Positions 1 to 64,000 of a stretch of DNA of 64,000 bases are shown here, one piece after another. Position 1 is the first letter of the stretch; every line of letters starts with the position of its first letter. The notes below the pieces were generated by a model that worked only from the letters and a program-made list of their open reading frames with translations, had not been told where the DNA came from and did not search any database. The position numbers and the translations under genes are program-made. Origin of the DNA: Jiella mangrovi (GTDB lineage: Bacteria > Pseudomonadota > Alphaproteobacteria > Rhizobiales > Rhizobiaceae); NCBI RefSeq assembly GCF_017815135.1, contig NZ_JAGJCF010000006.1:124001-188000 (forward strand), read 5' to 3'.

Positions 1-66
1 GTCTTGGACAATCCGCAGGCCGAGCGCACGCAGGCTTTCCTCGGCCGGTTCAACGCGCGGGCCTGA
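1..66 (+). CDS. Amino-acid ABC transporter ATP-binding protein, C-terminal end (partial)
   Basis: The window opens inside an open frame whose last 21 residues contain ERTQAFLGRF followed by a stop. A P-x-x-ERT-x-x-FL-x-x-F tail is typical of the extreme C-terminus of polar amino-acid ABC ATPases (GlnQ/HisP type). The rest of the gene lies upstream of the window. The aminotransferase that follows within about 100 bp would fit uptake and transamination of one amino acid. Identification rests on a very short tail. Confidence 0.6.
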   Translation, partial: VLDNPQAERTQAFLGRFNARA

Positions 67-159
67 CCGCAAGCTTCCGGCGAAAAGGCGGGTCCGTTTT
101 AAGCGTCGATGCTCGCCGCCGCGCCGGCTCGACCTCTCGATCGTTTGGGAATGACCACT

Positions 160-1299
160 ATGAACCCTGCCGCCGCGCGTATCGAAGAGATCCGCACCAA
201 CTCGCTGCGCGGAAGCGCGCTTTCCGCCGATGGCGGGTCCGCCATCTCGCTGGCGATCGGCGAGCCGAGTTTCGCCACGCCCGAATGCGTCGTCGAGGCC
301 CAGGCGCAAGCGCTGGCTGAGGGCATGACGCATTATGCGGTCCAGACCGGCGCTCCCGATCTGGTAAAGGCGATTCTCGCCCACGCCGTCCCGCCTTCGA
401 GCCCGTTATGCGACACGAGGAACGTTCTCGTCACGCATGGGGGCACGGCGGGGCTGTCGTCCACCATCCTCGGGCTGATCGATCCGGGCGACGTCGTCCT
501 CATCGAGAACCCCACTTATTCCCTCTACGCCGACGCCATCAGGCTGGCGGGCGGAACCATCAGGGGATTCGGCCGGCGTCCCGATGGCGGCCTCGATCTC
601 GGCGAGATCCGGAAACTGGCCGTCTCGGCGAAGATGATCATCCTGTGTCAGCCATCCAATCCCATGGGGACGGTGGTCGGGGCCGAGGAATGGCAAGAGC
701 TCAGCGAGATCGCCGGGGCCTGCGACCTCCTGGTGCTCAGCGACGAGGCCTATGACGGCATCGTCTTCGACGGCTGCGAGTTCGTCTCCGCCCTGGCGGT
801 GCCGGGTCTGGCGGACCGGCTGATCGTCAGCCGCACCTTTTCCAAGAAATACGCCATGACGGGCTGGCGCGTCGGCTATCTCGTCGGGACCGCAGAGCTC
901 GTCGCGGCCGCCTCGACCGCGCACAGAACCTTCAACGGCGCCGTCAACACCGCCAATCAGTATGCCGCGATCGCGGCGCTCGAACGGGCGGCCGGTGAGG
1001 CCGAGGCGATGCGGCGCGAATTCCAGGAGCGCCGCGCGCTGATGGTTTCCTGCCTGCGCGACAAGGGCCCGGTCGATTTCTCCGTCCCGTCGGGCGCGTT
1101 CTATCTCTGGGTGAAATATCCAGAGCACTTCGGGCCATCCCAGACAGTCGCCGCAAAATGCCTGGCGAGCGGGGTGCGCGTGCGCCCGGGAAGCGAGTTT
1201 GGCACAGGGGGGACATACCGGCTTCGCCTGTCCTTCGCGCCTGATCGCGAAAGCATCGTTGAAGGCTGTCGCCGTTTCCTGTCGGTCTTCGAGACCTGA
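160..1299 (+). CDS. Pyridoxal-phosphate aminotransferase, class I/II
   Basis: A fold-type I aminotransferase of 379 residues. Visible family signs are the N-terminal GEPSFATPE stretch, HYAVQTGAPDL, the CQPSNPMGT motif, the LSDEAYDGIVF cofactor-binding segment and the SKK lysine (about residues 228-230) followed by YAMTGWRVGY. It probably moves an amino group between an imported amino acid and a 2-oxoacid; the substrate cannot be read from the sequence. In-frame ATGs exist at 109, 151 and 160. A TGGGA sits about 9 bases before 160 but is too close to 151, so 160 is preferred. The gene follows the tail of an amino-acid ABC ATPase gene, probably in the same operon. Confidence 0.85.
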   Translation: MNPAAARIEEIRTNSLRGSALSADGGSAISLAIGEPSFATPECVVEAQAQALAEGMTHYAVQTGAPDLVKAILAHAVPPSSPLCDTRNVLVTHGGTAGLSSTILGLIDPGDVVLIENPTYSLYADAIRLAGGTIRGFGRRPDGGLDLGEIRKLAVSAKMIILCQPSNPMGTVVGAEEWQELSEIAGACDLLVLSDEAYDGIVFDGCEFVSALAVPGLADRLIVSRTFSKKYAMTGWRVGYLVGTAELVAAASTAHRTFNGAVNTANQYAAIAALERAAGEAEAMRREFQERRALMVSCLRDKGPVDFSVPSGAFYLWVKYPEHFGPSQTVAAKCLASGVRVRPGSEFGTGGTYRLRLSFAPDRESIVEGCRRFLSVFET

Positions 1300-1368
1300 G
1301 GAGTATCTGAGCGCCCGGGCAGGCCTGCGCAGGCGCGCGTCAAACAGGATTCGACCGGCACCCTGATC

Positions 1369-1422
1369 TACACCATCGGCCCGAAGATGGGAATCGATCT
1401 TCTCGAAAGCACGATGCATAGA
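1369..1422. repeat. Dispersed palindrome, family B (GCATCGGCC...AATCGAT core)
   Basis: The segment reads CTACACCATCGGCCCGAAG, then a core containing AATCGATCTTC and an AAGCACGATGCATAGAG tail. GAAGAT and ATCTTC can pair around the core. The same CTACAGCATCGG + AATCGAAATCGAT arrangement recurs at 59910-59979 and, reversed, near 53215-53258. The layout resembles palindromic repeats common between rhizobial genes. Confidence 0.55.
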
Positions 1423-1536
1423 GCCAGCCACTTGGAGCGTTCTTTCGGCGTCCAATCGTCGTGCACGACAGTCTAGTCGAACGGCGCATATCGAGGGCCT
1501 GGCACTCCGAGATCTGACGTCCGCTCTTATCGCGCT

Positions 1537-1634
1537 CGTCATGCTCGGGCCCCGTCCCGAGCATCCAGTCCTCCAGTTAAGCTTTTGTTTTGTCGAAGTT
1601 TCTGGATTCTCGGGACGGGGCCCGAGAATGACGA
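1537..1634. repeat. Dispersed palindromic element, family A, copy 1
   Basis: The left end is CGTCATGCTCGGGCCCCGTC (continuing CCGAGCATCCAG) and the right end is the reverse complement type, TCTGGATTCTCGGGACGGGG then CCCGAGAATGACG. Each end is itself palindromic (CTCGGG...CCCGAG). Other copies lie at 38162-38299, 40934-41068 and 41263-41395, with a diverged relative at 27535-27683. The terminal inverted repeats and intergenic positions suggest a small non-coding mobile unit. This copy is the shortest. Confidence 0.8.
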
Positions 1635-1725
1635 AGCGTCGAATGCTGCGTCTTCTCGATCACGCCGTGCCCCCCCTCAAGCACATCGTGTCGCGCACCA
1701 TGGCGTCCTATAGGACGCGGGGGCG

Positions 1726-2637
1726 CTAAGGCAGACCCGTCTGCAGAACGAGGCGTGAGAAATCGCAGCACTCGCGGCACAGCCGAGCGACCTCGCCGTG
1801 GAAGTCGACGGGTTGGGCAGGCTGGTACATGGCGATGTAGTTTGTGGTCGGAAGACGGGGCGACGTCCTGGCGACGTGCAACACCTTCTGACGAACGAGA
1901 TGCGACAGACATTTCCCGGGCAGGTAGCTGAGGCCGAGACCGGATACCGTCAGGCCGATCTGGGCCACCAGATTGCTGCAGACGACGACTTTCGGCGGCT
2001 CCACGCCATTGGCGCGGAACCATTGGCTGTAGGCGTTGCCGATGCCGGAATCCTTGCCTTGCGCGATCAGGGTCTGCTCGGCGATCTCCGCCAGCGTGAA
2101 GCTGCGCTTGGCCGGCATGAATCCCGTGGCGAACATCCAGACGTTCTCGACCTTGCCGACGGGCACTTGCTCGAAGCGCGGATTGTCGAGCCCCGCCGGG
2201 ACGACGATCAGATCGATCGCGCCATCGACGAGTTGCTGGTGCAGCGCGTGGCTGAGGCCGACGACCGGTTCGATCTCCAACTGGGGAAACTGGCTCCTCA
2301 GCTTTGCAACGAGATTCGGAAGCCAGGTCAGCGCGGTCAGCTCGGTGACACCGAGCCGCAATCTGTGAAACATCACCTCCTGGGTGTTCATCTGGGTCAG
2401 AAGCGTGTTGCGCGCATCGAGCAGCTGGCGCGCCGAACGCAGGATTTCCTCGCCCTTGGCGGTCAGGGTCGCCGAACGCCGGCTGCGGTCGAAGATCTCG
2501 ATGCCGAAGCGCGCCTCGAGCTCCTGGATCCGCTTCGAGACGGCAGACTGCGTCGTGCAGAGACGCGCGGCGGCCGCGTCGAAACTGCCGAGTTTGGCGA
2601 TCCAGTAAACCGCCTCGATCTGCTTTATCGTCACCAT
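1726..2637 (-). CDS. LysR-family transcriptional regulator
   Basis: About 303 residues. An N-terminal winged helix-turn-helix carries the hallmark FDAAAARLCTTQSAVSKRIQ, followed by LEARFGIEIFDR and a LysR-type effector domain to the C-terminus. Members are dimeric or tetrameric DNA-binding proteins that respond to small molecules. The ATG giving MVTIKQIEAVYWIAK matches the usual family N-terminus; an upstream in-frame GTG at 2673 would add 12 residues. The gene converges on the aminotransferase, so its target is not evident from orientation; the amino-acid uptake and aminotransferase genes are candidates. Confidence 0.9.
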   Translation of the reverse strand: MVTIKQIEAVYWIAKLGSFDAAAARLCTTQSAVSKRIQELEARFGIEIFDRSRRSATLTAKGEEILRSARQLLDARNTLLTQMNTQEVMFHRLRLGVTELTALTWLPNLVAKLRSQFPQLEIEPVVGLSHALHQQLVDGAIDLIVVPAGLDNPRFEQVPVGKVENVWMFATGFMPAKRSFTLAEIAEQTLIAQGKDSGIGNAYSQWFRANGVEPPKVVVCSNLVAQIGLTVSGLGLSYLPGKCLSHLVRQKVLHVARTSPRLPTTNYIAMYQPAQPVDFHGEVARLCRECCDFSRLVLQTGLP

Positions 2638-2804
2638 GCGGGCCGCGGCCCTTTTCCATTCGAAGCGTTTCACGAAGCTGGAACCGCATCGGGCTTTGCG
2701 GATACGGCTCAGCGCCAGTCCTACGCGGCGATCGGCACGGCCTCAAGCCGGGCTTTACGGGGGCTCTCGCGTCGCAGTGGGCGGGATCGTGCCGATGGGC
2801 GCGA

Positions 2805-5800
2805 TCAGTAGGATCTGTAGGCCGAGATGATCGCGGTGATCTGCAGCGTGTCGAGCGACTGGCTCTGGGTCGGTGTGATCGCCTGCAGGTGCTCGGGGCT
2901 GAGAGCCATGATGCTGCTCGGCGACAGGCCGGTGATCGCGGTGGTGCTGATCGCCGCGATGTCCGCCGCCGAGAAGACCGAGATCTGGCTGCTGCTGAGC
3001 GCCGCGATCTGTGCCGCGCCGAGGCTCGCGACCTGGATGGAGGTCAGGGCTTCCGTCTGTTCGGCGGTCATGGCCGTGATCATGTCCGGCGTCAGCCCGG
3101 CGATGGCGCTCGGGCTGATCGAGGCGATCTGCTCGGGCGAGAATCCCGTGATCTTGTCGGTGCTGAACGTCGCCACCTGGATGGCGTTGAGCGCGCCGAT
3201 CTGCGTGGCGGTCATGCCCTTGATCTGCGGCGTGTCGAGCGCCCTCAGCTGATAATAGGAAAAGGCCCCGATCTGCGCGTTGGTCAGGGCAGCGATCTGA
3301 TCGCCGCCGAGCGCCGAGATCTGGTCGGCGGACAGCCCGGCGATCGCCGTCGACTTGATCGCCGCGATCTGGGCGGTGGAGAAGGCGGCGAGGTCGGCGG
3401 CCGAAAGCGCGGTGATCTGGCTGGAACCGAGCGCCCCGATCTGCGCCGAAGAGAAGCTGCTGACCTGCGCCAGGCTCAGGGCCTCGATCTGGGCCGGCAT
3501 GAGGCCCGCGACCGCCTTCGGCGTCAGGGCTGCGACCTGCGTCGTGGTGAGCGCGCCGATCCCGTCGGTTGAGAGCGCGGCCGCTTGGCCGGCGGTGAGG
3601 GCGGCGATCTGCGTCGTCGTCAGGATCTCCACCTGCGAGGGCGAAAGGGCGGCGACCTGGTCGGCCGTCAGCCCGGCGATCTGTGCCGGTTGAAGGGCGG
3701 AGACCTGATCGAGGCTGAGGCTGGCGATCTTTTCGGCGGGCAGGCCGGCAATCGCCGTGCCGGTAAGCGAGGCGATGCTGCTGGACGACAGTGCGGCGAG
3801 GGCGGAGCTGCCGAAGGCTGCGACCTGCGTCGAGCTGAGAGCGGCGATCTGGGTCGTCGTCAGCCTGGCGATCTGTTCGTCGCCGAGGGACGAGATCTGC
3901 GCTGCGGTCAGGCCGGCGATCGCCTTGTTACCGATCGCGGCAAACTGATCCGGCGTGAATGCATTGAGCGTGTCGGCCGAAAGACCGGACACCTGGCCGG
4001 CCCCGAGGGCCCCGATCTGCGTCGTCGACAGGGCGCTCGTCTGCGTCTGGGACAAGGCATTGAGCTGGCCCGTGGTCAAGGCTGCGATCTGGCCGTTCGT
4101 CAGGGCCGCGATCTGATCGGCGCCGAAGGTGGCGAGATTCGCGGTGGTCAGGCCGGAGATTGAGCCGGGGCTCAGCGCGGCGATATCGGCGGCCGAAAAA
4201 CTCGCCGCCGCGTCGAGGCTGACGGCCTGAAGCTGGGTCGCCGTCAATGCCGCGAGTTGCCTCGTCGTGAGATCGTGAATCCGGTCGGCGGTGAGGCCTG
4301 CGATCTGGTCTGCGGTCAATCCGGCAATGGCCTTGACGCTGATTGCGGCCAGCTGATCGCCCGACAAGGCCGTCAGCTGGTCGCTCGACAGCACGGCCAC
4401 CTGCGTCGCGGTGAGGGCCGCGATCTGGTTAGTCGAAAAGGCGCCCGTCTGGGTCGGGGTCAGCGCGGCGACCTGCGCCGGCTTCATCGCGGCGATCTGG
4501 CTTGCGGAAAAGGCTGACGTCTGCTCGACGGCGAGACCGGCAATGGCGTCCGCCGAAAGGCTCGACACCGGGCCGGTCCCGATCGCGGCGATGTCGGCGG
4601 GCGAAAAGGTCGCCAGATCCGCCGGGCTGAGCGCCGCGACTTGCGCCGCCGTCAGCGCGGCCACCTGCGCCGGGGTGAGCGCCTCGGCCTGCAGCGCGGT
4701 GAGGCCCGCGACATGTGACGCCGTCAGGCCGGACACGGCCTTGGCGTTGAGGGCGGCGACCTGCTCCACCGACAAAGCGGCGATGGAGACGTCCGGCATC
4801 GCGGAAAGCTGCGCCGCCGTCAGGCCGCGGATCTGCGGGAGCGACAGGCTCTGGATCTGCGAGGGCGTCAGGGCGGCCGCCTGCGCGGGCTTCAGCCCGG
4901 CGATCTGGGCCGGCGAAAGCGCGGCGATCTGGCTCTCGTCGAAGCCGGCGATCTTGTCGCCGGAGATGGTCGCAAGGGCGCTGACCGTCAATGCCCCGAC
5001 GCCCTCCGGCGAGAGCGCCGCCAGCTGGTCGGCGCTCAGCGCCGCCACCTGCCGGGACGTGAGCGCCGCGGCCTGCGCCGGCAGCAAGGCTTCGATCTGC
5101 GGCTGCGAGAGGGCGGCGGTCTGGGTTTCGGTCAGGCCCGCGACCGCCTTGGGCGTGAACGCCGCCATCTGCTCGGGCGTGAGCGCGGCGAGACTGTCGG
5201 CCGCAAGGGCGGCGAGTTGCGGCCCCGAGAAGGCGCGGATCTGCGGCGTCGTCAGCGCTTCGGCCTCAGCCGGCGTGACGGCGGCGATCTGTGCCGGCTT
5301 CAGCGCGGCGATCTGGCTGGCGGTGAGGCCGGCGAACTGGTCGAGGCTGAGAGCCGCGACATTGTCGGCGGACAGTCCGGAAATGGCGGCCGGACTGATC
5401 GCCGCGATGTCCGCCCGGGAGAAGCGCTCCATGGCGGTGGAAGTGATGGCGGCGAGCTGCCGGGCGGTGAGGCTGGTGACCTGCGACGGGGTGAAGGTCT
5501 CGGCCTGCGCCGGCGTCAGGGCCGCGACCTGCGCTGCGGTCAGCCCGGCGACGGCGCTCGGTTTCAGCGCCGTGATCTGTTCGGCGGACAATTCGCCGAG
5601 GGCCGGAAGGGAGAGGGCGCCCACCTGCGCGGCCGTCATGGCGCCGATCTGCTGCACCGACAGGCTATCGACCTGTGGCGCGGTGAGAGCGCCGATCTGG
5701 GCGGGCTTCAACGCGACCACCTGCGCCGTCTTCAGAGCAGACACCTGCTCGAGGCTGAGCGCGGCGATATTCTGCGTCGAAAGCCCGGCGATCGCATTGG

Positions 5801-7049
5801 CGCCGATTGCGGCGAGTTTGGCTGGCGAGAAGCTTGTGACGTGCTCGCTCGTCAGGTTCGCGACCTGGGTCAGGCTGAGGCTTGCGACCTGCGACGTGCT
5901 CAGCGATTCGCTCTGGGCTGCGGTCATTCCTGCGATCTGGACGGTGGTGAGACCGGGCATGGCCTTGGGATTGATCGCGGCCACCTGCGCCGGGGAGAGG
6001 CTGGCGAGGCCCTCGGTGCCAAGGGCTGCCACGTGGACGGCGGACAATGCGCCGATTTGCGCGATCGACAGCGTCTCGATCTGCGCGGACGAGAGCGCCT
6101 TGATCTGGCTCGCCTTCAGGGCGGCAACCTGGCCGGTCGTCATCGCACCGAGTTGATCCGCCGTCAGCGCCGACATCGCGCTGGCCGACAGGCCGGCGAT
6201 CGACCTTGGGCTGATCGCCGCGAAATCGGCGGTTGAAAACTGCGCGATCTGGTCGGCGCCGAAGGCTGCGACCTGTCTCGACGACATGGCGGCGATCTGC
6301 TGGGGAGAAAGAGCCTCCACATGCTCGGCGCTCATTCCCGCGATCTGCGCGCTGGTGATCCCGGTGACGGCGCGCGCACTGATCGCGGCGATCTGGGAGG
6401 TGGAGAGCGCGGCAAAGCTTTCCGGCGAAAGCGCGCCGATCTGGCTCGGCCCGAAGGCGCCCATCTGGGCCGGACTGAGCAGCTGGACCTGCGTGTCGGT
6501 CAGGGCCTTGGCCTGGCCGGCGCTCAATGCCGCGATCTGGGTCGTCGTCAGAGCCGAAACCTGGTCGCCGGAGAGCGAGGCGATCTTCTCAGCCGACAGG
6601 CCGTACAGTCCGACGACGCTGATCGCGGCGATATCCGCGGTCGAGAAGGTTGCAAGGTCGGCAATGCTGAGGGCTGCAATCTGCGTACGCCCGAGACTGC
6701 CGATCTGCGCGGGTGTCAGGGCCTCCGCCTGATCGGTGGTGAGACCCGCGATCTGAGACCCCGTGAGCGCCGCGACCTGCGATTTTCCAAGGCTTGCGAT
6801 CTTGTCGGTTCCAAGCGCCGCAATCTGGTCCGACGTGAGGCCGCGGATGGCTTTCGCGGAAATCGCCGAAACCTGGGCTTCGGACAGCTGGGCGATGGCA
6901 TCGACCGAAACGGCCGCAATCTGCGCGGCGTTCAACGCCCCGACCTCGACGGGGCTGAGCGCGGTCAGCTCCTCGACGCTCCAGCTGGAGACGGTTTTGG
7001 CCGGGGTGGTCTTGATCTGGAGAAGGGTCTGCGAGGAGATCGTCGTCAT
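2805..7049 (-). CDS. Giant octapeptide-repeat protein with 17-octad super-repeat
   Basis: A 1414-residue protein of unknown function. After a 20-residue leader it consists of 174 consecutive octapeptides (residues 21-1412) plus a two-residue tail, with no break in register. The consensus is x-A-L-[ST]-x-x-Q-[IV]. Octads of the form AAIS-x-x-AI followed by [AS]GL[ST] recur with alternating spacing of 10 and 7 octads, giving a 136-residue (408-bp) super-repeat. One anchor class begins at residues 141, 277, 413, 549, 685, 821, 957, 1093, 1229 and 1365. I see no cysteine, one tryptophan (residue 23), no signal peptide and no membrane segment. S/T-x-x-Q resembles a helix N-cap box, so a solenoid of short helices is possible; a beta-solenoid cannot be excluded. 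No strong ribosome-binding site precedes the ATG. Similar Ala/Leu/Thr/Gln repeats occur in poorly characterised large alphaproteobacterial proteins; no function can be assigned. Confidence 0.85.
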   Translation of the reverse strand: MTTISSQTLLQIKTTPAKTVSSWSVEELTALSPVEVGALNAAQIAAVSVDAIAQLSEAQVSAISAKAIRGLTSDQIAALGTDKIASLGKSQVAALTGSQIAGLTTDQAEALTPAQIGSLGRTQIAALSIADLATFSTADIAAISVVGLYGLSAEKIASLSGDQVSALTTTQIAALSAGQAKALTDTQVQLLSPAQMGAFGPSQIGALSPESFAALSTSQIAAISARAVTGITSAQIAGMSAEHVEALSPQQIAAMSSRQVAAFGADQIAQFSTADFAAISPRSIAGLSASAMSALTADQLGAMTTGQVAALKASQIKALSSAQIETLSIAQIGALSAVHVAALGTEGLASLSPAQVAAINPKAMPGLTTVQIAGMTAAQSESLSTSQVASLSLTQVANLTSEHVTSFSPAKLAAIGANAIAGLSTQNIAALSLEQVSALKTAQVVALKPAQIGALTAPQVDSLSVQQIGAMTAAQVGALSLPALGELSAEQITALKPSAVAGLTAAQVAALTPAQAETFTPSQVTSLTARQLAAITSTAMERFSRADIAAISPAAISGLSADNVAALSLDQFAGLTASQIAALKPAQIAAVTPAEAEALTTPQIRAFSGPQLAALAADSLAALTPEQMAAFTPKAVAGLTETQTAALSQPQIEALLPAQAAALTSRQVAALSADQLAALSPEGVGALTVSALATISGDKIAGFDESQIAALSPAQIAGLKPAQAAALTPSQIQSLSLPQIRGLTAAQLSAMPDVSIAALSVEQVAALNAKAVSGLTASHVAGLTALQAEALTPAQVAALTAAQVAALSPADLATFSPADIAAIGTGPVSSLSADAIAGLAVEQTSAFSASQIAAMKPAQVAALTPTQTGAFSTNQIAALTATQVAVLSSDQLTALSGDQLAAISVKAIAGLTADQIAGLTADRIHDLTTRQLAALTATQLQAVSLDAAASFSAADIAALSPGSISGLTTANLATFGADQIAALTNGQIAALTTGQLNALSQTQTSALSTTQIGALGAGQVSGLSADTLNAFTPDQFAAIGNKAIAGLTAAQISSLGDEQIARLTTTQIAALSSTQVAAFGSSALAALSSSSIASLTGTAIAGLPAEKIASLSLDQVSALQPAQIAGLTADQVAALSPSQVEILTTTQIAALTAGQAAALSTDGIGALTTTQVAALTPKAVAGLMPAQIEALSLAQVSSFSSAQIGALGSSQITALSAADLAAFSTAQIAAIKSTAIAGLSADQISALGGDQIAALTNAQIGAFSYYQLRALDTPQIKGMTATQIGALNAIQVATFSTDKITGFSPEQIASISPSAIAGLTPDMITAMTAEQTEALTSIQVASLGAAQIAALSSSQISVFSAADIAAISTTAITGLSPSSIMALSPEHLQAITPTQSQSLDTLQITAIISAYRSY

Positions 7050-7406
7050 GGTCGCGGATGTCCGGGGATTGCTGGAAACGCATCGATGATCAGCGGCGGC
7101 GCCCGGAACATTTCACAACGTTCCCAATCGCTTTTGCCATTCATCTGCGAGCCCGCGGCACGATCGTTTCCGATCAACCCTCCGCTCTCTTCGCATCGTC
7201 CGATGATCCTCCTGCAGGCTTGTCCAGGGCTGTCGAGAACGCGTGGCCTTGCCTAAGGGGCAGCAGAGAGACTTGCGCAGGGTCAGCCCGGCGTCGATCG
7301 CGCCGCGCTGGCTGACAAGGTGGGGCGCTGCGTCATCGACGCAGAACGCGGCGAGAATCTTCACCTTGGCGGGGCAGGCCGGCTGGCGCGGGCGAAGGGG
7401 CTCGGC
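7050..7406. other. Intergenic region upstream of the octad-repeat gene
   Basis: This is the gap between the start of the octad-repeat gene and the end of the GntR gene, both read leftward. It must hold the promoter of the repeat gene, but I cannot point to convincing -35/-10 elements. No open frame here has recognisable protein features, and I see no terminator with a T-run. Confidence 0.4.
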
Positions 7407-8078
7407 CTATTCGCCGGCGCCGTGGCGGGTCAGGGCGTCGAGCTTGTGCATGAGGTGCTCGCGCATCAATTCGCCGAGGCGCTTGCCGTCGCGCGCCTCG
7501 AGGGCGGACTGGATCGCCTCGTGTTCCAGCGTTGCGGCCAGCCATCGCTCGGGCGAGAGGTTGGCCTGATAGCGCGCCCTGAAGACGCGCTGGGCCAGCG
7601 TCGCGTGCTGGCGCGACAGCGTCGGATTGCCCGCAGCGGCGAGAATGCCGGCATGGATCTTCTGGTTGATCTCGAAATAGGTCGGCCTGTCGCCGTCGTC
7701 ATAGGCCGCGCGCAGAGTCTGACAAAGACGACCGAGACTTGCGATCTCCGCCTTCGATGCGTGAGCGCAGGCGAGCTCCCCGGCCGCCCCTTCGAGCGCG
7801 GCGATGACGGGAAAGAGTTCGCCGAGCTCGTTGGCGGTCTGGCGTGCGACGATCGCGCCGCGATTTTGCACGAGCTCGACGAACCCCTCATGGGCGAGGA
7901 TCTTCACCGCTTCGCGAACCGGCGTGCGCGACACCCCGAAGCGCTCCGTCAGGGCCCGTTCCGGCACCTTCTCACCGGACTTCAATTCGCCTTCCATGAT
8001 CATCTGCCGGAGGCGCTGGCTGATTTCCAGCGACAGGGCCGGGCGAACGAGGGCTTCTTCGAGATCCACGAGACTCAT
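7407..8078 (-). CDS. GntR-family (FadR/FCD) transcriptional regulator
   Basis: A 223-residue regulator. The N-terminal GntR winged helix contains GEKVPERALTERFGVSRTPV and REAVKILAHEGFVEL; the C-terminal all-helical FCD effector domain has the ALEGAAGELA region, FEINQKIHAGILAAAGN and HEAIQSALEARDG, including histidines that in this family bind a metal or carboxylate ligand. Two adjacent ATGs exist (8081 and 8078); AGGA lies 7 bases before the second, which is preferred. The gene lies about 100 bp after the FAD/Fe-S dehydrogenase on the same strand, so it probably belongs to that operon and controls the 2-hydroxyacid/TRAP island. Confidence 0.92.
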   Translation of the reverse strand: MSLVDLEEALVRPALSLEISQRLRQMIMEGELKSGEKVPERALTERFGVSRTPVREAVKILAHEGFVELVQNRGAIVARQTANELGELFPVIAALEGAAGELACAHASKAEIASLGRLCQTLRAAYDDGDRPTYFEINQKIHAGILAAAGNPTLSRQHATLAQRVFRARYQANLSPERWLAATLEHEAIQSALEARDGKRLGELMREHLMHKLDALTRHGAGE

Positions 8079-8176
8079 CATCTGATCCTGGCATTTCGCA
8101 TCCTGGAGGCTGCGAAGTCGGCAACGGCTTGAGGGGATGGCCGACCCGGCGCTTTTCGCATGCGCCGGTTCCATCC

Positions 8177-11100
8177 TCAATCGGCTTGTCCCATGCTGTC
8201 GGGCGGTGAAACGTCGCGCAAAGCGCTGGCGAGAAGCTCGGCGACATGGATGGCATTTCGGCCGGCGCCGTCGTGGATCTGATGGCGGCAGGACGTGCCG
8301 TCGGCGACGATCAGGGCATCCTTCGGCGCTTGGCGCACGGCCGGCAGCAGGGACGCTTCGCCCATGGCGATCGAGACGTCGATCGTCTCGGCGTCGTAGC
8401 CGAAGGCCCCCGCCATGCCGCAGCACGAGCTTTCGATGACGGTGAGATCCAGCTCGGGAATGAGCCGCAGCGCGGCCTCGATGGCCGGCATCGCGCCAAA
8501 GGCCTTCTGATGGCAATGGCCGTGCAGATAGGCCTTGCGGCCGAGGGCCTTCAGCGGCAGCTCCATGCGTCCCGCCTTCGCTTCGCGGGCGACGAACTCC
8601 TCGAACAACAGCGCGTTTGCGGCCACCATGTCGGCTTCCTCGCCGGGCACGAGCGCGGGAAATTCGTCGCGCAGGGTGAGAAGACAGGAGGGCTCCAGCC
8701 CGACGACCGTCTTGCCGGCGCGGATATGCGGCAAGAGGGCTGCGATCGTACGGCGGGCTTCCTCGCGGGCCCGGTCCGCCATGCCGCTGGCGATATAGGT
8801 CCGGCCGCAGCAAAGGGGCTGCCTGCCGGAGACGGGCCGCGCCGTCTCGACGTCGTAGCCCGCAGCGGCAAGAACCTTCACCGCCGCGCGCAGGGTCTCA
8901 GGGTCGAACCAGCGCCCGAAAGTGTCGGCGAAAAGGACGACGGCAGGGCGGGCGCGATCTTCGGCGGGTTCCTCGACCGCACGCCGCTCCGTCCGCTCGA
9001 TCCCGCGCTGACCGTTGAGCGGGTGGCGCGCGCCGGTGCTCGTATCGGCGCCGGCGCCTTCCGGGTTGAGCATGACGCCGTCGGGGGCCTGATCCTCAGA
9101 GCTGATCGGCGCGTTCGGCGTCAGTCCGTTCGTTGCCGGTCTCGGCGGACTGCCCGAAGGGGCCGGATGCGATGTGATATCGCCTTCGTGGTCCTTGAAG
9201 AAATCTCGGCGGAACGTCGGCAGCGAGCGCCTCGACGAGAAGCCGAGGAGCTTTTCGGAGAGGCGCGCCAAAGGCCCGATCCGGTCGCGCAACGAGATGA
9301 CCCCGCTCATTCGCGACGCCATCGCGGCGGTGCGCGGAAGGTTGGCGATCAGCCTGTCCTTCGCCGAATAGCCGTTCCGCTTGCCACGCTGATACAGGAC
9401 CTCGGACTTCATCTTGGCCATGTCGACGCCGGTCGGGCATTCGCGCCTGCAAGCCTTGCAGGAGACACAGAGCTTCAGCGTCTCGGCCATCCCGTCAGAA
9501 TGCAGCGCATCCGGCCCGAGCTGGCCGGAGATCGCCAGCCGCAGCGTATTGGCCCGGCCGCGCGTCACGTCCCGCTCGTTGCGGGTGACGCGATAGCTCG
9601 GGCACATGACGGCGCCCGCCGCCTTCCGGCAGGCGCCGTTGTTGTTGCACATCTCGATCGCGCCCTGGAAACCGCCGGAGGCGCCGGTCCAGGACGACCA
9701 GTCGAAGGCGGTCTTAAAGTCGTCCGCCGCATAGCCTTCCGGGTATCGCATCAGGCTGCGATCATCCATCTTCGACGCGTCGACGATCTTGCCGGGATTG
9801 AGCAGGCTGTTCGGGTCGAACGCCGTCTTCACCTCCTTGAAGGCGCCGGCGATGCGGGTGCCGAACATCGCCTCGTGAAATTCCGAGCGCACGATGCCGT
9901 CGCCGTGTTCGCCCGAATGCGAGCCCTTGTATTCGCGCACCATGGCGAAAGCCTCCTCGGCGATGGCGCGCATGGTGGCGACGTCCTGTTCCAGCTTGAC
10001 GTTGAGAACGGGGCGCACGTGCAGGCAGCCCTCCGAGGCGTGGGCATACCAGGTGCCCCGCGTGCCATGCCGCTCGAAGATCGCGGTCAGCCTGTCGGTG
10101 TAGTCGGCGAGGTGTTCGAGCGGGACGGCGCAATCCTCAACGAAGGAGACCGGCTTTCCCGCCTCCTTCATCGACATCATGATGTTGAGCCCGCTCGCCC
10201 GCAGCTCCGCGATGGCGCCCTGAAGCTTCGGGTCGCTCACCGTCACGACGCCGCCCTCATAGGCGCCGCCGCGGCCGAATCCGTAGCCGAGATCGCTCAT
10301 CACGGCTTCGAGCCGGGCGATATTTTCCGCGTTCTCGTCCGGATCGTCGGCGAATTCGGTCAGGAGCAGGGCGGCCGGACGCCCTTCGACGAAGGCTTCG
10401 AGGGTCGGCACGAATATCGGGATCTCGCGGGCGAGGCCGATCATCGTTTCGTCGACGAGTTCGACCGATGTCGGCTTCAAGGCGACGATATGCTGGGCGG
10501 CCTCCATCGCTGCTCGGAAGGTCGGGAAGTGGCAGACGCCCAGAAGCTTCGTCGTCTTGGGTAATGGTGAGAGCCTGATTTCGATCGCGGTCGAGATGCC
10601 GAGCGTGCCTTCCGAGCCGACGAGGAGATGGGCGAGATTGATCGCTTGCGATGTCTCGCCTTGGACCAGGGCGTCGAGATTATAGCCGCCGACGCGGCGC
10701 TGCACTTTCGGAAAGCGGGCGTCGATCTCGCTTGCCTCGCGGCGGCCGAGGGCGAGCATCGCCGCGACGAGATCGCGCGGCGGGTCGCGCCGCGCGTCCT
10801 GGCGCAGCTCGGCGAAACGCGCCGGCGTGCCGTCCGCCAGAATGGCGTCGATCGAAATCACGTTTTCGCGCATCGTTCCATAGCGCAGCGAGCGCGAGCC
10901 GCAGGAATTGTTGCCCGCCATGCCGCCGATCGTCGCGCGCGAGGCGGTCGAGACGTCGACGGGAAACCACAAGCCATGGGGTTTCAGCAGGCGGTTGAGG
11001 TCGTCGAGCACGATGCCGGGTTCAACGATCGCGCGACGGCCCTCCACATCGAGTTCGATCAGCCGGTTCAGATACTTCGACGTATCGACGATGAGCCCGG

Positions 11101-11350
11101 AATTGACCGTCTGTCCACATTGCGAGGTGCCGCCGCCGCGCATGGTCAGCGGAACGCCCTCCGACCGCGCGGCTTCGAGAGCGGCTGAAACGTCCTGCGC
11201 TGTCCGGGCGACGACGACGCCAGTCGGCATGATCTGGTAGATCGAGGCGTCGGTCGCGTATCGACCTCTGGTAAACCGGTCGAAAAGCACCTCGCCGGCG
11301 ATCTCTTTTTGCAAGCGGCGTTCGAGCCCCGGACGCAGACGTTCCGACAT
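8177..11350 (-). CDS. FAD-linked oxidase fused to 4Fe-4S and CCG domains (2-hydroxyacid dehydrogenase, YdiJ-like)
   Basis: About 1057 residues. Domain order: FAD-binding PCMH domain (MRGGGTSQCGQT near residue 70, then ASRATIGGMAGNNSCGSRSL), FAD-oxidase C-terminal domain, a 4Fe-4S ferredoxin-like domain (CVSCKACRRECPTG plus an upstream CNNNGACRKAAG), and two cysteine-rich CCG segments (PLCCGRTYIASG and SSCCGMAGAFGYD). This is the architecture of GlcD/GlcF-type fusions such as YdiJ, which oxidise D-2-hydroxyacids and pass electrons to the respiratory chain. A Pro/Gly/Ser-rich stretch of about 80 residues separates the Fe-S and CCG parts and looks like an insertion. The ATG at 11350 follows GGGAGGG with good spacing; an upstream extension is possible but unsupported. 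The gene is divergent from the aminotransferase-TRAP operon. Confidence 0.9.
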   Translation of the reverse strand: MSERLRPGLERRLQKEIAGEVLFDRFTRGRYATDASIYQIMPTGVVVARTAQDVSAALEAARSEGVPLTMRGGGTSQCGQTVNSGLIVDTSKYLNRLIELDVEGRRAIVEPGIVLDDLNRLLKPHGLWFPVDVSTASRATIGGMAGNNSCGSRSLRYGTMRENVISIDAILADGTPARFAELRQDARRDPPRDLVAAMLALGRREASEIDARFPKVQRRVGGYNLDALVQGETSQAINLAHLLVGSEGTLGISTAIEIRLSPLPKTTKLLGVCHFPTFRAAMEAAQHIVALKPTSVELVDETMIGLAREIPIFVPTLEAFVEGRPAALLLTEFADDPDENAENIARLEAVMSDLGYGFGRGGAYEGGVVTVSDPKLQGAIAELRASGLNIMMSMKEAGKPVSFVEDCAVPLEHLADYTDRLTAIFERHGTRGTWYAHASEGCLHVRPVLNVKLEQDVATMRAIAEEAFAMVREYKGSHSGEHGDGIVRSEFHEAMFGTRIAGAFKEVKTAFDPNSLLNPGKIVDASKMDDRSLMRYPEGYAADDFKTAFDWSSWTGASGGFQGAIEMCNNNGACRKAAGAVMCPSYRVTRNERDVTRGRANTLRLAISGQLGPDALHSDGMAETLKLCVSCKACRRECPTGVDMAKMKSEVLYQRGKRNGYSAKDRLIANLPRTAAMASRMSGVISLRDRIGPLARLSEKLLGFSSRRSLPTFRRDFFKDHEGDITSHPAPSGSPPRPATNGLTPNAPISSEDQAPDGVMLNPEGAGADTSTGARHPLNGQRGIERTERRAVEEPAEDRARPAVVLFADTFGRWFDPETLRAAVKVLAAAGYDVETARPVSGRQPLCCGRTYIASGMADRAREEARRTIAALLPHIRAGKTVVGLEPSCLLTLRDEFPALVPGEEADMVAANALLFEEFVAREAKAGRMELPLKALGRKAYLHGHCHQKAFGAMPAIEAALRLIPELDLTVIESSCCGMAGAFGYDAETIDVSIAMGEASLLPAVRQAPKDALIVADGTSCRHQIHDGAGRNAIHVAELLASALRDVSPPDSMGQAD

Positions 11351-11507
11351 CGTTGGTTTCCCTCCCACGGGTTTATTTTTGTCGGTGGCTTGACTGAATA
11401 ATGAATTCATAATCCACTTGAAGCCGAAATTCAGCAAGCCGACAAGAGCATGCGACGAAAAGCGGGACGCTGGACCAGGCGTTTCGAGGTCAGGGGAGAC
11501 GCATCGG
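11351..11507. promoter_or_regulatory. Divergent promoter region with AT-rich dyad
   Basis: 157 bp separate the divergently transcribed FAD/Fe-S dehydrogenase and the serine-glyoxylate aminotransferase operon, so both promoters should lie here. The region is locally AT-rich around 11370-11412 and contains the perfect palindrome ATGAATTCAT at 11401-11410. That is a plausible operator for the nearby GntR regulator, but only a guess from position and symmetry. Confidence 0.4.
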
Positions 11508-12704
11508 GTGAGCTATCAGGCCGGACGCCATTTTCTGCAGATTCCGGGGCCGACCAATGTGCCGGACCGGGTGCTGCGGGCCATCGACATGCCGACGATG
11601 GACCATCGCGGGCCACGCTTTCAGGAGATGGCGAGCCGCGTTCTCGACGGTATCCGCACCATCTTCAAGACCAAGAACCCGGTGGTCATCTATCCGGCCT
11701 CGGGTACCGGCGCATGGGAGGCGGCGCTGGTCAACACGCTGTCTCCCGGCGATCTCTGCCTGATGTACGAGACCGGCCATTTCGCCAGCCTCTGGCAGAA
11801 GCTCGCCGAGCGGCTGGGCCTGCGCACCGAGTTCATCGCCGGCGACTGGCGGCACGGCGCCGATGCGGCGGCGATCGGCGAGAGGCTGAAGGCCGATACC
11901 GGGCACGAGATCAAGGCGGTCTGCGTCGTCCATAACGAGACATCGACCGGCTGCGTGTCGCCGATCGCAGAGGTGCGCGTCGCGATCGATGCGGCCGATC
12001 ATCCGGCGCTGCTTCTCGTCGACACGATCTCCTCGCTCGGCTCGATCGATTATCGCCATGACGAATGGGGCGTCGACGTCACCGTCGGCGGCTCGCAGAA
12101 GGGCCTGATGCTGCCGCCCGGCCTGTCCTTCAACGCGATATCCGACAAGGCCATCGCCGCGCAGAAGTCGGCGAAACTGCCGCGCTCCTACTGGGCGTGG
12201 GACGAGATGCTGGCGGCCAACGCCAACGGCTTCTTCACCTATACGCCGGCGACCAACCTGCTCTACGGCCTCGATGCGGCGATCGAAATGCTGCACGAGG
12301 AAGGTCTCGACAACGTCTTTGCCCGCCACCAGCGCCATGCCGCCGCAACGCGCGCGGCCGTCGAGGCGTGGGGGCTGGAGATTCTCTGTGCCGAGCCGAG
12401 CCACCATTCCGGCGCGCTGACGGCGGTGATGATGCCGGGTGGCAAGGGTGCGGACGCCCTGCGCAAGGTCATTCTCGAACGCTTCGACATGTCGCTCGGG
12501 GCCGGCCTTTCGAAGGTCGCGGACAAGATCTTCCGCATCGGCCATCTCGGCGACTTCAACGATCTGACCCTCATCGGCACGTTGGGAGGCGTGGAAATGG
12601 GGCTGAAGGCCGCTGGCGTCGCCCATCGGAAGGGCGGCGTCGATGCGGCCATGGCCGTCCTCGAAGGATCTGGCGCGAGCCAGGCCCGGCAGGCGGCGGA
12701 ATAA
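11508..12704 (+). CDS. Serine--glyoxylate aminotransferase family protein
   Basis: A 398-residue fold-type I PLP enzyme of the class V aminotransferase group. It shows the family N-terminus FLQIPGPTNVP, MDHRGPRFQEM, the cofactor phosphate region YPASGTGAWEAA, VHNETSTG, the VDTISSLG aspartate and the PLP lysine in GGSQKGLM (K198). Relatives transfer the amino group of serine to glyoxylate, giving hydroxypyruvate and glycine. The GTG start follows GGGGAGA at about 8-9 bases; an upstream ATG at 11418 would run back into the divergent promoter. It heads the operon with the TRAP transporter and acyl-CoA genes, where it could recycle glyoxylate made by the neighbouring 2-hydroxyacid dehydrogenase. 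Confidence 0.9.
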   Translation: MSYQAGRHFLQIPGPTNVPDRVLRAIDMPTMDHRGPRFQEMASRVLDGIRTIFKTKNPVVIYPASGTGAWEAALVNTLSPGDLCLMYETGHFASLWQKLAERLGLRTEFIAGDWRHGADAAAIGERLKADTGHEIKAVCVVHNETSTGCVSPIAEVRVAIDAADHPALLLVDTISSLGSIDYRHDEWGVDVTVGGSQKGLMLPPGLSFNAISDKAIAAQKSAKLPRSYWAWDEMLAANANGFFTYTPATNLLYGLDAAIEMLHEEGLDNVFARHQRHAAATRAAVEAWGLEILCAEPSHHSGALTAVMMPGGKGADALRKVILERFDMSLGAGLSKVADKIFRIGHLGDFNDLTLIGTLGGVEMGLKAAGVAHRKGGVDAAMAVLEGSGASQARQAAE

Positions 12705-12785
12705 GGAGAGACTGCAGGGCCCAGCGGGGCCAAAGGGCGGCGGAGGAGCCGCTTTCATCGAAGACAACACTGGGAGGTGAAATCG

Positions 12786-13757
12786 ATGTTCTTTCGCAAA
12801 CTCATGCTCGGCGCAGCCGCCGTCGGACTGCTCGGCTCGTCCGCATCGGCGCAGCAGGTTCTGAAACTCGGCCATGTCGGCGACCCCGGCTCGCTCTACG
12901 AGGCCACGGCCAACAACTTCGCCGAATGCGTCAACGCCACCGGCAAGGCCAGCGTCGAGACCTACGGCTCCTCGCAGCTCGGCTCCGACGAGGAGATGCT
13001 GCAGAAGCTGAAACTCGGGCAGATCGCCTTCTCGCTGCCGTCCTCGATCATGAGCTCGGTCTCGCCGACCTTCGGCGTCTTCGAGATGCCCTATCTGATC
13101 CAGGACCGCGACCACATGCGCAAGGTGCGCGACGAGATGCGCGACACCTTTGTCAATGCCGCCAGCGACAAGGGCTACCAGATCCTCGGCTTCTGGGAGA
13201 ACGGCTTTCGCAACATCACCAACAATGTTCGACCGATCAACGTGCCGGCGGACCTCGAGGGCATCAAGCTGCGCACGCCCAAGGGCGAATGGCGGGTGAA
13301 GATGTTCCAGAGCTATGGCGCCAATCCGACGCCGATGTCGTTCTCCGAGGTCTTCACCGCGCTGAAGACCGGCGTCATCGACGGCCAGGAAAACCCGCTG
13401 GCCCAGATCTATTCCGGCAAGTTCCAGGAAGTGCAGAAATACCTCTCCATGACCGGCCACGTCTATTCGCCGGCCTTCCTCGTCACGTCCTCGCGCAACT
13501 GGAATTCCTGGGACGACGAGGTGAAGACGGCGGTTCAGGACTGCGCCACCAAGGCCAGCGATTTCGCCTATGAGACCTCCGCCAAGATGGATCAGGACCT
13601 CGTCGGCAAGATCGAGGCAGCGGGCACCGTCATGAACGAAGCCGACAAGCAGGCCTTCATCGACGCGTCGAAGCCGATCTACGAAGAGTTCGGGACCGAA
13701 GTCGAAGGCGGCCAGAAGCTGATCGACGACATCCAGGCCCTCGCTTCGGGCGCCTGA
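12786..13757 (+). CDS. dctP: TRAP transporter solute-binding protein (DctP family)
   Basis: A 323-residue periplasmic binding protein. The signal peptide spans about residues 1-20 and ends ...SSASAQQ. Family features include LKLGHVGDPGSLYEATANNF, YGSSQLGSDEEML, the conserved RNITNN and IKLRTP segments and GQENPLAQIYSGKFQEVQKYL. It should capture an organic acid and deliver it to the DctQM membrane pair. The ATG at 12786 is preceded by GGGAGGTGA; an in-frame GTG within that ribosome-binding site is not the start. A GC hairpin directly follows the gene. The ligand is unknown; TRAP systems usually carry carboxylates. Confidence 0.92.
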   Translation: MFFRKLMLGAAAVGLLGSSASAQQVLKLGHVGDPGSLYEATANNFAECVNATGKASVETYGSSQLGSDEEMLQKLKLGQIAFSLPSSIMSSVSPTFGVFEMPYLIQDRDHMRKVRDEMRDTFVNAASDKGYQILGFWENGFRNITNNVRPINVPADLEGIKLRTPKGEWRVKMFQSYGANPTPMSFSEVFTALKTGVIDGQENPLAQIYSGKFQEVQKYLSMTGHVYSPAFLVTSSRNWNSWDDEVKTAVQDCATKASDFAYETSAKMDQDLVGKIEAAGTVMNEADKQAFIDASKPIYEEFGTEVEGGQKLIDDIQALASGA

Positions 13758-13772
13758 CCCATCATCCCATGC

Positions 13773-13794
13773 GGGCCGGCGATTGAGCCGGCCT
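13773..13794 (+). promoter_or_regulatory. Stem-loop between dctP and dctQ
   Basis: GGCCGGC, a 6-base loop GATTGA and GCCGGCC form a perfect 7-bp stem 16 bp after the dctP stop. There is no T-run, so it is more likely an mRNA-stabilising or partial-attenuation structure than a full terminator. It would let the binding protein be made in excess over the permeases. Confidence 0.6.
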
Positions 13795-13851
13795 GCCTCT
13801 CCACAGTTCGAACGGCAGCGGCTCTCCTTTTCCGGGGGCAAGGAGGCTGGG

Positions 13852-14400
13852 GTGCGCCAAGCGGCGAAGATACTGGGCGAATTTCTGACCTGGCTGGTCA
13901 TCGGACTGATGGTCGTCCTGACCGCGATCGTCGTGGTGGCGGTGGTCTACCGCAAGCTGGGCGCGTCCTTGTCCTGGTATGACGAGATCGCGTCCATCCT
14001 GCTCGCCTGGATCACCTATTACGGCGCCGCGCTCGCCGCGCTGAAGCGCGGCCATATCGGCTTCGACGACGTGCTCCTGGCGCTGCCCATTCCGGCCCGC
14101 AAGATCGCGGTCATCATTGCGGAAGCGCTCGTCGTCCTGTTCTTCGTGCTTTTGGCCTGGTCGGGTTACACCGTTCTGACGATCCTTCAGGGCGAAAGCC
14201 TCGTCAGCCTGACCTGGGTTCCGGTGTCGGTTACCCAGTCGGTCATTCCGATCGGCGCCGTCCTGTTCATCATCTGCGAGATCTTGAGCCTTCCCGATTA
14301 CTGGCGCGACATCATGGCCGGCCGCTCGACCGAGCACGCGGTGATGGCGGATGGGGCGACGCCGGAGAGCCATTCGTCAAATGGGGGCAGCGTTCGATGA
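13852..14400 (+). CDS. dctQ: TRAP transporter small permease (DctQ family)
   Basis: A 182-residue inner-membrane protein with four hydrophobic segments, the usual DctQ topology. The motif LGASLSWYDEIASILLAWITYYGAA is the family signature: the W-x-x-E region followed by a transmembrane helix and LKRGHIGFD. The GTG start at 13852 is preceded by AAGGAGG with ideal spacing. An upstream TTG at 13783 would sit inside the dctP-dctQ hairpin and is rejected. The gene overlaps the large permease by 4 bp (ATGA), implying translational coupling. Confidence 0.9.
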   Translation: MRQAAKILGEFLTWLVIGLMVVLTAIVVVAVVYRKLGASLSWYDEIASILLAWITYYGAALAALKRGHIGFDDVLLALPIPARKIAVIIAEALVVLFFVLLAWSGYTVLTILQGESLVSLTWVPVSVTQSVIPIGAVLFIICEILSLPDYWRDIMAGRSTEHAVMADGATPESHSSNGGSVR

Positions 14401-15674
14401 TCCTTACCATGTTCCTCGCGCTCGTCGTGATGGTCTCGATCAATGTGCCGATCGCCATCGCACTGGCCCTTGCCGCCGTCCTTGCGATCACGCTGACGGA
14501 CGGAAGCGGCGCGCTCGTCGGCATTGCGCTCGAAATGTATGCCGGGGCGAAATCCTTCTCGCTGATCGCGATCCCGATGTTCGTTCTCGCCGGCGCGATC
14601 ATGAACGCCACCGGCATCACAAGGCGTCTGATCGCCTTCGTGACCGCGATCATCGGCTTCATCCGTGGCGGCCTTGCGATGGTCAATGTCGGCGTTTCGC
14701 TGTTCTTCGCCGAGATTTCCGGCTCGGCGGTCGCCGACGTCGCGGCCATGGGCTCGATCATCATCCCCGAAATGAAGCGTCGCGGATATCCCGCGCCCTT
14801 CGCGGCGGCGATCACCTCGTCGTCGGCGTCGCTGGCGATCATCATCCCGCCGTCGATCCCGATGATCCTCTATGGTGTCTCCTCCGGCGCCAGCATCGAG
14901 GAGCTCTTCGTCGCGGGCGTCGTGCCGGGGCTGCTCGGCGCCGCTGGGCTGATGGGAACGGCCTATTACTACGCAATCAAATACAACTGGCCGACCGAGG
15001 ACGCCTTCAATCTGAAGCAGCTTCGCGCGACCTTCATGGACGCGCTGCCGACATTCGCGCTACCGGTGATCATTCTCGGCGGCATCTTCGGCGGGTTCAT
15101 GACGGCGACGGAAGCCGCCGGCATCGCCGTCATCGCCGCAATCCTCATCGGGCTGTGGTACCGGGAGATCAATTGGGCGCAGCTGAAGGAAGCGATGCTG
15201 GATGGCGGCATCCAGACGGCCGTCGTCATGCTCCTGGTCGCGACCTCCGTCCTGATGGGCTCGTATCTGACGACCGCCCGCGTTCCCCAGGAGATCGCGG
15301 CGGCGATTCTCGATCTGACCAGCAATCAGTATCTGATCCTTCTGATCCTCAACATCTTCTTCCTGATCATCGGCTTCTTTCTCCATTCGGCCGCGGCGAT
15401 CATTCTCGTCGTCCCCATCATCACGCCGCTGATCCAGCAGGCGGGCATCGACCCGGTCCATTTCGGCCTGGTGGTCACGCTCAATCTGGCGATCGGCCAG
15501 CAGACCCCGCCGGTCGCCTCGGTGCTGATCACCGCCTGTTCGATCGCCAAGGCCAATATCTGGGAGGTCACGAAGTGGAACCTGCCCTTGATCGGCGTGC
15601 TACTCTTCGTCCTCATCCTCAGCACCTATGTGCCGGCAGTTCCGATGTTCCTCGTCGATTATTTCTACAGGTAG
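14397..15674 (+). CDS. dctM: TRAP transporter large permease (DctM family)
   Basis: A 425-residue protein with about a dozen hydrophobic helices. Signature stretches include SLIAIPMFVLAGAIMNATGI, FFAEISGSAVADVAAMGSI, the IIIPPSIPMILYG loop and NLAIGQQTPPVASVL near the C-terminus, all typical of the TRAP ion-transporter domain (sodium-driven in characterised members). With DctP and DctQ it forms a complete secondary uptake system. The start overlaps the dctQ stop, and the next gene starts 4 bp after its stop, so this is one tight operon. Confidence 0.93.
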   Translation: MILTMFLALVVMVSINVPIAIALALAAVLAITLTDGSGALVGIALEMYAGAKSFSLIAIPMFVLAGAIMNATGITRRLIAFVTAIIGFIRGGLAMVNVGVSLFFAEISGSAVADVAAMGSIIIPEMKRRGYPAPFAAAITSSSASLAIIIPPSIPMILYGVSSGASIEELFVAGVVPGLLGAAGLMGTAYYYAIKYNWPTEDAFNLKQLRATFMDALPTFALPVIILGGIFGGFMTATEAAGIAVIAAILIGLWYREINWAQLKEAMLDGGIQTAVVMLLVATSVLMGSYLTTARVPQEIAAAILDLTSNQYLILLILNIFFLIIGFFLHSAAAIILVVPIITPLIQQAGIDPVHFGLVVTLNLAIGQQTPPVASVLITACSIAKANIWEVTKWNLPLIGVLLFVLILSTYVPAVPMFLVDYFYR

Positions 15675-15678
15675 GCCC

Positions 15679-16461
15679 ATGTCCGACAGCGAACTCCTCT
15701 ACGAGATCAGGGACGGCGTCGGCTGGGTGACGCTGAACCGGCCGCAGGCCCGCAACGCCCTGACCTTCGCGATGTATGAGGGCCTTGCCGAAATCTGCCG
15801 CGACGTTCCGACCGATGGCTCGGTGAAATGTCTCGTCGTCATCGGCGCCGGCGATAAGGCGTTCGCCGCCGGCACGGACATGACCCAGTTCCGCGGCTTT
15901 GCGAACGAACAGGACGCGCTCGACTACGAGCACAAGATGGATGTGGTTCTGGGCGCGATCGAAGCCTGCCGCGTGCCGACCATCGCGGCGATCTCGCGGG
16001 CCTGCACGGGCGGCGGCGCCGGCATCGCGGCGGCCTGCGACATCCGCATCGCGACGGCGGATCTGAAATTCGGCTTTCCGATCGCCCGCACGCTCGGCAA
16101 TTGCCTGTCGATCGCCAATCTGTCCCGGCTGTCGCAGCTGATGGGCTATGGCCGGGTCAAGGAGATTATCTTCACGGCCCGGCTCGTCGGGGCCGAGGAA
16201 GCCAAGGCCGTGGGGCTGATTTCGGAGATCGTCGAGGATCACGCCGCGCTCGTCGCCAGAGCCGGCGAACTGGCCGAAACCCTCAAAGGCCACGCGCCGA
16301 TCACCCTGCGCATGACGAAGGAAGCGCTTCGCCGCCTCAGGGTCGATGGCGCCAGGGCCGACGACCGCGACCTCATCGTCAAGGCGTATATGAGCGAGGA
16401 CTTCAAGGAGGGCATCGAGGCCTTTCTCGGCAAGCGCAAACCCGAATGGAAGGACCGGTAA
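15679..16461 (+). CDS. Enoyl-CoA hydratase/isomerase family protein
   Basis: A 260-residue crotonase-fold protein. Visible features are VGWVTLNRPQARNAL, the first oxyanion-hole segment AFAAGTDMTQF, and the second ACTGGGAGIAAACDIRIA, followed by IARTLGNCLS. Crotonase-fold enzymes hydrate, isomerise or cleave acyl-CoA thioesters. The GTDMTQF segment carries no obvious catalytic glutamate, and the second usual position falls in the IARTLGN region, so the exact reaction is open. The ATG at 15679 follows AGGT with correct spacing, 4 bp after dctM. With the next gene it implies that the imported compound is handled as a CoA ester. Confidence 0.88.
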   Translation: MSDSELLYEIRDGVGWVTLNRPQARNALTFAMYEGLAEICRDVPTDGSVKCLVVIGAGDKAFAAGTDMTQFRGFANEQDALDYEHKMDVVLGAIEACRVPTIAAISRACTGGGAGIAAACDIRIATADLKFGFPIARTLGNCLSIANLSRLSQLMGYGRVKEIIFTARLVGAEEAKAVGLISEIVEDHAALVARAGELAETLKGHAPITLRMTKEALRRLRVDGARADDRDLIVKAYMSEDFKEGIEAFLGKRKPEWKDR

Positions 16462-16463
16462 CG

Positions 16464-17687
16464 ATGGCCGCAGCATTCGGACCCCTTGCCGGCATGAAGG
16501 TGGTCGAGCTCGCCCACATCATGGCAGGGCCCGTCTGCGGCATGTTCCTCGCCGACATGGGCGCCGACGTGGTGAAGGTGGAAAAGCCCGAGGGCGACGA
16601 TACGCGAAGGTTTCTGCCGCCCGACATCAACGGCGAATCCGCGGCCTACATGATGATGAACCGCAACAAGCGCGGTCTCGTCCTCGATTTGAAGAGCGAT
16701 GCCGGCAGGACGGCGCTGCGGCGCATGCTGGACACGGCCGACGTGGTCATCGAGAACTATCGCATGGGAACGATGGAGAAGCTCGGCCTCGGCTATGAGG
16801 AGCTGAGAAAGACCAATCCCGGCTTGATCTATTGCGAGATTTCCGGCTTCGGCCGGACCGGGCCCTATGCCACGCGCGGGGGCTTCGACCTCATCGCCCA
16901 AGGGATGAGCGGCCTGATGTCGATCACCGGCGAGGGGCCGGGCCGCCCGCCGGTGAAATCCGGCGCGCCGGTATCCGACATAACGGCCGGTATCCTCGGC
17001 GCCCTCGGCTGCGCCTCGGCCTATGCGAACAAGCTGAAGACCGGGGAGGGGCAGAGGGTCGATACTTCCCTGTTCGAAGCCGGCATCACCCACACCTACT
17101 GGCAATCCGCGATCACCTTTGCGACAGGGACCTCGCCTGGCCCGCTCGGCTCCGCCCATCCTCTGAACGCGCCCTATCAGGCATTCCGGACGAGCGACGG
17201 CTGGATCAATCTCGGCGCGGCGAACCAGAAGAACTTCGAGCGGATGCTTCAGGTCATCGGCGCGGAGGAACTCGCTGAGGATCCGCGCTTTGCGACCAAT
17301 CATGGCCGAATGGCCAATCTTCCGGCGCTCGAGGCGATCCTCAACCAGTACTTTTTCAAGGACACGTCAAAGGCCTGGCTCGCCCGGCTGGAAGAGGCGG
17401 GTGTTCCCGCCGGCCCGGTACTCGATATCGGCGAAATGCACGAGGACCCACAGGCGCTGGCGCGGGGCATGATCGTCGAGACCGATCATCCGGTCGCCGG
17501 GACGGTGAAGGCCATCGGCCTGCCGATCAAGTTTTCCCAGACGCCGGGAGAGATCGTCAGGCCGGCGCCGCTTCTGGGCGAGCACAGCCGGGAGATTTTG
17601 CGGGAGGCCGGGTTTTCGCAGGAGGAAATCGCCGCCATGGTGGAGAGCGGCGCCGTTCGCGTGCCGCAACAGGACGCAGAGAGGTGA
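16464..17687 (+). CDS. CaiB/BaiF (class III) CoA-transferase
   Basis: A 407-residue family III CoA-transferase. The N-terminus LAGMKVVELAHIMAGPVCGM is diagnostic, followed by DMGADVVKVEKPEGDD, the MMNRNKRGLVLDL segment, and the catalytic aspartate in VSDITAGILGA (D172). These enzymes move CoA between carboxylic acids as interlocked dimers. The gene begins 2 bp after the hydratase stop and its end overlaps the next start by 4 bp. It would activate the imported acid, or an oxidised product, to a CoA thioester for the adjacent crotonase-fold enzyme. Confidence 0.93.
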   Translation: MAAAFGPLAGMKVVELAHIMAGPVCGMFLADMGADVVKVEKPEGDDTRRFLPPDINGESAAYMMMNRNKRGLVLDLKSDAGRTALRRMLDTADVVIENYRMGTMEKLGLGYEELRKTNPGLIYCEISGFGRTGPYATRGGFDLIAQGMSGLMSITGEGPGRPPVKSGAPVSDITAGILGALGCASAYANKLKTGEGQRVDTSLFEAGITHTYWQSAITFATGTSPGPLGSAHPLNAPYQAFRTSDGWINLGAANQKNFERMLQVIGAEELAEDPRFATNHGRMANLPALEAILNQYFFKDTSKAWLARLEEAGVPAGPVLDIGEMHEDPQALARGMIVETDHPVAGTVKAIGLPIKFSQTPGEIVRPAPLLGEHSREILREAGFSQEEIAAMVESGAVRVPQQDAER

Positions 17688-18913
17688 CGCGGACCGATCT
17701 TCTCGACGATCTCGAGACTCGCTCGGCAGAAGAGATCAAGGCCGCGATCGCTCGGCGGGTCGAAGATCGCGTCCGGGCCCTCCACGAGGATTTCCTGATA
17801 CTTTACGCCGGCGCCAACATCCTGACGCCTTCAGTCGCGGCGTCCTTCGACCCGGCGATCAGCCTGATGCCGGCCATGGGGCCCGCCGAGGACAAGGAGC
17901 AGCCCGGCAGCCACCTCGTCGCCTCGCTCGAAAGCTTCGCAGCGCGCCTTGCGACGTCCTTGTTCGGAGCGGCCTGGGCCGATTGCCGGCTCCCCAGCTG
18001 CACGATCGCCAATCTCGCCGTCTTCTCCGTGTTTGCCGAGCGGGGCAGCCTGCTTCTTGCTCCGGCGTCAAGTGACGGCGGTCATCTCAGCCAGCGTCGC
18101 GGGGGTACGCCCTCGATACTCGGGCTCGCCGTGCGCGATCTGCCGTTCGACGCGGCCCGGCAGTGTCTCGACGCGGAGGCAGCGGCTTCGATGATCCGCC
18201 AAGACCGGCCGGCGATGGTCATGCTCGGCCGCAGCGTCATCCTTCGGCCCGACGATCCGGACCCGGTGATCGCGGCCTGCCGGGAGGTGGGCGCGATGGC
18301 GATCTATGACGCCTCGCATGTGGCGGGGCTGATTGCCGGCGGCGTCTTCCCCAACCCGTTTGCCGCAGGCGTCGACGTGATGACCACCTCGACCTACAAG
18401 ACGCTCGCCGGCCCGACCGGGGCGATCGTGATGGGACGCCGGGGCGAGGACGGCAAGCGCTTCGGTGATTTCGTCGACGCGACCCTTCTCGCCAATCAGG
18501 ACGCGGCCCGCTTCGCACCGCTTTGCGGGGTTCTTGCCGAATTTCGTCAAAGCGGCGCCTATGCGAGCGCGACGGTCGCCTTCGCCGATCGCCTCAAGCA
18601 GGCGCTCGTTGCCGCCGGTCTCGACGTCTTGCTTCGAGGCGAGCCGGCCCGGACCCATCAGGTCGTCGTGCCGATCGGCGACCTTGCGCGGACGAAAGCG
18701 GTGATGAGCGAGCTGGAACAGGCGAGGGTGCTCGTCGGCCGCTGTCCCGTGCCGGGCGAGCCCGGCCGACACGGTCTACGCTTCGGCACCCAGCTTGTCG
18801 CGAGGGTCGAAGCAGAAGAAGGCACCCACAGGCTGCCGCGTCCCCAGGCGACGGGATCGGAAGGCGAAACGACCGCAAGGATCCTCTCCGCGATCACGAG
18901 TTTCCTCCGATAG
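17684..18913 (+). CDS. Divergent serine hydroxymethyltransferase-like PLP enzyme
   Basis: A 409-residue fold-type I PLP protein. It keeps core features of the glycine/serine hydroxymethyltransferase family: DGGHLSQ (131-137), YDASHVAGLIAGG with the PLP-ring aspartate D209 and H212, and the lysine in TTSTYKTLAGPTG (K239). It lacks the N-terminal YPG-x-RYYGG block of true GlyA and has Tyr where GlyA has His before the lysine (THKTLRGP). It therefore may act on another beta-hydroxy or alpha-substituted amino acid, or be a folate-independent aldolase. The GTG start overlaps the CoA-transferase stop by 4 bp. Its presence next to a serine-glyoxylate aminotransferase suggests glycine/serine interconversion. 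Confidence 0.82.
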   Translation: MTRTDLLDDLETRSAEEIKAAIARRVEDRVRALHEDFLILYAGANILTPSVAASFDPAISLMPAMGPAEDKEQPGSHLVASLESFAARLATSLFGAAWADCRLPSCTIANLAVFSVFAERGSLLLAPASSDGGHLSQRRGGTPSILGLAVRDLPFDAARQCLDAEAAASMIRQDRPAMVMLGRSVILRPDDPDPVIAACREVGAMAIYDASHVAGLIAGGVFPNPFAAGVDVMTTSTYKTLAGPTGAIVMGRRGEDGKRFGDFVDATLLANQDAARFAPLCGVLAEFRQSGAYASATVAFADRLKQALVAAGLDVLLRGEPARTHQVVVPIGDLARTKAVMSELEQARVLVGRCPVPGEPGRHGLRFGTQLVARVEAEEGTHRLPRPQATGSEGETTARILSAITSFLR

Positions 18914-19066
18914 CGCAGGATTCCAATTGGCAACAGCGTCGGCAGCGGCGCCCGCAATGCGGACCGATTCCCTGTGAAGTGACCGAAATATAGCTTGCGA
19001 GGCTTCTGCGCATGCGCGACAAGTCCTGGTCCGTTTTGATTCAATCTCGCCGGTTCGACGCGCTTC

Positions 19067-19705
19067 ATGTCTCGCATCTTTGCTTATGCCCGGGTCTCGA
19101 CCGTCGAGCAGCACACGGAAAACCAGCTTGGCGAGATCCGCGCGGCGGGGTTTAAGGTCGAGCCGCGCCGGATCATCACGGAGACCATTTCCGGCTCGAT
19201 CGCCGCGTCGGAGCGGCCCGGCTTCGCCCGGCTGGTCGACCGGCTGGAGGAGGGCGACATCCTCGTCGTCACCAAGCTCGATCGCCTCGGCCGCAACGCC
19301 ATGGACGTCAGGAAGACCGTCGACCAGCTCGATGAGATCGGCATCAAGGTTCATTGCCTGGCGCTCGGCGGCGTCGATCTGACGAGCCCGGCGGGGCGCA
19401 TGACCATGGGCGTCATCAACGCGGTGGCCGAGTTCGAGCGCGATCTTCTGATCGAGCGCACCCAGGCCGGGCTGACACGGGCCAAGGCCGAGGGCAAGAC
19501 GCTCGGCCGTCCCCCGCGCCTCACCGAAGAGCAGCGGCGGGCGGTGCTCCGCAAGCTGGAAGAGGGCGCCTCCATCTCGAGGCTCGCCCGCGACTATGGC
19601 GTCAGCCGCCTGACGATCACCCGCGCCCGCGACAAGTCCAGGGATGCCGGAAAGATCGCCGACCATGCGCCGGGCGGGGAGCTGGCCGATGCCGATCCGG
19701 CGTGA
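19067..19705 (+). CDS. Serine recombinase (resolvase/invertase family)
   Basis: A 212-residue small serine recombinase. The catalytic domain starts [11 protein letters not shown] with nucleophile S11, followed by [13 protein letters not shown], the [29 protein letters not shown] helix region (about residues 107-135) and [11 protein letters not shown]. The C-terminus (about 165-195) carries the helix-turn-helix [18 protein letters not shown]. Such enzymes resolve or invert DNA at short dimer sites. The gene overlaps the next HNH-type gene by 17 bp. It is flanked by unrelated core genes and is probably part of a small acquired unit. I see no inverted sites or target duplication. Confidence 0.92.
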
Positions 19706-20132
19706 AGACCGGCATTTTTATCCGATCGACTGGCGCGAGCTGTCGACGGCCATCCGCTTCGGCCGGGCCAAGGGCCGCTGCGAGCGCTGCGGCCGTCCGC
19801 ATGGCGAAACCGTCTATCATCTTCCCGGCGGCCGCTGGTTCGACAAAGAGGCGGAGCGCTGGCGCGATGGTCGTGGGCGCGTGGTGCGAAAGAAATCGCT
19901 GCCGGATCCGAGGTTGAACGACGCCGGCCCGGCGCCGCCCCGCACGCTGGTGCGTCTCGCCTGTGCCCATCTCGACCAGGACACCTCCAACAACGCCGCC
20001 GACAATCTCGCCGCGCTCTGCCAGCGCTGCCATCTCGAACACGATCGCCCGTGGAACCGCGAAAAGCGCCGGCTGACCTTTCTCCTGCGACGCGCCATCG
20101 GCGATCTCTTCACCGGGCCCTACCGGCGATAG
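19689..20132 (+). CDS. HNH-endonuclease-like zinc protein
   Basis: A 147-residue protein beginning [15 protein letters not shown]. It has a [10 protein letters not shown] knuckle (about residues 35-44) and a second metal-binding half [13 protein letters not shown] then [15 protein letters not shown] (about 95-125), giving the two CxxC pairs and His/Asn/His order of HNH nucleases. Such proteins occur in phages and mobile islands as nicking or homing-type nucleases. The ATG at 19689 overlaps the recombinase gene. It ends 22 bp from the convergent autotransporter gene. Nuclease activity is inferred from the motif only. Confidence 0.8.
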
Positions 20133-20154
20133 GCAAGATCGATCGCGCCCTGGC

Positions 20155-22014
20155 TCAGAACTTGACCGTCATCAGCGCCTTGGCCGCGTGGCTGACGTCG
20201 ATCGTGTCGGAGAAGCCGACCGAGTAGCTGAGCGAGCCGGCGATCATGTCGGTGAAGGAAGCCTCCGCTCCGGCGCCGAGGACGAAGCCGCGACCGTGAA
20301 GATCGTCGAATTCGGCGAAAGAGGCTTGCGAGGGGCTGCCGGAAATCGTCGAGACGATGCCGGTATCGTCGCTCGTCAGATTGTCCTCATAGCCGATCCT
20401 GCCAGTCAGCTTCGCCGGACGGCCGAAGGCTTCGGTCGCATAGGCAAGGTTCAGATTGGCGGCGCCGAACAGGGCGTCGCGATCGTAGCCCTCATAGCGG
20501 ATGCGCGCGCCGAGGCCGGCTTCGGTGAAGCCGTCGACGTCGAAGTGGAGATAGGTGAGCGACAGGCTCGGCGTCGCGGTGAGGTCGCCGAAGGCCATCG
20601 GATAGGCGATCTCGGCGCCGACGTCGTAGAGCGCCGCATTGGTGTCGGCGCCGCCATTGGTGATGCCCGCCACCAGTGTGGCGCGGTCGATGTCGTTGAA
20701 ATCGGCATGGGCGATACCGGCCGTGGCCGAGAGCTGGAAGCCGCGCAGCATGGTGGCGGCGTAGAGGTCCGCGGCGAAGGCCTGGGTGTCGTAGGTGATC
20801 GGCGAATTGTCGACCGAGCCGCCCGAATAGCTGACCGAGCCGCCGACGAGATAGCTCTCGCCGATCATCGTGTCATAGCCGAAACGCACGGTGCCGACGT
20901 CGTAGTCGTAGCCATGCATCCGCTCGCCGTCGCCCCGGTCGTACCAGTTGCCGCCGACGCTCGCATAAAAGCCGGAGCCCTGGCCGCCATCCGCAAGGAC
21001 CAAGCGGCTACGATCGAAAGCCGAGGAGACACCCTCATAGCGGTCGAGGATCGCCGTTTCGGACATCGAGCCGACATTCACCGCCTGCTCGCCGGCGGTC
21101 AGATAGTCGAGGACGAGCGAGGCGAGGAGCTGGTGGCCCGCCGTCGTCGGATGAACGGAATCGAAGAAGAGGAACTGGTTCTGCTCGGCCTGCGAAGCGG
21201 CGGCGCAACTCGGTACGTCGAGGCAGGCGTCCGTGGCGTTGGTGAAGCCGAATTGCTGCGGGTTCGCGATGATCGCGGAGAAGACGCGCTCGACATCGAT
21301 GAGATAGGTGTTCGTGTCCGGATTGGCGGCCGCCGACGCGAAGACCGCGTCGCTCAAGGCGGCGTTGAACGTTCCCGAGGCGAGCGTTCCGACGAACTGG
21401 GTCTGGACGCTGCCGTTCAGACGCGGGATCTGGCCGAGATCCGGCAGGTTGAGGACCGCCAGCGTCGGTGCGCCGAGCTGCGACAAGGTGTTCGCCGACG
21501 TCCCGACATTCTGGGCGGCGACGCTCGCGCCTGAGACGATGTCGGCCGGTGTCACACCCGGCGTCGCCAGGATCGCGAAAAGATCGTTGGCGCCGGCATA
21601 AAGGGTCACGAGGTCATTCGAAGCGAACACGCCGTCCTGAGCCTGGAAGAAGCCGATCTGGGTCGGAACGCCGGGTGGAAGCGCGGTGAGCGTGTCCGTC
21701 CTTGCGCCGCCAAAGGCGTAGTTCTGGTTCGCCGTCGGGTCGATCGCAACGCCGCCCAGCGTCGCCGCGCCCGCCTGCTGCATGGGGCCGTTCAGATATT
21801 CGGTGAAGACCTGTCCATTCGAATAATGGCCGTTGAAATAGGGCGGCGAGGGAGGCGTGGTCCCGCCCGTTGCCGCATAAAGATTGCCGTTGTCGGACAG
21901 GCTGTCGCCGAAGGAGATCACCGACCCGATATCCTGCGCCCCGGCAGCGACGCAGCTGAATGCGAGCAGCGAAGCGCCTGACAGAGCGCAAGCCATATGT
22001 CTGTAACGCAACAT
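20155..22014 (-). CDS. GDSL-lipase autotransporter
   Basis: A 619-residue type V secreted esterase. The signal peptide spans residues 1-26 (...FSCVAAGAQ). The GDSL passenger starts at SVISFGDSLSDNGN with nucleophile S38, continues through NYAFGGARTD and LVTLYAGANDLF, and ends near FFDSVHPTTAGHQ, which supplies the catalytic Asp and His. From about residue 350 an autotransporter beta-barrel follows, ending ...LMTVKF with the terminal Phe needed for BAM recognition. The ATG at 22014 follows a GGGGGGA ribosome-binding site. The enzyme should be displayed on, or released from, the cell surface and hydrolyse esters or lipids. Confidence 0.93.
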   Translation of the reverse strand: MLRYRHMACALSGASLLAFSCVAAGAQDIGSVISFGDSLSDNGNLYAATGGTTPPSPPYFNGHYSNGQVFTEYLNGPMQQAGAATLGGVAIDPTANQNYAFGGARTDTLTALPPGVPTQIGFFQAQDGVFASNDLVTLYAGANDLFAILATPGVTPADIVSGASVAAQNVGTSANTLSQLGAPTLAVLNLPDLGQIPRLNGSVQTQFVGTLASGTFNAALSDAVFASAAANPDTNTYLIDVERVFSAIIANPQQFGFTNATDACLDVPSCAAASQAEQNQFLFFDSVHPTTAGHQLLASLVLDYLTAGEQAVNVGSMSETAILDRYEGVSSAFDRSRLVLADGGQGSGFYASVGGNWYDRGDGERMHGYDYDVGTVRFGYDTMIGESYLVGGSVSYSGGSVDNSPITYDTQAFAADLYAATMLRGFQLSATAGIAHADFNDIDRATLVAGITNGGADTNAALYDVGAEIAYPMAFGDLTATPSLSLTYLHFDVDGFTEAGLGARIRYEGYDRDALFGAANLNLAYATEAFGRPAKLTGRIGYEDNLTSDDTGIVSTISGSPSQASFAEFDDLHGRGFVLGAGAEASFTDMIAGSLSYSVGFSDTIDVSHAAKALMTVKF

Positions 22015-22064
22015 GAATTTTCCCCCCAGATCATGTTTGACGGAAGGAGAGCGCCAGTGAAGCT

Positions 22065-22080
22065 TTGACGCAAGCGTCAA
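22065..22080. promoter_or_regulatory. Perfect dyad TTGACGCAAGCGTCAA, putative operator
   Basis: Seven-base arms TTGACGC and GCGTCAA flank two bases, 51 bp upstream of the autotransporter start. The symmetry and position fit a dimeric regulator site, with a layout like MerR-family acyl-CoA regulators, though no regulator is assigned. A 13-base part of it (TTGACGCAAGCGT) recurs at 49082-49094, upstream of the TVP38 gene. Confidence 0.45.
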
Positions 22081-22204
22081 TCGCAACTTTGCGCTGCCGA
22101 CCGAACGTATGGAGCGGTGGTGTCACCTGAAAGCCGCGATCGGTGCCGGCCGGAAGCACCATGGGGGTGATGGCAGGGGCTTGGCGACAGCCGCCCCACA
22201 TACG

Positions 22205-22229
22205 AAAAAGGCCGCCCCGAAGGACGGCC
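22205..22229 (-). terminator. Rho-independent terminator of gap
   Basis: Read on the minus strand, 36 bp after the gap stop codon: GGCCGTCC, tetraloop TTCG, GGGCGGCC, then TTTTT. This is an 8-bp GC stem with a UUCG loop and U-tract, a classical intrinsic terminator. It separates gap from the autotransporter gene. Confidence 0.9.
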
Positions 22230-22265
22230 ATTCTCGATTGAGATCGCTTGTACGACAGGGGCGGA

Positions 22266-23282
22266 TCAGGCCTCGTGCATGGCGATCGCCGTGTCGCTCA
22301 TGCGGTTCGAGAAGCCCCACTCGTTATCGTACCAGGACAGGATGCGCACCAGCGAGCCTTCCATGACCTTGGTCTGGTCCATGTGGAAGATCGAGGAATG
22401 CGGATCATGGTTGAAGTCCGACGAGACGTTCTTGTCGTCGGTGAAGCCGAGAATGCCCTTCAAGGGGCCGCTCGTCGCCGCGGCGCGGATCGCCTCCTGG
22501 ATCTCCTTCACGCTCGTCTCGCGCTTGGGGACGAACTTGAAATCGACCACCGAAACGTTCGGCGTGGGCACGCGGATGGCGACGCCGTCGAGCCGGCCGT
22601 TGAGCTCGGGCAGGACGAGGCCGACGGCCTTGGCCGCGCCGGTCGAGGTCGGGATCATCGACAGGGCCGCTGCGCGGGCGCGGTAGAGATCCTTGTGCAT
22701 CGTGTCCAGCGTCGGCTGGTCGCCCGTATAGGAGTGGATCGTCGTCATGAAGCCCTTGTCGATGCCGATGGCATCGTTCAGCACCTTGGCGACAGGGGCG
22801 AGGCAGTTGGTCGTGCAGGAGGCGTTGGAAGCGATCTTGTCGTCCGCCGTCAGGGTCTGATGGTTGACGCCATAGACGATCGTCTTCTCGGCGCCCGAGG
22901 CGTTGGACAGCGGGCCGGAGATCAGCACCTTCTTGGCGCCGGCTTCCAGATGTGCCGAGGCCTTGGCCGGATCGGTGAAGATGCCGGTGCATTCCATGGC
23001 GACGTCGATGCCCATGTCGCCCCAGGGAAGCGATTTGGGATCGCGCTCGGCGGTCACCTTGATCGGCCCGCGGCCGACGTCGATCGTGTCGCCCTCGACC
23101 GTCACGGTGCCGGGAAAGCGGCCATGGACGCTGTCGTAGCGGATGAGATGGGCATTGGTCTCGACCGGGCCGAGGTCGTTGATCGCGACGACTTCGATGT
23201 CGGTTCTGCCCGACTCGACGATGGCGCGCAGGACGTTTCGGCCGATGCGGCCGAAGCCGTTGATTGCAACGCGAATTGCCAT
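22266..23282 (-). CDS. gap: Glyceraldehyde-3-phosphate dehydrogenase, type I
   Basis: A 338-residue enzyme that oxidises glyceraldehyde-3-phosphate to 1,3-bisphosphoglycerate with NAD and phosphate. The Rossmann start is [20 protein letters not shown]; the catalytic loop [13 protein letters not shown] gives C156, with H183 in [10 protein letters not shown], and the C-terminal [12 protein letters not shown] is conserved. The ATG at 23282 follows AGGGAG. It lies 162 bp downstream of tkt on the same strand, a common rhizobial arrangement linking the pentose-phosphate/Calvin-type and lower glycolytic steps. An intrinsic terminator follows. Confidence 0.98.
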
Positions 23283-23444
23283 TGTGTGTTCTCCCTGCAA
23301 GATACCCGAGGCGAATGGTCTGGTCGGGCTGTAGACCTGGCGGACGGTCGAATCAAGTTGGCGGCGGCGTCCGGGCCATACAAGGCATCCGCTCGATCGA
23401 CCTCCGGCCGCGGCCTTGGAAACGCCGCGCCGCCGGATCGGCTT

Positions 23445-25457
23445 TTATTCGGCGTCTGCGTCTGCGTCTTCGCCCTCGCCGAGCCGTTCGTTGACCGCCG
23501 TCACGACGGCCTCGGCGGTGATGCCGAAATGCCGGTAGAGTTCCGGCCCCGGCCCCGACGCTCCGAAGCCGGTCATGCCGACGAACAGACCATCGCGGCC
23601 GATGAACTCGTCCCAGCCCTGGCGAATGCCGGCCTCGATGGCGAGCTTGATGCTGGTATCGTCGATCAGCGCCCGGCGATATTCGGCGGTCTGGCGCCGG
23701 AAGAGCTCGAAGGAGGGAACGGAGACGACGCGTGTGGGAATGCCCCCGGCCTCCAGCTGGCGCCGGGCTTCGACCGCGATCTCGACCTCCGATCCGGTCG
23801 CATAGAGCGTGACGCGGGCTTCGGCCGAGGCGGGGTCGATCTCATAGGCGCCGCGGGCGCTCTTGTTCTCGTCATGCTCGTCGAGGCGCAAGGTCGGCAG
23901 GCTCTGGCGCGTCAGGGCGAGGATCGACGGCGCGGCCCGGTGTTCCAGAGCGAGCTGCCAGCACTCGGCCGTCTCGACCGCGTCGGCCGGGCGAAACACC
24001 AGCATGTTGGGAATGGCGCGAAGGGCGGCGAGCTGCTCGACCGGCTGGTGGGTCGGACCGTCCTCGCCAAGGCCGATCGAATCGTGGGTCATCACATGGA
24101 CGAGCCGGATCCCCATCAGCGCGGAAAGGCGCAGCGCGCCGCGGCAGTAGTCCGAGAAGACCAGGAAGGTGCCGGAATAGGGGATCAGCCCGCCATGGAG
24201 GGCAATCCCGTTCATCGCCGCGGCCATGGCGTGCTCGCGGATGCCGTAATGGACGTAGCGGCCGGCATAGTCGCCGGCGGTGATCGGCAGCGTCTGGCTG
24301 GTGCGCGTGTTGTTCGAGCCGGTGAGATCGGCCGAGCCGCCGATCATCTCGGGAACCACGGCGTTGATCTCCTCCAGCGCCATCTCGGACGCCTTGCGGG
24401 TCGCAAGCGCGGGCCGCTCCTCGTTCATCCTGCGCTTGAAGCGATGCATCGCCTGGATAAAGCCGCTCGGGAGATCGCCGCGCATGCGCCGCTCGAATTC
24501 GCCCCGCGTCTCGGCGTCGACTTCGGCGAAGCGCCGCTCCCACTCCTTGCGTCTGGAGCCCGAACGAAGCCCGGCGATCCGCCACTGGTCGAGGATCTCG
24601 GAAGGAATTTCGAAGGGCGGGTGCGGCCAGTCGAGCGCCTCGCGGGCGGCTGCGATCTCCTCGGCGCCGAGCGGCGAGCCATGGGCCTTTTCGGTGCCGC
24701 TCTTGCCCGGCGCGCCGTAGCCGATGATGGTCTTGGCCGCGATCAGCGTCGGCCGGTCGCTCTGCTTGGCCTTTTCGAGAGCGCTGGCGATGGCTTCGTG
24801 ATCGTGGCCGTCGCAAGACAGAGCCTGCCAGCCGCAGGCCTCGAAGCGGGCGAGCTGGTCGGTCGAATCGGCGAGCGAGACCTTGCCGTCGATGGTGATG
24901 TCGTTGTTGTCCCAGATGAAGATCAGCTTGGACAGCTTGAGATGGCCGGCAAGCGCGATCGCCTCCTGGCTGATCCCCTCCATCAGGCAGCCGTCGCCAA
25001 CCAGGGCGAAGGTATGGTGATCGACGATGCCGTCGCCGAAGCGGGCGTTGAGCACACGCTCGGCCAGCGCCATGCCGACGGCGTTGCCGATGCCCTGACC
25101 GAGTGGCCCCGTGGTCGTTTCGATGCCGGCCGCATGGCCGTATTCCGGGTGGCCGGCCGTCTTCGATCCGAGCTGGCGGAAGCGCTTGATCTCCTCGATG
25201 CCGATGTCGGGATAGCCGAGCAGATAAAGGACGCTGTAAAGCAGCATCGAGCCATGGCCGGCGGAGAAGACGAAGCGGTCGCGGTCGGGCCAGTCGGGCT
25301 TCTTCGGATCGAAGGTGAGGAACCGCGTGAACAGCACCGTCGCGATGTCGGCAGCGCCCATCGGCAGGCCCGGATGGCCGGATCCGGCGGCTTCGACGGC
25401 GTCGGCCGAAAGGAACCTGATGGCATTTGCCATCAGTTGAGGCATCGGCGTCGTCAT
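23445..25457 (-). CDS. tkt: Transketolase
   Basis: A 670-residue thiamine-diphosphate enzyme that transfers two-carbon ketol units between sugar phosphates. Visible are [16 protein letters not shown] near residue 25, [22 protein letters not shown], the ThDP motif [14 protein letters not shown] (GDG 154-156) continuing to [10 protein letters not shown], the pyrimidine-domain sequence [14 protein letters not shown], and [14 protein letters not shown]. Length and motif order match bacterial Tkt. The ATG follows GGGAGA. It is divergent from DUF4164-zapA and upstream of gap. Confidence 0.98.
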
Positions 25458-25729
25458 CGCAGGGTCTCCCCGTTATGCTCGTGTTCCAGGCGGGCCTGTC
25501 GAAGAACCGCATCAGGAGGGCCGCCACGACGCGCGGGAGCAAACATAAGCCGTTTGTCCTGTCAACAAAACCCTGGGGCTTGGCGACCTTCGCGACAGCT
25601 GGCCCGCTTTTCTTGGGTGAGCGAAGCCGCTAAGACGAAACGGTGAACTGGTCGTGCCGGACCTGGGGAAGGGCCGCCGCGATCCGTCGCAGCCGCCCGA
25701 CAGAGCGACCCTCCCTGGAGTAACAGCCT

Positions 25730-26008
25730 ATGCCGCATGACGATCCGTTCGACGCTGCCAAGGCGCGACTTCGAACGGCGCTGGAGCGGCTGGACAGCGC
25801 CGTCGACGCCCGGCTCGAGCGCGAGGCGCGGCTGAAGAATGTCGACGCCGAGGTCCAGCGCCAGACGGCCGATCGCGGACGCCTCGCGCGCGAGCTCGAC
25901 GCATCGCTCGCCCGGGGCGAGCGCCTCGAACAGGCCAATCGCGAAGTCTCCAAACGCCTCGTCGACGCGATGGAGCGGGTGCGAAAGGTGCTCGAACAGC
26001 ATAAGTAG
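25730..26008 (+). CDS. DUF4164 family coiled-coil protein
   Basis: A 92-residue, highly charged protein dominated by Leu/Ala/Glu/Arg heptads (LRTALERLDSAVDARLE, LARELDASLARGERLEQ, VSKRLVDAMERVRKVLEQ), so a single long coiled coil is expected. It matches the DUF4164 family, which in alphaproteobacteria sits directly upstream of zapA. Its function is unproven; the link to the division gene suggests a helper of Z-ring assembly or ZapA. Start follows a CCTGGAGTAA ribosome-binding site. Confidence 0.85.
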   Translation: MPHDDPFDAAKARLRTALERLDSAVDARLEREARLKNVDAEVQRQTADRGRLARELDASLARGERLEQANREVSKRLVDAMERVRKVLEQHK

Positions 26009-26052
26009 CCGAACTGGTATCGAGAACGGCTCGATCCGAACGGGAAGGTTTC

Positions 26053-26418
26053 ATGCCGCAGATTGTCGTCACCATCGACGGAAAGACCTATCGCATGGCC
26101 TGTGCGGAGGGCGAGGAACACCACCTCGAGGCGCTCGCGGCCGACGTCGACGGCAAGATCGCCGAATTGCGGAAATCCTTCGGCGAGATCGGCGATCTCA
26201 GGCTGACGGTGATGGCGGCGATCATGGCGAGCGACCAGCTGCACGAGGCGCGGGCGCGCATCGCCGAACTCGAAGCGCAGCGCGATGCCGACGGTGCCTC
26301 CGTGAAAGCCAGCGAAGCCGGTGGCGAGAGCGCGCGGCGGGACTTTGCCCAAAGCCTCGACGAGACGGCGGCCTCTCTCGAAAAAATCGCCGCCAAGCTG
26401 GCGGCAGGTGTTGAGTGA
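26053..26418 (+). CDS. zapA: Cell division protein ZapA
   Basis: A 121-residue protein. The N-terminal half, VVTIDGKTYRMACAEGEEHH followed by LEALAADVDGKIAELRK, is the ZapA domain; the C-terminal half is a coiled coil (MASDQLHEARARIAELEAQ...). ZapA binds FtsZ and cross-links protofilaments in the Z-ring. The gene lies 44 bp after the DUF4164 gene and overlaps the hydrolase frame by 4 bp. The 6S RNA gene often found after zapA in alphaproteobacteria is not seen here. Confidence 0.92.
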   Translation: MPQIVVTIDGKTYRMACAEGEEHHLEALAADVDGKIAELRKSFGEIGDLRLTVMAAIMASDQLHEARARIAELEAQRDADGASVKASEAGGESARRDFAQSLDETAASLEKIAAKLAAGVE

Positions 26419-27389
26419 GCTGGAAAGAGCGCTCAGAGGCCGCAGATGAAGCAGGCGAGGCGGGCCGGCGGCACGAAGAGGGCGTGGATCGCCAGGAGAG
26501 GGCTTTTAGGCCGAGGCAGGGCTGGCTGAGGCGGCTCGCGCTCATTGCGTTCTGCGGTGTCTACGGCCTCGCCCTGTCCGGCTGCGCGGCCGCGCTCAAC
26601 GCGGTCACGCCCTCCGGCGACTATCGCCTCGTCTCCAATCTCGCCTATGCGCCCGGCGACCGCCGCGTACTCGACCTCTATCTGCCAAAGACGATGACGG
26701 CGAAGACACCCGTCGTCGTCTTCATTCACGGTGGAAGCTGGGATTCCGGCTCCAAGGACATCTATCCCTTCGTCGGTCAGTCGCTGGCGAGCGCCGGCAT
26801 CATCACGGCGATCCCGAATTACCGGCTCTATCCCGAGGTGCGGTTTCCCGGCTTCGTGAAGGATGGTGCAAAGGCGTTCTCGGTCGTCGAGAGGCTTGCG
26901 CGCGACGGTCGCGAAGGCATTCCCGCAGGCCGACATCCGCTGTTCCTGATGGGGCATTCGGCCGGCGCGGAAATCGCCGGCCTGCTGGCAACGGACAAGC
27001 GCTATCTGGCCGCGGCCGGCTCGTCGATCGCGCATCTGTCCGGTTTCATCGGGCTGTCCGGGCCTTATGATTTCCTGCCGCTGACCGACGAGCGCTACAA
27101 GCGCATCTTTCCCGAGGCAACCAGGCAGGCCAGCCAGCCGGTCAATTTCGTCGACGGAGACGAGCCGCCGGCGCTGTTGATTACGGGGGCGGACGACACC
27201 ACGGTCGATCCGAAAAACACCCGGGCCCTTGCCGGCAGGCTGAAGGCGGCCGGTGTCCCCGTGAAGGAGACGATCTATCCCGGCATCGGCCATATCGGCA
27301 CGATCACCTCGTTCTCGACCGTCCTGCCGCTCGGAAATCGAAAGATCCGCGAGGAGGTGATCGGCTTCGTGCGAGACAGGTCGCGGTGA
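26415..27389 (+). CDS. Alpha/beta-hydrolase (carboxylesterase-like), probable lipoprotein
   Basis: A 324-residue frame. A hydrophobic segment ends LALSGCAA (about residues 52-59), a good lipobox for acylation of the Cys, so the esterase domain is probably periplasmic and membrane-anchored. The catalytic part shows VVVFIHGGSWDSGSKD (oxyanion HGG), the nucleophile elbow MGHSAGAEIAGLLA, and a likely Asp/His pair in ITGADDTTVDPKN and PGIGHIG. The GTG at 26415 overlaps zapA but leaves an unusually long 35-residue polar leader; a later non-ATG start is possible. Substrate unknown. Confidence 0.85.
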   Translation: MSWKERSEAADEAGEAGRRHEEGVDRQERAFRPRQGWLRRLALIAFCGVYGLALSGCAAALNAVTPSGDYRLVSNLAYAPGDRRVLDLYLPKTMTAKTPVVVFIHGGSWDSGSKDIYPFVGQSLASAGIITAIPNYRLYPEVRFPGFVKDGAKAFSVVERLARDGREGIPAGRHPLFLMGHSAGAEIAGLLATDKRYLAAAGSSIAHLSGFIGLSGPYDFLPLTDERYKRIFPEATRQASQPVNFVDGDEPPALLITGADDTTVDPKNTRALAGRLKAAGVPVKETIYPGIGHIGTITSFSTVLPLGNRKIREEVIGFVRDRSR

Positions 27390-27411
27390 GGCGGCGCCGA
27401 GCGGGCCGCCT

Positions 27412-27454
27412 CCTCGTCCTTCGAGGCTCGCTGCGCTCGCACCTCAGGATGAGG
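27412..27454. repeat. Palindromic repeat, family C, copy 1
   Basis: The sequence runs CCTCGTCCTTCGAGGCTCG, CTGCGCTCGCACCTCAGGAT, GAGG. It is the reverse complement of the copy at 27808-27850 (CCTCATCCTGAGGTGCGAGC...). Internal GGCTCGCTGCGCTCGCACC can fold. Further copies lie at 40658-40716 and 40741-40800. Confidence 0.75.
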
Positions 27455-27534
27455 GGGCTCTGGTTCGCAGCATCGTTGAAGCTGTCGGCCGCCCGCTGTG
27501 CCGCGACAGTGCGGGGGTGGGCGTGACACCGAAG

Positions 27535-27683
27535 CGTCGTCATCCCGCGCTCGAGCCGGGACTCGTTTCTCTGCCTTGCACGGATCGCTTCGATTCAGAT
27601 GAACCAATGAGATAGGGTTGCAACGGTTCGGCAGGGGAGAGGGTTTGGAATGGATCCCGGTGCAAGACCGGGATGACGACGCT
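27535..27683. repeat. Diverged family A-like palindromic element
   Basis: The left end is CGTCGTCATCCCGCGCTCGA (GCCGGGACTCG follows) and the right end is GGATCCCGGTGCAAGACCGG then GATGACGACG. The layout of outer GTCAT/ATGAC ends with inner CCCGG/CCGGG palindromes is the same as in the family A elements at 1537, 38162, 40934 and 41263, with different inner bases. Confidence 0.6.
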
Positions 27684-27807
27684 TTGATGGCTTCGCCCTT
27701 TCTGCCCCGTCGATGCCTCGCGGGAGTGATCCACCGGCGGCCCAGAAGCGGCATCCGCTCATGTCGAAACGGCAAAGAAGCTCGAAGCCGGTGTAACGTC
27801 TAAGTCG

Positions 27808-27850
27808 CCCTCATCCTGAGGTGCGAGCGTAGCGAGCCTCGAAGGGCGAG
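27808..27850. repeat. Palindromic repeat, family C, copy 2
   Basis: CCCTCATCCTGAGGTGCGAG, CGTAGCGAGCCTCGAAGGGC, GAG: nearly the exact reverse complement of the 27412-27454 copy. The pair forms an inverted repeat about 350 bp apart around a family A-like element. Confidence 0.75.
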
Positions 27851-27886
27851 GCGTTGCGCCGCCCTTCGAGCCAGCCATCATCGCCC

Positions 27887-28933
27887 TCAGGGCCGGATCA
27901 GCACCTTGCCCTTGTTGAGCCCGGACAGTGCGTCAGCAAGCTTCTCCTCCGCTTCGCCGAGCGGCAGAATGTCCGCGATGTCGGTCTTCCAGGCCCCCGA
28001 GACGAAACGCTCCTGCACGGTGGTGAACGCCTCTTTGCGCGCCTCCGGGGAAGCCTTCGCCATCCATTCCGTCAGCCAGAAGCCTTCGATCTTCTTCTTC
28101 ATGAAAACCATCTGGCCAAGATTGGGCAGGGTCGGCGACTTTGTCGAAAGCTTGCCGTAGATCACCCAGCGGGCGCCGGCCGGCATGGCCGCGAAAATGT
28201 CGGCGGAATGACCGTCGGCGACGGCGTCGAGCATCACCGTCGGCTGCACCTGACGCATCGCCATGACGAGCATCTCGTTAAAATCTTCGCGCTCGGTATT
28301 AAGTACGGTGCCGACGCCGAGGCCTTCGAGCGGCGAACGGTGTTCCTCCCGGCGCACCGTTGCGATGCATGCAAGGCCCATCTCCCTGGCGAGCGTCGCC
28401 ATCAGCTTGCCGAGCTGGCTGGCGCCGGCCGTCATGACGAAAGCCTTGCCGCCCGCCTCCTTGACGAGGTGGAGCATCGCGTAGGCGGTCATCGGATTGA
28501 CGATCAGCGCCGCGGCGTCCTCGTCGGCGAGCTTGGGATGGAGCGGCACGACCGCCTTGGCATCGGTCAGGGCGTATTCGGCCCACACGCCACTGCCGCC
28601 GCGCGAGGTCGAAACCGCGACCCGTTGGCCGATCAGCTTCTGGGCGCCCTCGTCGTCGCCGGCCGCAATCACCTCGCCCATCCCCTCGAAGCCCGCGGGA
28701 ACGCCCTTGCGCCGCGGCTGGCCATATTCGCCCTTGATATAGTGAAGATCCGACGGGTTGACGTTGCCGAGCCCGACCCTGACCAGCACCTCGGTGCCAG
28801 ACGGCCTCGGGACGTCGATCTCGGCGAGTTCGCACCAGTCGGCGAGGCTTTCGATCGTCGGGCCGTCCGAGGTTCCGGAAAAGCCGTCCTTCTTGAGGAT
28901 GAGTGCCTTCATGCGAGCTGGGATCTCGGCCAT
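27887..28933 (-). CDS. MDR-family zinc-independent alcohol dehydrogenase-like oxidoreductase
   Basis: A 348-residue medium-chain dehydrogenase/reductase. The GroES-like part has LVRVGLGNVNPSDLHYIKGEYG and PAGFEGMGEVIAAGDD; the cofactor domain has AFVMTAGASQLGKLMATLAREMG. I see no zinc-binding cysteine/histidine set, so it belongs with quinone-oxidoreductase or enoyl-reductase-like members that use NADPH. The ATG at 28933 follows AGGAAGGAA; a longer frame upstream is not supported. A second MDR gene lies 123 bp upstream on the same strand, and the two may be co-transcribed. Confidence 0.88.
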   Translation of the reverse strand: MAEIPARMKALILKKDGFSGTSDGPTIESLADWCELAEIDVPRPSGTEVLVRVGLGNVNPSDLHYIKGEYGQPRRKGVPAGFEGMGEVIAAGDDEGAQKLIGQRVAVSTSRGGSGVWAEYALTDAKAVVPLHPKLADEDAAALIVNPMTAYAMLHLVKEAGGKAFVMTAGASQLGKLMATLAREMGLACIATVRREEHRSPLEGLGVGTVLNTEREDFNEMLVMAMRQVQPTVMLDAVADGHSADIFAAMPAGARWVIYGKLSTKSPTLPNLGQMVFMKKKIEGFWLTEWMAKASPEARKEAFTTVQERFVSGAWKTDIADILPLGEAEEKLADALSGLNKGKVLIRP

Positions 28934-29056
28934 GGTCGTTCCTTCCTGATGATGTCGCGCCCGGCGGCGCGGCCCGGCCCTTTGGGTCGGGCGGATCGTT
29001 AGCCGGCCAACGCGGCGCGCCGACATCGGTTGCGCGACATCGCCGAACTTTTGCGC

Positions 29057-30025
29057 TCAGGGCAAAAGCACGATCTTGCCGAGCGTCTTGCGCTGATGCA
29101 TCCGTGTCAGGACGTCTGCGGCGTCCTGCAGCTTCGCCCGCTCGCTGATCTCGGGCGTGACGTCGCCCTTTGCCGCCCAGCCCATGAGCTCGGCCATGTT
29201 GGCGGCGAAGGCCTCCGGCTCCTTGGTCGTGAAGGCGCCCCAGAACACGCCGACACAGGCAAAGCCTTTGACCAGCGCAAGGTTCACCGCGAGCTTGGGG
29301 ATCGTGCCGGAGGCAAATCCGATCACAAGCAGCCGGCCGTTCCAGGCCATGGATCTTGCGACCGCCTCGAAGGCCTCGCCGCCGACCGGATCGAAGGCGA
29401 CGTCGATGCCCTTGCCGCCCGTCAGCCGCTTGATGTCGCCTCGCAGATCGTCGTAGCCGATCGCGTCATCGGCGCCCTTGGCGATCGCCAGCGCGCGCTT
29501 TTCCTCGCTGGAAGCGACGGCGATCACCCGAGCCCCCATGATCTTGCCGATCTCGATCGCCGCGATGCCGGTCGCGCCCGCCGCGCCGAGGATGAGCAGC
29601 GTCTCGCCGGGAGCCAGTGCCGCCCGCTGCTTCAGCGCATGGTGGGAGGTGCCATAGGCGCAGACGAGGGCGCAGCCGGTCTCGAAGGAGACATCTTCGG
29701 GAAGCGCCATCACGGCGCTCTGCGGTGCCAGCACCTTTTCGGCATAGGCGCCGTGCGGGAGCGAAACGACGACGCGGTCGCCGGGCTTGAAGCGGCTCAC
29801 GCCTGCGCCGACGGACAGGATCCGGCCGGCGGCCTCCATTCCCGGAATGAAGGGCAATTGCGGACGTGCCTGATAGAGCCCCTGGACGAGCAGGCCATCG
29901 GGATAGTTGACGCCGATCGCTTCGGCCGCGACGACGACGTCGGTTTCGCCGGCGGCCGGTTCGGGCTGCTCGCGATAAGCAAGCGCGCCGATCGATCCGA
30001 AGCTTTCACACAGGATGGCCTTCAC
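29057..30025 (-). CDS. NADPH:quinone oxidoreductase-like MDR protein
   Basis: A 322-residue MDR enzyme. It starts MKAILCESFGSIGALAYREQ and has AIGVNYPDGLLVQGLYQARP, the strongly conserved LPFIPGMEAAGRILSVG, the nucleotide-binding LLILGAAGATGIAAIEIGK and the FDPVGGEAFEAVARSMAWNG segment. This pattern is typical of quinone-oxidoreductase-like family members that often travel with acyl-CoA dehydrogenase genes. The acyl-CoA dehydrogenase and kinase cluster lies just beyond a 630-bp gap, so a link to that lipid pathway is plausible but unproven. Confidence 0.9.
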   Translation of the reverse strand: MKAILCESFGSIGALAYREQPEPAAGETDVVVAAEAIGVNYPDGLLVQGLYQARPQLPFIPGMEAAGRILSVGAGVSRFKPGDRVVVSLPHGAYAEKVLAPQSAVMALPEDVSFETGCALVCAYGTSHHALKQRAALAPGETLLILGAAGATGIAAIEIGKIMGARVIAVASSEEKRALAIAKGADDAIGYDDLRGDIKRLTGGKGIDVAFDPVGGEAFEAVARSMAWNGRLLVIGFASGTIPKLAVNLALVKGFACVGVFWGAFTTKEPEAFAANMAELMGWAAKGDVTPEISERAKLQDAADVLTRMHQRKTLGKIVLLP

Positions 30026-30657
30026 GGTACACGTTTCCTTATTGTTAATCGTTTATCTATGGCACAGTATCTCGCGCGACGTCTGGAACCAATATTTGCT
30101 TTTGTGCGTTCGGTCCGATCAGATGTTCTCATGATGAGTAGTCTAGTGAGCAATTTGAGGCCGATTTTGCAGCCGAATCCCGCTTCGTCATGGTTAATAA
30201 AAAGTAAATCATGGGCTCGCAATCTCGGTATTTCGGACGAGCTGGTCTCGTCGGAATTCTCCGTCTCGAAGGTGGTCCCGCAAATTATTGCGCCCGTCGC
30301 CGCAATAGCGTGCTTCTACAGTCTGCTGGAGAGCCTGTTCTATTCGAACCTCTGTCCGATCGTCTGCATGGGCGGCTTTGGATCTGTAAATGCCGATGAC
30401 GCCATTCTCTACCCGGTGACCATCATCAGTTTGAGTGTGACGCTCATCATTGCCGTCTGGGTCTTCGTTCGAGACGAGGCCGTCTAGGCGTCGGGGCTGA
30501 CATGCACGGGCCGCCTCCTGCGTCGGTCTTTCATGCGCTGCCCACATCGCACGGCCGTCCCGCTCCCTTCGCAGCCCGTACCTCTCCGCATCGCCTAAAA
30601 CGCATCGGTCGTTGCGATGTCGAGACAGGACGGTCCGGTCCCGGCCGAACCGTTCCG
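30026..30657. other. AT-richer intergenic region with one possible small gene
   Basis: About 630 bp between the quinone-oxidoreductase gene and the acyl-CoA dehydrogenase gene, both read leftward. The first 200 bp are clearly richer in A and T than their surroundings (TTATTGTTAATCG, GGTTAATAAAAAGTAAATC). The region should hold the promoter of the oxidoreductase gene. The only candidate gene is a rightward frame at 30059-30487, described separately. Confidence 0.5.
30059..30487 (+). CDS. Possible small membrane protein, unrecognised
   Basis: A 142-residue frame that I do not recognise. Its first half is polar with several Ser/Leu/Pro; the second half has two hydrophobic stretches typical of membrane helices: VVPQIIAPVAAIACFYSLLE (about residues 77-96) and YPVTIISLSVTLIIAVWVFV (about 119-138), ending RDEAV. 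The base composition of the 5' part is AT-richer than its neighbours, which suggests transfer or a remnant. There is no clear ribosome-binding site at the ATG, and an internal ATG pair near 30131 could also start it. It may be a decayed gene. Confidence 0.35.
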   Translation: MAQYLARRLEPIFAFVRSVRSDVLMMSSLVSNLRPILQPNPASSWLIKSKSWARNLGISDELVSSEFSVSKVVPQIIAPVAAIACFYSLLESLFYSNLCPIVCMGGFGSVNADDAILYPVTIISLSVTLIIAVWVFVRDEAV

Positions 30658-31875
30658 TCACAGATGTCGTCGAAGTTCCCATCGCGCGACTTGCCGGCGG
30701 TGGACGGCATCCGGGCCGTCGGCCAGCCGCAAGGTGCGCAGATGGGTCCACATGCGGGCCAGCGGCGTGTCCTGGGAGATGCCCGCGCCGCCATGCATCT
30801 GGATGGCCTGATCGACGACATCGAGCGCGACATTCGGTGCCACCACCTTGATCGCCGAAATCCAGGGCGCGGCGGCTTTCAGATCCCCCTGATCCATCAT
30901 CCAGGCCGCTTTCAGGCACAGGAGCCGCGCCATCTCGATATCCATCCGCGCCTTGGCGATGATGTCGTGGTTTTCACCGAGTTCTGAGAGCGGCTTGCCG
31001 AAGGCTTCGCGCGAAAGCGCCCGCTCGCACAGTAGCTCGAGGGCGCGCTCGGCCTGCCCGATGGCGCGCATGCAGTGGTGGATGCGTCCGGGCCCGAGCC
31101 GCCCCTGGGCGATTTCGAATCCGCGCCCCTCTCCAAGGATCATCGCCGATTTCGGCACGCGAACACCGGTGAACCGCAAATGCATGTGCCCGTGCGGCGC
31201 GTCGTCGTCGCCATAGACCTGCATCGCCCGCAAAACCTCGATCCCGGGCGTTTCGGCCGGCACGAGCAGCATCGAGTGGCGCCGATGCTTGGGCGCGTCG
31301 TCGTCGCCGCTGCGCACCATGACGATATAGAGGGCGCAGCGCGGATCGCCGGCGCCGGACGCCCACCATTTTTCGCCGTCGAGAACATAGTGGTCGCCGT
31401 CGGCGACGCAGCGCATCGCGATATTCGTCGCGTCGGACGAAGCGACATCAGGCTCGGTCATCAGATAGGCCGAGCGGATTTCCCCATCCAGAAGGCGGGG
31501 CAGCCACGGGTCTTTCTGCTCCTGTGTGCAGAAACGTTCGAGCACCTCCATGTTGCCGGTGTCCGGCGCCGAGCAGTTGAAGGTCTCGGCGCCGAGATGC
31601 GCCTTGCCCATTTCCTCGGCGAGATAGGCGTATTCGACCGTCGAAAGCCCATAGCCGCGCTCGGAGGAGGTGAGCCAGAAATTCCACAGATTGCGGCTCC
31701 TGGCCTTCGCCTTCAGCCCTTCGAGGATCTCGCGCTGGCGATCCGTATAGGCGAAGCGGCCCTGCTTCGGGACCTCGGCAAGGAACTCCTCGCTCGCCGG
31801 GGCGATCTCGTCGCGAACCATCTGGCGAACCGCCGCGTGGATCGGCTTCAAACGCTCCGAAAGCCCCAGATCCAT
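30658..31875 (-). CDS. Acyl-CoA dehydrogenase family protein (ACAD10/11-like)
   Basis: A 405-residue flavoprotein of the acyl-CoA dehydrogenase fold. Visible features include WNFWLTSSERGYGLSTVEYA, the FAD/substrate segment SAYLMTEPDVASSDATNI, DGEKWWASGAGDP, the R-x-x-FG-like ALSREAFGKPLSE and the C-terminal IQMHGGAGISQDTPLARMW. The long form with KWW-x-SGA and MHGGAGIS is typical of the subfamily that pairs with aminoglycoside-phosphotransferase-like kinases. An in-frame GTG overlaps the TetR stop, but ATG 31875, preceded by GAGGTGA, is the likelier start. It follows the TetR gene closely on the same strand. Confidence 0.92.
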   Translation of the reverse strand: MDLGLSERLKPIHAAVRQMVRDEIAPASEEFLAEVPKQGRFAYTDRQREILEGLKAKARSRNLWNFWLTSSERGYGLSTVEYAYLAEEMGKAHLGAETFNCSAPDTGNMEVLERFCTQEQKDPWLPRLLDGEIRSAYLMTEPDVASSDATNIAMRCVADGDHYVLDGEKWWASGAGDPRCALYIVMVRSGDDDAPKHRRHSMLLVPAETPGIEVLRAMQVYGDDDAPHGHMHLRFTGVRVPKSAMILGEGRGFEIAQGRLGPGRIHHCMRAIGQAERALELLCERALSREAFGKPLSELGENHDIIAKARMDIEMARLLCLKAAWMMDQGDLKAAAPWISAIKVVAPNVALDVVDQAIQMHGGAGISQDTPLARMWTHLRTLRLADGPDAVHRRQVARWELRRHL

Positions 31876-31880
31876 CGCCG

Positions 31881-32627
31881 TCACCTCGAAAACTCCGCCA
31901 TCAGCGTCGCGTCGGAGGCACCGGCCCCGCGAATGGCGAAATAGGCCAGCTGGCGCGCGATCAGATCGCGCTTTTCGGCAAGTTCTGAGAGGGTCTCGGG
32001 CGGCCAGTGCAGCGGCGCGTCGAGCGCGCCGATGAAGATCCGCCCGAGCATCCGCGTGTCGCGGCCGGCCGGCAGGTCGCGCTGATCTGCGGCGTCGTCG
32101 ATCAGGGCGGTGAAGATCGCGTCATAGGCCTGACGCCGCGCGGTGAGCGCGGCAACCGCACGCGCCTCCTCGTCGCTCCGGCCGCTCGATGCCGCAAAGG
32201 ACGTGACCTCGGCGAGCGTTCTATGGAGGGCGATCTCTCCGATCACCTGACCGGCGTGAAAGGCGGCGGCCTCGGTCAGCCGTGTGATCGCCGGTTCGCG
32301 CCGTCCGGCGATCTCGTCGAGGCGCGCCGTCAGCCGGTCGAGGCCGTCTTCGCAGACATCGGTGAGCAGCTCGCCCTTGGAGCGATAGCGGTGGTAGACG
32401 AGGCCCTTGGTGGCATCGAGGCGTTTGGCCACCTCGTCGATCGAGGCGGCGGCAAAGCCGCGTTCGGCGAAGATCTCAGCCGCGGCGATCAGGATGCGAC
32501 GGCGAAATTCCGTGTCCTCGCCGCCCCGGATCGCCGCGAAGTTCCGCTCCCGCCGCGGCGGTCTGCCGCGCGGCGCCGGATTTGCCGGCCGCCCTTTGTC
32601 CGGTGTCTGCCGCTTTCGCTCGGGCAT
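31881..32627 (-). CDS. TetR/AcrR-family transcriptional regulator
   Basis: A 248-residue regulator. After a basic, Pro/Arg-rich leader of about 40 residues comes the TetR DNA-binding domain: RRRILIAAAEIFAERGFAAA, SIDEVAKRLDATKGLVYHRY and RSKGELL. The C-terminal ligand domain has TLAEVTSFAASSGRSDEEA and a GRIFIGALDAP stretch resembling fatty-acid-type TetR members. The ATG at 32627 follows GGGAGGA. It is the first gene of the leftward TetR-acyl-CoA dehydrogenase unit and is divergent from the MaoC-kinase unit, so it probably represses both sides in response to an acyl-CoA. Confidence 0.92.
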   Translation of the reverse strand: MPERKRQTPDKGRPANPAPRGRPPRRERNFAAIRGGEDTEFRRRILIAAAEIFAERGFAAASIDEVAKRLDATKGLVYHRYRSKGELLTDVCEDGLDRLTARLDEIAGRREPAITRLTEAAAFHAGQVIGEIALHRTLAEVTSFAASSGRSDEEARAVAALTARRQAYDAIFTALIDDAADQRDLPAGRDTRMLGRIFIGALDAPLHWPPETLSELAEKRDLIARQLAYFAIRGAGASDATLMAEFSR

Positions 32628-32995
32628 GGCGAGATCCTCCCGGCCGCCGGAGGCTGGAAGCGCGCGGCCAGAGCGGATGGGACATACAAAATCGTATGGT
32701 GTCAATTCGCGATTGCGATCCCGTCTCATGCAAGCGCCCCGGCCGGCTGGCCCGCCGGGGATGAAGCCAAATTTGCGTGGGCTCTTCACGACGAGGGCAG
32801 AAGGCCGCTCGCAAGGCCTCCATGCGGCGAAGGGAAGAAGGGACATATCCCCGCAATATCGGCAGCACGAGCCACATCGCTCGCGGCGCCCTGTTCCTTT
32901 GTGGCCGCCCGGTCGCATATACCACCCACGAGATCCTGCCTTTTGAGGGGCAGTATCGACGAGATGACGGGACCCGAACCCTTCGGAGATTCATG

Positions 32996-33508
32996 ATGGC
33001 ACTCAATTCCGTGGCCGAGACGGAAGCGCTTTTGGGCGAGCGGATGGTGCCGCCTGCCGAATATCGCGCACTTCTCGACGGCGAGCCCCTGTTCTCGCCC
33101 TGGCTGACCGTCGATCAGACGATGATCGATCGTTTTGCGGTCGCCACCCACGATCACCAGTTCATCCATGTCGATCCGGAGCGCGCAAAGGCCGAAACGC
33201 CGTTCGGCGGAACCATCGCGCACGGCTTCCTGACGCTCTCGCTGCTCTCCACGCTCGCCTATGAGGCGATCCCCGGCGTCAGGGGCATGCGGATGGGCAT
33301 GAATTACGGCTTCGATAAGGTCCGCTTTCTCAATCCCGTCAAGGCGGGTGCGCGGGTGCGCGGACGCTTCCGGTTGATTTCGCTCGCCGAGCGTGCGGTC
33401 AGCCTGCAAAGCGGCTGGGACGCGGCGGTGGAGATCGAAGGCACGCTCAAACCGGCGCTGTCGGCTCACTGGATCACGCTGACGGTGATGACGCCGCCCG
33501 AAAGCTAG
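32996..33508 (+). CDS. MaoC-like (hotdog-fold) dehydratase
   Basis: A 170-residue hotdog-fold protein. The hydratase motif is FAVATHDHQFIHVDPERA, where the Asp/His pair in THDHQFIHVD is the catalytic dyad of R-specific enoyl-CoA hydratases, followed by PFGGTIAHGFLTLSLL. It would add or remove water on an acyl-CoA. Two adjacent ATGs (32993, 32996) are present; CGGAG has better spacing to the second. It lies 87 bp before the kinase gene and is divergent from the TetR gene. Confidence 0.92.
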   Translation: MALNSVAETEALLGERMVPPAEYRALLDGEPLFSPWLTVDQTMIDRFAVATHDHQFIHVDPERAKAETPFGGTIAHGFLTLSLLSTLAYEAIPGVRGMRMGMNYGFDKVRFLNPVKAGARVRGRFRLISLAERAVSLQSGWDAAVEIEGTLKPALSAHWITLTVMTPPES

Positions 33509-33595
33509 CACCGCATGGCCTGAGAGGGACGGAATCGGAAACCTCAAACGGGCGGCGAACCCGCGCAGGCAAGAGTTTCGCAAGGAGGCCGGGAC

Positions 33596-34636
33596 ATGAC
33601 CGATGGCGAGGACAAAACGCTCGACCAGGAGGCGCTCGCCGCCTATCTCGGAGGCGCGGTCGAGGGATTTGCGGGGCTCGAACGGGTCGTCAAGTTTCAG
33701 TCCGGCCAGTCCAACCCGACCTACCGCCTCGATGCACAGAGCGGAACTTATGTCCTGAGGGCCAAGCCCCCCGGCAAGCTGCTCGCCTCGGCTCACCAGG
33801 TCGAGCGCGAATTCCGGGTGATGCAGGCGCTTTCCAGGACCAGGGTCCCCGTCCCGCAGATGCTGCATCTCGCCAGCGAGACCGACTCGCCGATCAAGCG
33901 CGCTTTCTTCGTCATGGAGCATGTCGAGGGCCGGATCTTCTGGGACCCGAGCCTGCCAGAGATTGAGGATCCGGGCGAGCGCGGCGCGATCTACGATTCC
34001 ATGAATGCGACGCTTGCGGCCATTCACGACGTCGATATCGAAGCCGCGGGGCTTTCGGATTTCGGACGCCCGGGAAACTATTTCGCCCGTCAGCTCTCGC
34101 GCTGGTCTGACCAGTGGCGCCAGTCGAAGATCGACGAGATCCCGGACATGGACCGGCTGATCGAGTGGCTGGAGGACAATCTTCCCCCCGATGACGGCGT
34201 CATCACCCTCGTGCACGGGGACTACCGGCTCGACAATCTCATCGTCTCGCGTGAGCGACCCGAGGTCATTGCCGTCATCGACTGGGAGCTTTCGACCCTC
34301 GGTCACCCGCTCGCCGATCTCGCCTATCAATGCATGCAGCTGCGCCTGCCCAATCTCGGCGCCTTCAAGGGGCTCGGCAGCGTCGATCGCGCCGAACGGG
34401 GCCTGCCGACCGAGGCGCAGTATGTCTCGCACTATTGCGACAGGCGCGGACTGGACGAGATCGAGACGTGGAATTTCCATCTCGCCTTCGCGTTTTTCCG
34501 TCTCGCCGCGATCCTGCAGGGCGTTTTCAAACGCTATGCCGACGGCAATGCGTCCAATCCCGAGCAGGCGCAGGTCTATGGCCGCAACGTGCCGGTGCTG
34601 GCACGGCTTGCGATCGAGGTCATCGAAGACGGCTGA
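33596..34636 (+). CDS. APH-family phosphotransferase (ACAD10/11-type hydroxyacyl-CoA kinase-like)
   Basis: A 346-residue kinase-fold protein. The N-lobe has VVKFQSGQSNPTYRL and the lysine in YVLRAKPPGKLL; the catalytic loop is HGDYRLDN (207-214, D209), the metal-binding site is VIDWELSTLGHP (D229), then LADLAYQCMQLR. This exact subtype occurs as the N-terminal domain of mammalian ACAD10/ACAD11 and as bacterial LvaA-like enzymes that phosphorylate 4-hydroxyacyl-CoA. It is therefore unlikely to be an antibiotic-resistance enzyme. The ATG follows AAGGAGG. An acyl-CoA dehydrogenase gene sits in the same cluster on the other side of the TetR/MaoC pair. Confidence 0.92.
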   Translation: MTDGEDKTLDQEALAAYLGGAVEGFAGLERVVKFQSGQSNPTYRLDAQSGTYVLRAKPPGKLLASAHQVEREFRVMQALSRTRVPVPQMLHLASETDSPIKRAFFVMEHVEGRIFWDPSLPEIEDPGERGAIYDSMNATLAAIHDVDIEAAGLSDFGRPGNYFARQLSRWSDQWRQSKIDEIPDMDRLIEWLEDNLPPDDGVITLVHGDYRLDNLIVSRERPEVIAVIDWELSTLGHPLADLAYQCMQLRLPNLGAFKGLGSVDRAERGLPTEAQYVSHYCDRRGLDEIETWNFHLAFAFFRLAAILQGVFKRYADGNASNPEQAQVYGRNVPVLARLAIEVIEDG

Positions 34637-34672
34637 GCCCATGGCGGCGTCTTCGCGAAGCAGCGGCGATGC

Positions 34673-34687
34673 GCACATTTTTTGTGC
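34673..34687. promoter_or_regulatory. Putative NtrC-binding dyad upstream of urtA
   Basis: GCAC, seven bases (ATTTTTT), GTGC: this matches the half-site spacing of the NtrC consensus TGCAC-C-N5-G-GTGCA (GCAC-N7-GTGC). It lies about 170 bp upstream of the sigma-54 promoter, a normal distance for an enhancer. It could instead be a weak hairpin after the kinase gene. Confidence 0.5.
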
Positions 34688-34840
34688 GATGGGCTCCATT
34701 TTGCCTGCTCAGTAGACACTCAGTGCGATCTCCTTAGCGGTATCCGATGCCTTGCGGACAGGTTGCGCGCGGCGCGAACCACGCTCTGCGCTTGGCTGTA
34801 AGGCGGCGCCGGCACGTGCGGTCTTCCCTCAAGTCACGTC

Positions 34841-34856
34841 TGGCACGGGCTTTGCT
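34841..34856 (+). promoter_or_regulatory. Sigma-54 (RpoN) promoter of the urt operon
   Basis: TGGCAC, five bases, TTGCT is an exact match to the sigma-54 consensus, with the invariant GG and GC in place. It lies 52 bp before the urtA ATG, predicting a transcript start near 34867. Urea-uptake operons are typically nitrogen-regulated, so NtrC-RpoN control under nitrogen limitation is expected. Confidence 0.85.
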
Positions 34857-34907
34857 CTCCTGTCGCAGGAGGCCGGCAAACAGGCCGGACACGACCGGAG
34901 GTATCAG

Positions 34908-36224
34908 ATGAAATCAGCCATCACCTGGATGCAGAAGACGGCCGCGGCGGTGGCCATCGCGGGCTTCGGCCTGAGCGGGGCCTATGCGCAGGACGCCAAG
35001 CCGAGCGGCGAGCCGATCAAGGTCGGCATCCTTCATTCGCTTTCGGGCACCATGGCGATCTCCGAGACGACGCTGAAGGACGCCATGCTGATGCTCATCG
35101 ACGAGCAGAACAAGAAGGGCGGCGTTCTCGGTCGCCCGCTCGAGGCTGTCGTCGTCGATCCGGCCTCGGACTGGCCGCTGTTCGCGGAGAAGGCCCGCGA
35201 GCTGATCAGCCAGGACGGCGTCTCGGTTGTGTTCGGCTGCTGGACCTCGGTGTCGCGCAAATCGGTGCTGCCGGTCTTCAAGGAACTCGACTCGATCCTG
35301 TTCTATCCCGTCCAGTACGAGGGCGAGGAATCCGAGCGCAACGTCTTCTACACCGGCGCCGCCCCGAACCAGCAGGCGATCCCGGCCGTCGACTATCTGA
35401 TGAACGAGGGCGTCGAGCGCTGGGTTCTGGAAGGCACCGACTACGTCTATCCGCGCACGACCAACAAGATCCTCGAGGCCTATCTGAAGTCCAAGGGCGT
35501 CGCCCCCGAAGACATCAAGGTCAACTATACGCCCTTCGGCTTCTCCGACTGGCAGACCGAGGTCTCCTCGATCAAGGAATTCGGCTCGGCCGGCAAGAAG
35601 ACCGCCGTCGTCTCCACCGTCAACGGCGATGCCAACGTCCCGTTCTACAAGGAGCTCGGCAATCAGGGCATCAAGGCCACCGACATCCCGGTCGTCGCCT
35701 TTTCCGTCGGTGAGGAGGAGCTTGCCGGTATCGACACGGCGCCGCTGGTCGGCCATCTCGCCGCCTGGAACTACTTCCAGTCCGTCGACACGCCGGAAAA
35801 CGAGGACTTCATCGAAAAGTGGCGCGCCTTCATCAAGGACGACAACCGCGTCACCAACGACCCGATGGAAGCTCACTACATCGGCTTCAACATGTGGGTG
35901 AAGGCCGTCGAGAAGGCCGGTACGACCGACCCTGACGCGGTCATCGACGCCCTGCCGGGCATCGAGCAGGCCAACCTGACCGGCGGTGTGTCGCAGATGC
36001 TGCCGAACCACCACATCACCAAGCCCGTGCTGATCGGCGAGATCACCGACGACGGTCAGTTCGACGTCGTCTCCGAGACGGAAGACCTCGTTCCGGGCGA
36101 TGCCTGGTCGGACTTCCTGCCCGAATCCAAGAAGCTGAAGGCCGATTGGGTCGAGCTGAAATGCGGCAACTACGACACCGAGGCCAAGAAGTGCCTCGGC
36201 GACACGGCCGAAACCTCCAACTGA
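34908..36224 (+). CDS. urtA: Urea ABC transporter substrate-binding protein UrtA
   Basis: A 438-residue periplasmic protein. The signal peptide ends ...LSGAYAQ near residue 26. Family-specific segments are IKVGILHSLSGTMAISE, VVVDPASDWPLFAEKARELI, VFGCWTSVSRKSVLPVFKEL, LFYPVQYEGEESERNVFYTG and DYVYPRTTNKILEAYLKS, all hallmarks of UrtA. It binds urea for the UrtBC permeases and UrtDE ATPases. The ATG follows CGGAGGT; a sigma-54 promoter lies upstream. Three GC hairpins follow before urtB. Confidence 0.96.
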   Translation: MKSAITWMQKTAAAVAIAGFGLSGAYAQDAKPSGEPIKVGILHSLSGTMAISETTLKDAMLMLIDEQNKKGGVLGRPLEAVVVDPASDWPLFAEKARELISQDGVSVVFGCWTSVSRKSVLPVFKELDSILFYPVQYEGEESERNVFYTGAAPNQQAIPAVDYLMNEGVERWVLEGTDYVYPRTTNKILEAYLKSKGVAPEDIKVNYTPFGFSDWQTEVSSIKEFGSAGKKTAVVSTVNGDANVPFYKELGNQGIKATDIPVVAFSVGEEELAGIDTAPLVGHLAAWNYFQSVDTPENEDFIEKWRAFIKDDNRVTNDPMEAHYIGFNMWVKAVEKAGTTDPDAVIDALPGIEQANLTGGVSQMLPNHHITKPVLIGEITDDGQFDVVSETEDLVPGDAWSDFLPESKKLKADWVELKCGNYDTEAKKCLGDTAETSN

Positions 36225-36302
36225 GCCGCGGCGGGGCGGGAAGCGGAAAGCCAGGGCACGGGCTTTCACGGTTCAAGACCGCCCATCCACGGCAAACGGG
36301 CC

Positions 36303-36329
36303 GGGCTGCGCTTCCTCCCGGCGCAGCCC
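36303..36329 (+). promoter_or_regulatory. Stem-loop 1 after urtA
   Basis: GGGCTGCGC, a nine-base loop, GCGCAGCCC: a perfect 9-bp GC stem 78 bp after the urtA stop. No T-run follows. With the second hairpin at 36384 it probably protects the urtA transcript and reduces read-through into urtB. Confidence 0.65.
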
Positions 36330-36383
36330 GCTCCGCCCGACGGATCTGCCAAGCATCACTGCCTGCCTCCCAAGCAGCGCCGG

Positions 36384-36410
36384 CGGAGCGGCCCGCGATG
36401 GGCCGCTCCG
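36384..36410 (+). promoter_or_regulatory. Stem-loop 2 between urtA and urtB
   Basis: CGGAGCGGCCC, five-base loop GCGAT, GGGCCGCTCCG: a perfect 11-bp GC stem, the strongest hairpin in the window, followed by CGAACATTTCTTCC. It could act as a partial terminator or mRNA stabiliser. A third weaker fold (CCGGCC...GGCCGG) lies around 36428-36449. Confidence 0.7.
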
Positions 36411-36468
36411 CGAACATTTCTTCCACCGGCCATGGCCAAAGCCGGCCGTGAGGCATGACGAAGACCCC

Positions 36469-38091
36469 ATGACCCGATCGCTCCACCGGCTCCTCGTAAC
36501 CCTTGCCTTCCTGTTCCTGTGCGCCGCACCGGCCTTGGCGCAGGTCTCCGACGCGGCCGCGATCGTCCAGAAATTCGGTGGCAAGCAGAGCTACGACCAC
36601 ACCGAAGCCGTCATTTCCGAACTCGCGGCCACCGGTGACGCGCGGGTCGCCAGGGCTCTCAGGGCGCTGCGTGAAGGCGATCTCTACTGGCGCGAGAGCG
36701 ACGAGGCGGTCTTCATCGCGGAGCGCCGGGGCGACGAATACGCGCTGTTCGACCCGATCACCGGCGAGAGTGCCGGCAGCGCGCCACGCGGCGACATGCA
36801 GAAGGTCCGCGTCAAGAATTCCATCCGCAACGCCGTCACCGGCGCGCTCGGCTCGCTGACATTGCGGTCCGACAATCCGGCCCAGCGGATGCGGGCCGCC
36901 GACACGCTGTTTTCGGAAGCCGATCCGGAGATGATCGAGCCGCTCGACGCTGCGATCGCGGCCGAACAGGACGCCTCGGTGAAGGCGCGGATGGAGGAGG
37001 CGCGGGCCAGCGCGATGCTGGTTTCCGATCGCTCCGCCGAGGACAAGGCGGCAGCCGCCAAGGTTCTCGCCAACCGCGCCGACCGGGAATCCCTCAACAA
37101 GCTGACCGTCTTCGCCAGATCCACCGACGACCCGGTGGCCAGGGCCGCGGCCGATGCGGCGATCGCCGCCATCAAGGCCAACATCGCCTTCTGGAACCAG
37201 ATGCAGAACGTCTGGTACGGCCTGTCCCTCGGCTCGGTCCTGCTTTTGGCGGCGATCGGCCTTGCCATCACCTTCGGCGTCATGGGCGTCATCAACATGG
37301 CCCATGGCGAGATGGTGATGCTCGGCGCCTACACCACCTTCGCGGTGCAGGAGTTCATCCGCTCCAACGCGCCCGGGCTTTTCGAATGGTCGCTTCTGAT
37401 CGCCCTGCCGCTGGCCTTTCTCGTCTCCGGGGCCGTCGGCCTGGTGATGGAGCGCGGGCTGATCCGTTTCCTGTACGGGCGGCCGCTGGAGACCCTTCTG
37501 GCGACATTCGGCGTCTCCCTGATCCTGCAGCAGGCGGTGCGGACGATCTTCGGTCCGTCCAACCGCCAGGTCGGCAATCCCGACTTCATGTCCGGCGCCT
37601 TCAATCTCGGGCTGATGTCGATCACCTGGAACCGGCTGTGGATCATCGTCTTCGCGCTGGTCGTCTTCGCCGCGCTGCTCGCCGTCCTCAACAAGACCCC
37701 GCTCGGGCTGCAGATGCGCGCCGTCACCCAGAACCGCCGGATGGCGGCGGCCATGGGCATCAGGACCCCCTGGGTCGACGCCATGACCTTCGCGCTCGGC
37801 TCGGGCATCGCCGGCATCGCCGGCGTCGCCCTCTCGCAGATCGACAACGTCTCGCCCAATCTCGGCCAGGGCTACATCATCGACAGCTTCATGGTCGTCG
37901 TCTTCGGCGGGGTCGGCAATTTGTGGGGAACGCTCGTCGGCGCGATGAGCCTCGGCATTCTCAACAAGTTCCTCGAACCCTATGCCGGTGCCGTGCTCGG
38001 CAAGATCGTCGTCCTCGTCCTGATCATCCTGTTCATCCAGAAGCGCCCGCGCGGTCTCTTCGCCCAGAAGGGGAGGTTCGTCGACGCATGA
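36469..38091 (+). CDS. urtB: Urea ABC transporter permease UrtB
   Basis: A 540-residue protein with a signal peptide (LAFLFLCAAPALAQ), then a large periplasmic N-terminal region of about 220 residues and the LivH-type permease domain of about 8 helices (LGSVLLLAAIGLAITFGVMG, VINMAHGEMVMLGAYTTF, PLETLLATFGVSLILQQAVR, VFGGVGNLWGTLVGA). The long N-terminal extension is normal for UrtB and separates it from LivH. The ATG at 36469 starts a good signal peptide; a GTG at 36448 would add seven residues. It pairs with UrtC to form the urea channel. Confidence 0.95.
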   Translation: MTRSLHRLLVTLAFLFLCAAPALAQVSDAAAIVQKFGGKQSYDHTEAVISELAATGDARVARALRALREGDLYWRESDEAVFIAERRGDEYALFDPITGESAGSAPRGDMQKVRVKNSIRNAVTGALGSLTLRSDNPAQRMRAADTLFSEADPEMIEPLDAAIAAEQDASVKARMEEARASAMLVSDRSAEDKAAAAKVLANRADRESLNKLTVFARSTDDPVARAAADAAIAAIKANIAFWNQMQNVWYGLSLGSVLLLAAIGLAITFGVMGVINMAHGEMVMLGAYTTFAVQEFIRSNAPGLFEWSLLIALPLAFLVSGAVGLVMERGLIRFLYGRPLETLLATFGVSLILQQAVRTIFGPSNRQVGNPDFMSGAFNLGLMSITWNRLWIIVFALVVFAALLAVLNKTPLGLQMRAVTQNRRMAAAMGIRTPWVDAMTFALGSGIAGIAGVALSQIDNVSPNLGQGYIIDSFMVVVFGGVGNLWGTLVGAMSLGILNKFLEPYAGAVLGKIVVLVLIILFIQKRPRGLFAQKGRFVDA

Positions 38092-38455
38092 GTGCGCAGG
38101 GTTTGAAACCTCTTTCGATGTTCCGTCTCGCCAGCGATTGGCTGAAGCGCCAGCCTCGACACGTCGTCATTCTCGGGCCCCGTCCCGAGAATCCAGAGAT
38201 CGTCGAGCGCCATTCGCTTCGGCAGCAGAGGGCGGAAGCGGTTTATGCAGCGGCAGTGGCCCCTGGATTCTCGGGACGGGGCCCGAGAATGACGAAGCTT
38301 CAACTTTCGCCCATCCCCGCTGATACCCCCTCCCATAGGTCTGCCCTCAAAGCACCGGGCAGATGTGTGGATGCGCTTGCGCTGGCGGGAGGAGGTCAGA
38401 CCACCCACTGCCGCCGGCCCCTCCCAACCGGCCTTTTGAGCATGGAGGCCGGCCG
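38092..38455. other. urtB-urtC spacer carrying a palindromic element
   Basis: 364 bp interrupt the normally tight urtB-urtC junction. A family A palindromic element (38162-38299) occupies the middle. No gene is credible here; open frames reading through the element are accidental. Read-through into urtC must cross the element, so it may lower expression of the distal genes. Confidence 0.65.
38162..38299. repeat. Dispersed palindromic element, family A, copy 2
   Basis: The left end is CGTCATTCTCGGGCCCCGTC then CCGAGAATCCAGAGATCGTC; the right end is CCCCTGGATTCTCGGGACGG then GGCCCGAGAATGACGAAG. It is about 138 bp, with an interior (GGGCGGAAGC, ATGCAGCGGCA) shared with the copies at 40934 and 41263. 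It is inserted between urtB and urtC. Confidence 0.85.
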
Positions 38456-39613
38456 ATGATCCTCGCCCGCTTCCTCGGCCCGCGCGTGTGGATCCTCATT
38501 GCGGCCATTCTCGCCGCCGCGATCCTCGTGCCGATGGCCAATCTCTGGTTGCCGGCGAGCCATCCCCTTCACGTGCCGTCCTACATCGTGCCGCTGTGGG
38601 GCAAATATGTCTGCTACGCGCTTCTGGCGCTCGCGCTCGATCTCGTCTGGGGCTATGTCGGCATTCTGTCGCTCGGCCACGGCGCCTTCTTCGCCCTCGG
38701 CGGCTATGCCATGGGCATGTATCTGATGCGCCAGATCGGCGCGCGCGGCGTCTATGGCAATCCCGATCTTCCCGACTTCATGGTGTTCCTCAACTGGAAG
38801 GAACTGCCCTGGTACTGGTATGGCTTCGGTGAGTTCTGGTTCGCCGCCCTGATGGTGATGCTCGTGCCGGGGCTGCTCGCCTTCGTCTTCGGCTTCTTCG
38901 CTTTCCGCTCGAGGGTCACCGGGGTCTATCTGTCGATCATCACCCAGGCGATGACCTACGCGCTGCTCCTCGCCTTCTTTCGCAACGACATGGGTTTCGG
39001 CGGCAATAACGGCCTCACCGACTTCAAGGATATTCTCGGCTTCTCGATCCAGGCGGATGCCACCAGAGCCGGGCTCTTTGCGGCCAGCTGCATCGCTTTG
39101 GCGATCGGCGTCCTCCTCGTTGGCTGGCTCACACGCTCCAAATTCGGCAAGCTGATGATCGCCGTCCGCGACGCCGAAAGCCGCACCCGTTTCATCGGCT
39201 GGCGGCCGGAATATGTGAAGCTCTTCGCCTTCACGGTCTCCGCCGTCATGGCCGGCATCGCCGGCGCGCTCTACGTGCCGCAGGTCGGCATCATCAATCC
39301 GGGGGAATTCTCGCCGGTCAATTCGATCGAGATCGTCGTCTGGGCGGCTGTCGGCGGTCGCGGCACCCTGATCGGCCCGGTCATCGGCGCGCTCATCGTC
39401 AATTACGGCAAGACGGTCTTCACGGCGCTCGCGCCGGAATTCTGGCTGTTCATCCTCGGCAGCCTCTTCGTCTTCGTCACACTCGTCCTGCCGCGCGGCA
39501 TCGTCGGCACCATCGATCATGGCTGGGACACGCTGCGCCAGCGGCGCCGCGCCAGGGATGCCGAAAAGGGCGAGGCGGATGACGCGGCCGCCGTCGCGAA
39601 CCCGGCGGAGTAG
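38456..39613 (+). CDS. urtC: Urea ABC transporter permease UrtC
   Basis: A 385-residue LivM-type inner-membrane protein with about ten hydrophobic segments. Family features are KYVCYALLALALDLVWGYVG, GILSLGHGAFFALGGYAMGM, the UrtC-specific MVFLNWKELPWYW loop, VYLSIITQAMTYALLLAFFR, NDMGFGGNNGLTDFKDILGF and VWAAVGGRGTLIGPVIGALI. The ATG at 38456 follows GGAGG. The urtD ATG lies 4 bp after its stop. Confidence 0.96.
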   Translation: MILARFLGPRVWILIAAILAAAILVPMANLWLPASHPLHVPSYIVPLWGKYVCYALLALALDLVWGYVGILSLGHGAFFALGGYAMGMYLMRQIGARGVYGNPDLPDFMVFLNWKELPWYWYGFGEFWFAALMVMLVPGLLAFVFGFFAFRSRVTGVYLSIITQAMTYALLLAFFRNDMGFGGNNGLTDFKDILGFSIQADATRAGLFAASCIALAIGVLLVGWLTRSKFGKLMIAVRDAESRTRFIGWRPEYVKLFAFTVSAVMAGIAGALYVPQVGIINPGEFSPVNSIEIVVWAAVGGRGTLIGPVIGALIVNYGKTVFTALAPEFWLFILGSLFVFVTLVLPRGIVGTIDHGWDTLRQRRRARDAEKGEADDAAAVANPAE

Positions 39614-39617
39614 GCGG

Positions 39618-40622
39618 ATGACAGAAGCCAAGGTAATCGACAAGGTCGCGGAGGAGATCCGCGCGCTGTCGCAGCCCCAGGGCGTTGGATCGGCACAGGC
39701 AAATGCACAGCCATCGGCATCGGCGCCGGGCGCCGGAAGGCAGGAGGCCAGAACGTCTTCGCCGCCCTCCGGCATGGCGGAGCCCGCAGAGCCGCAGCCG
39801 AGGGAAACCGTCGTCTCGCCGCATCCCTATGCGACGCAGCTTCGCGAAAAGCGGCTGGCCGCCGAGGCGAATGGTCGTGCAAGGCGCGATACGCTGCTTT
39901 ATCTCGACGGCGTCACCAAGAGCTTCGACGGCTTCAAGGCGATCAACAACCTCTCGCTGGTGATCGAGAAGGGCGAGATGCGCGCCATCATAGGCCCGAA
40001 CGGCGCCGGCAAGACGACGATGATGGACATCATCACCGGCAAGACCCGGCCCGACAAGGGCGAGGTCTTCTTCAACGGCGACGTGGACCTCACCCGGCAC
40101 GACGAGGCGGCGATTGCCAATATGGGCATCGGCCGCAAGTTCCAGAAGCCGACCGTCTTCGAAAGCCACACCATCGAGGACAATATCCGCCTGTCGCTCT
40201 CCGGCCCGCGCTCGGTGCTGGAAGCGCTCGTCCACCGCAAGGACGAGCCCGAGCGCGCGCGCATTGAGGAGATCCTCGAGACGATCCGCCTGACCGCAAA
40301 GCGAAAGACCCTCGCCGCCAATCTCAGCCATGGCCAGAAGCAGTGGCTCGAAATCGGCATGCTGCTTGCGCAGGATCCCGAACTCCTCCTCGTCGACGAG
40401 CCGGTGGCCGGCATGACCGACGCCGAGACCGAGGAAACGGCCCGGCTCCTGCGCGAGATCGCGACGACCCGCTCCGTCGTCGTCGTCGAGCACGACATGG
40501 GTTTCGTGCGCGAACTCGGCGTGAAGGTCACCTGCCTGCACGAAGGTTCGGTGCTGTCGGAAGGAACGCTCGACAAGGTCTCGGCCGATCCGAAGGTGAT
40601 CGAGGTGTATCTCGGGCGATGA
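39618..40622 (+). CDS. urtD: Urea ABC transporter ATP-binding protein UrtD
   Basis: A 334-residue ATPase. The ABC domain begins near residue 95 (LLYLDGVTKSFDGFKAINNL), with Walker A IIGPNGAGKTTMMDIITGKT, the UrtD-type signature ANLSHGQKQWLEIGMLLAQD, Walker B ELLLVDEPVAGMTDAETE and the H-loop VVEHDMGFV. It energises urea import with UrtE. The first ~90 residues are an extra Ala/Pro/Gln/Ser-rich segment (QPQGVGSAQANAQPSASAPG and onward) not usual in UrtD, which is normally near 250 residues. The ATG is 4 bp after the urtC stop. Confidence 0.94.
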   Translation: MTEAKVIDKVAEEIRALSQPQGVGSAQANAQPSASAPGAGRQEARTSSPPSGMAEPAEPQPRETVVSPHPYATQLREKRLAAEANGRARRDTLLYLDGVTKSFDGFKAINNLSLVIEKGEMRAIIGPNGAGKTTMMDIITGKTRPDKGEVFFNGDVDLTRHDEAAIANMGIGRKFQKPTVFESHTIEDNIRLSLSGPRSVLEALVHRKDEPERARIEEILETIRLTAKRKTLAANLSHGQKQWLEIGMLLAQDPELLLVDEPVAGMTDAETEETARLLREIATTRSVVVVEHDMGFVRELGVKVTCLHEGSVLSEGTLDKVSADPKVIEVYLGR

Positions 40623-40657
40623 AGAGAACTCTATTTTCAGCGCAGGCGTTGGACTGC

Positions 40658-40716
40658 CCCCTCATCCTGAGGTGCGCGACATGTCGCTAGACATGCCGCG
40701 CCTCGAAGGGCGAGGG
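40658..40716. repeat. Palindromic repeat, family C, copy 3
   Basis: CCCCTCATCCTGAGGTGCGC, GACATGTCGCTAGACATGCC, GCGCCTCGAAGGGCGAGGGG. The inner GACATGTCGCTAGACATG can itself fold. It forms an inverted pair with 40741-40800. Confidence 0.75.
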
Positions 40717-40740
40717 GGCATAGCCGCAACGCCGAGCCAC

Positions 40741-40800
40741 GTCCTCGCCCTTCGAGGCGCGCCGGCTCTCCGAGCCGTCCCGCACCTCAGGATGAGGACG
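40741..40800. repeat. Palindromic repeat, family C, copy 4
   Basis: GTCCTCGCCCTTCGAGGCGC, GCCGGCTCTCCGAGCCGTCC, CGCACCTCAGGATGAGGACG: the opposite orientation to the copy at 40658-40716. Confidence 0.75.
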
Positions 40801-40933
40801 ACTTTGGGGGTCTCCGCGGTAAACGGCCTAGCGGCCGACGCTTCCAGACAACGCGAACGACCCTTCCGGAAGTGCTACTTGCAAAAAGGGACGGCGATGC
40901 GGTTGCGTAGAAACGACAGGCGCGAGCCCCAAC

Positions 40934-41068
40934 GCTTCGTCATTCTCGGGCCCCGTCCCGAGAATCCAGAGATCGTGGGGCGCTATTGGCCTGAATTGCA
41001 CAGGGCGGAAGTCCCCGATGCAGCGGCAACCGCCGCTGGATCCTCGGGACGGGGCCCGAGGATGACGG
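40934..41068. repeat. Dispersed palindromic element, family A, copy 3
   Basis: It starts CTTCGTCATTCTCGGGCCCC and ends TGGATCCTCGGGACGGGGCC then CGAGGATGACGG. With its flanks it forms the first half of a 329-bp tandem duplication whose second half carries copy 4 and the intact urtE. Confidence 0.85.
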
Positions 41069-41087
41069 CCGCGGGAGGGCGTGGCCT

Positions 41088-41209
41088 ATGCTGACAGTCT
41101 CCAATGTCAACTTCTATTATGGCGCGGCCCAGGCGCTTCGAGACGTCTCGCTCGGCGCCGGGAAGGGCGAGTTCACATGCGTGCCCGGCTGCAACGGCAA
41201 TGGTTGCGT
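41088..41209 (+). pseudogene. Truncated duplicate of the 5' end of urtE
   Basis: The first ~40 codons mirror urtE: MLTVSNVNFYYGAAQALRDV here against MLTVSNVDLYYGAAQALRNV in urtE. The homology stops inside Walker A, which reads PGCNGNGCVG instead of LGRNGVGKT, after which the sequence runs into a second family A element. The frame stays open to 41423 but the product could not bind ATP. The start codons of the copy and of urtE are 329 bp apart and upstream flanks match too, so this is a tandem partial duplication that has since diverged by roughly one base in six. Confidence 0.85.
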
Positions 41210-41262
41210 GGGAAGGCGGTCGGCGATGCCGAGGCGCAGAAACGACAGGCGCGAGCCTCAAC

Positions 41263-41395
41263 GCTTCGTCATTCTCGGGCCCCGTCCCGAGAATCCAGGG
41301 ATCGTCGGGCGCCATCAGCTTCCGTTGCAGAAGGCGGAAGCCTCTGATGCAGCGGCAACCGCCCCTGGATCCTCGGGACGGGGCCCGAGGAAGAC
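41263..41395. repeat. Dispersed palindromic element, family A, copy 4
   Basis: It begins CTTCGTCATTCTCGGGCCCC and ends GGATCCTCGGGACGGGGCCC then GAGGAAGACG. It sits between the truncated urtE copy and urtE, 329-330 bp from copy 3, and its flank GAAACGACAGGCGCGAGCC is also shared with copy 3. Confidence 0.85.
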
Positions 41396-41416
41396 GCCCG
41401 CGGGAGGGCGTGGCCC

Positions 41417-42112
41417 ATGCTGACGGTCTCCAATGTCGATCTCTATTATGGCGCCGCCCAGGCCCTGCGGAACGTCTCCCTTGGCGCGAAGAAGGGCGAG
41501 ATCACCTGCGTCCTCGGCCGCAACGGCGTCGGCAAGACGTCGCTGCTGAGGGCCGTCGTCGGTCAGCAGCCGATCCGGCGCGGCGAGATCGCTCTCGATG
41601 GCGATGTTCTCGGCCGCGAGGCGCCCTATGCCCGAGCCCGGCGCGGCATCGGCTTCGTGCCCCAGGGGCGCGAGATCTTTCCGCTTTTGACGGTGAAGGA
41701 AAATCTTCAGACGGGCTATGCGCCGTTGAAGGCTGCCGACCGGACGATACCGGACCACGTCTACGAGCTCTTCCCGGTTTTGAAGGACATGCTGGGCCGG
41801 CGCGGCGGCGACCTGTCCGGCGGCCAGCAGCAGCAGCTGGCGATCGGCCGGGCGCTGGTGACGCGGCCGCAGCTTCTCGTCCTCGACGAGCCGACCGAGG
41901 GCATCCAGCCCTCGATCATCAAGGATATCGGCCGCGCGATCCGCTTCCTGAAGGAGAATTCCGGCATCGCGATCCTTCTGGTCGAACAGTATCTCGATTT
42001 CTGCCGAGAGCTCGCCGACAAGGTCTATGTGATGGATCGCGGCGAGATCGTCTTCGAAGGCCCGGCGGAGGGCCTCGACGACCCGGAGGTCAGGAAGCAT
42101 CTGACCGTTTGA
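41417..42112 (+). CDS. urtE: Urea ABC transporter ATP-binding protein UrtE
   Basis: A 231-residue LivF-type ATPase. Walker A is GRNGVGKTSLL (34-44), the Q-loop region is GFVPQGREIFPLLTVKENL, the signature GDLSGGQQQQLAIGRALV and Walker B LLVLDEPTEGIQPSIIKDIG. This matches the usual length and motifs of UrtE. It completes the UrtABCDE transporter. Its upstream sequence GGGAGGGCGTGGCCC is shared with the truncated copy at 41088, so the ribosome-binding region belongs to the duplicated block. Confidence 0.96.
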   Translation: MLTVSNVDLYYGAAQALRNVSLGAKKGEITCVLGRNGVGKTSLLRAVVGQQPIRRGEIALDGDVLGREAPYARARRGIGFVPQGREIFPLLTVKENLQTGYAPLKAADRTIPDHVYELFPVLKDMLGRRGGDLSGGQQQQLAIGRALVTRPQLLVLDEPTEGIQPSIIKDIGRAIRFLKENSGIAILLVEQYLDFCRELADKVYVMDRGEIVFEGPAEGLDDPEVRKHLTV

Positions 42113-42397
42113 TCCAATGCGCTAAAGGCTGGTTGGCCTGCGTTGTCCGCACACCGCCTCCCGGCTCAGATCCATCTCCGTGCTGCAGCCCGTAAGGCCG
42201 GACGGTCGTCGCCGGGCCATGAGCCGGCGGCATCGCTTGCCCTGAAACGCTTGCCTTTCCCGGTTGTTCGGCTAGCATCCCATCTAACGGGCTGAGACGC
42301 GGCGCTGACCATGGGAGGTGGAGCCGTTCGTCTCGAGACGTCGCAAAGACGCGCCCATCAGTGTCGCCGAGACGACCCAAAGGGAGGAGAAGAACGC

Positions 42398-43660
42398 ATG
42401 AGATTGCGCAAGATGGCTGCCGTCCTGGCGGCAGGTGTATTGTTTTCGGGTGCCGCCAGCGCCGAGGAGCTGGCGCTCGTCGCCGGCTCCATCGGCAAGG
42501 ACATTTCCGAACTCAGAATGCAGCTCGACGCCTTCGAGAAGGAGAGCGGCCACACCGTCAAGATCGTCGAGATGCCGGCCTCGACGACAGATCAGTTCGG
42601 CCAGTACCGCCTGTGGCTGTCAGCCGGCAACCAGGATGTCGACGTCTATCGCACCGACGTCATCTGGGCGCCACAGCTGGCTTCGAGCTTCGTCGATCTG
42701 TCCGGACCGTTGGCGGAGGAGGCGAAGAAGCAGAACCCTTCGGTGATCCAGTCGCAGACCGTCGACGGCAAGCTCGTCGCCTTTCCGATGTATACCGACG
42801 CGCCGGCGCTCTATTACCGCACCGATCTTCTGGAGAAATACGGCAAGGAGCCGCCGAAAACCTGGAAAGAGCTGACCGACACGGCCAAGGAGATCCAGGA
42901 CAAGGAGCGCGAGGCCGGCAATTCCCAGATGAACGGCTTCGTCTTCCAGGGCGCACCCTATGAGGGCCTGACCTGCGACGGGCTGGAATGGATCGCCTCC
43001 AATGGCGGTGGCCAGATCGTCTCGCCGGAGGGCGACATCACCATCAACAATCCGAAGGCCGCCGAGGCCATCGAGATGGCCAAGGGCTGGGTCGGCACGA
43101 TCGCCCCGGAGGGCGTGCTCTCCTACAAGGAAGAGGAATCGCGCGGCGTCTGGCAGACCGGCAATGCCGTCTTCATGCGCAACTGGCCCTATGCCTACGC
43201 CCTGTCGAATGGCGACGATTCCGCCGTGAAGGGCAAGTTCGATGTCGCTCCGCTGCCAGCGGGAGAGGGCGGCAAGTCCGCCGCCTGCCTGGGCGGCTGG
43301 AATCTCGCGGTGTCGAAATATTCGCAGCACCAGGAGGCGGCCATCGCGCTGGTCAAGTTCCTGGGGTCGGAAAAGGCCCAGAAGGAGCGGGCGATGAACA
43401 CCGCGCGCCTGCCGACCGTCCCCGAACTTTACGACGATCCGGATATCGCCAAGGCCCAGCCGATCGTCGCCGCATGGGGAGAGGTGGTCGAAAACGCCGT
43501 GCCGCGGCCCTCGGCGCCGACGAAGAAGCAGTATAACGAGGTGTCGAAGGAGTTCTGGACGGCGGTGAACGAGACCCTGTCCGGGCGCGGCTCGGCCGCC
43601 GACAATCTCGACAAGCTGGAAAAACGACTGCGCCGCCTGAAGCGCAGCGCCTGGGAGTGA
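42398..43660 (+). CDS. Sugar ABC transporter substrate-binding protein (trehalose/maltose type)
   Basis: A 420-residue family 1 solute-binding protein. The signal peptide spans residues 1-22 (...LFSGAASAEE). Conserved features are VEMPASTTDQFGQYRLWLSA, DVYRTDVIWAPQLASSFVDL, FPMYTDAPALYYRTDLLEKY and the CLGGWNLAVSKYSQHQEAA region near residue 295, as in trehalose/maltose-binding proteins (ThuE-like). The ATG follows AGGGAGGAGA. It heads an operon with two permeases, a GH13 glucosidase and an ATPase, an order like rhizobial aglEFGAK; trehalose, maltose or sucrose are candidate ligands. The 285-bp gap before it should hold the operon promoter. Confidence 0.92.
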   Translation: MRLRKMAAVLAAGVLFSGAASAEELALVAGSIGKDISELRMQLDAFEKESGHTVKIVEMPASTTDQFGQYRLWLSAGNQDVDVYRTDVIWAPQLASSFVDLSGPLAEEAKKQNPSVIQSQTVDGKLVAFPMYTDAPALYYRTDLLEKYGKEPPKTWKELTDTAKEIQDKEREAGNSQMNGFVFQGAPYEGLTCDGLEWIASNGGGQIVSPEGDITINNPKAAEAIEMAKGWVGTIAPEGVLSYKEEESRGVWQTGNAVFMRNWPYAYALSNGDDSAVKGKFDVAPLPAGEGGKSAACLGGWNLAVSKYSQHQEAAIALVKFLGSEKAQKERAMNTARLPTVPELYDDPDIAKAQPIVAAWGEVVENAVPRPSAPTKKQYNEVSKEFWTAVNETLSGRGSAADNLDKLEKRLRRLKRSAWE

Positions 43661-43675
43661 TCCCCGCCTGAGGTC

Positions 43676-43695
43676 GCGGGGTCCTTCGGCCCCGC
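43676..43695 (+). promoter_or_regulatory. Stem-loop after the sugar-binding protein gene
   Basis: GCGGGGTC, CTTC, GGCCCCGC: an 8-bp stem (one G-T pair) with a four-base loop, 15 bp after the stop codon of the binding-protein gene and before the first permease. There is no T-run, which suggests transcript protection or partial attenuation rather than full termination. Confidence 0.65.
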
Positions 43696-43853
43696 GCCTC
43701 GCCATCGCGCGGCACGAAAGATCATGTCTCGCGCGGCAGATCCCGCTTGGCAAAGACAGGGCATCCGGCCATCGGGATAGCCAAAACGCAAGGGGCAAGA
43801 GACCGGAAAACCGGCCGTCCCTGCGTGCAACGGATGCCCGATGGGAGGAGACG

Positions 43854-44855
43854 ATGGCAAACGTTCAGGCAGGCGTTCCGCCGACGGAGAAGGCGCTCGA
43901 GGCCGAGCGCGCGGGCGCAAGGCCACGCTCGGATCTCTCACGCCAGAGGCTTCGCTCGGCCTGGCTGTTCCTTGCGCCGATGCTCCTCGTCCTTGCCCTT
44001 GTCGCCGGCTGGCCGCTCCTGAAGACCATCTGGTTCTCGCTGACCAATGCCAGCCTGTCGAACCTCGAAGGCGCCGATTTCGTCGGTCTCAGAAACTATT
44101 GGGAATATGTCGACTATGGCGACGGGGAGGGCGAGTATTTCGGCCTCCTGTTCGATCCGCAATGGTGGAACGCGGTCTGGAATACCGTCTATTATTCCGT
44201 GATTTCGGTGGCGATCGAGACCGTGCTCGGCCTCGTCTTCGCCCTCGTTCTCAATGCCGAGTTCAAGGGTCGCGCTTTCGTGCGCGCCGCCGTTCTCATC
44301 CCCTGGGCGATCCCGACCATCGTTTCGGCCAAGATGTGGGCCTGGATGATGAACGACCAGTTCGGCATCCTCAACGACATGCTGATGGCGATCGGCATCA
44401 TCTCCTCGCCCATCGCCTGGACCGCCGATCCCGACACGGCGATGTGGGCGGTGATCATCGTCGATGTGTGGAAGACGACGCCCTTCATGGCGCTCCTGAT
44501 CCTCGCCGGCCTGCAGATGGTGCCGGGCGACGTCTACGAGGCGGCGAAGATCGACGGCATCCATCCGGTCAAGGTGTTCTTCAAGGTGACGCTGCCGCTG
44601 ATCCGCCCGGCGATCCTCGTCGCGGTGATCTTCCGTGCGCTCGACGCGCTGCGCGTCTTCGACCTGATCTACGTTCTGACGCCGAACAACACCCAGACGA
44701 AGTCGATGTCGGTCTTCGCCCAGGAAAATCTCTTCCAGTTCGACAAGTTCGCCTATGGCTCGGCGGCCTCGACGCTGCTGTTCCTGGTGATCGCCTTCAT
44801 CACCCTGTTCTACATCAAGGTCGCCCGGCTCGATCTTGGCGGAAGGGGAAGCTGA
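43854..44855 (+). CDS. Sugar ABC transporter permease (MalF type)
   Basis: A 333-residue inner-membrane protein with six main hydrophobic helices after a polar 38-residue N-terminus. The core is FLAPMLLVLALVAGWPLLKT, the insert DFVGLRNYWEY and the EAA loop VYEAAKIDGIHPVKVFFKVTLPLI (the contact site for the ATPase). It forms the sugar channel with the next gene product. The ATG follows GGGAGGAGACG, and the partner permease starts 4 bp after its stop. Confidence 0.94.
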   Translation: MANVQAGVPPTEKALEAERAGARPRSDLSRQRLRSAWLFLAPMLLVLALVAGWPLLKTIWFSLTNASLSNLEGADFVGLRNYWEYVDYGDGEGEYFGLLFDPQWWNAVWNTVYYSVISVAIETVLGLVFALVLNAEFKGRAFVRAAVLIPWAIPTIVSAKMWAWMMNDQFGILNDMLMAIGIISSPIAWTADPDTAMWAVIIVDVWKTTPFMALLILAGLQMVPGDVYEAAKIDGIHPVKVFFKVTLPLIRPAILVAVIFRALDALRVFDLIYVLTPNNTQTKSMSVFAQENLFQFDKFAYGSAASTLLFLVIAFITLFYIKVARLDLGGRGS

Positions 44856-44859
44856 CGCC

Positions 44860-45687
44860 ATGCCATACGCCCTCAAACGCACCGGCTTTTACGCCCTCGT
44901 CGTCTTCATCGTCCTGTTCTCGGTCTTCCCGTTCTACTATGCGATTCTCACGAGCCTGAAATCGGGCACGGCGCTGTTCCGGGTGAACTACCTACCGGTG
45001 GACTTCGACCTCGCCAATTACGAAGGCGTCCTCACCAACGGCGTCTTCCCGACCAACATCCTCAATTCGGTGATCGTCGCGGTGGTCGTGGTCGCCATCT
45101 CGTTGTTTCTGGCGGTGACCGCGGCCTATGCCCTTTCGCGCATCAACTTTGCCGGGCGCGGGCTGCTGCTCCTGACGATCCTCGCCGTCTCGATGTTCCC
45201 GCAGATCGCCGTCCTCGCCGGCCTGTTCGAGATGGTCCGCTGGGCCGGGCTCTACAACACGCTCTTCTCGCTGATCTTCGCCTATATGATCTTCACCTTG
45301 CCCTTCACGGTCTGGGTGCTGACGACCTTCATGCGCGATCTGCCGGTTGAGATCGAGGAAGCGGCGATCGTCGATGGCGCCTCGCCCTTCACCATTGTCA
45401 TGCGGGTGTTTTTGCCGCTGATGTGGCCGGCGCTGGTGACGACGGGCCTCCTCGCCTTCATCGCCGCCTGGAACGAGTTCCTCTTCGCGCTGACCTTCGT
45501 CTCCAACAACTCCACCCGCACCGTGCCGGTGGCGATCGCGCTGCTCTCGGGCGCATCCGAGCAGGAAATCCCCTGGGGCACGATCATGGCAGCCTCTGTG
45601 ATCGTCACGGTTCCGCTGATCGTTCTCGTCCTCATCTTCCAGCGCAAGATCATTTCCGGCCTCACCGCCGGCGGCGTGAAGGGCTGA
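44860..45687 (+). CDS. Sugar ABC transporter permease (MalG type)
   Basis: A 275-residue membrane protein with six hydrophobic segments. It shows VFPFYYAILTSLKSG at the N-terminus, AAYALSRINFAGRG, FPQIAVLAGLFEMVRWAGLY, the EAA loop EIEEAAIVDGASPFTIVMRV and AWNEFLFALTFVSNNSTRTV, all typical of MalG-type permeases. The ATG at 44860 follows GGAAGGGGA. It is translationally coupled to the neighbours: 4 bp from the MalF-type gene and 2 bp from the acetyltransferase gene. Confidence 0.94.
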   Translation: MPYALKRTGFYALVVFIVLFSVFPFYYAILTSLKSGTALFRVNYLPVDFDLANYEGVLTNGVFPTNILNSVIVAVVVVAISLFLAVTAAYALSRINFAGRGLLLLTILAVSMFPQIAVLAGLFEMVRWAGLYNTLFSLIFAYMIFTLPFTVWVLTTFMRDLPVEIEEAAIVDGASPFTIVMRVFLPLMWPALVTTGLLAFIAAWNEFLFALTFVSNNSTRTVPVAIALLSGASEQEIPWGTIMAASVIVTVPLIVLVLIFQRKIISGLTAGGVKG

Positions 45688-45689
45688 CA

Positions 45690-46205
45690 TTGACCCGTGA
45701 TCCCCACATCAGGCCCGAAACGCCGGCCGACCATGCCGTCATCCGGTCGCTGATCGAGGCGGCGTTTCGCGACGCGGAACACAGCGACCAGAGCGAGGTG
45801 GCGATCGTCGAAGGTCTGCGCGAGGCAGTGGCCATGACCCTCTCGCTGGTCGCCGTCGATGAGGATGGCGGCATCCTCGGCCACATCGCCTTTTCGGCCG
45901 TCGAGGTGGAGAGTGGGGAGGGTGGCTGGTACGGTCTCGGCCCTGTCGCCGTCTGGCCGCAGCTCCAGCGCCGGGGGATCGGCGCGGCGCTGGTGACGGA
46001 TGGTCTTCGCCGGCTGAAGGAGCAGGGCGCGAATGGCTGCGTCCTTCTCGGCGATCCGGCCTTTTACGCCCGGTTCGGCTTCAGGAGCGATCCGGCGCTG
46101 ACCTATCGCGGGCTGCCGGCGCGCTATGTCCAGCGCCTTGTCATCGCGCCGCCGGCGCCGAGCGGCGAAATCACCTATCATCCGGCCTTCGAGGCCGCCG
46201 CCTGA
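45690..46205 (+). CDS. GNAT-family N-acetyltransferase
   Basis: A 171-residue acetyltransferase. Motif A, which binds acetyl-CoA, is LGPVAVWPQLQRRGIGAALV, with GLRRLKEQGANGCVLLGDPA and FYARFGFRSDPAL after it. The latter block is typical of the YhbS-like subgroup. Substrate unknown. The TTG start at 45690, preceded by AAGGG, sits 2 bp after the permease stop, and its stop codon overlaps the glucosidase ATG by one base, so it is fully embedded in the sugar operon. That suggests a role with the imported sugar or simple co-expression. Confidence 0.88.
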   Translation: MTRDPHIRPETPADHAVIRSLIEAAFRDAEHSDQSEVAIVEGLREAVAMTLSLVAVDEDGGILGHIAFSAVEVESGEGGWYGLGPVAVWPQLQRRGIGAALVTDGLRRLKEQGANGCVLLGDPAFYARFGFRSDPALTYRGLPARYVQRLVIAPPAPSGEITYHPAFEAAA

Positions 46206-47890
46206 TGGAGTTCAGTTTGGACGACAGACCTGCCGACTTCGCCGCCGCTTCGCATGACGCTGCCGCCGGGCGCGGGGCGGACTGGTGGCGCGGCTGCGTC
46301 CTCTACCAGATCTATCCGCGCTCGTTTCAGGACTCCAATGGCGACGGCATCGGCGATCTGGCCGGCATCACCCGGCGCCTCGGCCATGTCGCCTCGCTCG
46401 GCGTCGACGGGATCTGGATCTCGCCCTTCATGACCTCGCCGATGAAGGATTTCGGCTACGACATCTCGAACTACAGGGATGTCGATCCGATCTTCGGGAC
46501 GCTTGCCGATTTCGACGCTCTCGTCGCCGAGGCCCATCGGCTGGGGCTCAAGGTGATCATCGATCAGGTCCTGTCCCATTCGTCGAACCTCCATCCCTGG
46601 TTCGTCGAGAGCCGGTCGAGCCGCGACAACGACAAGGCCGACTGGTATGTCTGGGCCGATCCCAAACCCGACGGGACACCGCCGAACAACTGGCTGTCGG
46701 TCTTCGGCGGCACGTCGTGGAAGTGGGATTCCCGCCGCCGGCAATATTACCTGCACAATTTCCTGACCTCGCAGCCGGATCTGAATTTCCACAATCCGGC
46801 GGTCCGGCAGGCTCTGCTCGACGATGTCCGCTTCTGGCTCGATCGCGGTGTCGACGGGTTCCGGCTGGACACGGCGAATTTCTATTTCCACGACGCCGAG
46901 CTCACCGACAATCCGCCTCTCGATCCGGGCCTCCAGTCCGAAATGATGGCCTCGCGCAACCAGCCCTACAATTTCCAGGACCATATCCACGACAAGAACC
47001 GGCCGGAGGTGCTGACCTTCTTTGCCGAGTTGCGGGCGCTGCTGGACGACTATGGCGCGATGGCCGTCGGCGAGGTGGGCGAGCGCATTCGCGGCGTCGA
47101 GCTGATGGCCGAGTACACCACCGGCTCCGACCGGCTGAACATGTGCTACGCCTTCGACTTTCTCTCCGGCAACATGCCGCCGGCGCAGAGCATCCGGGCG
47201 ATCATCGAGCGCTTCGAGGCGGCGGGGCCGGACGGCTGGGCCTGCTGGGCCTTTTCCAACCACGATGTCGAGCGCCATGCGACCCGATGGACCGTCGAAA
47301 GCCGCGACACCGAGAAGACGCTGAGGCTGGCCGCCGGCATCCTCCTCACCCTGCGCGGCTCGGTCTGCCTCTATCAGGGCGAGGAGCTGGGCCTGACCGA
47401 GGCCGACATCGCCTATGAGGATCTGGTCGATCCCTACGGCATCAATTTCTGGCCGGAGGTGAAGGGGCGTGACGGCTGTCGCACCCCGATGGCATGGGAG
47501 GCGGGGTCGGCCCATGCCGGCTTTTCCGATGTCCGGCCATGGCTGCCGGTGCCGCCCGAGCATGCCGCCCGCGCGGTCGATGCGATGGAGGCGGAGCCGG
47601 CCTCTTTATTGAACTTCTATCGCCGCCTCATCGCTTTTCGCGCGGCCCACCCGGCACTGCGCAGCGGCGCGATCAGGTTTCTGGATGCCCCGGAGGGCGT
47701 TCTCGCCTTTACCCGGGAGCGCGAGGGCGAGCGCCTTCTCTGCCTCTTCAATCTCACCGACCGGCCGGCGGATTGTCCGCTTCCGGCCGGCTTCGACCCG
47801 CGCCCGATCGCCGGCTCTGGCTTCGGCGGCCGGCGCGAGGGGGAGAGCATACATCTTGACGACCATGACGGTTTCATCGGCGCGCTCTGA
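46205..47890 (+). CDS. aglA: GH13 alpha-glucosidase
   Basis: A 561-residue cytoplasmic alpha-glucosidase. GH13 regions in order: CVLYQIYPRSFQDSNGDGIG, DGIWISPFMTSPMKDFGYDI, KVIIDQVLSHSS, the QPDLNFHNP oligosaccharide-hydrolase block, the nucleophile in GVDGFRLDTANFYF (D222), the acid/base in AMAVGEVGE (E290) and the transition-state Asp in FSNHDVERH (D354). It releases glucose from imported alpha-glucosides such as maltose, trehalose analogues or sucrose. It shares one base with the acetyltransferase stop codon and precedes the transporter ATPase, the same order as rhizobial aglA before aglK. Confidence 0.95.
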   Translation: MEFSLDDRPADFAAASHDAAAGRGADWWRGCVLYQIYPRSFQDSNGDGIGDLAGITRRLGHVASLGVDGIWISPFMTSPMKDFGYDISNYRDVDPIFGTLADFDALVAEAHRLGLKVIIDQVLSHSSNLHPWFVESRSSRDNDKADWYVWADPKPDGTPPNNWLSVFGGTSWKWDSRRRQYYLHNFLTSQPDLNFHNPAVRQALLDDVRFWLDRGVDGFRLDTANFYFHDAELTDNPPLDPGLQSEMMASRNQPYNFQDHIHDKNRPEVLTFFAELRALLDDYGAMAVGEVGERIRGVELMAEYTTGSDRLNMCYAFDFLSGNMPPAQSIRAIIERFEAAGPDGWACWAFSNHDVERHATRWTVESRDTEKTLRLAAGILLTLRGSVCLYQGEELGLTEADIAYEDLVDPYGINFWPEVKGRDGCRTPMAWEAGSAHAGFSDVRPWLPVPPEHAARAVDAMEAEPASLLNFYRRLIAFRAAHPALRSGAIRFLDAPEGVLAFTREREGERLLCLFNLTDRPADCPLPAGFDPRPIAGSGFGGRREGESIHLDDHDGFIGAL

Positions 47891-47920
47891 GCGGGCGCGC
47901 ACGGATTTTGGGAGGATCTG

Positions 47921-49030
<1,110 letters not shown>

Positions 49031-49034
49031 GCGC

Positions 49035-49059
49035 GCCCGCCGCCGGCTCGGCGGGCTTT
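49035..49059 (+). terminator. Probable terminator of the sugar operon
   Basis: GCCCGCCG, six-base loop CCGGCT, CGGCGGGC then TTTC: a perfect 8-bp GC stem immediately after the ATPase stop. The T-run is short, but position and strength fit intrinsic termination. Confidence 0.7.
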
Positions 49060-49250
49060 CGCGGATTCGTGCATTGAAGCGTTGACGCAAGCGTGTTCAA
49101 CAGTTTCCGATCCGCGCCGGTAACGTGAGGATGCCCGCGGGCGAAGGGGATAAGGTTGATGCCGCAAGCCCGCAGGCCCCGAGAAAGGCGCGGTGCTCTC
49201 ATTCCTCGCGCGCGCTCCGGTGCGTCCGACAGCCGGAGACCTGATCGACC

Positions 49251-50063
49251 ATGCCGATCGCAAGGCCGAAGCTCGACGATCCGACGGGCGAAGCGGCAGC
49301 AAAGCCGGAGCAACACCCTCATTCGCCGCAGCGTGGCGAGAAGCAACGATCGCGGCGTGGCCCCTCACGCTATCTCCCACTTCTCGCGCTCGTTGCGGCT
49401 CTGGCTCTCGCTTACGCCTTCGGACTGCATCGCTATGTTTCGCTCGAGGGCTTTCTGGACAGCCGCGAGGCGCTGCAGGCGTGGGTTGCCGGCAACCGTC
49501 TCCTGGCAGGCGTCGGCTTCGTCCTCCTCTATGCCGTCCTCGTCGCGGTGTCCTTTCCCGCCGCGTCCCTCGTCACGGTCGCCTCCGGCTTCCTGTTCGG
49601 CTGGTTTCTCGGCGGGGCGCTGACGGTGGTCGGCGCGACGATGGGTGCGACGGTCCTGTTTCTAGCCGCGCGCACGGCCTTCGGCGATGTCCTGCGCCGG
49701 AAATCGGGCGGTGCCATTGCCCGCTTCGCGGACGGCTTTCGTGACGACGCCTTCACCTATCTTCTGCTGCTGAGGCTGACGCCGGTGCTGCCGTTCTTCG
49801 TCGTCAACATCGCTCCGGCCTTTTTCGAGGTCTCGCTCGCCACCTATGTCGCGACCACCTTTCTCGGCATCATTCCCGGCTCGATGGTCTATGCGTTTCT
49901 CGGCTCCGGCCTCGACCGGACGCTGGAAAATCTCGATGCGGGAAAGCTGGAGCTGTCCGATCTCGTCACCACGGAGATGACGATCGCCCTTGTCGGCCTT
50001 GCCGTGCTGGCCATTCTTGGCGTGGTCCTGAAGAAGACGGTGCTGCGCAAGCGCCGCGCCTGA
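49251..50063 (+). CDS. TVP38/TMEM64 (DedA/VTT-domain) membrane protein
   Basis: A 270-residue inner-membrane protein. After a polar, basic N-terminus (to residue 42) come about six hydrophobic segments. The VTT/SNARE-associated core includes VSFPAASLVTVASGFLFGWF, LGGALTVVGATMGATVLFLA, LLLLRLTPVLPFFVVNIAPA and FLGIIPGSMVYAFLGSGLD. The R-x-x-P and G-x-x-x-[IV]-PG pattern is typical; relatives scramble or flip lipids. It is 38 bp upstream of a MerA-like flavoenzyme gene, a pairing common in rhizobia. No clear ribosome-binding site precedes the ATG. A partial TTGACGCAAGCGT motif lies upstream at 49082. Confidence 0.9.
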   Translation: MPIARPKLDDPTGEAAAKPEQHPHSPQRGEKQRSRRGPSRYLPLLALVAALALAYAFGLHRYVSLEGFLDSREALQAWVAGNRLLAGVGFVLLYAVLVAVSFPAASLVTVASGFLFGWFLGGALTVVGATMGATVLFLAARTAFGDVLRRKSGGAIARFADGFRDDAFTYLLLLRLTPVLPFFVVNIAPAFFEVSLATYVATTFLGIIPGSMVYAFLGSGLDRTLENLDAGKLELSDLVTTEMTIALVGLAVLAILGVVLKKTVLRKRRA

Positions 50064-50101
50064 CCGGATTTTCAACGAGACTTTTTGAAGGATCGAAGGC
50101 G

Positions 50102-51526
50102 ATGGCGCCCATTCTGAAGCCGGATCTCTGCGTCATCGGCGGCGGGTCCGGCGGGCTGACGACGGCGGCTGCGGCTGCTGCCTTCGGCGTCGATGTCGTC
50201 CTCGTCGAGCGCGGCAAGATGGGCGGCGATTGCCTGAACTATGGCTGCGTGCCCTCCAAGGCGCTGCTGGCCGCCGGCAAGCATGCGGCGGCCATCCGCG
50301 AAGCCGAGCGCTTCGGCATCTTCGCCGGGGAGCCGCGTATCGATTTTGCCGCCGTCAAGGACCATGTGCGCGGCGTCATCGCGGCGATCGCCCCGAACGA
50401 TTCGGTCGAGCGCTTCGAAAGCCTCGGCGTCACGGTGCTCCAGGCGGATGCGAGCTTCGTCGACGAGAAAACCGTCTCCGCAGGGGGGCAGCTCGTCCAG
50501 GCGCGGCGCTTCGTCGTGGCCACCGGTTCCTCGCCGCTGGTGCCGCCGATCGAGGGCCTCGCCGAGACGCCCTTCTTCACCAATGAGACGATTTTCGACC
50601 TCTATGAGCGGCCGGATCATCTCGTCATCGTCGGCGGCGGGCCGATCGGGATGGAAATGGCCCAGGCTCATCGGCGGCTCGGCTCGAAGGTGACCGTCCT
50701 CGAGGGCGGGACATGTCTCGGCCGCGACGATCCCGAACTTGCAGCTCCGGTCATCGAAAGGCTGCGTGAGGAGGGTGTCGTTGTTCGCGATTTCGCCAAG
50801 GTCTTGGCTGTCGCCAAGGGCGAGGCGGGGCCGTCGATCACTTTCGAGACGGACGGGGGACGCGAGACGATCGAGGCGAGCCATCTTCTGATCGCGGTCG
50901 GACGGGCTGCGAATGTCGACGGCCTCGGCCTCGATGCGGCCGGCATCGACTACACCGCCAAGGGCATTACCGTCCGCCATGATCTCAGGACGACCAATCG
51001 CCGGGTCTATGCCGTCGGCGACATCTCCGGCGGTCCGCAATTCACCCATGTCGCCAACTATCAGGCGGGCCTCGTGCTGCGTCCGATCCTGTTTCGCCTG
51101 CCGGTGCGCGAACGTCGCGACCATTTGCCGCATGTTACCTTCACCGATCCCGAACTCGGGCAGGTCGGCCCGACGGAGGCGGAGGCGAAAGCCTCCGGCC
51201 TTCTGAAGGACGTGGTCAGCTGGCCCTATGGCGAGAACGACAGGGCCCAGGCGGAACGGCGCACCGGCGGGCAGATCAAGCTGGTGCTTGGAGCGAAGGG
51301 AAAAATCATCGGTGCCGGCGTCGTCGGCCTGTCAGCCGGCGAGATCACCAACATGCTCTCGCTCGCCGTCGGCAAGGCGATGACGGTCGCCGACCTCAGG
51401 GACTTCATTTCGCCCTATCCGACCCTTTCGGAAATTGGAAAACGCGCGGCGACGGTCTACTATCGTCCCTACACCAAGAAGGCCCTGGTGCGCGGCGCGG
51501 TGAGATTGCTCTCCCGGTTCGGATGA
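50102..51526 (+). CDS. Mercuric-reductase-like pyridine nucleotide-disulfide oxidoreductase
   Basis: A 474-residue FAD enzyme. The FAD motif is LCVIGGGSGGLTTAAAAAAF, the redox-active pair is C44/C49 in GGDCLNYGCVPSK, the NAD(P) motif is HLVIVGGGPIGMEMAQAHRR and the second FAD motif is RVYAVGDISGGPQFTHVANY; the dimerisation domain follows. It lacks an N-terminal heavy-metal domain and a C-terminal vicinal Cys pair, so it is unlikely to reduce mercury. It belongs to the uncharacterised MerA/Lpd-like group that co-occurs with TVP38 proteins. The ATG follows GAAGG. Confidence 0.92.
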   Translation: MAPILKPDLCVIGGGSGGLTTAAAAAAFGVDVVLVERGKMGGDCLNYGCVPSKALLAAGKHAAAIREAERFGIFAGEPRIDFAAVKDHVRGVIAAIAPNDSVERFESLGVTVLQADASFVDEKTVSAGGQLVQARRFVVATGSSPLVPPIEGLAETPFFTNETIFDLYERPDHLVIVGGGPIGMEMAQAHRRLGSKVTVLEGGTCLGRDDPELAAPVIERLREEGVVVRDFAKVLAVAKGEAGPSITFETDGGRETIEASHLLIAVGRAANVDGLGLDAAGIDYTAKGITVRHDLRTTNRRVYAVGDISGGPQFTHVANYQAGLVLRPILFRLPVRERRDHLPHVTFTDPELGQVGPTEAEAKASGLLKDVVSWPYGENDRAQAERRTGGQIKLVLGAKGKIIGAGVVGLSAGEITNMLSLAVGKAMTVADLRDFISPYPTLSEIGKRAATVYYRPYTKKALVRGAVRLLSRFG

Positions 51527-51663
51527 AGGGGCCCGACGGTTTGATGCGGATTCGGCGAGGGCTGGGGGGCCGGAGCCGATTTGACGTGGAGCTTCGCAGG
51601 GAAGGGCGCGGTTTGCATGTCGAGGAGCTGCCAGGCGGCGGCGCGACTAGAGCGGGGACATAG

Positions 51664-53169
51664 TTGGACGATCCCTTGAGATCGAAGGCGGTCGCCACTG
51701 ACGACCAGCCGGTGCCGAAGCTGCGGCGGCGGCTGTCGGCTCGGATTCTCGCGATCACCGCGCTTGCCGTGATGCTCGCCGAAGTTCTGATCTTCGTCCC
51801 GTCGATCTCGAAGTTCCGTCAGGATTGGCTGACCGCCAAGACCGAGACGGTGGCCGTTGCGGGGCTCGCCTCGGAGGAGGCCGACATCGGCTCCGGCTCG
51901 GAACTCGGACCGAACCAGGAAACGGCTCTTCTCAAGGCTCTCGACGCCGAGCTGATCGCGATCAACGACAAGGACGCCTCGCGCCTTCTTGCCCGGGCCG
52001 AAACGGTCGGCGTTCCCGATGTCCAGATCAATCTCGCCGACGAATCGATGGTCGCGATGATCCTCGGCGCCTTCGACACGCTGCTCGCCGGCGGGGATCG
52101 GATCATGCGGGTGCAGGGGCCCGTCGGCGACGGCTCCGTCCGGGCCGAGGTGGTGATGTCGGAGCAGCCGCTGCGCAAGGCGATGCTGGTCTATTCGCGC
52201 AACGTGTTCCTGTTGTCGCTGTCGATCGCGATGTTCGCCGCGCTGCTGGTCTACACCGCGATCAGCCGCTATCTCGTGCAGCCGATCCTGCGGATGACGC
52301 AGTCGATGGTCAGCTTCGGCGCCAATCCGACCGATCCCGACCGGATCATCCGGCCGAGCCGCCGCCGCGACGAGATCGGCATCGCGCAGATCGAGCTTGC
52401 GGCGATGCAAAAGCGCCTGAACGAGACACTGCGCGAGCAGCGCCATCTCGCCGATCTCGGCCTTGCCGTCTCCAAGATCAATCACGATCTGCGCAACATT
52501 CTCGCTTCCAGCCAGATGATCTCCGACCGCCTCGCGACGCTCGAGGATCCGACCGTCCAGCGCTTCGCGCCGCTGCTTCTGCGAAGCCTCGACCGGGCGC
52601 TGCACTACACCAAGTCCGTTCTCGCCTATGGCAGGGCGGTCGAGAGCGCGCCGGTGCGCCGCGAGGTGCGGCTGAGGCTTCTCGTCGATGATGTCTACGA
52701 AACCCTCGCCCTCGACGCGAAATCGCAGATCGAACTCGTCAATGCCGTGCCGACGAACCTTCTTGCCATGGTCGATCCGGACCAGTTTCACCGTGTCATC
52801 CTCAATCTCTGCCGCAATGCCGTCGAGGCCCTGTCCGGCCGGCTCGACGATCCCGAGGTCGTTGTCCGCCAGATCCGCGTCGGCGCGGAACTTCTGGAGG
52901 CGGAGCGGGGCGGCTGGGGCGGCCTGATGATCTTCGTCGAAGACACCGGCCCGGGCCTGCCGGAGGTCGCCAGGGAGAATCTGTTCAAGGCGTTTCGCGG
53001 TTCGGCCCGCTCCGGGGGAACCGGCCTCGGCTTGCCGATCGCCGCAGAGATCGTCGAAGCCCATGGCGGCGACATCAGGCTTTCCGCCCTCGATCAACCG
53101 GGCACGCGGTTCGAGATCCGCCTGCCTGCGAAGGCTGCGCGCACCGAGCTGGCCGCAGTGCGGGCATGA
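51664..53169 (+). CDS. HAMP-domain sensor histidine kinase
   Basis: A 501-residue membrane kinase. Two helices (about 26-48 and 181-200) bracket a periplasmic sensor region of ~130 residues; a HAMP domain follows (YLVQPILRMTQSMVSFG). The H-box is LAVSKINHDLRNILAS (H274), then N-box VILNLCRNAVEAL, G1 VEDTGPGLP and G2 GGTGLGLPIAAEIVEAHGG. The TTG start follows GGGGA; no ATG fits the N-terminal helix better. No response-regulator gene lies nearby, so this is an orphan kinase. Its signal is unknown; residues 85-165 show no family I can name. Confidence 0.92.
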   Translation: MDDPLRSKAVATDDQPVPKLRRRLSARILAITALAVMLAEVLIFVPSISKFRQDWLTAKTETVAVAGLASEEADIGSGSELGPNQETALLKALDAELIAINDKDASRLLARAETVGVPDVQINLADESMVAMILGAFDTLLAGGDRIMRVQGPVGDGSVRAEVVMSEQPLRKAMLVYSRNVFLLSLSIAMFAALLVYTAISRYLVQPILRMTQSMVSFGANPTDPDRIIRPSRRRDEIGIAQIELAAMQKRLNETLREQRHLADLGLAVSKINHDLRNILASSQMISDRLATLEDPTVQRFAPLLLRSLDRALHYTKSVLAYGRAVESAPVRREVRLRLLVDDVYETLALDAKSQIELVNAVPTNLLAMVDPDQFHRVILNLCRNAVEALSGRLDDPEVVVRQIRVGAELLEAERGGWGGLMIFVEDTGPGLPEVARENLFKAFRGSARSGGTGLGLPIAAEIVEAHGGDIRLSALDQPGTRFEIRLPAKAARTELAAVRA

Positions 53170-53214
53170 TCGAGCCGGGGCCGCACCGCAGTCGTGAAGA
53201 CAGATTGGCGGCCT

Positions 53215-53258
53215 TACGAAAATCGATTTCGATTCCCCAGCCGATGCTGTAGACGGCG
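53215..53258. repeat. Palindrome remnant, family B (reverse orientation)
   Basis: Read in reverse it is TCTACAGCATCGGCTGGGGA then ATCGAAATCGATTTTCG, matching the left half and core of the elements at 59910-59979 and 1369-1422. The right arm seems lost. It occupies the short gap before the TauE/SafE gene. Confidence 0.5.
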
Positions 53259-53261
53259 GCG

Positions 53262-54086
53262 ATGGCACTTCTCGACGGCGTCAGCCTTCTCCCCCTCGTC
53301 CTGACACTGCTCGCCGCCGCCGCCGCCGCGGGGTTCCTGGCGGGGCTTTTCGGCATCGGCGGGGGCGCGATTTTCGTGCCGGTGCTCTACCAGACGTTCG
53401 AGACGCTGGGGATCAGCCATCTCGTCACGATGCATCTCGCCGTCGGATCGTCGATCGCCATCATCGTGCCGACCTCGCTGCGCTCGCTGAACTCCCATCT
53501 CAAGCGGGGCGCGGTCGACATGGCGCTTCTGAGGCACTGGATCGTCGCGATTCCGCTCGGGGCCGTCGCGGGAGCCTTGCTCGCCTCGATCGCGAGTTCC
53601 ACGGAGCTCAGAGCGATCTTCGCCGTGCTCGCCTTCGCTCTCGGCGTGAAGATGCTGATCGGACGCCTGTCCATCCAGCTCGGCGCAGATCTGCCGACTG
53701 GCCTCGCCCGGCCGGCGGCCGGTTTCGTCATAGGCCTTCTGTCGGCCCTGATGGGGATCGGCGGCGGCGTTCTCAACAACACCTTCATGACGCTTTACGG
53801 CCGGCCCATCCATCAGGCGGTGGCGACCAGCGCTGGCGTCGGCGCGCTGATCGCGGTGCCCGGGCTCGTCGCCTATGTCGTCGGCGGGTGGGGGGATACG
53901 GCGCTGCCGGCCTTCAGTCTCGGTTTCGTTAATCTGTTCGCGGTCGCCATCGTCGCGCCGGCCTCGATCCTGGCCGTCCCGCTCGGTGCGACGCTCGCCC
54001 ATCGCCTCTCGCGCCGGCAACTGGAGCTCGGCTTCGGATCCTTCCTCCTGATCGTCGCCGCGCGTTTTGCCTGGAGCCTCGTGTGA
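53262..54086 (+). CDS. TauE/SafE family sulfite/anion exporter
   Basis: A 274-residue protein with eight or so hydrophobic helices. Family signatures occur twice: GFLAGLFGIGGGAIFVPVLY (first repeat) and FVIGLLSALMGIGGGVLNNT (second repeat), with HLAVGSSIAIIVPTSLRSLN and TSAGVGALIAVPGLVAYVVG after each. Members export sulfite, sulfoacetate or related organic anions. The gene is isolated between a histidine kinase and a convergent protease gene, so the substrate cannot be inferred from context. Confidence 0.93.
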   Translation: MALLDGVSLLPLVLTLLAAAAAAGFLAGLFGIGGGAIFVPVLYQTFETLGISHLVTMHLAVGSSIAIIVPTSLRSLNSHLKRGAVDMALLRHWIVAIPLGAVAGALLASIASSTELRAIFAVLAFALGVKMLIGRLSIQLGADLPTGLARPAAGFVIGLLSALMGIGGGVLNNTFMTLYGRPIHQAVATSAGVGALIAVPGLVAYVVGGWGDTALPAFSLGFVNLFAVAIVAPASILAVPLGATLAHRLSRRQLELGFGSFLLIVAARFAWSLV

Positions 54087-54134
54087 TCCTTGCCTCTTCG
54101 ACCGGCACGGCATGTGTGCGAAGCGGGCTTTGCC

Positions 54135-54845
54135 TCACTCGGTCAGGACCAGCCGGTCTCCGCGAAAGTCATAGGATGTGAGCGTCCCGAGGAAGCTCAT
54201 GCCGAGAAGGACGGCATCGAGGCCCGAACCCTCGGTGACCGCCGCGGGAACGCCATGGCGGGTGATCCCGCCGATGGTGATCTCGTCGAGCCGGATCGGC
54301 GCTGCCCTGGCGATGCCATTGGCCGTCATCACCTGATTGGTGAAATGCAGCCGCGACATGTCGATGCCGAGCGATCGTGCCATGTCGCTATCCATCGCCA
54401 CGACGGAAGCGCCGGTATCGACGATGAAGGTGGTGGCTTCGCCGTCGATCTCACCTTGGAGATAGAAGTGTCCGTCGCTGGCTCTCGTCGCCATGAAACG
54501 CTGGCGCCCGTCGTCTTCGCCGATCGGCACGACGCTGCCGGGCATGAGCACCGCGAAGACACGATTCTTGAGGGCGGAGAATTCCGGCTGGAAGGCGTAA
54601 AGGCCAATCAGCACCGCGAAGGCGAGCGTCCAGATCAGGATGCTGCTGAACATCTGCCCGAGGCGAAATCGCATGGACATCACGACCACCGCGCCGATCC
54701 CGATGCCCAGAATGGCAAGCTCGGCCAAGCGCGCGAAGCTGTCTTCGTCCATGCCGAAGACGCGGCCATCCTGGTCGAGGAAGAGAAGGGCGAGCGTCAG
54801 AGCGATCGCGCCGAGGACGAAATACAGGATGATGTCACGACGCAT
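54135..54845 (-). CDS. Membrane-anchored retropepsin-like aspartic protease (TIGR02281 type)
   Basis: A 236-residue protein. Three hydrophobic segments (about 5-24, 42-58, 68-86) precede a periplasmic or cytosolic clan AA protease domain: HFYLQGEIDGEATTFIVDTG, with the catalytic DTGAS at 143-147, then ARAAPIRLDEITIGGITRHG and VLLGMSFLGTLTSYDFRGDR. One such domain is half an active site, so it should work as a dimer. The start overlaps the DUF1289 gene by 11 bp, a pairing common in rhizobia. Substrate unknown. Confidence 0.92.
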   Translation of the reverse strand: MRRDIILYFVLGAIALTLALLFLDQDGRVFGMDEDSFARLAELAILGIGIGAVVVMSMRFRLGQMFSSILIWTLAFAVLIGLYAFQPEFSALKNRVFAVLMPGSVVPIGEDDGRQRFMATRASDGHFYLQGEIDGEATTFIVDTGASVVAMDSDMARSLGIDMSRLHFTNQVMTANGIARAAPIRLDEITIGGITRHGVPAAVTEGSGLDAVLLGMSFLGTLTSYDFRGDRLVLTE

Positions 54846-55083
54846 CGGACGCGACGACAGTCTCCGACCGTCTCTCCTTGCCGGCAGCGGCGGGCGGCTT
54901 TTGTCTTGCGGTTTCGGTCAATGCGGTCATGCGCTGGCCGAGCTCTGCCATGATCCTTTGCCGGGTGGCGGCGGAAAACCCGGCCCAGCCACCGATCTCC
55001 TCGAGCGAGCGCGCGCAACCAAGGCAAAGTCCCGTCGAGGGATCGATCGTGCAGACGCGGGTGCAGGGGCTCTCGATCGCCAT
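54835..55083 (-). CDS. DUF1289 family small cysteine protein
   Basis: An 82-residue protein. The DUF1289 core is SPCTRVCTIDPSTGLCLGCA followed by RSLEEIGGWAGFSAATRQRI, with four conserved cysteines that probably bind zinc or an Fe-S cluster. Function is unknown. The ATG at 55083 follows AAGG. It overlaps the aspartic protease gene, and the two are probably translated together. The C-terminal 25 residues are a polar tail not found in the shortest members. Confidence 0.9.
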   Translation of the reverse strand: MAIESPCTRVCTIDPSTGLCLGCARSLEEIGGWAGFSAATRQRIMAELGQRMTALTETARQKPPAAAGKERRSETVVASDAS

Positions 55084-55190
55084 GAAGACCTTGGGTTTGT
55101 GCTCGCGGTGGTTTTGCCTGGGGTGGATATGGCTTGTGAGACGGCCGTCCGCAACCGGCCGGAGCGATCGCAGGACAGGGCTTTGGGGAC

Positions 55191-56702
55191 TCACTCGCCG
55201 CTCCAGCTCGGATCGTCCAGCGCCGGCATCACTTCCAGAACGCGCGACTGGGGGAAGATGGCGATGGCCTGCGTGCCCTCGCGCAGCCTGGAGACGAGCT
55301 CGAACTTGCCGTTGTGAAGCTTCACCAGCGCCTGAACGATGGGCAGGCCGAGGCCGGTACCCTGCTCGGCGCTCTTCATCGCCACCGAACCCTGGCCGAA
55401 GGTCGACAGGACGATCGGAATCTCCGCCTCGGGGATGCCCGGACCGTCGTCCCTGACCGAGACATACTGGCCCGCCCCGGCGGTCCAGCCGACCGAGACG
55501 ACGATGGTGCCGCCGCGCGGCGTGAACTTCACCGCGTTGGACAAGAGATTGAGAATGATCTGGCGGATCGCGCGCTCGTCCGCCCACAGGGCCGGCAGAT
55601 CCGTTTCGAACTCGCCCGAGACGTGCAGACCCTTGGCTTCGGCCCGGATGCGCACCACCCCGAGGCATTCCTCGGCAATGCTCACGAGTTCGACGGCTTC
55701 CTCATTGAGGTTGAAGCGGCCCGCCTCGATGCGTGAGAGATCGAGAATTTCGTTGATCAGCCCGAGCAGGTGCTGGCCGGACGCATGAATGTCCTGGACG
55801 TAGGAGCGATAGGTGTCCGAACCCAGCGGCCCGAGCATCTCACCTGCCATCACCTCGGAAAATCCGAGGATCGCGTTCAGCGGGGTCCGCAGCTCATGGC
55901 TCATGGTGGCGAGGAAGCGGGACTTGGCGAGATTGGCCTCCTCCGCCCGTCGGCGGGCTTCGTCCGACATCACCCGCGCCGTCTCGAGCTCGGCGATCAG
56001 CTCGTCCTTTTCGGCCTGGTGCACATAGCCGCGCAGCGCCGAGCGGCGAAGGATCTCGCTGACCAGGGAAAAGAAGGCGATGGCGGCGACGAGGATTGCC
56101 GTCATCGCGATGTGGGAGGGATTGGGGCGCGCGAGAGCGCCGAGGCACAGGAAGACGGCAGCCAGCGCGAAGGTCGCCGGGACGACCGCTTTCAGCGTGA
56201 AGGAGATCATCGCCATCTGGGCGAGGACGACGAAGAGAACGGCGAAGCGGAACGTATCGAAGGCCGGCCCTGAGACGCTGCCCGCGTCGAGGGCGGCGAG
56301 ATAGGCCCAGCATAGCCCGGTCATGGCGTGGCCTGTCAGGAAAAGGCTCCGCCAGCGTGCTACCGCCTCGGCGGAGAGCGGTTCGCTGCCGAATTTGCGT
56401 GCCGTCGCGACGAGGGCGAGATAGCACCCGAGAGCGACGATGGTCCACAATGCTGCAGGGACAGGGCCGACATAGACGGACAGGCCGAAGCCAGTGGCCA
56501 TTACCGGCAGGGGTAGGATGAAGGCTGCGGCCTTGAGCGAAGCGGCATGCTGGGCGAGCAGTTCACGAGAAAAATGCGGCGCCGTCTCGCCCCGCGTTGC
56601 CAGCCTGTCACGGGCGGCACGCAGCGTTCGCCTGATTTCGCCATTCGGCGCGGCTGGACGGACGGAGCCGCGACTGAAGGTGGGTGGTGCAGCTAAGGAC
56701 AT
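55191..56702 (-). CDS. Membrane sensor histidine kinase (HisKA/HATPase)
   Basis: A 503-residue kinase. About six hydrophobic helices fall between residues 57 and 218, then a coiled linker (KDELIAELETARVMSDEARR), and the HisKA H-box ATMSHELRTPLNAILGFSEV (H269). N-box LNLLSNAVKFTPRGG, G1 VRDDGPGIPEAEIP and G2 EQGTGLGLPIVQALVKLHNG follow. There is no PAS domain; sensing is probably through the membrane domain. The ATG has no clear ribosome-binding site. It has no adjacent response regulator. The sequence type resembles alphaproteobacterial PdhS/PleC-like kinases in the catalytic core only. Confidence 0.9.
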   Translation of the reverse strand: MSLAAPPTFSRGSVRPAAPNGEIRRTLRAARDRLATRGETAPHFSRELLAQHAASLKAAAFILPLPVMATGFGLSVYVGPVPAALWTIVALGCYLALVATARKFGSEPLSAEAVARWRSLFLTGHAMTGLCWAYLAALDAGSVSGPAFDTFRFAVLFVVLAQMAMISFTLKAVVPATFALAAVFLCLGALARPNPSHIAMTAILVAAIAFFSLVSEILRRSALRGYVHQAEKDELIAELETARVMSDEARRRAEEANLAKSRFLATMSHELRTPLNAILGFSEVMAGEMLGPLGSDTYRSYVQDIHASGQHLLGLINEILDLSRIEAGRFNLNEEAVELVSIAEECLGVVRIRAEAKGLHVSGEFETDLPALWADERAIRQIILNLLSNAVKFTPRGGTIVVSVGWTAGAGQYVSVRDDGPGIPEAEIPIVLSTFGQGSVAMKSAEQGTGLGLPIVQALVKLHNGKFELVSRLREGTQAIAIFPQSRVLEVMPALDDPSWSGE

Positions 56703-56882
56703 GAAGAGACGATCGGGAGCCTGCGCTCGAGTTTCGGTCCAGCCGCAGTCTGTTTCCTCAACCTTAAAAAAATGCCTTAAAGAACCGGAAATTCGCGAAA
56801 AAATCCGCCGTCGCCCGGCCAAGGGCGGCGAACCGCCTGCAGACAGGGGGGAAGGGCGGTCATCAGCCAGGGAGGAAGCACC

Positions 56883-57494
56883 ATGCGCCTGTTCGACGGA
56901 GGCCGCGCGCCCAATCCGCGCCGCACACGGATCTTCATTGCCGAAAAGGGGATCGACGTTGCGCTCGAGCCCGTCGATATGACGAGGCTCGAACATCGTT
57001 CCGATGCGATCGCCAGCCGTAATCCGCTGAGGCGCCTGCCGGTGCTCGAACTGGCCGACGGGACGATCCTGACCGAATCGATCGCCATCTGCCGCTATCT
57101 GGAGGCGCTTCATCCAAAGCCGGCGCTCTTTGGCGAAACGCCGCTGGAGATCGCTCGCGTCGAGATGTGGAACCGGCGGATCGAACTCGGCCTCCTCGCC
57201 TCGGTCGCCGCCGCCTTCCGCCACACCCATCCGGCCATGGCCGACTGGGAGGTGCCGCAGATCGCCGCCTGGGGCGAGGCGAATCGTGAAAAGGCGGCCG
57301 AATTCCTTCGGTTCTTCGACGACCATCTCGCCGATCATCGATATGCGGCCGGCGAAGAATTCTCGGTCGCCGACATCACGGGCGTCGCCGCCATCGACTT
57401 CATGAAACCCGCGAAGATCGAGCTGCCGGCGCAACTCGCCCATGTCGCGCGCTGGTACGACGAGGTCGCGGCACGGCCGAGCATGAAAGCCTGA
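56883..57494 (+). CDS. Glutathione S-transferase family protein
   Basis: A 203-residue GST. The thioredoxin-like N-domain starts MRLFDGGRAPNPRRTRIFIA, with the conserved cis-proline region NPLRRLPVLELADGTILTES (the TES binds glutathione), then AICRYLEALHP; the helical C-domain has the EEFSVADITGVAAID block that is the GST fold's N-capping Asp motif. It should conjugate or reduce substrates with glutathione. The ATG follows GGGAGGA. The next gene starts 4 bp after its stop. Confidence 0.93.
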   Translation: MRLFDGGRAPNPRRTRIFIAEKGIDVALEPVDMTRLEHRSDAIASRNPLRRLPVLELADGTILTESIAICRYLEALHPKPALFGETPLEIARVEMWNRRIELGLLASVAAAFRHTHPAMADWEVPQIAAWGEANREKAAEFLRFFDDHLADHRYAAGEEFSVADITGVAAIDFMKPAKIELPAQLAHVARWYDEVAARPSMKA

Positions 57495-57498
57495 AAGC

Positions 57499-58149
57499 TT
57501 GTCGCAATTGTATGAAGCAAGTGGCGGCAGCGAACCGGAAAGCCCGCTCGCCCTTTACCGGACGATCCGCGCCTGCCGCATCTGCCGTGAGGCTCCGATC
57601 GGCAGGCCGTTGCCGATCGAGCCGAACCCGGTGCTGGCGCTTTCGCAAACCGCGCGGATCGTCGTCGCCGGGCAGGCGCCGGGCAATCTCGCCGACAAGT
57701 CGACGAAGCCCTTCAACGACCCTTCGGGCGTGCGGCTGCGCGACTGGATGGGGATCGGGCCCGAGATTTTCTACGACGCGGCCCGCATCGCCATTGTGCC
57801 GATGGGCTTCTGCTTTCCCGGCTATGACGACAAGGGCGGCGACCTGCCGCCGCGAAGGGAATGCCGCGCCACCTGGCACTCGCGCGTGATGGCGGCCATG
57901 CCCCAGGTCGAGCTGGTGCTGGCGATCGGGCTTTATGCCCAGCGCTTCCATATCGAGGGGGCGGGAAGGCAGTCACTGACGGAGACGGTCGCCGACTGGC
58001 GCTCCGTTCTCGACAGCGGCGGCCGCTTCGCGCCGGTCCTGCCCCTGCCGCATCCGTCCTGGCGCAACAATGCCTGGCTGAAGCGCCATGGCTGGTTTGC
58101 TGCCGAACTCCTGCCGGAACTGCAAAGAAGGGTCGCCGCGCTGATCTGA
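57499..58149 (+). CDS. Uracil-DNA glycosylase superfamily protein
   Basis: A 216-residue protein of the UDG fold. An N-terminal CRICREAPIG knuckle is followed by ARIVVAGQAPGNLADKSTKP (motif A, GQAPG), FNDPSGVRLRDWMGI, IAIVPMGFCFPG and the motif B LPLPHPSWRNNAWLKRH. These motifs place it in the uracil-DNA-glycosylase-like family often called YhhM-like or UDG family of unknown specificity; an Fe-S cluster is not evident since only the N-terminal Cys pair is seen. The TTG start lies just after the GST gene with no strong ribosome-binding site. Confidence 0.85.
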   Translation: MSQLYEASGGSEPESPLALYRTIRACRICREAPIGRPLPIEPNPVLALSQTARIVVAGQAPGNLADKSTKPFNDPSGVRLRDWMGIGPEIFYDAARIAIVPMGFCFPGYDDKGGDLPPRRECRATWHSRVMAAMPQVELVLAIGLYAQRFHIEGAGRQSLTETVADWRSVLDSGGRFAPVLPLPHPSWRNNAWLKRHGWFAAELLPELQRRVAALI

Positions 58150-58278
58150 TGAGGGGCAGGCAAAGCGGGATCGACCAAGATCCGGCGGGAGGGACAGCTT
58201 GACGGCTTGCCGGCGAGGCTCGACCATGGTCATCAATCGGCCGGACGAAACAGCCGGTCGGGACGGCAGGAGCAACAG

Positions 58279-58521
58279 ATGCAGACGATTTTCGTGCAGT
58301 TCAAATGCCAGGCGGGCATGGCCTACAAGGTGGCCGACGCGCTGGTTCTTGAGGTCGAGGAGATATCGGAGGTGTTTTCCACCTCCGGACATTACGACCT
58401 CATCGCCAAGTTCTATCTGTCAGACGACCGCGACATTGGCCATTTTGTCACCGAGCGCCTGCAGGTTCTTGATGGCGTCTCGGACACCTTCACGCTCGTC
58501 GCTTTCAAGGCCTTCGGCTAG
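58279..58521 (+). CDS. Stand-alone Lrp/AsnC ligand-binding (RAM) domain protein
   Basis: An 80-residue protein equal to the C-terminal effector domain of Lrp/AsnC regulators, without the DNA-binding part: MQTIFVQFKCQAGMAYKVAD, VEEISEVFSTSGHYDLIAKF, LQVLDGVSDTFTLVAFKAFG. Such domains form beta-alpha-beta-beta-alpha-beta dimers or octamers and bind small molecules, often amino acids. The ATG follows AGGAG. Its last 102 bases overlap the diguanylate cyclase gene in antisense. Confidence 0.93.
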   Translation: MQTIFVQFKCQAGMAYKVADALVLEVEEISEVFSTSGHYDLIAKFYLSDDRDIGHFVTERLQVLDGVSDTFTLVAFKAFG

Positions 58522-59685
58522 TTCGTCGGAGCGGCGCTCCGCACAGGGCGGCCAGATCTGGTTTCGCCCCGCCTGTTTGGCGGAATAAAGCGCCGCGTCG
58601 GCGCCGGCAATGAGGCTTTCCTGGGCGCCGCGGGAAATCCTGTCGCTCATTACGCCGATGCTGACGGTGATCGGTGTCTTGCCGTCGGCGTGGAAGATCC
58701 TGAGGGCCTCGATCTCGGCACGCAGCTCTTCGCCGATCATCAGCGCGTTCTCGGGCAGCATGTTCACCAGAAAAACCAGGAATTCCTCGCCGCCGAATCG
58801 AACCACGAGATCCTGATCCTTTCGAACCTTTCCGAGCAGGGCGTTCGCCACACGCTTCAGACAGGCATCGCCCGCAAGATGACCATTCTCGTCATTGAAG
58901 CGCTTGAAGTGATCGACATCGACCATCAGGACCGCGACCGGCAGATGCGAGGTCGTGGCCTCCAGATCGCCAAACACCGCATCGAGGCGGCGACGGTTGT
59001 AGAGGCCGGTCAGGACGTCCAGCTCGGCCTCCGTCTGGGCCTGATCGACGCGCAGCTTGTCCTGCATGGCGCGCAGGAAGCCGTGGCGGGCGTCGCGCTG
59101 CATCTGTCGATTGGCGGACAGTGAAAGATAAAGCGCCGCGCCCGCCGCCATGACGCCGATCGTGAGAACCGGCAGGGGGGCCCCGGTCGCAAAAAGCGTT
59201 CCGACATAAAGCGCGAAGCCGAAACAGCTGGTGACGAGCGCTTGATCGTATTCGAGACGCAGCAGCACGTTCATGAAAATCAGGACGACGATGGCAAGGT
59301 ACTGACAGTGCTGTGCCGCCTCGCTGGTATGATTGAGGGCGTAGATGAAGAGGATCTGCGCGACGATCGCGATTGGCCCCAGCGCGACGTAGTAGTCCCG
59401 CTTTCGAGGGTCGTTCTCTTTGCGCAGGGCAAAAGCGGAAAACACGATCAGGGGCGAGACGACGAAAAAGTGCAGCGCGGCACTCAGCCAGAACGTCCCC
59501 GGCAACAACAGGTAGTCGACGAAGAGAAAGACGTTGTAGCAAAGGAGTGTCGGCAGGAGCAGGGCATTCGACAGCCTTTGGCGGAAACGCGCACGATGCG
59601 CATCGTAGGCGGCCTCGATCTCGCTTGGAAAGGTAAACCGGTATCCACGTCCGGCAATCAGTCGATCGATGTCTGCCAGCTGCAT
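58420..59685 (-). CDS. Membrane diguanylate cyclase (GGDEF domain)
   Basis: A 421-residue protein. Residues 40-190 hold about six hydrophobic helices; the catalytic domain runs from about 222, with DVLTGLYNRRRLDAVFGDLE, VDVDHFKRFNDENGHLAGD and the active-site RFGGEEF (GGEEF 298-302), then TPITVSIGV and ADAALYSAKQAGRNQI. It should make cyclic di-GMP from GTP. The inhibitory I-site RxxD reads K289-D-Q-D292, so product inhibition may be altered. There is no EAL domain. The 3' end overlaps the RAM-domain gene on the opposite strand by 102 bp. Confidence 0.94.
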   Translation of the reverse strand: MQLADIDRLIAGRGYRFTFPSEIEAAYDAHRARFRQRLSNALLLPTLLCYNVFLFVDYLLLPGTFWLSAALHFFVVSPLIVFSAFALRKENDPRKRDYYVALGPIAIVAQILFIYALNHTSEAAQHCQYLAIVVLIFMNVLLRLEYDQALVTSCFGFALYVGTLFATGAPLPVLTIGVMAAGAALYLSLSANRQMQRDARHGFLRAMQDKLRVDQAQTEAELDVLTGLYNRRRLDAVFGDLEATTSHLPVAVLMVDVDHFKRFNDENGHLAGDACLKRVANALLGKVRKDQDLVVRFGGEEFLVFLVNMLPENALMIGEELRAEIEALRIFHADGKTPITVSIGVMSDRISRGAQESLIAGADAALYSAKQAGRNQIWPPCAERRSDELAEGLESDEREGVRDAIKNLQALGDKMANVAVV

Positions 59686-60056
59686 GGATCGCAGGCTCCC
59701 TTGCGCTGCACTTTGCCTCCACGCGGTTGAACAGAGGCTTAATCAAATGGATCGAATTGCCCCCGCTTCGGGGTCGGCGCTCCCGCAACCCGGGTCAATC
59801 GACCAGCGCGCTCGGCAAAAGTTGTGCTTCGGCGGGCATTACGATTATATTGCCGGCTTATGAAATAAGTTCGGTCATCGTCTCGCGATCGATATTCGAT
59901 CCGGCAAGCCCCTATTCTACAGCATCGGCCCGGAAATCGAAATCGATCTCCAGGCCGATGCCGCATTTCGACAATAGGGCGATTTTAGAGAAGGAGCGCC
60001 CTTTCTGCGTCCAGACGGATGCAGTGAGCTTCAAATTGGTGTGATCGAGCCTTCGC
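59686..60056. other. Intergenic region with a family B palindrome
   Basis: 371 bp between the diguanylate cyclase start and the end of the outer-membrane protein gene (both leftward). The promoter of the cyclase gene should be near 59690-59760, without clear boxes. A complete family B palindrome sits at 59910-59979. No gene seen. Confidence 0.55.
59910..59979. repeat. Dispersed palindrome, family B, complete copy
   Basis: The outer arms CCCTATT (59910-59916) and AATAGGG (59973-59979) and the inner arms GCATCGGCC (59922-59930) and GGCCGATGC (59953-59961) are both perfectly complementary, around an AATCGAAATCGAT core. The core and left arm recur at 1369 and, reversed, at 53215. It lies 77 bp after the outer-membrane protein stop on that gene's strand and could also stop its transcription. 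Confidence 0.75.
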
Positions 60057-60854
60057 CTACCAGAGCGAATAGCGCAGGCCGGCCTGGATGGTGTGGCGCT
60101 TGAAGCCATCGTCACGACCGCTCGCCGCGATCGTGTCATCGGTATCGGAGTCGCTGCCCGTGAGCGATCCGATGTTGCCGCTATCGACATCGGTGAAGCG
60201 ATAGCCGAGATCGATCTTCAGGTTCTGGGAGACGTCGTAGGAAACGCCGGCCATGAGGGAGTAGGCAAAGCGCCAGTCCGAGCCGCCTTTCATGGACATG
60301 CTGTCGAAGGTCGATCCGCAGTCGTCTCCGCCGTAGCGACATTCCAGATCGTAGCTGACCTGCACGCCGCCGGCGCCGGCGCCGACATAGGGCGTGAAAC
60401 CGGCATAGGTGCCGAGATCCACATAGGCGTTCGCCATCAGCTCGTAGGCTTTCGCCTCCGTATCGACGGACAGGTCGCCCGAGGAAAAGTCGGCGTTGTC
60501 GACGTCCGATTTCCAGTATCCGAAGGTCGCGTCGGCTCGGAGGAATTCGTTGAACTTGTAGCCGAAGCCGACGCTGAACTCGGCATTGCCCTGCAGTTGC
60601 AGTTCATCGTCCGGGGCGCTTGCCGTGCCGAGCGGGGTCGAGACGTCGAAGCTCGAGCGAAGGTCGCTCTTGAACTGGTAGCCGGCATCGCCGCGCAGAT
60701 ACCATCCGGTGCCGATCTCGACCGGCTGCAGCTCGGGCACGTCCTGATAGAGCGGCGCGTCATAGATCGGCGACAGATCCGCAGCATTGGCTGCATTCGT
60801 GCCGCAAATGACCGCGAGTGACGCGACAGCGCCGAACCAATATACCACCTTCAT
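60057..60854 (-). CDS. Omp25/31-like outer-membrane beta-barrel protein
   Basis: A 265-residue protein. The signal peptide spans about residues 1-24 (...CGTNAANAADL). An N-terminal periplasmic stub leads to TGWYLRGDAGYQFKSDL, alternating beta-strand stretches (FSVGFGYKFNEFLRADATFG, GFTPYVGAGAGGVQVSYDLE, FAYSLMAGVSYDVSQNLKID) and the terminal HTIQAGLRYSLW ending in an aromatic, as needed for BAM insertion. It fits the rhizobial/Brucella 8-stranded Omp25/31 type family. A Cys pair in ECRYGGDDCG may form a disulfide in an extracellular loop. Confidence 0.92.
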   Translation of the reverse strand: MKVVYWFGAVASLAVICGTNAANAADLSPIYDAPLYQDVPELQPVEIGTGWYLRGDAGYQFKSDLRSSFDVSTPLGTASAPDDELQLQGNAEFSVGFGYKFNEFLRADATFGYWKSDVDNADFSSGDLSVDTEAKAYELMANAYVDLGTYAGFTPYVGAGAGGVQVSYDLECRYGGDDCGSTFDSMSMKGGSDWRFAYSLMAGVSYDVSQNLKIDLGYRFTDVDSGNIGSLTGSDSDTDDTIAASGRDDGFKRHTIQAGLRYSLW

Positions 60855-60933
60855 CGACTTCAGGTCCCCTGCCCCTATCGGCTTCACGCGGCGCAGACTG
60901 CCGACGCCACCTTGAGCGGGACTTTCGCAGGGA

Positions 60934-60956
60934 AGGGTTAATGCGTGATTAACCCT
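60934..60956. terminator. Perfect 9-bp hairpin between acyl-CoA synthetase and omp genes
   Basis: AGGGTTAAT, five-base loop GCGTG, ATTAACCCT, lying 5 bp past the acyl-CoA synthetase stop on its strand. It could be that gene's terminator, although a weak TTCCCT follows instead of a T-run, or an operator for the omp gene 80 bp further on. TTAACC appears again at 60962-60967. Confidence 0.5.
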
Positions 60957-60961
60957 GTTTG

Positions 60962-62629
60962 TTAACCAAGGCTCTGCGCCGACCCTTGCATCGCGCCGCA
61001 AGCCCCGTCCGTCTCGGCAGCGGCACGCTCGCGAAACGCCCGGCGGATGATCTTGCCGCTGGTGGTCAGCGGCATGTCGTCAACGAAGGCGATCTCGCGC
61101 GGATATTCATGGGCCGACAGCCGGTTTCGCACGAAATGCTGGATTTCGGCGGCGAGCGCCTTCGTTTCCTCGACGCCGTCCTTAACGACGACATAGGCCT
61201 TGACGATCTCGGTGCGCAGGGGGTCGGGCTTGCCGATGACGGCGGCGAGCTTCACCGCCGGATGGGCGATCAGGCAGTTTTCCACCTCGCCCGGGCCGAT
61301 GCGATAGCCCGCCGAGGTGATGATGTCGTCGTCGCGGCCGAGAAAGGCGACATAGCCGTCTGCGTCCATGACGGCCTGGTCTCCGGTCAACAGCCAGTCG
61401 CCGGAGAATTTCGCGGCGGTCGCAGCCGGATCCTGCCAGTATTGCAGGAACATCACCGGGTCGGGAGCCCTGATGGCGATCGTGCCCGGCGTGCCGCGGG
61501 CCACTTCCCGTCCGTCCTCGCCGCGAAGCGCCACCTCATGGCCGGGCACGGCCTTGCCGATCGCGCCGCCCCGCGAGACGCCAAGGGCGGCCGAGGAGCC
61601 CAGCACCATGTTGCATTCGGTCTGGCCGTAGAACTCGTTGACGGTCAGGCCGAGCGTGTCCCGAGCCCAGTCGTAGGTCGCCGCCGGCAGGCTCTCGCCG
61701 GCCGAAGCGATGGTCCGCAGGTTCAGATCGCCGATCGCTTCTTCGTCGCTCGCAGCGGCTAGTATTCGAAGTGCCGTGGCCGGCAGGAAGGCGTTGCGAA
61801 CGTTCTGGCGTGCCATCAGCTGATAGGCTTCGTCCGGCTTGAAGCGCTCCGACGAAAAGACCACGGGCACGCCCAGTTGCAACGAGGGCAAAAGAACGTT
61901 GAGAAGACCGCCCGCCCAGGCCCAGTCGGAGGGCGTCCAGATCCGGTCCCCCGGCTGCGGGTAATCCTCGTGGGAGAAGCGGATGCCCGGCAGATGGCCG
62001 AGAACCACTCGGTGGCCATGCAGCGCGCCCTTGGGCGCGCCGGTCGTCCCGGAGGTGAAGATGATCAGCGCGGGATCGTCAGGGCCGGTGTCGGCATCCC
62101 CGATCGTCGCGGGCGCGTCGGCGACCAGCCGGGAGAAATCGTCCGGTCCCCCGCCGTCGCCCGGTCCCCCGCCGACGATGATCACGCTTTCGAGCGAGGC
62201 CAGCGATTCACCGACGGCATTGAACGTCGCCAGTCCCTCCTGGTGCAGCACCGCCAGCCTTGCTCCCGAGGCCTCGAGCCTGAAACCGAGCGCGTCCGGT
62301 CCAAAGCGCATGGCCAGCGGCACGGCGATGGCCCCGAGCCGGTAGACCGCAAGATGGGCGATCACCGTTTCGAAGCTCTGGGGCAGGACGATCGCCACCC
62401 GGTCGCCGCGGCCGATCCCGCGGGCGGCCATGGCGCCTGCAAGCTTTCTGGAGGCGAAGGCGAGTTCGCCATAGCTCATGGTCAGAGCGGCCGCGGCGCC
62501 GCGGTCCTCGATCAGGCAAATCCGCTCCGGTGCCCGGCAGGCCCAGGCGTCGGCACAGGCCGAGGCGATGTTGTAGCGGGCGGGCAGGTTCCAGGCGAAG
62601 CCGGCGGTGAGAGACTGATAGGTTTGCAT
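60962..62629 (-). CDS. AMP-dependent acyl-CoA synthetase
   Basis: A 555-residue adenylate-forming enzyme. The P-loop-like motif is ALIIFTSGTTGAPKGALHGH (the TSGTTG-x-PKG signature); others are NEFYGQTECNMVLGSS (A5), WLLTGDQAVMDADGYVAFLG (A7), GRDDDIITSAGYRIGPGEVE (A8) and the acylated lysine in PLTTSGKIIRR (A10). It activates a carboxylic acid to its acyl-CoA via an acyl-adenylate; the acid is unknown, probably short or medium chain. The ATG at 62629 is preferred; an in-frame TTG 12 bases upstream exists. No strong ribosome-binding site. Confidence 0.93.
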   Translation of the reverse strand: MQTYQSLTAGFAWNLPARYNIASACADAWACRAPERICLIEDRGAAAALTMSYGELAFASRKLAGAMAARGIGRGDRVAIVLPQSFETVIAHLAVYRLGAIAVPLAMRFGPDALGFRLEASGARLAVLHQEGLATFNAVGESLASLESVIIVGGGPGDGGGPDDFSRLVADAPATIGDADTGPDDPALIIFTSGTTGAPKGALHGHRVVLGHLPGIRFSHEDYPQPGDRIWTPSDWAWAGGLLNVLLPSLQLGVPVVFSSERFKPDEAYQLMARQNVRNAFLPATALRILAAASDEEAIGDLNLRTIASAGESLPAATYDWARDTLGLTVNEFYGQTECNMVLGSSAALGVSRGGAIGKAVPGHEVALRGEDGREVARGTPGTIAIRAPDPVMFLQYWQDPAATAAKFSGDWLLTGDQAVMDADGYVAFLGRDDDIITSAGYRIGPGEVENCLIAHPAVKLAAVIGKPDPLRTEIVKAYVVVKDGVEETKALAAEIQHFVRNRLSAHEYPREIAFVDDMPLTTSGKIIRRAFRERAAAETDGACGAMQGSAQSLG

Positions 62630-62749
62630 TGCACTGCACAAAAAGCACTCGCCGGCCTATCCGGCAAGTACGTCGACCTTTCGGCGGCCGAAAAGTGAAC
62701 GGCGCTGCAAGTGTTCTGGACGAATTTGCCGGGGAACGGCGACAAAGTC

Positions 62750-63379
62750 TCAGATGACGACGAAGTCCGGTGCGACGCTCTTTGCAAGCACCGTGCGCAT
62801 GTTCGGAAAGTCGTTGCCTTCGAGCTTTGTCTCCAGCGCTTCTCCCGACAGGCCGTAGCCCAGCCAGCGTGCGGTCAGCCGCTCGCGCAGGACCGCCTCC
62901 GGCACTTCGACGAAGGCCGTCGCGTCGAAGAACTGCCGCAATGGCGCCCAGACCGGGTCGTCCAGCAGCAGATAATTGCCCTCGACGATGATGGTGCGAA
63001 CATCGGGCCCGATGATCCGGGCGCCGGCGCGGGCGATTTCGATTGACCGGTCGAAGACCGGGACGGCGACTTCGCTCTCGGGGCGTTCGACGAGCCGTTG
63101 CAGCGCAGACAGGAGGCCGCCGGTGTCGAAGGTGTGCGGTGCGCCCTTGCGGGGCCGGTGCCCCCGCGCATTGAGGACGATGTCGTCGAAGTGGAAACCG
63201 TCCATCGCAAGCACCGCGGCGACGCCCGGCTTTGAGCGGCCGAGTTCCTCAACCAGCCAGTCCGAAAGCGTGCTCTTGCCCGATCCCGGCGATCCGGCGA
63301 CCGCGATGATCTGACGCCTTTCACAAGACGTCTCGGCGAGGCGGGCGGCGAGTTCTGTGCGTGTCAGCCGGATTGTCAT
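62750..63379 (-). CDS. P-loop sugar/nucleoside kinase-like protein (uridine kinase/FrcK type)
   Basis: A 209-residue kinase. The Walker A is IIAVAGSPGSGKSTLSDWLV (residues 23-42), then VLAMDGFHFDDIVLNARGHR (with the MDGFH acid/His segment of the phosphoribulokinase/uridine-kinase fold), RKGAPHTFDTGGLLSALQRL, FDRSIEIARAGARII and VEGNYLLLDDPVWAPLRQFF. This set is typical of the family that includes the fructose-transport kinase FrcK. The substrate is probably a sugar or nucleoside, not certain. The ATG at 63379 has no neighbour in the same operon on its 5' side within 190 bp. Confidence 0.88.
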   Translation of the reverse strand: MTIRLTRTELAARLAETSCERRQIIAVAGSPGSGKSTLSDWLVEELGRSKPGVAAVLAMDGFHFDDIVLNARGHRPRKGAPHTFDTGGLLSALQRLVERPESEVAVPVFDRSIEIARAGARIIGPDVRTIIVEGNYLLLDDPVWAPLRQFFDATAFVEVPEAVLRERLTARWLGYGLSGEALETKLEGNDFPNMRTVLAKSVAPDFVVI

Positions 63380-63573
63380 GGGGGCGGTTCCGCTCCGACG
63401 GGTGTGATCGAGCGCTCGCTGGCGGCATCGACGGATCAGGCCCATCATGGACGAAACCGGCAAGCCGGTCACGTCCGCGCAGCGCCGCACGGGACGGCGG
63501 ATGGATGAAACTTGTGGAGATTTGCGCTCGCCCAAATGCCCGGACCGGCATCGCCGGACGGCCGATCTGCCGA

Positions 63574-64000
63574 TCAGATCGAGACCGGGTCGGTGCGGCC
63601 GGTCTCTTCGAGTTCCCAAGCCGCCGACCAGGTCTGATTGCGTCTGTCGATCGTGAGGTAATTGCGCTCGCCGGCATAGGTCGTCTTGTAGTTCGGCAGC
63701 GGCAGGATCCGTATCTTGCGACCCTTCAGCGGGCTTTCGCCGAACCTTGCCAAGAGACCGAGCACCCAGGGGTAGGCGGGGGAGGGGGCTGGATGGGAAA
63801 TTCCCGACGCGACGAGCTGATGCAGGACGCCGCCGCCCTGAAGACGCATCTCGCCGCGCGTCGCGAGGTGGATCTCCCCGGAAACGACCGTCAGCTGGCC
63901 GTTGCCGCTCTCTTCCCAGCTTGCCAGAAGCGCCAGAAACCGGCGCCATTCGTCACGGTGAGTCCGGCTTTGCCACTGGTCGCGGAGGTCGTCCTCGTAT
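63574..64000 (-). CDS. PhoD-like metallophosphatase, C-terminal part (runs off the window)
   Basis: The frame stays open to the right edge of the window and reads, in the first part, DDLRDQWQSRTHRDEWRRFL and GQLTVVSGEIHLATRGEM, then HQLVASGISHPAPSPAYPWV and NYLTIDRRNQTWSAAWELEE to a stop. SGEIHLA-x-R (a late metal-binding His) and LVASGISHP are typical of alkaline phosphatase D-family proteins. The N-terminal and other metal sites lie outside the window. Secretion cannot be judged from this part. Confidence 0.8.
   Translation of the reverse strand, partial: YEDDLRDQWQSRTHRDEWRRFLALLASWEESGNGQLTVVSGEIHLATRGEMRLQGGGVLHQLVASGISHPAPSPAYPWVLGLLARFGESPLKGRKIRILPLPNYKTTYAGERNYLTIDRRNQTWSAAWELEETGRTDPVSI

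What the first reader, a model, noticed from the sequence alone, without database searches (positions are those of the whole stretch)
2805..7049. Protein built of 174 uninterrupted octapeptides with a 17-octad (408-bp) super-repeat
Counting by eye, 20 + 174x8 + 2 residues equals exactly 1414, so the octad register is never broken. Octads of type AAI-x-x-x-AI followed by a GL octad alternate at 10 and 7 octads. One class falls at residues 141, 277, 413, 549, 685, 821, 957, 1093, 1229 and 1365, each exactly 136 apart; the octad before it is usually F-S-x-A-D-I-like, and an E-A-L-type octad recurs in the same phase. The first part (before residue 141) is irregular. Such nested periodicity implies growth by whole 408-bp unit duplication, followed by strong divergence of the DNA while octad length stayed fixed. 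That fits a long, regular solenoid under structural selection. No known domain, secretion signal or catalytic site is visible.
Basis: seen in the sequence. Interest (0 to 1): 0.85.

Follow-up and report, generated by a model that had tools for sequence, protein, structure and literature searches.

The report
Giant octapeptide solenoid with five-turn super-repeat
The gene encodes a giant protein made of 174 back-to-back eight-residue repeats (the little-studied bacterial ALTTAQ family), each predicted to form one tiny helix of a long coiled rod; its 17-repeat super-pattern fits about five turns of that rod, and most relatives travel with a sugar-attaching enzyme that this organism lacks.

Summary
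The minus-strand ORF 2805-7049 encodes 1414 aa = 20 + 174x8 + 2, with a never-broken octad register and a 136-aa (17-octad) super-period that beats every one of 2000 octad shuffles. "No known domain" is wrong: the whole protein is Pfam PF20080 (ALTTAQ repeat; 617 bits), and a 120-residue PDB chain of such octads, HeliScrew4, is solved (9zem). AlphaFold2 gives a confident (pLDDT 93-94), strand-free solenoid with one 4-6-residue helix per octad. New here: (1) Across relatives, marker octads are mostly 3, 4, 7, 10 or 17 octads apart, and Gly at octad position 2 repeats every ~3.4 octads, so 17 octads would be five turns; inferred, coordinates were not measured. (2) Length is frozen: 1411-1417 aa in full-length Jiella orthologues, 1415 in Rhizobium rosettiformans; dN/dS 0.23-0.37. 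(3) Many ALTTAQ genes sit beside a dedicated TPR-GT41 glycosyltransferase clade (17 of 19 ALTTAQ genomes carry GT41, versus 70 of 378 others). Those proteins are Ser/Thr-rich at position 5; the focal subfamily is unlinked and Ser/Thr-poor, and its genome has no GT41. Best reading: a rigid, probably exported rod, the unglycosylated variant of a glycoprotein family. Export and function are untested.

The parts
2805..7049 (-). ALTTAQ-repeat (PF20080) giant protein, 1414 aa, 174 octads; only PF20080 gene in this genome
6990..7049 (-). residues 1-20: conserved N-terminal head MTTISSQ(S/T)xLQIK... ahead of the octads; lower model confidence at the extreme end
6630..6989 (-). residues 21-140: first 15 octads, before the first super-repeat unit; includes an invariant Trp and the DQAEALTPAQI octads
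2958..6629 (-). residues 141-1364: nine 17-octad (136 aa, 408 bp) super-repeat units, each split 10+7 octads by AI...A(I/V) + GL marker octads; unit starts at residues 141, 277, 413, 549, 685 (degenerate), 821, 957, 1093, 1229
2808..2957 (-). residues 1365-1414: start of a tenth unit and conserved C-terminal cap LDTLQIxAIxSAYRSY, predicted as the longest helix of the protein (13 residues)

Best explanation
The gene encodes an orphan, probably unglycosylated member of the ALTTAQ (PF20080) family: a long rigid alpha-solenoid in which every octapeptide makes one short helix (positions 5-8 plus 1 or 2 of the next octad), with Leu3 in the non-helical linker, Ser/Thr4 as helix N-cap, Gln7 the most conserved side chain, and Leu3/Ile8 as the inferred core. 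About 3.4 octads (27 residues) make one turn, so marker octads return to the same face after 3, 4, 7, 10 or 17 octads, and the 17-octad super-repeat is five turns (174 octads is about 51 turns). The repeat count is held constant. The protein most likely acts mechanically, as a rod or scaffold at or outside the cell surface; relatives of the linked subfamily are probably O-glycosylated on exposed Ser/Thr5 (and 6) by a dedicated TPR-GT41 enzyme before export, while the focal subfamily has lost or never had that partner. SHOWN: family membership, register, super-period, length conservation, purifying selection, confident predicted helix-per-octad solenoid, GT41 co-occurrence and clade, Ser/Thr difference. 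INFERRED: octads per turn, buried positions, glycosylation, export and scaffold role.
For: PF20080 617 bits over the whole protein. Sequence match to solved 9zem HeliScrew4, E 4e-18. AF2 of residues 1-690 and 725-1414: pLDDT 93.4 and 93.7, one helix per octad, no strand; helix on positions 5-8 (0.99-1.0) plus 1 (0.88), positions 3-4 almost never helical, Gly at position 2 of the next octad shortens the helix (4.2-4.6 versus 5.5 residues). Gln7 and Leu3 are the best conserved octad positions between orthologues (0.82, 0.74). Marker spacings over 24 proteins: 7 (261), 10 (151), 3 (125), 4 (27), 17 (24), others rarer. Gly2 spectral peak at 3.35-3.43 octads in 14 of 18 proteins, 0 or 1 of 200 shuffles reaching it; average peak 3.384. 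Structural alignments to armadillo proteins place 28-29 residues per ARM turn. Fixed length in relatives; dN/dS 0.23 and 0.37. GT41 link: 17/19 versus 70/378, Fisher p 1.9e-10; one GT41 clade holds all 39 linked copies, support 100/100. Same-genome paralogue pairs: Ser/Thr at position 5 is 0.92-0.97 in the GT41-linked copy and 0.29-0.30 in the unlinked 1415-aa copy; focal 0.27. Own genome has no GT41.
Against: Gly2 periodicity at 3.4 is absent or weak in L054, L059, L049 and L050. No signal peptide, secretion gene or surface assay supports export. The GT41 statistics are not corrected for phylogeny; L058 is unlinked yet Ser/Thr-rich (0.76 at position 5), and L127, fetched around a GT41, is Ser/Thr-poor (0.13). 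The focal protein has no neighbour that hints at its task.
Confidence: 0.55

Rival explanations
1. Intracellular binding solenoid: like armadillo/importin or HEAT proteins it is a cytosolic scaffold whose groove, lined by the marker octads, binds a long or periodic ligand; the 10/7 pattern marks ligand contacts rather than a structural constraint of the coil.
For: No signal peptide recognised; best structural neighbours are armadillo proteins (Z 7.0-7.7); several octad classes (Gly2, Lys4, polar1, charged6, Phe3) fall on different faces at 5/17 turn per octad.
Against: Z below 8 may mean only a common arrangement; identity between orthologues is lowest at exposed positions 5 and 6 (0.44, 0.44) and highest at Gln7 and Leu3, the signature of fold rather than ligand conservation; giant, Cys-free, acidic, Ala/Thr/Ser-rich composition resembles exported proteins; linked relatives pair with a flagellin-type glycosyltransferase.
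Confidence: 0.2
2. The super-repeat has no geometric meaning: it is the trace of how the gene grew, by tandem duplication of a 408-bp unit, and the 10/7 markers are inherited from the ancestral unit.
For: Flat 40-43% identity among units; relatives with high identity between whole units (L049, L045, L077).
Against: Relatives not built on 17 octads (24-octad units in G235/G331; lags 24 and 34 in L051; spacings 3/4/7 in the L061-L077 group) still keep markers near multiples of 3.4 octads and mostly a Gly2 peak at 3.35-3.43. Both can be true: duplication would keep only units that close on whole turns.
Confidence: 0.25
3. Decaying or functionless repeat ORF.
For: The Jiella pelagia orthologue is split between two frames; three of ten genus genomes lack the gene.
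Against: No break in 1414 codons here, dN/dS 0.23 and 0.37, fixed length in other orthologues.
Confidence: 0.03

Closest known systems
Pfam PF20080 ALTTAQ repeat
   Same: Whole protein matches, 48 significant stretches, 617 bits
   Different: The Pfam model is a 38-residue window over the octads; it does not describe the 17-octad super-period, the ~3.4-octad periodicity, the fixed length or the GT41 partner; no paper with the name was found in the held library
HeliScrew4 (PDB 9zem)
   Same: Chain of AALTPEQI-type octads, aligned over 111 residues, E 4e-18
   Different: 120 residues, apparently a designed protein (inferred from name and idealised sequence); not seen in the Foldseek results, so the folds were not compared; its paper is not in the held library
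Armadillo/importin-alpha solenoids; mesothelin
   Same: Solenoids of short helices, about three per turn; best structural neighbours found (Z up to 7.7; mesothelin Z up to 5.8)
   Different: ARM repeats are about 42 residues with three unequal helices; here the unit is 8 residues and all helices are nearly equal. No sequence relation
Flagellin-FlmG (Caulobacter) and HMW1-HMW1C pairs
   Same: Linked relatives pair the repeat protein with a TPR + GT41-type transferase, as FlmG (TPR binds flagellin, C-terminal GT domain; PMC7591256); some sit in flagellar clusters
   Different: The substrate would be a giant solenoid, and the focal genome has no GT41; glycosylation is not shown

Membership tests
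PF20080 ALTTAQ repeat | Score above the curated cut-off (26.4 bits) | tested here: met
   617.1 bits, E 1.4e-190, 48 stretches
PF20080 ALTTAQ repeat | Uninterrupted 8-residue register with L-(S/T)-x-x-Q-(I/V) core | tested here: met
   174 octads, L3 120/174, S/T4 135/174, Q7 109/174, I/V8 123/174
HeliScrew-type octad solenoid (PDB 9zem) | Same octad sequence pattern | tested here: met
   phmmer E 4.3e-18 over 111 residues
HeliScrew-type octad solenoid (PDB 9zem) | Same three-dimensional fold | not testable with these tools
   9zem not among the Foldseek results and probably newer than that library; no coordinates at hand
Armadillo/HEAT repeat proteins | Repeat of about 42 (ARM) or 37-47 (HEAT) residues with 2-3 helices | tested here: not met
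   8-residue unit, one helix each; no ARM/HEAT Pfam match
Armadillo/HEAT repeat proteins | Superhelical arrangement of short helices | tested here: inconclusive
   VIA-align Z at most 7.7, rmsd 6.2 over 258 residues; below the level that separates helical repeats
Leucine-rich repeat | LxxLxLxxN strand on the concave face | tested here: not met
   No strands in DSSP of either model; PF23952 and LRR chain hits judged low-complexity matches
RTX adhesins / beta-helix pentapeptide or hexapeptide solenoids | Beta coils; GGxGxD nonapeptides or hexapeptides | tested here: not met
   All-helical model; no RTX match in Pfam or NCBIfam
GT41-modified glycoprotein (flagellin/FlmG-like pair) | Cognate GT41 encoded in the same genome | tested here: not met
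   No PF13844 match in G000, although 17 of 19 ALTTAQ genomes of the order sample have one

The most novel reading that the evidence does not exclude
ALTTAQ proteins are a class of giant, length-controlled helical rods coiled at about 3.4 octads per turn, most of which are densely O-glycosylated, about one site per octad, by a dedicated TPR-GT41 transferase clade encoded next door; the focal Jiella protein is an unglycosylated paralogue subfamily that keeps the fold without the acceptor positions.
Probability: 0.4. Interest if true: 0.78.

Novelty: new variant of a known kind. Interest (0 to 1): 0.58.

Why it matters
If the 3.4-octad turn is right, these proteins are an octad-level analogue of the 3.6-residue alpha-helix: a two-level helix whose pitch can be read from sequence. 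That gives natural templates, up to thousands of residues long, for the kind of octad solenoid whose solved example is HeliScrew4. The GT41 pairing proposes a substrate for an uncharacterised bacterial glycosyltransferase clade together with a natural control (same fold, no enzyme, few acceptor residues), which makes the idea directly testable.

Tried and rejected
(1) Pfam hits to CAAP1, LRR_EndoS, SAM_3 and others and PDB LRR hits were rejected as low-complexity matches: no strands in the model, and for the Pfam ones no matched stretch passing on its own. (2) Self-shifted copies as alignment rows for AF2 failed because MAFFT aligned overlapping identical parts end to end; orthologue rows were used instead. 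(3) Non-Gln7 octads were first used to look for the turn: they peak at 8.5-8.7 and 2.44 octads, not 3.4, probably because they come in clusters; Gly2 is the cleaner marker. (4) Helix length in the DSSP strings has no convincing 3.4-octad peak. (5) A first reading that R. rosettiformans-type genomes have only an unlinked GT41 was corrected: they carry a second ALTTAQ gene beside it. (6) A conserved secretion neighbour was looked for among clustered neighbours and not found. (7) Foldseek over the PDB gave only weak general solenoid matches. (8) Paper searches for ALTTAQ, HeliScrew, octapeptide repeats and GT41 with repeat proteins gave nothing on this family.
Full report
CHECK OF THE OBSERVATION. 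The minus-strand ORF at 2805-7049 has 1414 codons. Octads tile residues 21-1412 without a break: 174 of them, plus a 20-residue head and two residues. Identity at lags that are multiples of eight averages 0.319 against 0.084 elsewhere, and the best lag of all is 136 (0.433), followed by its multiples. In octad units lag 17 scores 3.52 identities per octad; 2000 shuffles of the octads gave 2.56 +/- 0.08 and never more than 2.85. The DNA has its best lag at 408 (0.589). The 10/7 alternation holds, with the copy at residue 685 degenerate. Long plus-strand ORFs over the gene (such as 4411-6156) are its shadow: third codon positions are 88% G+C, and the minus frame is the one conserved in orthologues.

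KNOWN FAMILY. A solved chain, HeliScrew4 (9zem), consists of the same kind of octads; it is probably a design, judging by its name and idealised sequence. No paper with either name is in the held library.

STRUCTURE. AF2 with orthologues as alignment gave pLDDT 93.4 (residues 1-690) and 93.7 (725-1414), with no strand and one helix of 4-6 residues in nearly every octad. Helices occupy octad positions 5-8 and usually 1; positions 3 (Leu) and 4 (Ser/Thr) are almost never helical, so position 4 is the helix N-cap. Gly at position 2 goes with a shorter preceding helix. Foldseek and VIA-align give only weak similarity to armadillo proteins and mesothelin.

WHY SEVENTEEN. In 24 proteins, marker octads (Ala/Ser/Gly instead of Gln at position 7, next octad with Gly at position 2) are 3, 4, 7, 10 or 17 octads apart in 588 of 690 intervals. 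These are the whole numbers nearest to 1, 2, 3 and 5 multiples of 3.4. A spectrum of Gly2 alone peaks at 3.35-3.43 octads in 14 of 18 proteins, reached by at most 1 of 200 shuffles each, and the average peak is 3.384; four proteins do not show it. In the focal protein the peak is 3.396. Different residue classes prefer different phases of this turn. Alignment spans against 42-residue ARM turns give 3.59 +/- 0.05 octads per turn, near but not equal. The simplest reading is a coil of about 3.4 octads per turn, so that 17 octads close five turns; this is inference until coordinates are measured. Units of 24 octads in other lineages would be seven turns at 3.43.

EVOLUTION. Seven of ten genomes of the genus sample carry the gene; the named relatives are Jiella and Fulvimarina. 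Four other full-length genus orthologues have 1411-1417 aa at 58-74% identity, and Rhizobium rosettiformans-type proteins have 1415 aa at about 45%. Units inside the protein are 40-43% alike at all distances, while orthologues align best in place, so the units are older than the genus and nothing has been added since. dN/dS is 0.23 and 0.37. In other relatives whole super-repeats have been duplicated more recently (L049).

PARTNER ENZYME. Clustering the neighbours of ALTTAQ genes showed one recurrent family, a TPR + GT41 (O-GlcNAc-transferase-like) protein of about 680 aa, in several lineages starting 19-110 bp downstream on the same strand. In 397 genomes of the order, 17 of 19 with PF20080 have GT41 against 70 of 378 without (Fisher p 1.9e-10, not corrected for kinship). 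All 39 linked GT41s in the tree form one clade with 100/100 support; GT41s of other Jiella form another, and occur also in ALTTAQ-negative Jiella. Further neighbours are nucleotide-sugar enzymes (UDP-galactopyranose mutase by Pfam; others by eye) and, in Agrobacterium and Rhizobium, flagellar and chemotaxis genes (by eye). Genomes of the R. rosettiformans group hold two ALTTAQ genes: the GT41-linked one has Ser/Thr at position 5 in 92-97% of octads, the unlinked 1415-aa one in 29-30%. The focal protein has 27%, and its genome no GT41. In Caulobacter the TPR half of FlmG binds flagellin, and FlmG is required for its modification (PMC7591256). By analogy the linked ALTTAQ proteins are probably glycosylated on the exposed first turn of each helix, and the focal subfamily is not. 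Exceptions: L058 and L127.

WHAT IT DOES. No neighbour of the focal gene (LysR downstream, GntR/FCD upstream) is consistently kept among relatives. Length control, fold-type conservation (Gln7 and Leu3 conserved, positions 5 and 6 free), and a Cys-free, weakly acidic composition suit a mechanical rod. About 51 turns at roughly 1 nm each, a rise taken from general knowledge of alpha-solenoids, would make it some 50 nm long. Surface or extracellular placement is favoured by analogy with flagellin/FlmG, but no export signal was identified.

VERDICT. A real and well-described feature belonging to a known but uncharacterised repeat family. What is new is the reading of the super-repeat as whole solenoid turns, the frozen length, and the GT41 partnership with its natural unlinked control.

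Noticed in passing
L057:7998-11741 and L037:4663-9037: The Jiella pelagia orthologue is split between two reading frames, so it is a frameshifted gene or a sequencing error.
   Followed up: partly
L049:1-2466: ALTTAQ gene with 90% protein identity at a lag of 408 residues (three super-repeats): a recent whole-unit duplication.
   Followed up: partly
L076:730-22221, L063:4775-16677, L092:730-15564: ALTTAQ genes with or near GT41 lie in or beside flagellar genes (chemotaxis, fliF, flgE, flagellins) at different places in different lineages, as if the module had moved there more than once.
   Followed up: partly
L083, L087, L090, L092: Linked ALTTAQ-GT41 pairs are followed or flanked by nucleotide-sugar enzymes (UDP-glucose dehydrogenase-like and epimerase/decarboxylase-like, by eye), which may hint at the sugar donor.
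   Followed up: no
G003-G009 (L103-L109): Other Jiella-type genomes hold a GT41 of a different clade, unlinked to ALTTAQ and present also in strains without ALTTAQ; the window's genome has none.
   Followed up: yes
G871, G889, G901, G910, G919: One distant genus of the phylum has many PF20080 matches, in open frames of up to 5675 codons.
   Followed up: no
window 19067-19705 (+): ORF that reads as a serine recombinase (resolvase), followed by a small ORF at 19644-20132 that looks like an HNH-type protein, by eye only.
   Followed up: no
L097, L098: Class-level relatives use a 24-octad unit (576 bp) instead of 17, also near a whole number of 3.4-octad turns.
   Followed up: partly
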